24,326 nucleotides of DNA from positions 1 to 24,326 of the IMG/VR virus record IMGVR_UViG_3300037585_002108; one strand, given 5' to 3'. The position numbers and the translations under genes are program-made. Below are positions 1-24,326 of the stretch, one piece after another. Numbering within the stretch: the stretch's first letter is position 1; every line of letters starts with the position of its first letter. The notes beneath the pieces were generated by a model. The model saw only the letters and a list, made by a program, of their open reading frames with translations, ran no database searches and was not told the DNA's origin. This stretch comes from a virus.

Positions 1-169
1 TATCATCAAGCTGTTGAATGTAATTGTCCAAAACATCGTTGCTGTTTGCCAAGGCTTGAGCCTCTTGCAGTTTTTGTGCGTGGCGAATGCACTCATGCAG
101 CCGTCCGCGTAAATCCATAGCAATCATCTGATCGTTTTGGATGTCTAGCGTTTCATTGTAGCGTATCAT
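1..169 (-). CDS. Hypothetical small phage protein, 3' end outside window
   Basis: An open frame on the minus strand begins at ATG 169-167 and stays open to the window edge, giving 56 residues without a stop. The start overlaps the stop of the upstream gene as ATGA, so the two genes are probably translationally coupled. The visible part is hydrophilic and likely helical, with Gln and Asn richness and no recognisable motif. It would be the second gene of the cassette driven by the promoter at 346-379. The function is unknown and the true length cannot be judged. Confidence 0.6.
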   Translation of the reverse strand, partial: MIRYNETLDIQNDQMIAMDLRGRLHECIRHAQKLQEAQALANSNDVLDNYIQQLDD

Positions 170-330
170 TTTGCTTCCTTTGTGGTTGGGTATAAAAAGT
201 CTTGTGCCTCTTGCGCTTGCCTGATTGACCATTGCCCCATGCTCTCAGGTTCGCAACGGCGGCACGTTTCCGCGACAGTTACCCATTTGTCGCCGCGAAG
301 TTCTTCGTATGTTTTGCAAGTGCAGTTCAT
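166..330 (-). CDS. Small cysteine-containing protein, 54 aa
   Basis: ATG 330-328 follows an AGGGG-type ribosome binding site and lies just downstream of the promoter/operator at 346-379. A longer frame reaching back to 471 would run through that promoter and the terminator at 395-433, so the short start is preferred. The protein has a CTC pair near the N-terminus (C3, C5) and a CRRC pair (C23, C26), a spacing that could bind one zinc ion. No family is recognised. It is the first gene of a two-gene cassette, coupled to the next by an ATGA overlap. A zinc-ribbon-like role is only inference from the cysteines. Confidence 0.6.
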   Translation of the reverse strand: MNCTCKTYEELRGDKWVTVAETCRRCEPESMGQWSIRQAQEAQDFLYPTTKEAK

Positions 331-345
331 TGGTTTTCCCCTTTG

Positions 346-379
346 CCCCAAAATGGGGTAGTAGTTGCCGATTGTCAAC
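346..379 (-). promoter_or_regulatory. Promoter/operator copy 1 (minus strand)
   Basis: Reading the minus strand, TTGACA (378-373) is followed after 17 bases by CATTTT (355-350). The -10 lies inside the palindrome CCCCAAAATGGGG (346-358). The -35 lies inside a second inverted repeat, TTGCCGATTGTCAA on the plus strand (365-378). The arrangement matches the copies at 759-792, 10178-10211 and 19807-19840, so it is a reused promoter/operator unit. It drives the genes at 330 and 169. Confidence 0.6.
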
Positions 380-394
380 CCGCTAAAATAAAAA

Positions 395-442
395 AAACGT
401 ATTAGGCCGCGATTTTTGCCACCTAATACGTTTATTTTTAGC
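395..442 (-). terminator. Rho-independent terminator after the 438-698 gene
   Basis: A perfect 12-base-pair stem (395-406 with 422-433) encloses a 15-base loop. On the minus strand it is followed directly by a run of seven T then ATTTT, the classical intrinsic terminator form. It separates the 438-698 gene from the next promoter at 346-379, only about 16 bases further on. A weaker T-rich stretch on the plus side means some bidirectional action is possible. Its right side overlaps the last codons of the 438-698 gene. Confidence 0.75.
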
Positions 443-698
443 CCCAGACCCCCGACGCCCATTCTGGGCAATTGCGAGGATCATAGCCGAACCCTAACGT
501 ATTCATTGCGAAATCTACGGCGTTTTTTACGCTTGATGCCACGCAGATGTTTTCAAGCTCTCGAACCAAACACTTATGATCCGCTAATTCTAGGAGGTCT
601 TTTGCCGCTTCCGCATCGCTTTGGCTTATGAAGTAAAGTGTAAGCGAGTTGATGTTTTCGTTTGTGGATTCATAGAAAGTTGTTTCCAATGCAAACAT
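438..698 (-). CDS. Hypothetical protein, 86 aa
   Basis: ATG 698-696 is preceded by a strong AGGAGC ribosome binding site and lies about 60 bases downstream of the promoter/operator at 759-792. The frame ends at the terminator at 395-442, so this is a single-gene transcription unit. The protein is mildly acidic, with a probable beta-alpha N-terminal part (residues 1-40) and a C-terminal segment rich in Gly, Pro and Trp. No conserved motif or family was recognised. Its own promoter of the same type as the amidoligase cassette suggests a regulated accessory protein rather than a core one. Confidence 0.65.
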   Translation of the reverse strand: MFALETTFYESTNENINSLTLYFISQSDAEAAKDLLELADHKCLVRELENICVASSVKNAVDFAMNTLGFGYDPRNCPEWASGVWG

Positions 699-758
699 AG
701 TTTTGCTCCTTTGTGGGTTAAGTTGTCAAATAACGTAAGGGACTTCAGCCACCCCTTA

Positions 759-792
759 CCCCAATATGGGGCATAAGTTGACAAGTGTCAAC
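759..792 (-). promoter_or_regulatory. Promoter/operator copy 2 (minus strand)
   Basis: On the minus strand, TTGACA (791-786), 17 bases, CATATT (768-763). The -10 is embedded in the perfect palindrome CCCCAATATGGGG (759-771) and the -35 in the near-perfect inverted repeat GTTGACAAGTGTCAAC (777-792). It is the best formed of the four copies and sits just upstream of the gene starting at 698. It lies immediately downstream of the terminator at 811-845, so transcription is reset here. Confidence 0.65.
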
Positions 793-810
793 CCCTAAAA
801 ATAATTAAAT

Positions 811-845
811 AAAAAAGGGGTAACAACTGGCTCTAGTTGTTACCC
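811..845 (-). terminator. Rho-independent terminator of the recombination operon
   Basis: An 11-base-pair stem, GGGTAACAACT (818-828) with AGTTGTTACCC (835-845), has a 6-base loop. On the minus strand it is followed by C and then TTTTTT (816-811). It closes the long minus-strand operon that starts at 5199 and lies 25 bases past the stop of the small frame at 871-978. Confidence 0.75.
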
Positions 846-870
846 TAATTTTCAATAATAGTGCTTGATC

Positions 871-978
871 TCAGAAACTGTCTTGATAGATTAAGGCGGG
901 GGCGTATTGCGCGGTTTGCTGCGTTGGGTTTGAGCTACCAAAATGCGCCACATTTTCAACTTTTACTAGCGCCCCCAC
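871..978 (-). CDS. Possible 35-aa protein with GTG start, overlapping the gene upstream
   Basis: A GTG at 978-976 is preceded, after 8 bases, by AGAGGA, a good ribosome binding site located inside the end of the 956-1198 gene. The frame runs 35 codons in +1 relative to that gene and stops at 873-871, just before the terminator at 811-845. Ala, Gln and Ser richness and the aromatic C-terminus look protein-like. No family is recognised. It fills a stretch that would otherwise be an unusually long untranslated tail. It could be chance, because the frame is short and the start is not ATG. Confidence 0.4.
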   Translation of the reverse strand: MGALVKVENVAHFGSSNPTQQTAQYAPALIYQDSF

Positions 979-1198
979 GAAACAATTCCTCTAATTTTTT
1001 GTCCTTAAAGGTCATCTGAGAGTTCTCTTCTAATTCAGAAAATGCTAAAAGTATTGCGCCAACTGTAGATAAGTCTTGCTTGTATATTGTCGCCACCCCA
1101 GAAAAGAAGGCCAACAAATCTGATAGATTCATATCTTGTGGAAGCTCCTCAACAGCCCTGTCAAATTGCACAAAATATTTGTGGTTTTCTTCAGTCAT
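956..1198 (-). CDS. Hypothetical acidic protein, 80 aa
   Basis: ATG 1198-1196 overlaps the stop of the upstream gene as ATGA and has an AAGGAG ribosome binding site. The protein is acidic and apparently all-helical, with a hydrophobic helix around residues 24-50. It has no cysteines or recognisable catalytic motif. It is at or near the end of the recombination operon. No family is recognised. Confidence 0.65.
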   Translation of the reverse strand: MTEENHKYFVQFDRAVEELPQDMNLSDLLAFFSGVATIYKQDLSTVGAILLAFSELEENSQMTFKDKKLEELFRGGASKS

Positions 1199-1404
1199 TT
1201 CACAACTCCTTTTAGCTCAACAGAATCGGTGAACCTGATGCAAGCATTGTGTTCAATCCAAACAGCCTCAAACATTTTTTGAAGCTCCAAAAGATCAGAG
1301 CGCTGTGGTGGTCGGTGGTTCTTGGCTGATTCTATCATGCGCTCAAGCTTCGTGTAAGCGATTGCGTATTGTTGTTGGAACTTATCTATCTTTGCGGTTT
1401 CCAT
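1195..1404 (-). CDS. Hypothetical helical protein, 69 aa
   Basis: ATG 1404-1402 follows directly after the stop of the upstream HTH gene, with a G-rich stretch as a possible ribosome binding site. The sequence is charged and predicted helical through most of its length (residues 5-30 and 36-55), consistent with a short coiled or helical-bundle protein. It is embedded in an operon of overlapping genes, which supports it being real. No family or function is recognised. Confidence 0.6.
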   Translation of the reverse strand: METAKIDKFQQQYAIAYTKLERMIESAKNHRPPQRSDLLELQKMFEAVWIEHNACIRFTDSVELKGVVK

Positions 1405-1599
1405 TTAGAACCCCCCCAAGCTGTCTATCATTTCATCCAGTGCCTTTTTGTCCCACACCAGTCTGCGCGTTGATATTTTGATTGGCGGCGGTAAGTCACC
1501 GCTGTTTTCTAATCTCTTAAACGTCCAAACACTGACACCAATATACGCCGCAGCTTCTTTGCGGGTCAGGCATCTTGGTTCTATTGATCCATCAGCCAT
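1405..1599 (-). CDS. AlpA/excisionase-like helix-turn-helix protein, 64 aa
   Basis: The protein has the layout of short MerR-superfamily winged HTH proteins (AlpA, phage excisionases). LTRKEAAAYIGVSVWTFKRL (residues 11-30) forms the helix-turn-helix, followed by a wing containing PPPIKI and a RLVW strand. Such proteins bind DNA as transcription or excision factors. ATG 1599-1597 has a GGGGAG ribosome binding site and lies inside the end of the upstream gene (19-base overlap). An excisionase role would imply a temperate phage, but no integrase is visible, so a plain transcription regulator is equally possible. Confidence 0.75.
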   Translation of the reverse strand: MADGSIEPRCLTRKEAAAYIGVSVWTFKRLENSGDLPPPIKISTRRLVWDKKALDEMIDSLGGF

Positions 1600-2015
1600 G
1601 CGTCATACTCCCCTTTTAAGTTGTTGAATGCAGCCAAAGCTTCATCATTGTTTTGAAGTTCAGCGCGGCTTTGTATGCCAAGGACAGACCGCAAGCCATC
1701 GGCAACGCTGTCACGGTCACCAATAGTTATTTCGCCTAGACCCATTTCCTCAACAAGAAATTGCGCGAATTTATCAGATTGGCACAACATTGCAGCAGAG
1801 CTTACCGCTGAACGGCGTGGTTGGTCGCTATTATCCACGGAGACCGCTTGTAACGCCGCTACAGCCACCCATTGCTCAATTGACGGGTTGGGAACCCCAA
1901 ACATGGTAATGGCGTTTTGTGCGGCCTCTAGCGGCACTTCTACGATTATCTGCGCGACCTTACGGCTTTTGATGATTTTGAAATCAGCATACGTTCCTTG
2001 TATCACTTTTTTCAT
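1581..2015 (-). CDS. Hypothetical phage protein, 144 aa
   Basis: ATG 2015-2013 overlaps the stop of the upstream repressor gene as ATGA. Residues 10-40 have a beta-rich pattern (KIIKSRKVAQIIVEVP) followed by an Ala-rich helical part. The segment VPNPSIEQWVAVAAL around residues 41-55 resembles hypothetical proteins I associate with alphaproteobacterial phages. That likeness is from memory and gives no function. It sits between two DNA-binding regulators in the recombination operon, so a role in early DNA metabolism is possible. Confidence 0.65.
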   Translation of the reverse strand: MKKVIQGTYADFKIIKSRKVAQIIVEVPLEAAQNAITMFGVPNPSIEQWVAVAALQAVSVDNSDQPRRSAVSSAAMLCQSDKFAQFLVEEMGLGEITIGDRDSVADGLRSVLGIQSRAELQNNDEALAAFNNLKGEYDAWLMDQ

Positions 2016-2320
2016 TTGTAGTACCCCTTATAGACTCTTTGGGTTCCATCAACAACGTGAAGATAAATGTTTAGGTTTAAGTCAACGGTTGTGTGTTCGC
2101 CGCCTAAACGCTGTGGCTCTTGTTCCAAATAAAAGTCATCAGGGTGCTTCCCTAGCGCGTTAGCCAACGGTTTTATAACGCTGAGTGGCGGGTTTACAAC
2201 TTCCTCTCGTTCATATTTGGATATTAAAGATTGGCTTACGCCGCTAATTTCAGACAGTTCTGATTGCGTCATTTCCGATTGCTGCCTTATTGCGCGTAAT
2301 TTTTTACCAGAAAATTTCAT
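2012..2320 (-). CDS. XRE-family repressor-like HTH protein, 102 aa
   Basis: Residues 6-60 form a Cro/CI-type HTH: an LRAIRQQSEMTQSELSEISG segment, then VSQSLISKYEREEV as recognition helix and linker, and a LANALGKHPDDFY closing helix. A short tail of about 40 residues rich in beta strand follows, possibly for dimerisation. There is no LexA-like cleavage domain. The start at 2320 is chosen because it has an AAAGGACG ribosome binding site and an ATGA overlap with the upstream stop. A longer frame to 2356 would invade the HNH gene. It is a candidate for the protein that binds the CCCC-N5-GGGG operators. Confidence 0.85.
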   Translation of the reverse strand: MKFSGKKLRAIRQQSEMTQSELSEISGVSQSLISKYEREEVVNPPLSVIKPLANALGKHPDDFYLEQEPQRLGGEHTTVDLNLNIYLHVVDGTQRVYKGYYK

Positions 2321-2643
2321 TGTGGCGTCCTTTTGTAATAAGGGCTGTTCAACCACAGCAATCTAGCTCTAAATCGCCCGTGGTTCTCATCTCCTGTTTC
2401 ATTAAGGAAGAATTTATATTCGCTTCCTGTTTCGTGTAGCTTTCTGTGGTGAGCGTGGCACAGGGGAATGGTATTATCATCCCCTGCCTTTAGACTCATG
2501 CCCCTAGAGCCACGCCAAGGCTTCAGCAAATGGTGCGCTTCTACCCCATAATCATTGCCGCAAATCATGCACGGCAATGACCTGACGTACTCTAAGTGCT
2601 TAAGATTGGTATAGCGCCTCAACCTGTTCGCCACCACCGCCAT
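2317..2643 (-). CDS. Putative HNH nuclease of the YbcO/DUF1364-DUF968 type, 108 aa
   Basis: The protein carries the pattern of lambdoid-prophage YbcO-like HNH proteins: LPCMICG (C25, C28), EAHHLL (H37, H38), an acidic GDDNTIPLC segment (C62) and HAHHRKLH (H65, H66, H70). The paired cysteines and histidines would bind zinc and form a beta-beta-alpha-metal nuclease site. Such genes sit in phage recombination regions and are thought to act on DNA structures. Here it lies in the operon with ERF, exonuclease and SSB-like genes, which supports that role. Start 2643 overlaps the upstream gene by 25 bases and its ribosome binding site is weak. Confidence 0.75.
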   Translation of the reverse strand: MAVVANRLRRYTNLKHLEYVRSLPCMICGNDYGVEAHHLLKPWRGSRGMSLKAGDDNTIPLCHAHHRKLHETGSEYKFFLNETGDENHGRFRARLLWLNSPYYKRTPQ

Positions 2644-2843
2644 TGAGACTCAGCAACTTGACGCTGCGACCCTTTAAAGTCGTAATTTCTTTTGGCGTAG
2701 TTAATGCAGTTATCTAGCTCCTTTTTGCTTTCAAACAGTACGCTGTCACCGACTTCCATTCTTGCAAGCACGGCATACTTATCGAAGTGCTTGTTTGAGC
2801 GTATTGGCGGCATTGGAATATTTTTTTCGATTTTAAGATTCAT
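2619..2843 (-). CDS. Hypothetical basic protein, 74 aa
   Basis: ATG 2843-2841 is preceded by AAGGAAA. The protein is basic. Its central part resembles small phage proteins with the pattern VGDSVLFESKKELDNCINYA (residues 32-51), followed by a basic helix and a Trp-rich end (QWRWWRTG). That end could contact nucleic acid or aid packing. It overlaps both neighbours in the recombination operon. The function is unknown. Confidence 0.65.
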   Translation of the reverse strand: MNLKIEKNIPMPPIRSNKHFDKYAVLARMEVGDSVLFESKKELDNCINYAKRNYDFKGSQRQVAESQWRWWRTG

Positions 2844-3021
2844 TTTGGTTTCCTTTTCTGTGAACCCAATCAGAAAGCTCTTCTCGCTTATTAATAGGTT
2901 CGAGGTTGTGTTTATCTGCTAACCGCCATGCGGCAGCGTTAGTTAAGCCGTCTTTAATTAGATCGTCCCCAATGAAAACAGACCATCCATTTTTGTCTTT
3001 GACAACTTTTACTTTGCCCAC
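2833..3021 (-). CDS. Hypothetical small protein, 62 aa, GTG start
   Basis: The frame starts at GTG 3021-3019 and overlaps the following gene by 11 bases. It opens with a short beta-hairpin-like part (KVKVVKDKNGWSVFIGDDL), followed by a helix containing NAAAWRLADKHN. No family is recognised with confidence. The ribosome binding site is weak, so it may be coupled to translation of the SSB-like gene, whose stop lies 9 bases upstream. Confidence 0.55.
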   Translation of the reverse strand: MGKVKVVKDKNGWSVFIGDDLIKDGLTNAAAWRLADKHNLEPINKREELSDWVHRKGNQNES

Positions 3022-3030
3022 TTTGGTAAC

Positions 3031-3435
3031 TTAAAATGGGATTTCGTCATCTTTGATGCTGTCAGTTGGTATTTGACCAACGGCATCAGAATTAGCAGGG
3101 TATGGGGATTTGTTCGTTGCCTCTGCTAATGATATGCTTGTGAACGGGTTTCCATTTTTGCTTTCCCGCTTTCTTCCCCAGATTTTCATTTCCAACCCAT
3201 CTTTTAGATTGGAAATATTGCCTGACATGTCAGCATCATTTTCGTTCCGTTTTTCGTTGGGGAATACTACCCCGACCTTTTGGAACACCTCAAAGATCGT
3301 TTTGCCAGATCGTGTTTTGCTTTGAACGATAGCCATATATTCATCATTACCATTGATGTTTACTGGGCCACTTCGCAGAAGCTTTTGATTTTCGGCGTTA
3401 AACAATGCGCCTGAGTTTGTGTTATCGTATTCCAT
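3031..3435 (-). CDS. SSB-like protein with acidic DDEIPF tail, 134 aa
   Basis: ATG 3435-3433 has a GAGGT ribosome binding site. The C-terminus is DDEIPF, nearly identical to the DDDIPF tip by which bacterial SSB recruits repair and replication partners. A low-complexity linker (about residues 105-128) precedes it, as in SSB. The N-terminal two thirds look beta-rich, with alternating hydrophobic strands compatible with an OB fold, but do not closely match canonical SSB. Its place directly beside ERF and an exonuclease fits a single-strand DNA-binding accessory of phage recombination. The tail is seen directly; the OB fold is inference. Confidence 0.65.
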   Translation of the reverse strand: MEYDNTNSGALFNAENQKLLRSGPVNINGNDEYMAIVQSKTRSGKTIFEVFQKVGVVFPNEKRNENDADMSGNISNLKDGLEMKIWGRKRESKNGNPFTSISLAEATNKSPYPANSDAVGQIPTDSIKDDEIPF

Positions 3436-3445
3436 TTTTACCTCA

Positions 3446-3712
3446 CTAAATTAAAAGATTTTGTGCTTCTGCGCCATCGGGCGCAAAGGTTATGTCAATC
3501 AGTTGGTAATCCTTACCGCCTGTTTTTGATTTAAATTTTTGCGATCTTACCCCGTGTTGTAGAATTTTCTCGCAGCCATCCTTATCAACCGTCATTTTTT
3601 TGGACGAGTGAATTATGACAAGGCCACCCTTCTTAATGGCTGACTCAATTTCGTAGTCGCGCACAGAAACGTATTTGCCTTGCCACAGCTTCTTGACCTT
3701 CTTTACTCTCAT
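3446..3712 (-). CDS. Hypothetical basic protein, 88 aa
   Basis: ATG 3712-3710 overlaps the stop of the ERF gene as ATGA and has an AGGAG ribosome binding site. The protein is strongly basic over residues 1-75 and seems mainly beta: KYVSVRDYEI, GGLVIIHSSKKMTV and KDYQLIDITFAP. It sits between the ERF annealing protein and the SSB-like protein, so a DNA-binding accessory role is plausible. No family is recognised. Confidence 0.65.
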   Translation of the reverse strand: MRVKKVKKLWQGKYVSVRDYEIESAIKKGGLVIIHSSKKMTVDKDGCEKILQHGVRSQKFKSKTGGKDYQLIDITFAPDGAEAQNLLI

Positions 3713-4440
3713 GCCGCATCTCCTGATATTTTCTGGATGCTATTCAAGGATGCCAACAATGCAGCCCGTGACTTATCTGTTAAGCTTGCGTCATCTGAGA
3801 CATCTTTTTGTATTCTCAATATTTCACCCAAATTATAGTCATATAAGTTTGGCTTTGCTTTTATTGCTGATTTAATCAACGCACCCCAAGGGCGAATGTC
3901 AGTAAAAGATTGCTTAAGGGACATATCCTCATCAAACACCCGATACGGAGCGCCAGAATAATCAAAGTCAATTGTGCTATCTTGACCTTGCTTAGACGGC
4001 TTAGTTGAGTCAGCGTCATGAGAAGTGGCGATATGCTCAACCTCATGCGTCTCTGGCTCTTCATATTCGCCAGTTGGGATTTTAAACAAGGTTCGCATAA
4101 CAAACTTCTCAGCATAGCTTAACGCGCTTCCGCATGATTGCGCCCCTGTGTATTGAACGTAAACCGTGCGAGTGACTGCGCTTTCCCAAACCTCTCCGCT
4201 ATCGTGCATAATGTGAAAATCGAAGGTTGCTTTGTAAGTTTTCCCATCAGGCGATATTGAGGCGTCAGTTTCAGTGGGAACTATTACCAAGCCAGAAGCT
4301 GTGAGTAGCGGCCTTATTGCTCGGTAGTATGCGTCAATGCTGACGTATTTGTAGGATGCAAATTTGTTTTCGCTGTCATGCCCAAGTGACACGATACTAC
4401 GCTGCACATTTAGAAGTGCTTTGATAATCTTGGGTTTCAT
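3709..4440 (-). CDS. erf: ERF-family single-strand annealing protein, 243 aa
   Basis: Residues 30-125 carry the ERF superfamily pattern: YKYVSIDAYYRAIRPLL (30-46) near the N-terminus, then TGAQSCGSALSYAEKFVMRT (98-117) and LFKIPTGE (118-125). ERF proteins anneal complementary single strands during phage recombination and genome circularisation. The remaining 115 residues are acidic and variable, with a probable helical C-terminal part from residue 175. The gene lies directly downstream of a PD-(D/E)XK exonuclease, one base separating them, which is the usual exonuclease/annealing-protein pairing. The start has a GGAGAC ribosome binding site. Confidence 0.88.
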   Translation of the reverse strand: MKPKIIKALLNVQRSIVSLGHDSENKFASYKYVSIDAYYRAIRPLLTASGLVIVPTETDASISPDGKTYKATFDFHIMHDSGEVWESAVTRTVYVQYTGAQSCGSALSYAEKFVMRTLFKIPTGEYEEPETHEVEHIATSHDADSTKPSKQGQDSTIDFDYSGAPYRVFDEDMSLKQSFTDIRPWGALIKSAIKAKPNLYDYNLGEILRIQKDVSDDASLTDKSRAALLASLNSIQKISGDAA

Positions 4441-5199
4441 TTAGTCTCCTATCTGCCAAATATCTTTGGCGGCTAACTTCGTGGTTTCTCCCCAAATCCA
4501 GTGATCCAAATCAGGGAATACGCAACGACAACATTCAAAAATATCATCGCTGAATGATAGTGTTCTTTGCAAAGCGAGGGCGGCATTCTCCACCTCTGCT
4601 ATTCTTTGCTTAACATTCTTAACCTCAAACGGGGCAACTCCAGTTGTGCTTATATAATCAATCCAAGGCTCTCGCCCTGTGCCTACGGCGTATATTGATG
4701 CTTGCCTTGCGTGGGCGGAAGAAACCCCCGACATCTTACGGGCAACGGTTTTAACATCCCGAACCTTGTCAGCGTATAAAAGATCGAAGTACCCAATCCA
4801 CGGCACGGGTATATCGCCTATCTTGATTTTAACCTTGCCCTGCTCTTCCTTAAACTCATCGTTTATTGAGCGATAAAAGTCATGAGTGTGGATGACCATT
4901 TTTTCAATGTTGCTGCGCTCTTTTATAATTTTCTTTTCATCATGGGCATCAACGGCCTTTTTGGTTTGGCGGTCAAATTCCTCATGCGCGGCTTTAATAA
5001 GAGCGGATGCTTTAATTGTTTTATCGGCGGCTATTTGCGCGGCGATCCGATCAACCGCATTACCACGCCAAGCGGACGGCCCTGCGCCTTGATCGGTTAT
5101 TCCAGATATTTTTAACAGGCAAAGAGCGGGTTGCATGATCCACAAATTAATCGTGGAAGCGCTCAAATAATTTACTCCGTGTTTTTCAAAGGTGTTCAT
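4441..5199 (-). CDS. PD-(D/E)XK exonuclease (RecB/Cas4-like), 252 aa
   Basis: The motif order matches RecB-family nucleases: LSASTINLW (12-20) at the N-terminus, RGNAVDRIAA (45-54), PWIGYFDLLY with D139, then RDVKTV with D148 and K150, and QASIY (Q166, Y170) as the QxxxY motif. A Cys-containing segment (ECCRCVFPD) near the end recalls the Fe-S or structural cysteines of some relatives. The enzyme would resect double-strand ends to give 3' tails for the ERF protein. It is the first gene of the minus-strand recombination operon, with an AAAGGGG ribosome binding site and start at 5199. Its promoter should lie in 5205-5290 but no convincing one was identified. Confidence 0.8.
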   Translation of the reverse strand: MNTFEKHGVNYLSASTINLWIMQPALCLLKISGITDQGAGPSAWRGNAVDRIAAQIAADKTIKASALIKAAHEEFDRQTKKAVDAHDEKKIIKERSNIEKMVIHTHDFYRSINDEFKEEQGKVKIKIGDIPVPWIGYFDLLYADKVRDVKTVARKMSGVSSAHARQASIYAVGTGREPWIDYISTTGVAPFEVKNVKQRIAEVENAALALQRTLSFSDDIFECCRCVFPDLDHWIWGETTKLAAKDIWQIGD

Positions 5200-5262
5200 G
5201 TCAGCCCCTTTATGCTATCCTTTTGCTCCCGTATGCTTACCACGATCAAATAATATTGCAAC

Positions 5263-5304
5263 CCCCGAAATGGGGTTGTGTAAATTTTTATATGGCTGTA
5301 GATT
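5263..5304 (+). promoter_or_regulatory. Divergent control region: operator variant and plus-strand promoter
   Basis: The palindrome CCCCGAAATGGGG (5263-5275), extended to CAACCCC/GGGGTTG arms (5259-5278), is a variant of the CCCC-N5-GGGG element. It abuts a plus-strand promoter candidate, TTGTGT (5276-5281), 17 bases, TAGATT (5299-5304). A protein bound to the palindrome would cover the -35 and block the XRE, DUF1064 and replication genes. The TTGACA repeat seen in the minus-strand copies is missing here. The -10 and following bases (TAGATTGTC) recur at 19890-19898 upstream of the protease. Confidence 0.5.
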
Positions 5305-5335
5305 GTCAGATGATGAAAGAGCAAGAAATGCCGCC

Positions 5336-5545
5336 ATGTTGTTACGAGAGTATCTGAAAGAAAACCAAATATCAGTAGATGAATTTGCGGCGGCTATTGA
5401 GTGCAGCCGTGGTGCTGTTTTGAAGTGGCAGAGTGGGGAAAGATATCCACGGGTTCCTAAGCTTCTTGCCATCTCAAAAGAAACAAAGGGTGAGGTTACA
5501 GCTAATGACTTTGCGGCGCAACAAGTTCAACAACAAAAAAACTGA
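5336..5545 (+). CDS. Small XRE/Cro-like HTH regulator, 69 aa
   Basis: Residues 1-50 form a helix-turn-helix: LLREYLKENQISVDEFAAAI followed by CSRGAVLKWQSGERYPRVPK, the Cro/YdaS-like arrangement in which the SRGAVLKW helix reads DNA. It is the first gene right of the divergent control region, where Cro-type regulators usually sit. Start ATG 5336 is chosen because the frame's earlier ATG (5270) lies inside the operator/-35. The residues just before 5336 (LSDDERARNAA) look coding, so a TTG start at 5304 remains possible. It may compete with the 2012-2320 repressor for the operators. Confidence 0.7.
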   Translation: MLLREYLKENQISVDEFAAAIECSRGAVLKWQSGERYPRVPKLLAISKETKGEVTANDFAAQQVQQQKN

Positions 5546-5834
5546 GCTAGATGGCATAACCTTTGATTCAAAGAAGGAAGCGGCCAGATACCATTACTTG
5601 TCAATGATGCAACGAGCAGGGAACATCACCAAACTTGAAGTGCAGCCAAAAATCCCATTGATGGTCAACGGGAAAAAGTTGGGCCACTACATCGGTGATT
5701 TTCGTTATCTTGAAAATGGCGAAGTCATTCTGGAAGATGTAAAGTCAGTCGCCACGAAAACAGCCGTCTACAATTTAAAGAAAAAGATACTCGCAAGCTA
5801 TGATCCGCCTATCTTGATACGGGAAATAATGTAA
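5505..5834 (+). CDS. DUF1064 endonuclease-like protein, 109 aa
   Basis: The sequence follows the DUF1064 phage family closely: NKKTELDGITFDSKKEAARY (residues 9-28), LEVQPKIPL, then GDFRYLENGEVILEDVKSVA. The last holds the PD-(D/E)XK-type residues (D of GDF, then E and K of LEDVKS). The family is thought to be an endonuclease, possibly a junction resolvase. ATG 5505 has a GTGAGG ribosome binding site and overlaps the HTH gene by 41 bases. An upstream GTG (5433) is less likely because it adds 24 residues outside the usual family start. Its neighbours are replication genes. Confidence 0.8.
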   Translation: MTLRRNKFNNKKTELDGITFDSKKEAARYHYLSMMQRAGNITKLEVQPKIPLMVNGKKLGHYIGDFRYLENGEVILEDVKSVATKTAVYNLKKKILASYDPPILIREIM

Positions 5835-5850
5835 CCACAACATCTTGTGG
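5835..5850 (+). other. Short stem-loop between DUF1064 and replication genes
   Basis: CCACAA-CATC-TTGTGG directly follows the TAA of the DUF1064 gene. No T-run follows on the plus strand, so it is a weak candidate for a terminator or an RNA-processing site. The rest of 5851-5938 is AT-rich with no further signal recognised. Confidence 0.3.
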
Positions 5851-5938
5851 CAAGAAAAAAATTATAAAATTTTTGTTGCGCTAGTCGCCTTTGTTTGTAT
5901 TTTGGGAGAACCACAAAGCAAGCATAGGAGTAGAAATC

Positions 5939-6568
5939 ATGAGTTTTGAAGCTATGGCATGGGCGGCTAAATCCGAGTGCGGAAATAGCCTAAATAAGCT
6001 ATGCCTATTGATGTTGGCAAATTACGCCAACGCTGAAGGAGAGGCGTACCCAAGCTATAAGAGGTTAGCCGAAATGTGTTCTTGCAATGACAGGACAATT
6101 ATGAGGTCAATAAAATCCCTTGAGGAATTGGGGATGGTTAAGATTAAACCCCGATTTACTGAAAGCGGCAAGCAAACATCTAACACGTTTGTTCTTTGTA
6201 TGAGGGGTGACAAATCCGACAGGGTGGGGGTGACAAATCCGACACCCAATACAGTTAGAGATATACAGTTAGTAAATATCAATAAGAGGGGCGACAAAAA
6301 AAGCACCCCTTACTGTGATGGATTTACTCAATGGTGGAAAGCTTATCCAAGAAAAGACGGGTCAAAAAAGAAGGCTTACGATCTTTGGAAAAGAGCTATC
6401 ACACAAATTGATCAGGCTGAGTTGTTGCGACTTACAAAAATATTTGCAAGGCTCAAGGGCGGCGGCAAGTTTACTTGCCATGCCACAACATGGCTTAATC
6501 AAAACCGATGGGAGACTGTCGGACAAACCACAAATGAAAACCACAACAGAAATGCGTTAGCGGGGTAA
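5939..6568 (+). CDS. HTH replication initiation protein-like, 209 aa
   Basis: Residues 1-85 match the winged-HTH replication protein type (HTH_36). The segment LNKLCLLMLANYANAEGEAY is followed by PSYKRLAEMCSCNDRTIMRS and IKSLEELGMVKIKPR, the HTH with a wing. The C-terminal part (about 128-195) has the GFTQWWKAYPRKDGSKKKAY pattern found in phage replication proteins and a CHATTWLNQNRWE end. Such proteins act like lambda O, bringing the helicase to the origin. ATG 5939 has an AGGAG ribosome binding site 9 bases away. The next gene, 1 base past the stop, is the primase-helicase, which supports a loading role. Confidence 0.8.
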   Translation: MSFEAMAWAAKSECGNSLNKLCLLMLANYANAEGEAYPSYKRLAEMCSCNDRTIMRSIKSLEELGMVKIKPRFTESGKQTSNTFVLCMRGDKSDRVGVTNPTPNTVRDIQLVNINKRGDKKSTPYCDGFTQWWKAYPRKDGSKKKAYDLWKRAITQIDQAELLRLTKIFARLKGGGKFTCHATTWLNQNRWETVGQTTNENHNRNALAG

Positions 6569-6569
6569 A

Positions 6570-8309
6570 ATGGAAAAGCTACATGAAAACGGAATTAGGT
6601 TGCGCCATTATGGAATGGGCGACCACAAAACAACTTGTCCTGAGTGCAGCCATACACGGCGCAACAAGACGGAGCCTTGTCTGTCAGTAACTATTGAGGG
6701 TGATGGGGGTGCTGTATGGTTTTGCCATCATTGCAACTGGACGGGCGGCGTAAAGGCTGAGAGCGGCTATTTACCCAAGCCTATACCCAAGCCGAATCCA
6801 AAGCCTGTGAGTATGCCAGTTTTAAACAAGCTAACTGATAGGCATTATGGTTGGTTCAAAGATAGAGGTATTGGCAAGGACACAGTTGATGCCTTTGGAA
6901 TTATTTGTACCAAGGAGTCATTCGGTGGAGAGAAGGAGGGCTGCATCGGGTTTCCGTACTATGACAACGGCGAAATAGTTAATGTGAAATACAGAACCCA
7001 TGACAAGCGCTTTAAGCAAACCAAGGGCGCAAAGAAAACTCTGTTCAATATTGACAGGATAAAGGATTCCAAGACTGTCATATTTGTTGAGGGTGAGATG
7101 GATGTTATGGCTTGTTATGAGGCGGGATTTTTTAATGCCGTTTCATTACCAGATGGAGCGCCAAGCAAGCCCAAGTTTCAAGAGGGTGACAAGCGGTTTG
7201 AGCCTTTGACAAATTGTGCTGACGCTCTGGAAGGAAAAGACCAAATAATAATTGCCGTTGATAATGATGAGGCGGGTCATGCTTTGCAGCTTGAGCTTGT
7301 GCATCGTTTTGGTAAGGACATATGCAGCATTGTTACTTGGCCTGTGTCTCAATCTGGGCCATCCAAAGATGCAAATGATGTGATGCGGACTTATGGCATA
7401 GACATTATGATTGATTGCATTAACGATGCCGTTCCTTTTCCTGTTGATGGGGTTCATACCGTTAAGGATTACAAGTCTGAGGTTTTGGATATTTATGATG
7501 GCAAGATTCAAAAGCCTGTTGATACGGGGTTCGATAACCTTGATGAAATCTATCAGGTCATGCCATCAACCTTTGCCCTAGTCACTGGAATACCAAATCA
7601 CGGCAAATCAAATTTCATAGATCACTTGGCTGTAAATTTGATGCGGCGGCACAATTGGAAGTTTGCTGTGTTTTCACCAGAGCATTCCACCGCAAACCAT
7701 ATCAGACGGCTTGCGGAAAAGATGGTTGAACTGCCATTTGATGTGGGGCCAAACCCAAGGATGACGCGCAACCAGTTAATGATGGCTATGGAAGATTTAG
7801 ATCAGAACTTTCATTTCATTGAGTCAGAAGACGAGATACCAACAATTGATTGGTTGCTAGGAAAGGCGAAAGCGGCTGTCTTGAGGCATGGGGTGCGCGG
7901 GATAATCATTGACCCATACAATGAGATTGACGCTACCAGAGACGGCAACAAGCGGGAAGATGAACACATCAGAGATTTGATTTCCAAGTGCAAATCATTT
8001 TGCCGCGCTCACAATGTTGCGATGTGGATGGTGGCGCACCCTGCCAAAATGCGAAGGGGTGATGACGGGGCTTACCCGCCGCCTAGCTTATATGATGTCA
8101 GCGGGTCGGCGCATTGGAACAATATGGCTGATGTTGGTTTAGTGGTGCATCGTGATTTTGAGAGCGGCGAGACTAGAGTTATTACTCGCAAGATCAGAGA
8201 GCAGGGCTTGTATGGTTCAATTGGTGAGGCGTTCTTTACTTACAGCTTGGCGAAGCATATCTATGAGCCTGTGTTTAGATCAGAGGAAATAACCCACTGG
8301 ACAGATTGA
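6570..8309 (+). CDS. T7-type primase-helicase, 579 aa
   Basis: Three parts are visible in order. A zinc-binding domain has C23, C26, C52 and C55. A TOPRIM primase core has FVEGEMDVMACYEAG (E174) and AVDNDEAG (D231, D233). A RecA/DnaB-type helicase has Walker A GIPNHGKS (340-347), Walker B IIIDPYN (D448) and a DVSGSAHWNNMADVGLVV motif near residue 515. This is the organisation of phage T7 gp4, and the length is close to it. The enzyme would unwind DNA at the fork and make RNA primers. It is the last gene of the plus-strand replication unit and is followed by the terminator at 8380-8411. Confidence 0.93.
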   Translation: MEKLHENGIRLRHYGMGDHKTTCPECSHTRRNKTEPCLSVTIEGDGGAVWFCHHCNWTGGVKAESGYLPKPIPKPNPKPVSMPVLNKLTDRHYGWFKDRGIGKDTVDAFGIICTKESFGGEKEGCIGFPYYDNGEIVNVKYRTHDKRFKQTKGAKKTLFNIDRIKDSKTVIFVEGEMDVMACYEAGFFNAVSLPDGAPSKPKFQEGDKRFEPLTNCADALEGKDQIIIAVDNDEAGHALQLELVHRFGKDICSIVTWPVSQSGPSKDANDVMRTYGIDIMIDCINDAVPFPVDGVHTVKDYKSEVLDIYDGKIQKPVDTGFDNLDEIYQVMPSTFALVTGIPNHGKSNFIDHLAVNLMRRHNWKFAVFSPEHSTANHIRRLAEKMVELPFDVGPNPRMTRNQLMMAMEDLDQNFHFIESEDEIPTIDWLLGKAKAAVLRHGVRGIIIDPYNEIDATRDGNKREDEHIRDLISKCKSFCRAHNVAMWMVAHPAKMRRGDDGAYPPPSLYDVSGSAHWNNMADVGLVVHRDFESGETRVITRKIREQGLYGSIGEAFFTYSLAKHIYEPVFRSEEITHWTD

Positions 8310-8379
8310 GGCGCACAGGATATAACACCTTGAGGCAAGCTGACTGCTCCTGTTGTAGGTTTCGCTTTCTTTGTGGTTT

Positions 8380-8411
8380 GGGGATGGGTTCGCGCCCGTC
8401 CCCTTTTCTTT
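8380..8411 (+). terminator. Rho-independent terminator after primase-helicase
   Basis: A stem of nine pairs with one G-U wobble (8380-8388 with 8395-8403) and a six-base loop is followed by TTTTCTTT. It lies 70 bases past the primase-helicase stop. Together with 8471-8508 it makes a convergent terminator pair in the 253-base gap between the replication genes and the amidoligase cassette. Nothing else was recognised in that gap. Confidence 0.75.
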
Positions 8412-8470
8412 GTGGCACTAGCTGCCAACAAATATAAGTATAGACCTCCCCTTCTGTTTACGGGCAGCAT

Positions 8471-8508
8471 AAAATAAACCCACCTAAACGGGAGGGGTCT
8501 AGGTGGGT
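8471..8508 (-). terminator. Rho-independent terminator of the amidoligase cassette
   Basis: ACCCACCTA (8478-8486) pairs with TAGGTGGGT (8500-8508) around a 13-base loop. On the minus strand the stem is followed by TTATTTTAT. It ends the minus-strand transcript of the cyclotransferase and amidoligase genes 55 bases past the stop at 8563. Confidence 0.7.
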
Positions 8509-8562
8509 CAGTTGCCATCTTGAGCAGTCAAAGATGGTACAGGGTTGGATCAATAGCCTATT

Positions 8563-9027
8563 CTAGCCAATTTGCGGCTTCTGTGGAACCCTAAACCTTT
8601 TGGGGGTATAACCAACCCCGTTACTAGCGCAAGCTTCTCTAAGGGCGTTATTTAGAGGCCAGAGGGGCATTCCAAAATCACCATAGCCCTGTTGTATTCC
8701 TTCAAAGTAATACTTTGATGGTGGGGCAATATCATAGCCATTCATTACATACGCCATAATCATATCCCTGCCCCATTGCCAGTATTGCTTTCGGTACAGT
8801 TTTGGATACCCCTCATAGCGATCTAGGGTCAGTTCGCATTCGGGGGTGATGTTCCAAAGAACAACGGGCGCGGTGTCCCCTTTTGATTTTATAATGTCGG
8901 CCACTCCTTTGAAGCAAAGCTTATAGTCTGGCAATTGGAAAATCCTATGCGGGGTGGCGGCGGGGCATCGTGTAGCCATTTGCGCCTTGTTTAGGTTAGA
9001 GCCATATGCGGCATAGTATGTAGTCAT
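8563..9027 (-). CDS. Gamma-glutamylcyclotransferase-like (AIG2/GGCT) protein, 154 aa
   Basis: The N-terminus YYAAYGSNLN (4-13) is the GGCT/AIG2 signature that binds the gamma-glutamyl substrate. LDRYEGYP (69-76) holds the expected catalytic Glu at position 72. Members release 5-oxoproline from gamma-glutamyl amines and peptides. ATG 9027 has an AAGGAGC ribosome binding site and lies 22 bases after the amidoligase stop, so the two are co-transcribed. Amidoligase and GGCT-like genes are a known association, in which one makes an amide linkage and the other may trim or cyclise it. The substrate here is unknown. Confidence 0.85.
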   Translation of the reverse strand: MTTYYAAYGSNLNKAQMATRCPAATPHRIFQLPDYKLCFKGVADIIKSKGDTAPVVLWNITPECELTLDRYEGYPKLYRKQYWQWGRDMIMAYVMNGYDIAPPSKYYFEGIQQGYGDFGMPLWPLNNALREACASNGVGYTPKRFRVPQKPQIG

Positions 9028-9049
9028 TGGTTTGCTCCTTGTGAGCGGC

Positions 9050-10132
9050 TTACGCCGCCATTGCGGTGGGGTTAAAGTGTTCTATGCGGCCTTGCGCATA
9101 AGTTGCGGTTTCGGCGTTCACGCCTCTTAAGAATGAGTCAGTAGTGTTGCCCGTTAAGTTGCCAAACCAAGTAACAAATTCCTCAGTGAATGTGTTTCCG
9201 CGTTGGCGGGTGCGGGTTCCCGTGTTTGGGTTTATTGCTCCAACTTCGTAAAGCGCTAAAAGTTCGTCATTGGTAAATGATCCAACCACTTCGCCATTCG
9301 AGTTGAACAACGGACGAGGGCGGCTAACGTGATGCTCACAATGCAAGTTAAATCCTTGCGCCTCAAGCAACTCGCGCAATTCCGCGTATGGGCGTTGCTG
9401 ACCTTGGCGGCGATATTCTTTGTTGACGGGTGCGCCCGATGTTGCGGCTTGTTGTGACGCATCGCAAAAGTCGCTCATAAGCTTGACCCAATTTGACACC
9501 TTGTCAAAGTCGGTGGTTCCTGAGTGTTGGCGAAACTCTATAGTGCCATAACGTGCGAGGGGAGTTAAGTTTACTTTTCTATAACGATCACCACCGCCGC
9601 AATTAGCCATATCGCGGACGGAACCACGATGCCCTTCAACGCTACGGAGAAGCGAAGAGTTGCGGCTGATGTTGGCGCACCAACGGCTATTGCGGCGGCT
9701 GTTTGGCATCATGCTATCAAAGTTATCTTCAAAGAGAGCATAGCGCCGAACGATATTCTTAATTTGTTGGGTTGTCATATTGTCCCAACTAATGTGTAAG
9801 TGTAACCCGCAAGTCACGTTTACATTCATATCGGGGTGAGAGTTCATCGCGTCGAGAACTTTTTCTAGTTCATCAAGACCCGCTTGCCCTCTTAATATTG
9901 GGGAAACAACTTCGCCACCGATTGCATCGCTTCTGCTGTAGTCGATGTGGCGGCTTACGGAAGCATCACTAACAATTTTCCAATGGTTGCGGACGTTGTG
10001 ATTATAACCTTCACGGTGAACCGCAATTCCTGTGCCTTGCAATTCGGTTTGCATATGAATTTCAAGAGCGCTTAATTGAGCGCCTACAAATTCGATTTCA
10101 ACTCCAAAGGTTTTTTCTTCAAGTCCGAACAT
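9050..10132 (-). CDS. Amidoligase_2-family enzyme, 360 aa
   Basis: The COOH-NH2 ligase fold of this family is shown by KTFGVEIEFVGA (7-18, the GxExE motif), GGEVVSPIL, CGLHLHISWDN and YGTIEFRQHSGT. The acidic and histidine residues in these motifs bind metal and ATP in relatives. The family is predicted to make amide bonds in unusual peptides, metabolites or protein modifications. Start 10132 is preferred because of its GGAGAAAA ribosome binding site. The frame could begin at 10162 with ten extra residues. The gene lies directly under promoter/operator copy 10178-10211 and is followed by the GGCT-like gene. Its target in the phage or host is unknown. Confidence 0.88.
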   Translation of the reverse strand: MFGLEEKTFGVEIEFVGAQLSALEIHMQTELQGTGIAVHREGYNHNVRNHWKIVSDASVSRHIDYSRSDAIGGEVVSPILRGQAGLDELEKVLDAMNSHPDMNVNVTCGLHLHISWDNMTTQQIKNIVRRYALFEDNFDSMMPNSRRNSRWCANISRNSSLLRSVEGHRGSVRDMANCGGGDRYRKVNLTPLARYGTIEFRQHSGTTDFDKVSNWVKLMSDFCDASQQAATSGAPVNKEYRRQGQQRPYAELRELLEAQGFNLHCEHHVSRPRPLFNSNGEVVGSFTNDELLALYEVGAINPNTGTRTRQRGNTFTEEFVTWFGNLTGNTTDSFLRGVNAETATYAQGRIEHFNPTAMAA

Positions 10133-10177
10133 TGTCTTTTCTCCGTTTTGGGGTAGCGCCAACTACCGTTTCCATGT

Positions 10178-10211
10178 ACCCAATATGGGGCATAAGTTGA
10201 CAACCGTCAAC
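10178..10211 (-). promoter_or_regulatory. Promoter/operator copy 3 (minus strand, amidoligase)
   Basis: On the minus strand, TTGACG (10210-10205), 17 bases, CATATT (10187-10182). The -10 is inside ACCCAATATGGGG (10178-10190), one mismatch from the perfect palindrome. The -35 is inside GTTGACAACCGTCAAC (10196-10211). The leader after it (TTGGGTA, AT-containing bases, GAAAC) resembles that of the copy at 19807-19840, suggesting the two promoters share recent ancestry. Confidence 0.65.
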
Positions 10212-10235
10212 CCCTAAAATCAAAAAAACAACCTC

Positions 10236-10284
10236 TGGACAATTTTTTTTTACGAGTATAGTCTGAGAATATCCCATATTGGGG
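10236..10284 (+). promoter_or_regulatory. Plus-strand promoter candidate and operator before the accessory island
   Basis: TGGACA (10236-10241) and TATAGT (10257-10262) are spaced by 15 bases, shorter than ideal. Ten bases downstream lies TCCCATATTGGGG (10272-10284), a one-mismatch copy of the CCCC-N5-GGGG element. This operator would sit at or just past the transcription start of the ParB-like gene. It lies about 60 bases from the amidoligase promoter, so one regulator could control both directions. Confidence 0.4.
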
Positions 10285-10298
10285 GAAGGAAACCACTT

Positions 10299-10883
10299 AT
10301 GAGCGATAAAAACTGGGCCGCGACAGATATAATTTATCTCAATACGTCAGAGCTTGCTCCGTATGACAAGAACCCCAAGGATCATCCTGACTCTCAAATT
10401 GAGCAAATATCAAACAGTATTAGGCAATGGGGGTGGACGATCCCCATATTGGTTGATGAAAAGTTCAGTGTTATTGCGGGGCATGGCAGGCTGTATGCTG
10501 CGCAAAATTTGGGGCTAGATGAAGTCCCGTGTATAGTCGCTGAGGGGTGGTCTGAAGAGCAAAAGAAAGCATACGTTATTGCTGATAATAAGATAGCAGA
10601 AAATGGCGGGTGGAACAAAAAGCTGTTGTATGATGAGTTAAGTTCGTTGCCAGATACTTTTGATATTGGCTTGACGGGTATGATGGATGAGTTTCAATCA
10701 ATGAGTTTTGCCGCAAAAATATTGCCGACATTCGCGGATGATTTTGTTGATGGTGATTCTTTGAGCAGGGCGCAAGACAAACTGAGCAATGCTATAGAAG
10801 TTGCTTCAACCCCTAAAGATCAAGGCGGGGTAGAGTGCTTGTGTCCGTATTGCGGGGAAAAATTTACGATTACGGGGCACTGA
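10299..10883 (+). CDS. ParB/Srx-domain protein with C-terminal CxxC tail, 194 aa
   Basis: Residues 10-115 match the ParB-N domain that in phages often precedes a DNA methyltransferase: LNTSELAPYDKNPKDHPDSQ, IPILVD, VIAGHGRLYAAQNLG with G61-H62-G63-R64, and AYVIADNKIAENGGW. The methyltransferase part is absent. Instead the protein ends in a short region with ECLCPYCGEKF (C180, C182, C185), a cysteine knuckle that could bind metal or a partner. ParB-type folds act as nucleases, NTP-dependent DNA clamps or Srx-like enzymes, and the activity here is not determined. It starts the plus-strand island behind the operator at 10272-10284, with GGGGGAAGG as ribosome binding site, and its stop overlaps the next start (TGATG). 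Confidence 0.8.
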   Translation: MSDKNWAATDIIYLNTSELAPYDKNPKDHPDSQIEQISNSIRQWGWTIPILVDEKFSVIAGHGRLYAAQNLGLDEVPCIVAEGWSEEQKKAYVIADNKIAENGGWNKKLLYDELSSLPDTFDIGLTGMMDEFQSMSFAAKILPTFADDFVDGDSLSRAQDKLSNAIEVASTPKDQGGVECLCPYCGEKFTITGH

Positions 10884-11281
10884 TGTTAGAGCATAAACAC
10901 TTACTGGCTATGGGCGATATGCGATACCCGCCAACCTCTACAGAACTGTTAGAGGGGTGGATGGAAAAATTAGTCGCAGATTTGAAAATGAAAATTTTGA
11001 TAAAGCCCAAGGCTGTTTATTGCGATACTGTGGGCAATAAGGGGATGACTTGCATTTGCGCTATAGAAACCTCTCATATTGTCATGCACACTTGGGATGC
11101 TTCCATACCCATTAGAATGGCTCATGTTAATGGCGCAAAAATGCAGCTTGATGTTTACACTTGCAGCAACCTTGACCTCTCAACTGTTTGGGATTCTTTG
11201 AAGCAATTTGGGATTAGGAGTGTCAGGTACAAGTTTTATGACAGAAAAAGTAACTTCCATCTATTAGGCCAAAGCAGATAA
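10883..11281 (+). CDS. speD-like: S-adenosylmethionine decarboxylase (SpeD)-like protein, 132 aa
   Basis: The bacterial/archaeal AdoMetDC core is visible: IETSHIVMHTWDAS (61-74), matching the self-cleaving SH...HTW region with Ser64 as the expected pyruvoyl residue, and LDVYTCSNLD (89-98) with Cys94. Authentic enzymes usually have Glu right before this Ser; here it is Thr63, with Glu one place earlier. AdoMetDC makes the aminopropyl donor for spermidine. Some homologues have changed to other amino-acid decarboxylations, so the substrate is uncertain. Start 10883 overlaps the ParB-like stop. No polyamine synthase is nearby, which argues for a special role within the island. Confidence 0.75.
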   Translation: MLEHKHLLAMGDMRYPPTSTELLEGWMEKLVADLKMKILIKPKAVYCDTVGNKGMTCICAIETSHIVMHTWDASIPIRMAHVNGAKMQLDVYTCSNLDLSTVWDSLKQFGIRSVRYKFYDRKSNFHLLGQSR

Positions 11282-11296
11282 GGGGTGCAAATCAAA

Positions 11297-12079
11297 GTGG
11301 AAAAATACATCTTACTTGCTGCGGTAGATGACAGAAGAGAGCTATTGAGTGATTGCTTGGCGTCCTTAAGGGTGTTTGATCCAAGTTGGACATTGGTTAT
11401 AGTGGGGCAAAAATTCAGCCAAGAAAGAAAATTAGAAATAGAAAAATCAGTAGCTGATGGGTCTATTTTCTTATGGGAAGATGAGGCTCTTGGAATGCAC
11501 AACGCAAGGCTGATTGGCTTGTCAAAGATAAGGTCTTTGTCCAAAAATCATGTAGTAGCTTCCGTTGATGATGACATGATCTTTTTACCCCACTCAAATT
11601 TTGACCGAATGGCAGAAATTGCCTCAATGTATAAAATGGGCTTAATAAGTGGTAACTGGGTAAGATCGAAGAAATCTCTTCCTAAAAAAATATTAAAAAT
11701 GAAGGATGAGGCAAAAAAGCAAGCAATAGTTTACACAGCGGGCGGCTTGGTTTTCCGCGAGTGGGTTACTGAAGAAATCATAAGTCTAGGGGTGAATAAC
11801 TTTTGGTGCGACAACACAGAGTGGTCTATGGCGTCTTATCTGGCGGGCTATCACAACGCAAGATATTTGGGCAGCATGGCTGTCCATAAGGTTTTATCTC
11901 AAGGTGGCAGAAAGTCTTATGTGGAAAGCGTCCAACGAAAGCTGCCTAATCCAAGGTTTGTAAAAGTAAGGCCCGCAAAAGTCAGCGGCTTTGATGGATA
12001 CCATATCCCGTGCAGTTCAGACATTACTTCTGAGGCAAAGGCCGAAAGAAAAAGAAGGATTGCGGGGATGGGCGGGTGA
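11297..12079 (+). CDS. GT-A-like glycosyltransferase, 260 aa, GTG start
   Basis: The protein looks like a nucleotide-sugar-dependent GT-A enzyme: ILLAAVDDRRELLSDCLASL at the N-terminus, LGMHNARLIGL (65-75), then VASVDDDMIF with the metal-binding DDD at 91-93. TAGGLVF and NFWCDNTEWSMASYLAG further on form a possible acceptor side. No signal peptide or membrane segment is seen, so it acts in the cytoplasm, for example on DNA, nucleotides or a protein. GTG 11297 is chosen because TAAGGGG lies 11 bases upstream; GTG 11285 is the alternative. The stop overlaps the start of the next gene (GTGA). The acceptor is unknown. Confidence 0.65.
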   Translation: MEKYILLAAVDDRRELLSDCLASLRVFDPSWTLVIVGQKFSQERKLEIEKSVADGSIFLWEDEALGMHNARLIGLSKIRSLSKNHVVASVDDDMIFLPHSNFDRMAEIASMYKMGLISGNWVRSKKSLPKKILKMKDEAKKQAIVYTAGGLVFREWVTEEIISLGVNNFWCDNTEWSMASYLAGYHNARYLGSMAVHKVLSQGGRKSYVESVQRKLPNPRFVKVRPAKVSGFDGYHIPCSSDITSEAKAERKRRIAGMGG

Positions 12080-13290
12080 AAATTTACCTAAACGAAACTG
12101 TATTCGAGGCATCTTTAAATAGAATAAGGCGGTTATTTGACGAGTTCGAGAACGTTTGTGTTTTCTTTTCTGGTGGTAAGGACAGCACAATAACGCTTGA
12201 GCTTGCTCTTATCGTGGCGAGGGAGAGAAACAAATTGCCGTTGAAAGTTTATTTCATAGATCAAGAGGCTGAGTGGCAGTTTGTAATAGATTACGTCAAA
12301 GAGGTTATGTCCCGTGATGAGGTGGAGCCGTTTTGGGTTCAAGTGCCTATCTTTTTTCCCAACTCTCTGTCTCAAGGAACGCCATTTATTACGCTTTGGG
12401 AAGAGGGCAAAAAGTGGATGCGGGAAAAAGACCCCATTGCCATCAAGGATAATCACGTTCTTGAGCCAAATATAGGCGGCGAAGTGAAGTTGGGCTTTTG
12501 GTATAAATACTTTGAGAGGGCTGCGAAAAACTTATTTCCTGATTCGCCCGCTTGTTTTCTGGGTGGTATGCGGGCGCAAGAAAGCCCCGCAAGGTTCACG
12601 GCTGTTACGGCGGCTGCTACTTACAAGGATATTACCTACGGTAAGATATTAAATAAAAAATTGAACCATTACACGTTCTACCCGATTTACGATTGGGATG
12701 TCAGCGATGTTTGGAAGGCAATCCATGACAATAAGTGGAGCTATTGCAAGCTTTATGATGAGCATTACAAATATGGAGTTGCCATCAAGGACATGAGGGT
12801 TTCAAGCTTAATTCACGAAACTGCCTTGAAGAACCTATTCTTTTTGCATGAGCTAGAAAAAGACACATGGAACGCGCTGAATGAGAGAATGGATGGGGTC
12901 AACATGGCAAAGCATATGGACAAGGATGGTATGCTTATGGTGTCCGAACTTCCAGTTATGTTCGACAGTTGGAAGGAATACAGAGACTTTTTAACGGAAA
13001 AGCTAATAACTAATGAAAAATATAAAAGCACTTTCAAGTCTGAGTGGGCAAAGATGGATCAAACCTTTTCTGAGCTAAGAACGCCAGATGATCTTTATAA
13101 GCGGCAAGTTGTTTGCGTATTGGCGGGTGATGTGGAGTTTACGAAGTTGCGGCCTTATCTTAACTCTTCTTCGCTGATCGCTTATGATAAGTGGCGCAAA
13201 GGGGTGTTAAGGATCACAGATGACCTGTCATCGCTGAAGCAAATCAAGGAAAAATACTTAATGGAAATGGGTGGCGCTCTTGGAAAATAA
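12076..13290 (+). CDS. ibrA-like: IbrA-like PAPS-reductase-family protein (DUF3440), 404 aa
   Basis: VCVFFSGGKDSTITLEL (28-44) is the PP-loop of the PAPS reductase/ATP pyrophosphatase fold. YFIDQEAEWQFVIDYV, GGMRAQES and YPIYDWDVSDVWKAI follow in the order of the IbrA/DUF3440 group. At about 400 residues it is longer than sulfate-assimilation reductases, as IbrA is. IbrA and IbrB act together in Escherichia coli to raise expression of prophage-encoded Eib immunoglobulin-binding proteins. The chemistry is not known, but the fold activates a substrate by adenylation. GTG 12076 overlaps the glycosyltransferase stop, and an IbrB-like gene follows, which confirms the pairing. Confidence 0.85.
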   Translation: MKIYLNETVFEASLNRIRRLFDEFENVCVFFSGGKDSTITLELALIVARERNKLPLKVYFIDQEAEWQFVIDYVKEVMSRDEVEPFWVQVPIFFPNSLSQGTPFITLWEEGKKWMREKDPIAIKDNHVLEPNIGGEVKLGFWYKYFERAAKNLFPDSPACFLGGMRAQESPARFTAVTAAATYKDITYGKILNKKLNHYTFYPIYDWDVSDVWKAIHDNKWSYCKLYDEHYKYGVAIKDMRVSSLIHETALKNLFFLHELEKDTWNALNERMDGVNMAKHMDKDGMLMVSELPVMFDSWKEYRDFLTEKLITNEKYKSTFKSEWAKMDQTFSELRTPDDLYKRQVVCVLAGDVEFTKLRPYLNSSSLIAYDKWRKGVLRITDDLSSLKQIKEKYLMEMGGALGK

Positions 13291-13291
13291 A

Positions 13292-13987
13292 ATGAGTCAC
13301 AAGGAAATGGCTGAATTATTAAAGCACTCAATACTTGAGGACATCCAATCTATTGCGGGTGAGCAAGACAAGATAGACTTTTTGAACGACCTAAAAGCAT
13401 ATTTGCATGAGATAAGCCCCTTGGCGGCCCAACCTGTTGATAATGTGGAGTGGGTAAGCGTGGATAGGGTTGAGGCCAATAACTACAACCCAAACAACGT
13501 TGCCAATAAGGAAATGCAGTTGCTGCATACATCCATTAAGCACGATGGATATACGCAACCTGTGGTGACTATATTTGATAAGAAGGCTGATAAGTACATT
13601 ATCATAGACGGCTTTCACAGATACTTCACTTGTAAGAACTCCCCAGAAATCAAAGCGGCTAACAAGGGGCGGCTTCCAGTTGTTGTTTTGAATAAAGATA
13701 TGAATGAGAGAATGGCGGCAACTGTACGTCATAACCGAGCGCGAGGCAGTCACTCTGTCAATGGAATGTCAAATATGGTATTTAAGATGCTCGACAACGG
13801 TTGGTCAGACGAAGACATTTGCAACCACTTAGGGATGGGCGCAGATGAGCTTTTAAGGCTCAAGCACATAACAGGCTTCTCTAAGTTGTTTGAGGACGCT
13901 GAGTACAACAAGGCTTGGGTGACGAAAAAGCAAATTCAAATACAATCGAAATATAAGAAAGAACTGAAAGAATCTGATATAGAGTGA
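13292..13987 (+). CDS. ibrB-like: IbrB-like ParB-domain protein, 231 aa
   Basis: A ParB-N domain spans about residues 52-150: VEWVSVDRVEANNYNPN, YTQPVVTIFD, IIIDGFHRYF (D106 to R110) and TVRHNRARGSHSVNGMSNMV (144-163). The HNRARG segment and the following HTH-like part (GWSDEDICNHLGMGADELLR, LKHITG) are features I associate with IbrB. ATG 13292 follows the IbrA stop by one base with GGAAA as ribosome binding site; GTG 13271 inside the IbrA gene is the alternative. The partner just upstream makes an IbrA/IbrB pair likely. It may bind DNA or regulate transcription. Confidence 0.83.
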   Translation: MSHKEMAELLKHSILEDIQSIAGEQDKIDFLNDLKAYLHEISPLAAQPVDNVEWVSVDRVEANNYNPNNVANKEMQLLHTSIKHDGYTQPVVTIFDKKADKYIIIDGFHRYFTCKNSPEIKAANKGRLPVVVLNKDMNERMAATVRHNRARGSHSVNGMSNMVFKMLDNGWSDEDICNHLGMGADELLRLKHITGFSKLFEDAEYNKAWVTKKQIQIQSKYKKELKESDIE

Positions 13988-13994
13988 TAGCGAA

Positions 13995-14555
13995 ATGCCC
14001 ACAAAAATAACGCCAGAACTTGAAATCAAAATGCGCGATGAGTTTATCTTTGGCTATGTGGCAGAAGATGGAGAGCGTAAGTATCCAACCATAGAAGCGC
14101 TGCAACGCCGACACGATGTTGCAATAGCAACGTTGCGCCGAAAAGCAGATAAGGGCGATTGGCAAAAAGAAAAAAACCGCCGCCAAACGGAATTGCAAGA
14201 TAAGCTAGACGCTGAACGCTTAGAGCGCTTGGTTGAGGGCGGTAAGCGACTTGACGATAATGCCCTGCAAATAGCGCAAGCTATGCTCACTAGGGTAGGG
14301 CGCAAATTGCAACGGGCGTTCCGACTAGAAGAAGATGACCCAGATGTTGAGCGGTTGGGTACAGATGAAATGCGAGAGTTGTCACAGGTAACAATCAACG
14401 CTCAAAAAGTGGGAAAACTAGCGCTGGGCGAGGCGCAAGAAATAAGCAAGGTATCCGCAGATGTCAGTAATCCAGAAGCCTTCCAAGAAGTTATGGAACA
14501 ACTTGACGAGATTGCAGCGGCAAGGTCATCACGCATCAAGCACACTTTACAATGA
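13995..14555 (+). CDS. terS: Terminase small subunit-like protein, 186 aa
   Basis: The N-terminal part (residues 20-60) has an HTH-like segment (YPTIEALQRRHDVAIATLRR, KADKGDW) as in phage small terminases that bind the packaging site. It is followed by a long helical region (60-150) suited to ring oligomerisation, with LSQVTINAQKVGKLALGEAQ near the end. Its position directly before the large terminase, overlapping it by 95 bases, is the strongest support. Direct sequence similarity is modest, as is normal for small terminases. Confidence 0.72.
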   Translation: MPTKITPELEIKMRDEFIFGYVAEDGERKYPTIEALQRRHDVAIATLRRKADKGDWQKEKNRRQTELQDKLDAERLERLVEGGKRLDDNALQIAQAMLTRVGRKLQRAFRLEEDDPDVERLGTDEMRELSQVTINAQKVGKLALGEAQEISKVSADVSNPEAFQEVMEQLDEIAAARSSRIKHTLQ

Positions 14556-15774
14556 TTGGTTAGCTACTGCGAGAGACAGTCAATATACGCCTCCTAAAGA
14601 TATTTATGGGGATTGGCAGATATGGCTTATTCTCGCGGGGCGTGGGTGGGGTAAGACCAGAACGGGGGCAATGGATGCCTTGGTATATGCTTTGCGTAAC
14701 CCAGAGGTGCAAGTAGCGGTTGTCACGCCTACATTCGGGGATATTAGGCGCGTGGCATTCGGCGGGGTTTCGGGGATACTGAAGTTTTTACCCAAAGAAT
14801 GTATGCTGGAAGGTCGAGGGCGCGGGTATAACGCCACATCGTCAGAAATAAATTTATTCAATGGGTCAAAAATTATGGGCTTTTCCGCTACTGAGCCTGA
14901 TCGTCTAAGAGGGCCGCAGTTTCATAGGGCGTGGTGCGATGAGATAGCGGCTTGGCAATACCCTGACACGTTTGACCAATTAATGTTTGGCTTGCGATTA
15001 GGGGTAAATCCTCAATGCGTAATAACTACAACCCCAAAGCCATCACCATTAATTCGCGGGCTTATTCGTAGGAAGGGCGGGGTTGTTATCACCCGTGGGT
15101 CTACATTTGAAAACGCTGCCAATCTAGCGCCCGTTGCTATTGCTCAATTAAAGGAGAAGTACGAGGGGACAAGGCTAGGCCGTCAAGAGCTTTATGCAGA
15201 AGTGCTTGATGACCTAGAGGGGGCGCTATGGTCGTATTCAATGCTTGAGGGGGCTTATTGCGCTGTAGAGTCACAGCCTGAGTATGTTCGCAAAGTTGTT
15301 GCAGTTGATCCCGCTGTTACAAGCGGAGAAGAAAGCGATGAGACAGGTATTGTTGTGGCGGGTATAGGTGAGGATGGCAGATATTACGTCTTGGAAGATG
15401 CAACAATGAAGGGAAGTCCTGACGCTTGGGCGAGGCGGGCTTGCGGTCTTTTACATGAGCATAACGCTGATCGAATCATCGCAGAAGTTAATAACGGTGG
15501 AGATTTGGTCGAAAGAGTGGTAAGAACTATAGACAGAAGTGTTCCATATACCGCCGTAAGAGCCTCACGGGGCAAACTGGTAAGGGCAGAGCCTATTGCA
15601 GCGCTCTATGAGCAAGGGAAAGTAAGTCATGTGGGTAAGTTTAAAGAGCTGGAAGAGCAAATGACCAGTTATACCCCAACAACAGGTAAGTCACCTGATA
15701 GGCTTGATGCTTTAGTATGGGCGCTTACAGAATTAAGTAGATCATCAGGACAAGCTGTTTGGAGAATTAGCTAA
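14461..15774 (+). CDS. terL: Terminase large subunit, 437 aa
   Basis: The packaging ATPase has Walker A LAGRGWGKTRTG (58-69), Walker B WCDE (158-161) and a TTTPKP coupling motif. The nuclease domain has VVAVDPAVTSG (D283) and PDRLDALVWAL (D416) as metal-binding acidic residues. It cuts concatemeric DNA and drives it into the prohead through the portal. ATG 14461 has AAGG as ribosome binding site but lies 95 bases inside the small-terminase gene. Later in-frame starts are only TTG codons, for example 14503, so the exact N-terminus is uncertain. The stop overlaps the portal start (TAATG). Confidence 0.93.
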   Translation: MSVIQKPSKKLWNNLTRLQRQGHHASSTLYNDWLATARDSQYTPPKDIYGDWQIWLILAGRGWGKTRTGAMDALVYALRNPEVQVAVVTPTFGDIRRVAFGGVSGILKFLPKECMLEGRGRGYNATSSEINLFNGSKIMGFSATEPDRLRGPQFHRAWCDEIAAWQYPDTFDQLMFGLRLGVNPQCVITTTPKPSPLIRGLIRRKGGVVITRGSTFENAANLAPVAIAQLKEKYEGTRLGRQELYAEVLDDLEGALWSYSMLEGAYCAVESQPEYVRKVVAVDPAVTSGEESDETGIVVAGIGEDGRYYVLEDATMKGSPDAWARRACGLLHEHNADRIIAEVNNGGDLVERVVRTIDRSVPYTAVRASRGKLVRAEPIAALYEQGKVSHVGKFKELEEQMTSYTPTTGKSPDRLDALVWALTELSRSSGQAVWRIS

Positions 15775-17117
15775 TGGGAATCTTGGATAATATAGCATCA
15801 GCTTTCAGACGGACGCCAATGGAGCGCAAACGAGCGCCGCAAGTGCATATTAGTTCGCCAACCTATTCACAGGGGCGCAAGGATAACTTCAAGTCATATG
15901 CTGACGAAGGCTATAGGCAGAACGCCATTGTTTATCGCTGTGTTAATGAGATAGCTAACGGGGCGGCATCAATACCTTTCTGCGTTTATCAAGGTGAAAC
16001 CAAGCTAGATAGCCATCCCCTTATTTCATTGCTCAAGAGGCCAAACCCGTTGCAAGCGGGGGTGGAATACTTTCAGTCTTTGTACAGTTATCTTTTGCTG
16101 TCTGGCAATTCGTATGCGCTAAGATCAGACGTTAGTGGCACTCCAAGGGAGTTGCATATTTTGCGGCCTGATAGAGTAGAAATAAAGCCAAGCGATACTG
16201 CAATCCCAAGGTCTTATTGCTATAAGCTAGAAAATCAGGTTGTGAAAGAATACCCCGCCGATCCATTGACAGGCGTATCAGAGGTAAAGCATTTTAAGCT
16301 TTGGAACCCGCTTGATGATTATTTAGGGCTATCGCCTCTAATGGCAGCATCTATAGATGTTGATCAGCACAACATGATCGCCAAGCACAATATAGCTCTA
16401 TTGGCTAATGGGGCGCGGCCTTCTGGCGCTATCGTATTCAAGCCTTCTGATGAGGCGGGCATGAGGACGATGCTGTCAGATGGGCAACGTGAGCAATTGC
16501 AATCAGATTTGCAGAGTAGAGCCCAAGGCGTAAACAACGCAGGGAAGCCCATGCTGCTAGAGGGTGACTTTGATTGGAAGGAAATGGGTATGTCTCCTAA
16601 AGATATGGATTTTCTTTCGCAAGCCAACATGACAGCAAAAGACATAGCTCTGTGTTTTGGTGTGCCATCGCAACTAATCGGCGTTCCTGACGCTCAAACT
16701 TACGCCAATGTCCAAGAAGCGCGTTTGGCTTTGTATGAGGAAACCATTATTCCATTAGCGCGTAGGATTGAGAGCGATTTAAACGAATGGCTTGCTCCTA
16801 TGTTCGGGGATAACATCTATATATCATATGACGTTGATATGATCCCTGCCATGACGGAGCGCAGAAGAAGGGTGTACGAAAATGTTACTCAAGCGGTTAG
16901 GGACGGCATTATTAGCCGCAATGAGGCGAGGGAAAGATTGGGTCTTGAGCCTATTAGCGGGGGCGATGAGGTATTTATCGCATCTAACTTGTTCCCGTTG
17001 GGTGGCCCAGAAGTGGCTGAAGATGAGGGGCAAGACCCAAAAGAAGCGGGTGAAGAAGCCTACGGCGATCTTGAAGTGATAGAAGCGGGCAAGGGGAAAG
17101 CAATAGCGGCGGAGTAA
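15774..17117 (+). CDS. HK97-family portal protein, 447 aa
   Basis: The sequence has the HK97-type portal pattern: YRQNAIVYRCVNEIANGAAS near residues 45-65, LLSGNSYAL, PSGAIVF, a MDFLSQANMTAKDIALCFGV segment near residue 285, and PSQLIG. A C-terminal YENVTQAVRDGIISRNEARE stretch precedes LGLEPISGGDEVF. The dodecameric portal sits at one capsid vertex, passing DNA and joining the tail. The last 40 residues are acidic and low-complexity. It lies between terminase and the MuF-like head protein, the usual order. Confidence 0.92.
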   Translation: MGILDNIASAFRRTPMERKRAPQVHISSPTYSQGRKDNFKSYADEGYRQNAIVYRCVNEIANGAASIPFCVYQGETKLDSHPLISLLKRPNPLQAGVEYFQSLYSYLLLSGNSYALRSDVSGTPRELHILRPDRVEIKPSDTAIPRSYCYKLENQVVKEYPADPLTGVSEVKHFKLWNPLDDYLGLSPLMAASIDVDQHNMIAKHNIALLANGARPSGAIVFKPSDEAGMRTMLSDGQREQLQSDLQSRAQGVNNAGKPMLLEGDFDWKEMGMSPKDMDFLSQANMTAKDIALCFGVPSQLIGVPDAQTYANVQEARLALYEETIIPLARRIESDLNEWLAPMFGDNIYISYDVDMIPAMTERRRRVYENVTQAVRDGIISRNEARERLGLEPISGGDEVFIASNLFPLGGPEVAEDEGQDPKEAGEEAYGDLEVIEAGKGKAIAAE

Positions 17118-17121
17118 AGCA

Positions 17122-18990
17122 TTGGCTTTTCCTGTTTACATTAAGGCTACAAGTAAAAAGCGTATATCCATCCAGAAGGAAATACGCGAAGTAAACCGAT
17201 TGAGATTAAGGTTTGAGCGCGGGATGGCTCGTAAGCTATCTAGTCTCTTTGCTAAAACGGGCAGACAGGCCGCACAAGCCTATTCTAGTGGGGGTAACAT
17301 ACCTCTAGCCACAAGGGACTTAGAAAAGGAACTTATGGCTGTATTCACGGCGCAATACGGGTCTGTAATAGATACGTTTGCGGGGCGTGTAACAGGGGAT
17401 AGGAAAGAGGCTTTTACGTTTCAGTTTTTGGTTGATAGGTTTTTGCGGCGTCACGGGGCTAGTGCAGTAACGGGGGTTGCTGTAACCACGCAATTTCACA
17501 TCAGAAGGGCTATCCAAGCGGGGGAAGATGAAGGTTTAGGCGTTGATAAGACAGCCAAGTTAATTACAGAAAGAACATCGGGGGCTATCGGTAGGGCAAG
17601 GGCTGCAACAATCGCAAGAACTGAAACCCACGCCGCAGCGTCATACGCTACTGATGAGGCGACCAAGCAATTAAACTTGCCCAACCAAAAGAAGCGGTGG
17701 GTATCTGTGGGTGATGCAAGGACAAGGCCAAGCCATGCCGCCGCAAACGGTCAAGAGGTGTTGATAGATGAGGCGTTTCTAATACGGGACAAGGGCGCAG
17801 TTATCGCCATGAAATATCCGCATGATGGAAATGGCGGGGCATCTAATAATATCAATTGTCGGTGCTTGGCGGTTTATTACACAGAAGAAGATGATTTGTT
17901 AGATGACTCAAAGCCGTCTTTTGCACCAGTAGAAGGCGGGGCAGTTGCAGATGATCCTAAACCCACGGTGGAAAATTTCTTTAGGCCAAGAGACAAGGCA
18001 ATCAATGCTGCAACTCTTGTTATCCCGACCAAAAAGAACGCACTCAAGGAAATGCAGGATAGTGTTGAGGAGGCAAACAAAGATGATATTTATCAAGAGA
18101 CGTTTGAGATATTTGTTGGCCTACAAGTCCATAAAGGGCCATTCGTAGGACACTGGCAAGGTAGGAATGATAAGGATAACGGAAGGGTATCATTAAGCGG
18201 ATTTAGCAAGGAAAGCGTAGCTTATGTGAATCAAGGAAGCAAAGAGCTTAACGCAATGGCTGATTGGCTTGGGATTTCTAGGATAAGGGGCTACAAAACC
18301 ACGGGCAGAGCTTCAGACAACGGGAATCAAGGCGGCGGGGTGATGGCTCTTAACAAGAAGGCTATTAATGCTTATGTTTCTGTGTCTAACGCAGACCTAA
18401 AATCGGTTACTCAAATATTGGAAGGTTTAGATAAGCAGAAAATTAATTATAGGGAAGCGCAGAGTAGTTTGGTAGGATATAGGAATAGAAGAGATGCACC
18501 TGATTATGATCCAGACAGAGAGGATGAATTGTTTATTGCTTATATAGAGGAACAAAAAAAATATAACGCATTACTGGAAGAGTATTCTTTGTCAAAAGAG
18601 CTTATAGCTAGGGGCGGGGGCGTCACAACCTACCAAAGAGGCGATAATTTCTCAACTGCTCCTTGGTCAGCAAAAGAGTATTTTTCTGATGGCTTGGATA
18701 AAACAAGGGTTTTAATGTATCATGAATTTGCTCACCACGTTCACCAGACCTATAAGTTAACTGGCTTATATAATGTTGGGGCAGCTCCACTAGAGAAAAG
18801 GCTAATTAGCTTCTTTAAAAACAATTCAAAAAACAATTTGGAGGCCTTTGCTCCTAGTAGGTACTCTATGACCAATTACAGAGAATACTTTGCGGAAAGT
18901 TATGCAATGTATATGATGGACAAAGCGGAAGATTTGCATCCTGAGATGATTGAGATTATTAAGGACATTCTGCAAGAGAGAGGTAAGTGA
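17122..18990 (+). CDS. MuF-like head protein fused to an HExxH metallopeptidase-like domain, 622 aa
   Basis: Residues 1-255 are a phage Mu gpF-like head morphogenesis domain: ARTETHAAASYATDEA (165-180), DARTRPSHAAANGQ (198-211) and INCRCLA (244-250). A linker and an unrecognised region (about 260-500) follow. The C-terminal part has MYHEFAHHVHQ with H534, E535 and H538 (HEXXH), and a downstream YREYFAESYAMYM with E588/E592 as third ligand candidates, a zincin pattern. MuF proteins with toxin-like C-termini are known in temperate phages, so this may be an injected effector; a head-maturation protease is the alternative. TTG 17122 has a GGAG ribosome binding site. Hand counts show GC falling from about 60 per cent in the MuF part to 28-43 per cent in the C-terminal part. 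Confidence 0.82.
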   Translation: MAFPVYIKATSKKRISIQKEIREVNRLRLRFERGMARKLSSLFAKTGRQAAQAYSSGGNIPLATRDLEKELMAVFTAQYGSVIDTFAGRVTGDRKEAFTFQFLVDRFLRRHGASAVTGVAVTTQFHIRRAIQAGEDEGLGVDKTAKLITERTSGAIGRARAATIARTETHAAASYATDEATKQLNLPNQKKRWVSVGDARTRPSHAAANGQEVLIDEAFLIRDKGAVIAMKYPHDGNGGASNNINCRCLAVYYTEEDDLLDDSKPSFAPVEGGAVADDPKPTVENFFRPRDKAINAATLVIPTKKNALKEMQDSVEEANKDDIYQETFEIFVGLQVHKGPFVGHWQGRNDKDNGRVSLSGFSKESVAYVNQGSKELNAMADWLGISRIRGYKTTGRASDNGNQGGGVMALNKKAINAYVSVSNADLKSVTQILEGLDKQKINYREAQSSLVGYRNRRDAPDYDPDREDELFIAYIEEQKKYNALLEEYSLSKELIARGGGVTTYQRGDNFSTAPWSAKEYFSDGLDKTRVLMYHEFAHHVHQTYKLTGLYNVGAAPLEKRLISFFKNNSKNNLEAFAPSRYSMTNYREYFAESYAMYMMDKAEDLHPEMIEIIKDILQERGK

Positions 18991-19166
18991 TGACTAAGAA
19001 ATTAGACAGGGTAAGAGAGTTACTCAATACAAATACAAAGCTTACTGATAACGAGCAGCAAGAGCTTTTTGATTTAATCGTTGATATTGACGTAGATGAT
19101 GCAGCCGCCGCTTTAGCATCGGTTAGCCAACTTTATGTTGAGGGTTTGGTGGATAGACAAATATAA
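18990..19166 (+). CDS. Small acidic protein after MuF-metallopeptidase, 58 aa
   Basis: ATG 18990 overlaps the MuF stop as TGATG and has an AGAGAGG ribosome binding site. The frame ends at TAA 19164-19166, right against the terminator hairpin at 19167. The protein is acidic and likely helical (LTDNEQQELFDLIVDIDVDD in the centre) with no cysteine. Translational coupling to a protein ending in a toxin-like domain makes an immunity or chaperone role plausible, but nothing in the sequence proves this. No family is recognised. Confidence 0.65.
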   Translation: MTKKLDRVRELLNTNTKLTDNEQQELFDLIVDIDVDDAAAALASVSQLYVEGLVDRQI

Positions 19167-19186
19167 AGGCCGCTCGAAAGCGGCCT
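19158..19186 (-). terminator. Terminator of the antisense cassette
   Basis: AGGCCGCT-CGAA-AGCGGCCT (19167-19186) is a perfect 8-base-pair stem with a four-base loop. On the minus strand it is followed by TTATATTTG. It ends the minus-strand cassette 19214-19775 and starts at the base after the stop of the plus-strand 58-residue gene. The plus strand has no T-run, so head-gene transcription can probably read through. Confidence 0.65.
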
Positions 19187-19213
19187 ACCAGAACATTTTG
19201 AATTTTGATGTTT

Positions 19214-19408
19214 TTAAGGGTAATAAAAACAAAGTTGTGAATATGCAGTACCCTCAAGGTGGTCTTGGAATTTCTCGAAAACCTCAAGCGCTTCAAGGGT
19301 TTTCTTGCTTACTTGTCTACCCTGACATAGTTGTTGGAAGTGTGCGACAGCCTCTGACATCTCGCGCCCTGTTAAATGTGCTTCCTCTTTGCTGTAATCC
19401 ATAGTCAT
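19214..19408 (-). CDS. Hypothetical protein of antisense cassette, 64 aa
   Basis: The start at 19408 shares its bases with the upstream stop (TAATG) and has an AAGGA ribosome binding site inside the preceding gene. A longer frame to 19417 would ignore this coupling. The protein appears helical, with a long charged helix (VSKKTLEALEVFEKFQDHL) in the second half and two cysteines. No family is recognised. It is the last gene of the cassette before the terminator at 19158-19186. Confidence 0.6.
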   Translation of the reverse strand: MTMDYSKEEAHLTGREMSEAVAHFQQLCQGRQVSKKTLEALEVFEKFQDHLEGTAYSQLCFYYP

Positions 19409-19524
19409 TATTTCCAATCCTTCGCTTGTTGTTTGCCTTTGCGGCGATCCTTCGCCTTTTCAGATTTTTTGTAGGCTTTTTCCCACTTCTTACTTAGGCA
19501 GTTTATGCGATTGCGCTTTGCCAT
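19408..19524 (-). CDS. Very basic 38-aa peptide
   Basis: ATG 19524-19522 has AAAGGA eight bases upstream. The 38 residues are dominated by Lys and Arg, with one Cys and two Trp, and show no hydrophobic segment. The stop TAA overlaps the next ATG. A peptide this basic could bind nucleic acid or an acidic protein, but no function is recognised. The coupling on both sides and the good ribosome binding site support it as a real gene despite its size. Confidence 0.55.
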   Translation of the reverse strand: MAKRNRINCLSKKWEKAYKKSEKAKDRRKGKQQAKDWK

Positions 19525-19529
19525 TATTT

Positions 19530-19775
19530 TTATCCTTTGTTAAGGTCAGTGCCAAAAGCCAAGTTGATTGCGTAGGTGATGGCGTTGTCCAAGCGGTCAG
19601 TTGAAATTTGCGCTTTGTAATTACCCTTACGCGCATATTGATACGAGCTATCGCGCTTGCTGATCATATTGTTAAGTGCCATCTCATAATTCTGATCGCA
19701 TAAACGCATATGTGAAAGATAAATCTTACGAGCGCGACCCCATTTGGTTTCATATTTTGGGTAAAGACTTGGCAT
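19530..19775 (-). CDS. Hypothetical basic protein, 81 aa, first gene of antisense cassette
   Basis: ATG 19775-19773 has CGGAGC upstream and lies just downstream of promoter/operator copy 19807-19840; an upstream in-frame start at 19832 would cross that promoter. The protein is basic (KWGRARKIYLSH, MISKRDSSYQYARKGNYKAQ) and ends with a helical ITYAINLAFG part. No family is recognised. With the next two genes it forms a cassette inserted antisense between head genes, which is typical of phage accessory (moron) genes. Confidence 0.65.
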   Translation of the reverse strand: MPSLYPKYETKWGRARKIYLSHMRLCDQNYEMALNNMISKRDSSYQYARKGNYKAQISTDRLDNAITYAINLAFGTDLNKG

Positions 19776-19806
19776 CTTGTTTGCTCCGTGGTTTGTGTTT
19801 CTATAT

Positions 19807-19840
19807 ACCCAATATGGGGCATAGGTTGCCAATTGTCAAC
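19807..19840 (-). promoter_or_regulatory. Promoter/operator copy 4 (minus strand)
   Basis: On the minus strand, TTGACA (19839-19834), 17 bases, CATATT (19816-19811). The -10 is inside ACCCAATATGGGG (19807-19819). The -35 is inside the inverted repeat GTTGCCAATTGTCAAC (19825-19840). It drives the three-gene antisense cassette 19775-19214. Confidence 0.65.
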
Positions 19841-19866
19841 CCCTTAAATGAAAAAATAATCACCTA

Positions 19867-19904
19867 TTTCAAAATAATTTTATCTGTGATAGATTGTCTG
19901 CAAT
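19867..19904 (+). promoter_or_regulatory. Weak plus-strand promoter candidate before protease
   Basis: TTTCAA (19867-19872), 17 bases, TAGATT (19890-19895). The -35 is poor. The TAGATTGTC stretch matches the -10 region at 5299-5307, and GATTG-TCTG-CAATC (19891-19904) forms a small inverted repeat. It could restart transcription of protease and capsid genes after the antisense cassette. Confidence 0.3.
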
Positions 19905-19933
19905 CAGATAGGACGCTATCAAAGGGCTTTTGT

Positions 19934-20629
19934 ATGACTGAGCAAAGCATAGATTCAGAATTTGAATATGAAGAAGAAACCTTAGATGTTAAGTTTGACA
20001 TTAAGGCAATGGATGATTCCTCTGAAGAAAAGGGGGAGTTCAGCGGCTACGGGTCAATCTTTGGCAACAAGGATTTAGGAAATGACGTTGTGGTTGAGGG
20101 CGCATTTGCAAAGTCTATCGGACGCAAGGGCGCAAAAGCTGTTAAGATGCTTTATCAGCATAAGGCTGACGAACCCATAGGAGTTTTTGACGAAATCATA
20201 GAAGATCAGCGTGGCCTAAAGGTCAAGGGGCGGCTTGCTATGGGTACGCAAAGAGGCCGTGAGGTTTATGAACTCATGAAAATGGGCGCTATTGATGGGC
20301 TGAGTATTGGCTACAGAGTAGACGCTAAAGGCTATGACTACGATGATAAGCGCAAGCGGCGGTATCTCAAGTCAGTAGACCTAATGGAGATTTCCGCTGT
20401 CACCTTCCCAATGAACCCAAGAGCAAGGGTTTCGGCGGTAAAGGGAGAGCGGACTGTTCGGGAATGGGAAGAAGTAATGCGGGATGCAGGAGGGCTTTCT
20501 AGGAACGAAGCAAAGGTTGCGGCATCAGCCGTGGCTACGGCACTGGAACAGCGGGACGCTGAAACTCAGGAAATGCCAACCGAAATGGTTAGCGCGGTCA
20601 ACCGCCTGACTGATATTCTTAAATCCTAA
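19934..20629 (+). CDS. Prohead protease, HK97/S78 family, 231 aa
   Basis: The family motifs appear in order: GEFSGYGSIFGNKD (35-47), KMLYQHKADEPIG with catalytic His76, AIDGLSIGYRV with Ser124, and LMEISAVTFPMNPRA (150-164) with Glu152 as third residue. The enzyme cleaves the scaffold part of the capsid protein and itself during head maturation. ATG 19934 has AAAGGG upstream; a longer frame would extend into the antisense promoter region. It lies 20 bases before the capsid gene, the expected order. The first 30 residues are highly acidic. Confidence 0.92.
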   Translation: MTEQSIDSEFEYEEETLDVKFDIKAMDDSSEEKGEFSGYGSIFGNKDLGNDVVVEGAFAKSIGRKGAKAVKMLYQHKADEPIGVFDEIIEDQRGLKVKGRLAMGTQRGREVYELMKMGAIDGLSIGYRVDAKGYDYDDKRKRRYLKSVDLMEISAVTFPMNPRARVSAVKGERTVREWEEVMRDAGGLSRNEAKVAASAVATALEQRDAETQEMPTEMVSAVNRLTDILKS

Positions 20630-20649
20630 ATCTACGGAAGGATTCACTT

Positions 20650-21873
20650 ATGAGTGATGACGTAAAAACAGCCGTGGACGCGATGGCAGGTGCTTTTGAA
20701 GAGTTCAAGAAAACCAACGATCAGCGTCTTGCGGATATTGAGCAAAAGGGGTCGGCTGATCCCGTTGTAGAGGAAAAGCTTTCAAAAATTGAAGCTGACC
20801 TTGACCGTTATGAGTCTGTAAACCAAAAGCTAACGCAGCAAGAAAAGGCAGCGGAAGGTTTTGCGGAGCAGCTTGATAGCATTGAAGCGATGCTGAAGCG
20901 TCCTAATTCTGGTTTTGAAGCCAAGGAAATTGACCTCAAAACTAAAACTTGGGACAAGTGGATGCGGAAGGGCAACGATGGCCTAGACCTTGATGAAGTC
21001 AAAGCGTTGACTGTTGGCACGGCGGCGACTGCGGGCAATCTTGCCCCAGAAGAGTACGTTGCGGAGCTTATCAAGATCGTAACCCAAATTTCTCCTGTTC
21101 GTTCTGTTGCGCGGGTTCGTCAAACAACCTCAAAAGAGATCGAAATTCCACAAAAAACCGCAAACTTTGCGGCGGCGTGGACAGCGGAAACTGGAACGCG
21201 CACTGAAACAACTGGCTACACAACGGCGTTGAAAACTATCTCAACCCATGAAGCCTATGCGCTTGTAGACATTTCATCTATGCTTCTTGAGGATTCTGCT
21301 TTCGATATGGAAGCTGAAATGAACCAAGAATTTGCAGAGCAATTTGCAAAAGCAGAAGGTGAGGCGTTTATTTCTGGTAATGGCACAAACAAGCCCGTTG
21401 GTATCACAAACGGAAACGTAGTTGCTCACACCGCCACAGGCGCGGCGTCAGCGGCTATTTCCACTGATAACCTTATGGACTTGGTGCATGGCTTGAAGTC
21501 AGAGTATGCGGCTAACGCTACAATGATGTTCAATCGCGCTACTTTGGGCGTTATTCGTAAGCTCAAGGACACTGCGGGTCAGTACATCTTCCAGACAGGC
21601 TTTAGCGGTCAATCTGCTGCTCCTAACACAATCATTGGCATCCCATATGTGGAAGCTCCTGACGTGGCAGACGCAGCATCTGGTGCTAAGTCGGTTCTTA
21701 TCGGTGACTTCCGCAGGGGTTACATGATTGTGGATCGTGTGGCGCTTTCAGTATTGCGTGACCCTTACAGTCAAGCATCTGGCGGTCTTGTGCGTTACAT
21801 TGCACGGCGGCGTGTCGGTGGCGAGGTTGTTCTGGCCGAAGCAATGCGCGTTCTGAAACACGCTACTTCATAA
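20650..21873 (+). CDS. Major capsid protein, HK97 fold, 407 aa
   Basis: Residues 1-110 are a charged coiled-coil-like delta/scaffold domain. The mature part begins near ALTVGTAATAGNLAPEEYVA (about 118-137), and the cleavage site is probably close by. Further HK97-type features are IEIPQKTANFAAAWTAE, EAEMNQEFAEQFAKAEGEAF, ISGNGTNKPVGI, IIGIPYVEAPDV and a RRRVGGEVVLAEAMRVL end. Its position after the S78 protease and an AAGGA ribosome binding site support the call. Confidence 0.95.
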   Translation: MSDDVKTAVDAMAGAFEEFKKTNDQRLADIEQKGSADPVVEEKLSKIEADLDRYESVNQKLTQQEKAAEGFAEQLDSIEAMLKRPNSGFEAKEIDLKTKTWDKWMRKGNDGLDLDEVKALTVGTAATAGNLAPEEYVAELIKIVTQISPVRSVARVRQTTSKEIEIPQKTANFAAAWTAETGTRTETTGYTTALKTISTHEAYALVDISSMLLEDSAFDMEAEMNQEFAEQFAKAEGEAFISGNGTNKPVGITNGNVVAHTATGAASAAISTDNLMDLVHGLKSEYAANATMMFNRATLGVIRKLKDTAGQYIFQTGFSGQSAAPNTIIGIPYVEAPDVADAASGAKSVLIGDFRRGYMIVDRVALSVLRDPYSQASGGLVRYIARRRVGGEVVLAEAMRVLKHATS

Positions 21874-21880
21874 GAACAGC

Positions 21881-21908
21881 GAGAGGGGGGTTCCCACGCC
21901 TCCCTCTC
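21881..21908 (+). other. Stem-loop after capsid gene
   Basis: GAGAGGGGGG (21881-21890) pairs with CCTCCCTCTC (21899-21908) with one mismatch and an eight-base loop, starting 8 bases after the capsid stop. There is no T-run, so it may limit rather than stop transcription, or stabilise the capsid mRNA 3' end. Confidence 0.4.
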
Positions 21909-21923
21909 ACAAAGGTGGGATTT

Positions 21924-22274
21924 ATGAAAAAAGTCAAAATGATAATATCCACGCTTGGAACAGCCAATGAACACGGCTCAATTACAAGAATGTATAAAGT
22001 GGATGAAGTTCTAAGTACCCGTGAGAGTTGGCAGAAAACTCTAGCGCAATCCTTTATTGATGCGGGGGTGGCTATTGAGTTTGGGGGCAATGCAGAGCCA
22101 AAAGAAACCAAGCAAAAACCCGCAAAAAAACGCAGAGCAAGAACCAAGGGTGGCGCATTTAAGGCAGATAACCCCAATACGCCTGAGAATGAAGCTTGGG
22201 AAGAAGCGCCCGTTGTTCATACGTTTACGGCAGATGATATAATTGTAAAGAAGCCAAGCTTGGGTTCAGGTTAA
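21924..22274 (+). CDS. Hypothetical head-associated protein, 116 aa
   Basis: ATG 21924 has AAAGGTGG upstream. The N-terminal 55 residues look like a small folded domain (KMIISTLGTANEHGSITRMY then KVDEVLSTRE). They are followed by a Lys/Arg-rich linker (KQKPAKKRRARTKGG) and a NPNTPENEAWEEA tail similar to ends seen in some marine phage head proteins. Its position after the capsid suggests a head or head-tail accessory. No function is established. Confidence 0.65.
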   Translation: MKKVKMIISTLGTANEHGSITRMYKVDEVLSTRESWQKTLAQSFIDAGVAIEFGGNAEPKETKQKPAKKRRARTKGGAFKADNPNTPENEAWEEAPVVHTFTADDIIVKKPSLGSG

Positions 22275-22339
22275 TCGCCTGATTGAATTGACAAGCCATT
22301 CATGCTACTTTGCGGTCAGCGCCAATAAGGAGATTTTTT

Positions 22340-22711
22340 ATGGCAACAATAGGTGATAGAGTCCTAGATAACGGGTTGACCGTTTTGGACACAGAAGCAA
22401 ACAAAATTCTGGTAACATCCCAAGCGGCGGCAACTTATACAGAGGCTAACGCCACTTATGCGCTTGGCAATTCAACAAGTTTGTCGATAGGCGCACCCGC
22501 TGATAGATCGGGCGGCGGCAGAGAAGTGACGACAGCGGCTATCACAGACGGCTCTATAACCGCCACAGGGACGGCTACGCACTACGCTATAGTGGACACC
22601 ACAAATAGCCGTTTGCTTGCCACACAGACGCTCTCTGCCTCGCAGTCAGTCACTAGCGGCAATACGTTTACTTTGGCGACTTTTAAAATTGGGATTCCTG
22701 ATCCTTCATAA
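22340..22711 (+). CDS. Hypothetical structural protein, 123 aa
   Basis: ATG 22340 has an AAGGAGA ribosome binding site. The sequence is Thr/Ser/Ala-rich and beta-type: TIGDRVLDNGLTVLDTEANK, TYTEANATYALGN, PADRSGGGREVTTAAITDGS and SQSVTSGNTFTLATFKIG. It looks like a widespread unnamed family of marine phage virion proteins that precede tail fibres. That recollection cannot be checked here. A decoration or tail-associated role is likely from context. Confidence 0.65.
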   Translation: MATIGDRVLDNGLTVLDTEANKILVTSQAAATYTEANATYALGNSTSLSIGAPADRSGGGREVTTAAITDGSITATGTATHYAIVDTTNSRLLATQTLSASQSVTSGNTFTLATFKIGIPDPS

Positions 22712-22725
22712 TTAAGGGGTGAGGG

Positions 22726-24326
22726 ATGGTTACTCTCGTAAATAGATGTAAGGTTGCTACAGCAACTACGGGTACTGGTGCTATTACGCTCGGTAGCGCA
22801 GAAGATGGCTATCAGACCTTTGCGGATGCGGGGGTAGCTAATGCAGATGTGGTTCGTTACGTCATTGAGGACGGCAGTAATTTTGAGATAGGCACAGGCA
22901 CCTATACAGCTACTGGCACTACCCTGTCACGCACGGTAAGCGAAAGCAGCAACTCAGACGCAGCGATTAATCTTAGCGGATCAGCTACTGTGTTTATCGG
23001 GGCTACGGCTGAAGATATAGCTGGTGGGCCTAGAGGCGTTGACTTTAACGATAATGTTAAAGCAAGATTTGGAACTGGTAACGATTTTGAGATTTATCAC
23101 GATGGCACAACTAACAAGTCTCACATCACGGAAAGTGGAGCAAGTCATCTAATAATACAAGGTCAAGAAATACAATTTGATAATGCTGCTGGTACTAGTC
23201 TTTTAAATATGAGCGCAAGTCAGATTGAGATGTTTCATTCTGGAAGTAAAAAATTAGAAACTTACTCAGGTGGCATTCAAACGACAGGCACAGTCAATGT
23301 AAATAATGCCTACACCCTACCAACGGCTGACGGTACAAATGGACAGGTGCTTACCAGTAACGGCTCTGGTGCTGTCACTTTTGCGGATGCTGGGGGTGGC
23401 TTTACCCTTATTAAAGAGAATTATGTATCAGGAACAGCACCAACTGCTTCTGGGAATGGATCAATTGTTCTTGGAAAAGATGCTTATTCTACTGGCACAA
23501 ACACAGTTGCGATTGGTAATCAAGCTAATGCTGCTCCTAATAATTCAATAGCTATAGGTGAATTAGCAGCAACTTCAAACGGATACAGACAAATTGCTTT
23601 GGGATATAACTCAAGAGCATACGCCCAAGAATCTATAGCTCTAGGTACGTCTTACGCTGGTGGTATAAGTAGTTTTGCTGCACAGATTACGAGTAATTCA
23701 AGTTCCTACGGCGCAACAGGTAATAATGCTACCGCAGTTGGCCAACTTACAAAAGCCACAGGCTTAGACTTTGTGTTCGGCAAAAGCAGTATAGCTTCTG
23801 GGGGTTCTGGCTCTTTAAGTTTAGGCATGGACAATACAAGTTCTGGTGGTGGAGCAGTTACTTTAGGTAAAGGAAATACTGCTAGTCACACAGATGCTGT
23901 TGTAATTGGTCAGGGTGCTTCTTCCTCTGCCGCCGATGAAATTACACTAGGTCACACAGACCAGACAGTCAGAATTTCTAGTGCTTACACCTTACCCCAA
24001 GCTGACGGCTCTGCTAATTATGTACTGACCACAAACGGCAGTGGAGTGGCTTCTTGGGCGGCTGCTTCTGGCGGTGGTGGCGCTGATCTCTATGCTGCAA
24101 ATGAAAGTAGCCCATCAGCACAACCAAGCGCAACTGGTGGAAATGCCGTTGCAATTGGTGAAGCCCCAACTGCATCTGGCAATGATAGCTTCGCTGTGCA
24201 GGGCGGCACGGCATCAGGTAACGGCGCATTAGCAATCGGCAGAAATGTTGGCGGCGGTGATGTCAGCCTATCTAGGGCAAATTCCACTATTGCTATTATG
24301 GGTAGCACAACCACTAACAATCATTA
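22726..24326 (+). CDS. Tail fibre/adhesin-like protein with YadA-type repeats, 3' end outside window
   Basis: ATG 22726 follows AAGGGGTGAGGG, and the frame stays open for 533 codons to the window edge. Residues 1-105 are an Ala/Thr/Gly-rich N-terminal part, probably for tail attachment. NDFEIYHDGTTN (about 120-131) is a recurrent fibre motif. Two modules, AYTLPTADG...GQVLTSNGSG (from 195) and AYTLPQADG...NYVLTTNGSG (from 420), are near copies. Between and after them are short repeats such as NTVAIGNQANA, NSIAIGELAA and ESIALGTSYA, the beta-roll signature of YadA heads. The protein would recognise host receptors as a trimer. Repeat number varies in such genes. Confidence 0.85.
   Translation, partial: MVTLVNRCKVATATTGTGAITLGSAEDGYQTFADAGVANADVVRYVIEDGSNFEIGTGTYTATGTTLSRTVSESSNSDAAINLSGSATVFIGATAEDIAGGPRGVDFNDNVKARFGTGNDFEIYHDGTTNKSHITESGASHLIIQGQEIQFDNAAGTSLLNMSASQIEMFHSGSKKLETYSGGIQTTGTVNVNNAYTLPTADGTNGQVLTSNGSGAVTFADAGGGFTLIKENYVSGTAPTASGNGSIVLGKDAYSTGTNTVAIGNQANAAPNNSIAIGELAATSNGYRQIALGYNSRAYAQESIALGTSYAGGISSFAAQITSNSSSYGATGNNATAVGQLTKATGLDFVFGKSSIASGGSGSLSLGMDNTSSGGGAVTLGKGNTASHTDAVVIGQGASSSAADEITLGHTDQTVRISSAYTLPQADGSANYVLTTNGSGVASWAAASGGGGADLYAANESSPSAQPSATGGNAVAIGEAPTASGNDSFAVQGGTASGNGALAIGRNVGGGDVSLSRANSTIAIMGSTTTNNH

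Follow-up and report, generated by a model that had tools for sequence, protein, structure and literature searches.

What might a phage make with a ParB-like protein, a SpeD-like decarboxylase, a glycosyltransferase and the IbrA and IbrB proteins, all encoded side by side directly upstream of its terminase genes? This question is raised by a 24,326-nucleotide stretch of viral DNA (the window, meaning the whole stretch that was analysed). A preliminary description of it had suggested that the five proteins act together, possibly making a modified base or nucleotide, or reprogramming host expression. In our view the island is probably a phage cassette for the hypermodification of DNA bases, with a chemistry not yet described. 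A literature search, with subscription journals and preprints outside its scope, found no paper on this cassette, nor one joining IbrA/PAPS-reductase-like proteins with phage hypermodification. In the papers found, the function of IbrA-IbrB was left unexplained.

Results and discussion

The five genes were found to be consecutive and overlapping or near-gapless on the + strand (Table 1), forming one unit as the preliminary description had proposed. ParB1 and the SpeD-like gene overlap by 1 nt (TGATG), a 3-nt gap separates the latter from the glycosyltransferase gene, and overlaps of 4 nt (GTGA) and 20 nt follow at the glycosyltransferase/IbrA and IbrA/IbrB junctions. The packaging module begins 7 nt beyond IbrB with TerS, which TerL overlaps. 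A 60-nt direct repeat is present in four copies, one of them directly upstream of the island (10168-10227), and the inverted-repeat arm CCCATATTGGGG at 10273-10289 is an inverted copy of the CCCAATATGGGG core of this element, placing the unit between an operator-like repeat and the terminase, also as described. The low GC content (33-37%) that had been taken as a sign of separate acquisition was not confirmed: from ParB1 to IbrB, in order, we measured 44.3, 41.1, 42.5, 42.6 and 42.4%, compared with 48.1% for TerS, 49.2% for the capsid gene and 45.2% for the window. Because the dip of the five genes together (42.7%) is below one standard deviation (3.4, 500-nt windows), GC content is no evidence for separate acquisition and was ruled out as a sign of it.

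Table 1 Features of the island and its surroundings in the window
Feature	Position	Strand	Length	Basis or context
Divergent operator-like region (putative)	10168..10289	.		Between amidoligase gene (-) and ParB1 (+)
ParB1	10299..10883	+	194 aa	Pfam ParB_N
SpeD-like pyruvoyl decarboxylase	10883..11281	+	132 aa	Pfam AdoMet_dc
GTw, GT-A fold glycosyltransferase	11285..12079	+	264 aa	Predicted structure
IbrA, PP-loop ATP pyrophosphatase (PAPS_reduct) + DUF3440	12076..13290	+	404 aa	Pfam, PHROG
IbrB, ParB/Srx-domain partner of IbrA	13271..13987	+	238 aa	Pfam, PHROG
Terminase small subunit (TerS)	13995..14555	+		Position, homology to TerS of L002, L003, L005 and L010
Terminase large subunit (TerL)	14461..15774	+		Relatives and tree; anchor for slot comparison

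Family searches bore out the names given earlier to four of the products. ParB1 matched Pfam ParB_N (7.9e-8) and phrog_620 (7.1e-50), and its residues 3-132 matched the DNA methyltransferase family phrog_498 (5.6e-45), which makes it a relative of the N-terminal portion of ParB-methyltransferase fusions from phages; its C-terminus carries a zinc-ribbon-like CPYC. The ParB domain of IbrB was likewise recognised (ParB_N, 6.4e-6; phrog_2159, 8e-72), and its motifs DGFHR (113-117) and RHNRARG (153-159) are conserved across 95 distinct IbrB proteins. The adjacent IbrA scored above the cut-offs of both PAPS_reduct (6.1e-15) and DUF3440 (4.6e-7) and matched phrog_2302 (1.2e-81). The SpeD-like protein matched Pfam AdoMet_dc (2.6e-10; 41 bits vs a cut-off of 25) and PHROG 3125, with Ser64, His69 and Cys94 at the self-processing and catalytic positions of class 1b enzymes, the roles of this triad being taken from PMC10407285. 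The residue preceding the processing serine is Thr in the window and Glu in the L117 type. Searches of solved structures with IbrA, IbrB and SpeD returned no useful match.

Phage IbrA-type proteins are classed by PHROG as auxiliary/moron 'PAPS reductases'. PAPS reductases need a catalytic cysteine. Across 99 distinct IbrA proteins the SGGKDST motif (residues 32-38) is conserved and no cysteine is conserved at 92% or more; the window IbrA deviates at two conserved positions (N244S and H246I). The score against the cysH model was far below cut-off, and QueC was not among the IbrA matches in family searches. Weak matches to DndC (PADLOC 8.7e-9; TIGR03183 1.1e-5, 24.6 bits, far below the cut-off of 290.4) could suggest Dnd-like phosphorothioation, with IbrA in place of DndC and the ParB protein in place of DndB. 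We regard this as hardly credible: no cysteines are conserved in IbrA, unlike in DndC, the cassette genes examined gave no match to DndA, DndD or DndE, and glycosyl-, acetyl- and methyltransferases are present. We know of no role for such transferases in phosphorothioation.

The third product, GTw, had no match in sequence-family searches (including Pfam and PHROG), and a sequence search gave none in phages and none in viral contigs with the single query. Its earlier identification as a glycosyltransferase is nevertheless upheld by predicted structure. The AlphaFold2 model (pLDDT 88.8) adopts a GT-A fold resembling GalNAc-T2 (Foldseek 6e-9) and B4GALNT1 (Z 19.3, rmsd 2.9, 190 aligned), in which residues 95-97 form an invariant DDD as DxD-type metal motif. 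GTw is thus, by structure only, a GT-A-fold glycosyltransferase. GTw relatives directly adjoin IbrA in L008, L016, L018, L023 and L117.

The gene-neighbourhood search proposed in the preliminary description showed that these families recur, beyond chance, in one order across scores of contigs. Of 360 junctions, 345 are overlaps or gaps of at most 4 nt. The operon order is ParB - (SpeD) - WTMG - interchangeable transferases (glycosyl-, acetyl- or methyltransferases) - IbrA - IbrB - TerS - TerL. WTMG is a small, unnamed family (90 aa). Where IbrA representatives were fully visible, IbrB and ParB flanked IbrA in 29/29, in line with the proteins acting as a set; WTMG was present in 25/29 and TerL lay within 4 kb in 19/29. 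ParB1 adjoins every fully observable representative. When the search was reversed and started from WTMG, IbrA turned up in 27 of the 29 new contigs, and the remaining two stop within the cassette. L117 holds the same five genes as the window plus WTMG, which is absent from the window, a 24-kb fragment. The WTMG model was confident (pLDDT 94) but gave no informative match in the PDB (best Z 3.4); BFVD held one unnamed viral homologue, and a search of genome contigs led to a single 3.8-kb metagenomic contig.

These comparisons revise the notion of a fixed five-gene set. The cassette core is ParB, IbrA and IbrB, with WTMG as a sixth, near-universal family; the SpeD and glycosyltransferase modules are optional and can be exchanged. 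Independent occurrence of the genes in relatives was found for the optional modules, SpeD also being located away from IbrA, and for IbrA-IbrB, which form a bare pair outside the cassette in some more distant phages (Streptococcus CHPC1230, Flavobacterium FCL-2). It was not found for IbrA in viral contigs, where no fully visible locus had IbrA without nearby IbrB and ParB.

Tailoring modules seen comprise acetyl-, amino-methyl- and glycosyltransferases, an epimerase and SpeD, and the IbrA tree requires 24 module changes. The cultured Microbacterium phage Hendrix, for example, encodes IbrA along with three ParB proteins, two glycosyltransferases, a WTMG-methyltransferase and a GNAT. GNAT and SAM-methyltransferase never occur together in 94 cassettes (0/37 vs 28/57), and independent pairs point the same way (median p 0.03). 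Matches to the SAM-methyltransferase domain were generic small-molecule/tRNA methyltransferases; CmoA was considered for this protein and gave no match. The amino-methyltransferase MTc7, of the DPPW type, is a relative of DNA methylases, its PF01555 match (8e-6) falling just short of the cut-off.

SpeD occurred in 3 of 30 unbiased IbrA representatives and is fused to WTMG in L002. An apparent near-universality of SpeD proved wrong: the single-linkage cluster c2 had merged SpeD, WTMG and SAM-methyltransferase via fusions, and the three were told apart with HMMs. SpeD was paired with the amino-methyltransferase in 12/18 vs 21/76 cases (p 0.005) before a tree-aware test, which the link failed; passage of decarboxylated AdoMet from SpeD to MTc7 is for this reason only a lead. 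Auxiliary metabolic genes, with sulfur assimilation (PAPS reductase) and polyamine synthesis (SpeD) feeding the infection, are a most improbable reading of the locus. The PHROG listing of IbrA would favour it, as would the fact that the products of phage SpeD enzymes are decarboxylated AdoMet, agmatine or putrescine (PMC9992855, PMC10407285), but no cysteine is conserved in IbrA, and an optional SpeD means that the operon function cannot be polyamine supply. Elsewhere among phages, SpeD plays a metabolic part (PMC9992855).

What occupies the same position in related phages bears most directly on function. Among 46 TerL relatives of the window with at least 2.5 kb upstream, the slot held IbrA-IbrB in 19, TET/JBP in 18, a glucosyl-HMC-type glycosyltransferase in two and none of these in seven. 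The TET-type slot genes are TET/JBP (Tet_JBP, 7.7e-20), the amino acid:DNA transferase ADDT (3.7e-23) and the TET-associated glycosyltransferase TAGT (1.7e-19); ParB1 is kept in this version of the slot also. In this terminase lineage IbrA-IbrB and TET-type genes were never both in one slot, and TET/JBP or ADDT was found in 0/145 IbrA loci. The TerL tree needs eight label changes, with L198 (IbrAB) and L202 (TET) as supported sisters. In Bclasvirinae mycobacteriophages the slot holds either ParB-DpdA-QueCDE-FolE, as in Phantasmagoria (ParB-DpdA-QueC-QueD-QueE-FolE-terminase), or ParB with IbrA-IbrB, as in Daisy (ParB-x-x-IbrA-IbrB-terminase). DNA of Rosebush, of the same subfamily, has dPreQ0 in about 28% of G (PMC6884629).

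The cassette probably decorates phage DNA, since its place is taken in related phages by known or predicted DNA-decorating enzymes. The exchange with TET/ADDT and Dpd/Que enzymes supports, as direct comparative evidence, the modified base suggested in the preliminary description, and makes it the best inference; what it indicates is a common position, not a common substrate. The same enzymes might instead decorate a target other than phage DNA: a protein of the virion or the terminase, a tRNA, or a small nucleotide blocking host signalling defences. PP-loop ATPases, GNATs and class I methyltransferases have many substrates, the SAM-methyltransferase has the generic matches noted above, and SpeD makes small metabolites. 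We nevertheless judge this unlikely given the slot in common with the DNA-specific TET/JBP, amino acid:DNA transferase and DpdA, the relation of MTc7 to DNA methylases and that of ParB1 to the ParB part of DNA methyltransferase fusions.

Reprogramming of host expression, the other function initially suggested, has less support than a modified base. Annotations describe IbrA/IbrB as co-activating the expression of prophage genes (PMC4490671), and the bare pair in CHPC1230 fits transcriptional co-activators of host or prophage genes with the other genes as passengers. This is improbable given how strictly the pair is linked to ParB1, WTMG and transferases and that it and TET cassettes exclude each other, and regulation could itself result from DNA modification.

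For the hypermodification cassette we propose the following scheme. Before packaging, ParB1 would act as a DNA-bound NTPase partner, like DpdB, the ParB-like ATPase that takes part in base insertion in the 7-deazaguanine system (PMC12839542). A ParB also heads the thymine hypermodification operon of phage Tonitrus (ParB-tet-aGPT-Pplase2-5hmU kinase; PMC11955845), and ParBc genes lie near that of CmoY, an asparagine-synthetase-like AMP-forming ligase of cytosine hypermodification (PMC12783734). The IbrA PP-loop would adenylate a carbonyl or carboxyl on the base or a base-linked handle, and IbrA with IbrB would swap the adenylated group for an amine or other nucleophile. For the present phage, a decarboxylated building block, either decarboxylated AdoMet or an amine such as agmatine or putrescine, may come from SpeD, and GTw may attach a sugar, with acetyl- or methyltransferases as alternative caps in other phages. 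The decoration would shield virion DNA against host nucleases.

More speculatively, IbrA-IbrB and WTMG could stand at the centre of a DNA-base chemistry of a new class, in which IbrA would adenylate a carbonyl or carboxyl of the base, as tRNA lysidine/agmatidine synthases do on a tRNA base, and join an amine to it. Here this would be a SpeD-derived amine or aminopropyl group, with glycosylation of the product, so that the base would bear both a polyamine and a sugar, and bacterial or prophage IbrAB 'regulators' would act by modifying DNA. We offer this as a tentative possibility. In weighing the hypermodification reading as a whole, the bare IbrA-IbrB pairs, the window without WTMG, the N244S and H246I changes, the metabolic SpeD elsewhere and the failed SpeD-methyltransferase link were counted against it.

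If the slot argument is right, IbrA-type proteins lie at the heart of a family of DNA hypermodification systems that is widespread, spanning 145 loci and phages cultured on Microbacterium and Mycobacterium, and that comes with its own range of interchangeable caps. This prediction is checkable on laboratory phages; it would bring new base chemistry into the arms race between phage and host and offer a mechanism to seek behind the reported effects of IbrAB on prophage genes.

Comparison with known systems

TET/JBP operons (TET with TAGT, or TET with ADDT and a P-loop kinase) have in common with the window the slot upstream of TerS in its terminase lineage, ParB as first gene and glycosyltransferase partners. 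They differ from the cassette in its IbrA-IbrB(-WTMG) core, the 145 IbrA loci being free of TET/JBP and ADDT. The phage 7-deazaguanine operon (ParB/DpdB-like, DpdA, QueC/D/E, FolE) also has ParB first and, in Bclasvirinae, precedes the terminase at the left end, whereas family searches found no DpdA, QueD, QueE or FolE among the five genes of the window.

The CmoA-CmoX-CmoY cytosine carboxymethyl/amide system (PMC12783734) is similar in its ATP-dependent AMP-forming ligase, its nearby ParBc genes and the idea of an altered SAM donor. Unlike it, the five genes include no CmoA or C5-(carboxy)methyltransferase, the SAM-methyltransferase of related cassettes was not recognised as CmoA, and IbrA belongs to another PP-loop family. 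Phage SpeD proteins and their ornithine/arginine decarboxylase derivatives (PMC9992855, PMC10407285) belong to the same class 1b family with its Ser/His/Cys triad, but the window SpeD is genetically tied to a ParB-IbrA-IbrB operon, with the WTMG fusion in L002. Lastly, the window IbrA and IbrB are by sequence members of the prophage co-activator pair; unlike the stand-alone pair, they are embedded in a multi-enzyme operon at the terminase.

A conserved cassette upstream of the terminase genes

The window carries, as the preliminary description had stated, five consecutive genes, coding for ParB1, a SpeD-like protein, a glycosyltransferase (GTw), IbrA and IbrB. They either overlap or, at one junction, are spaced by 3 nt; TerS starts 7 nt beyond them and is followed by TerL. 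Pfam and PHROG identified four of the five, as ParB_N (ParB1), AdoMet decarboxylase (SpeD), PAPS_reduct with DUF3440 (IbrA) and ParB_N (IbrB). The third gene gave no match in family-model searches, Pfam and PHROG among them; its AlphaFold2 model clearly predicts a GT-A glycosyltransferase, in which a DDD motif is invariant. The low GC content previously ascribed to these genes was wrong, the measured values being 41–44% against 45.2% for the window. The pattern behind the proposed upstream operator is genuine: a 60-nt element with the core ACCCAATATGGGGCATAAGTTGACAA..GTCAACCCC, present in four copies and with an inverted copy of the core immediately before ParB1, is probably a dispersed operator/promoter.

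Positions of the features discussed (L-numbers are viral loci retrieved as relatives)
Feature	Sequence	Position	Strand
Five-gene set	window	10299-13987	+
IbrA residues 244-246	window	12805-12813	
Amidoligase_2/GGCT gene pair	window	8563-10162	-
MuF-type head protein	window	17122-18990	+
60-nt element	window	336-395, 749-808, 10168-10227, 19797-19856	
WTMG	L057 (also in relatives)	617-901	
phrog_6059 protein (Mithril gp2)	L214	785-1759	
Epimerase accompanying glycosyltransferase	L134	3190-4155	
Nucleotidyltransferase-like protein accompanying glycosyltransferase	L188	6039-6461	

Across 80 viral loci with IbrA relatives a single arrangement recurred, in the order ParB1, WTMG, variable transferases, IbrA, IbrB, TerS and TerL, where WTMG is our name, after its motif, for an unnamed 90-aa family that is near-universal in the cassette. 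The IbrA representatives (90% identity) numbered 59, and all 29 whose flanks could be seen for 4 kb in either direction carried IbrB and ParB1, with WTMG in 25 and TerL in 19. Searching in reverse with WTMG alone retrieved 29 contigs not previously seen, 27 of which encode IbrA while the remaining 2 terminate inside the cassette. Neither Pfam nor PHROG has a model for WTMG, and fold comparison with the PDB gave no informative match; the family occurs as a fusion with SpeD (L002) or with a SAM-methyltransferase. It is absent from the window, a 24-kb fragment; L117 carries the same five genes plus WTMG (ParB1-SpeD-WTMG-GTw-IbrA-IbrB-TerS-TerL).

Junctions within the cassette were at most 4 nt in 345 of 360 cases, nearly all being overlaps, and in L115 a single frame spans GTw and IbrA, although an assembly indel could account for this. 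Gene order is not fixed, ParB1 lying downstream of IbrB in L013 and L016-L018, which favours functional linkage over simple common descent. IbrA-IbrB is also known elsewhere as a bare pair, so this core may serve some other purpose as well or instead.

Directly divergent from the cassette lies a gene pair, Amidoligase_2 (2e-37) and GGCT, which is met again next to IbrA or terminase loci such as L002, L005, L069, L074, L197 and L208. The pair may form a gamma-glutamyl group or remove one. The C-terminal part of the MuF-type head protein, weakly like zinc metallopeptidase families (1e-4, below cut-off) and containing HEFAHH, is possibly a peptidase domain.

Exchangeable modules

The variable genes comprise glycosyltransferases of at least three families (GTw, GTc11 and GTc17), GNAT acetyltransferases, DPPW-type amino-methyltransferases related to PF01555, SpeD, a UDP-sugar-type epimerase, a class I SAM-methyltransferase, usually WTMG-fused, and a possible 2-oxoglutarate-oxygenase-like protein recognised by eye only. 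The epimerase and a nucleotidyltransferase-like protein occur together with the glycosyltransferase in relatives, which suggests a dedicated sugar donor. All modules together need 24 changes on the IbrA tree. SpeD, of which the window/L002/L129, L117 and L022 types are distinct in sequence, needs at least three changes on supported branches of that tree; its counts in the cassette comparison are inflated by the inclusion of SpeD-selected loci, the unbiased figure being 3/30.

No cassette among 94 distinct ones carried both GNAT and the SAM-methyltransferase (0/37 v. 28/57). Fisher tests on the modules are inflated by relatedness and only this exclusion survives on independent pairs, in which differences in the two modules always run opposite ways (median p 0.03). 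They appear to be alternative ways of capping a shared intermediate.

Exchange of the cassette at two slots

Among the window's nearest relatives by TerL, 46 had at least 2.5 kb upstream, and in these the slot before the terminase genes held IbrA-IbrB in 19, a TET/JBP dioxygenase in 18, a glucosyl-HMC-type glycosyltransferase in 2 and none of these in 7. ParB1 was present in 18/18 TET loci, which also carry ADDT (amino acid:DNA transferase), a P-loop kinase, a glutamine amidotransferase, an FAD oxidoreductase or TAGT (TET-associated glycosyltransferase); TET or ADDT was found in 0/145 IbrA loci. The four slot labels need 8 changes on the TerL tree (least possible, 3), and L198 (IbrA-IbrB) and L202 (TET), each on a long branch, group as sisters (support 99/98).

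The left end of Bclasvirinae mycobacteriophages is a second, independent slot. Before the terminase, Phantasmagoria (Rosebushvirus) carries ParB-DpdA-QueC-QueD-QueE-FolE, Mithril carries ParB-'queuine transferase'-x-P-loop protein, Baee a similar set plus a deacetylase, and Daisy ParB-x-x-IbrA-IbrB. Rosebush DNA, in which about 28% of G is dPreQ0, is resistant to several restriction enzymes (PMC6884629); phage CRB2, with ORF1 as a possible DpdB, is described in like terms (PMC6392294). In Microbacterium phage Hendrix the right end carries two glycosyltransferases, a WTMG-methyltransferase fusion, GNAT and IbrA, and the left end three ParB genes, a small gene and TerL. What was directly observed is gene content, linkage, exchange and slot identity.

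The phrog_6059 proteins, named 'queuine tRNA-ribosyltransferase', have a profile in common with Tet_JBP proteins (L144, 2.1e-8; L202, 3.7e-44); the name appears to be a wrong label for a dioxygenase-like DNA-modifying enzyme.

Proposed chemistry

We infer that DNA is the substrate, and the cassette chemistry likewise. IbrA keeps the PP-loop motif SGGKDST and no cysteine, which makes PAPS reduction or sulfur transfer unlikely; it would more likely adenylate a substrate that a nucleophile then attacks. The window IbrA reads RVSSLIHET against RVSNxHHET, departing at two positions that are N and H in 92% or more of IbrA, and this copy may therefore have another substrate or a changed activity. Both IbrB and ParB1 are members of the ParB/Srx superfamily; DpdB of the 7-deazaguanine system, a ParB-like ATPase, acts in base insertion (PMC12839542). 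CmoY, an AMP-forming ligase of a recently described phage pathway, amidates carboxymethylcytosine and has ParBc genes nearby (PMC12783734). SpeD in the window retains Ser64, His69 and Cys94, and phage SpeDs yield decarboxylated AdoMet, putrescine or agmatine (PMC9992855, PMC10407285). Because of the IbrA motif, these ParB-like and CmoY precedents, and the SpeD residues and products, we propose, with modest confidence in the details, that this phage would make a base carrying an amine and a sugar.

The five genes represent one version of a modular cassette of phages, which most likely hypermodifies DNA by chemistry not previously described. We found no paper that treats the IbrA-IbrB-WTMG core as a system of this sort, phage DNA hypermodification itself being a known general kind.
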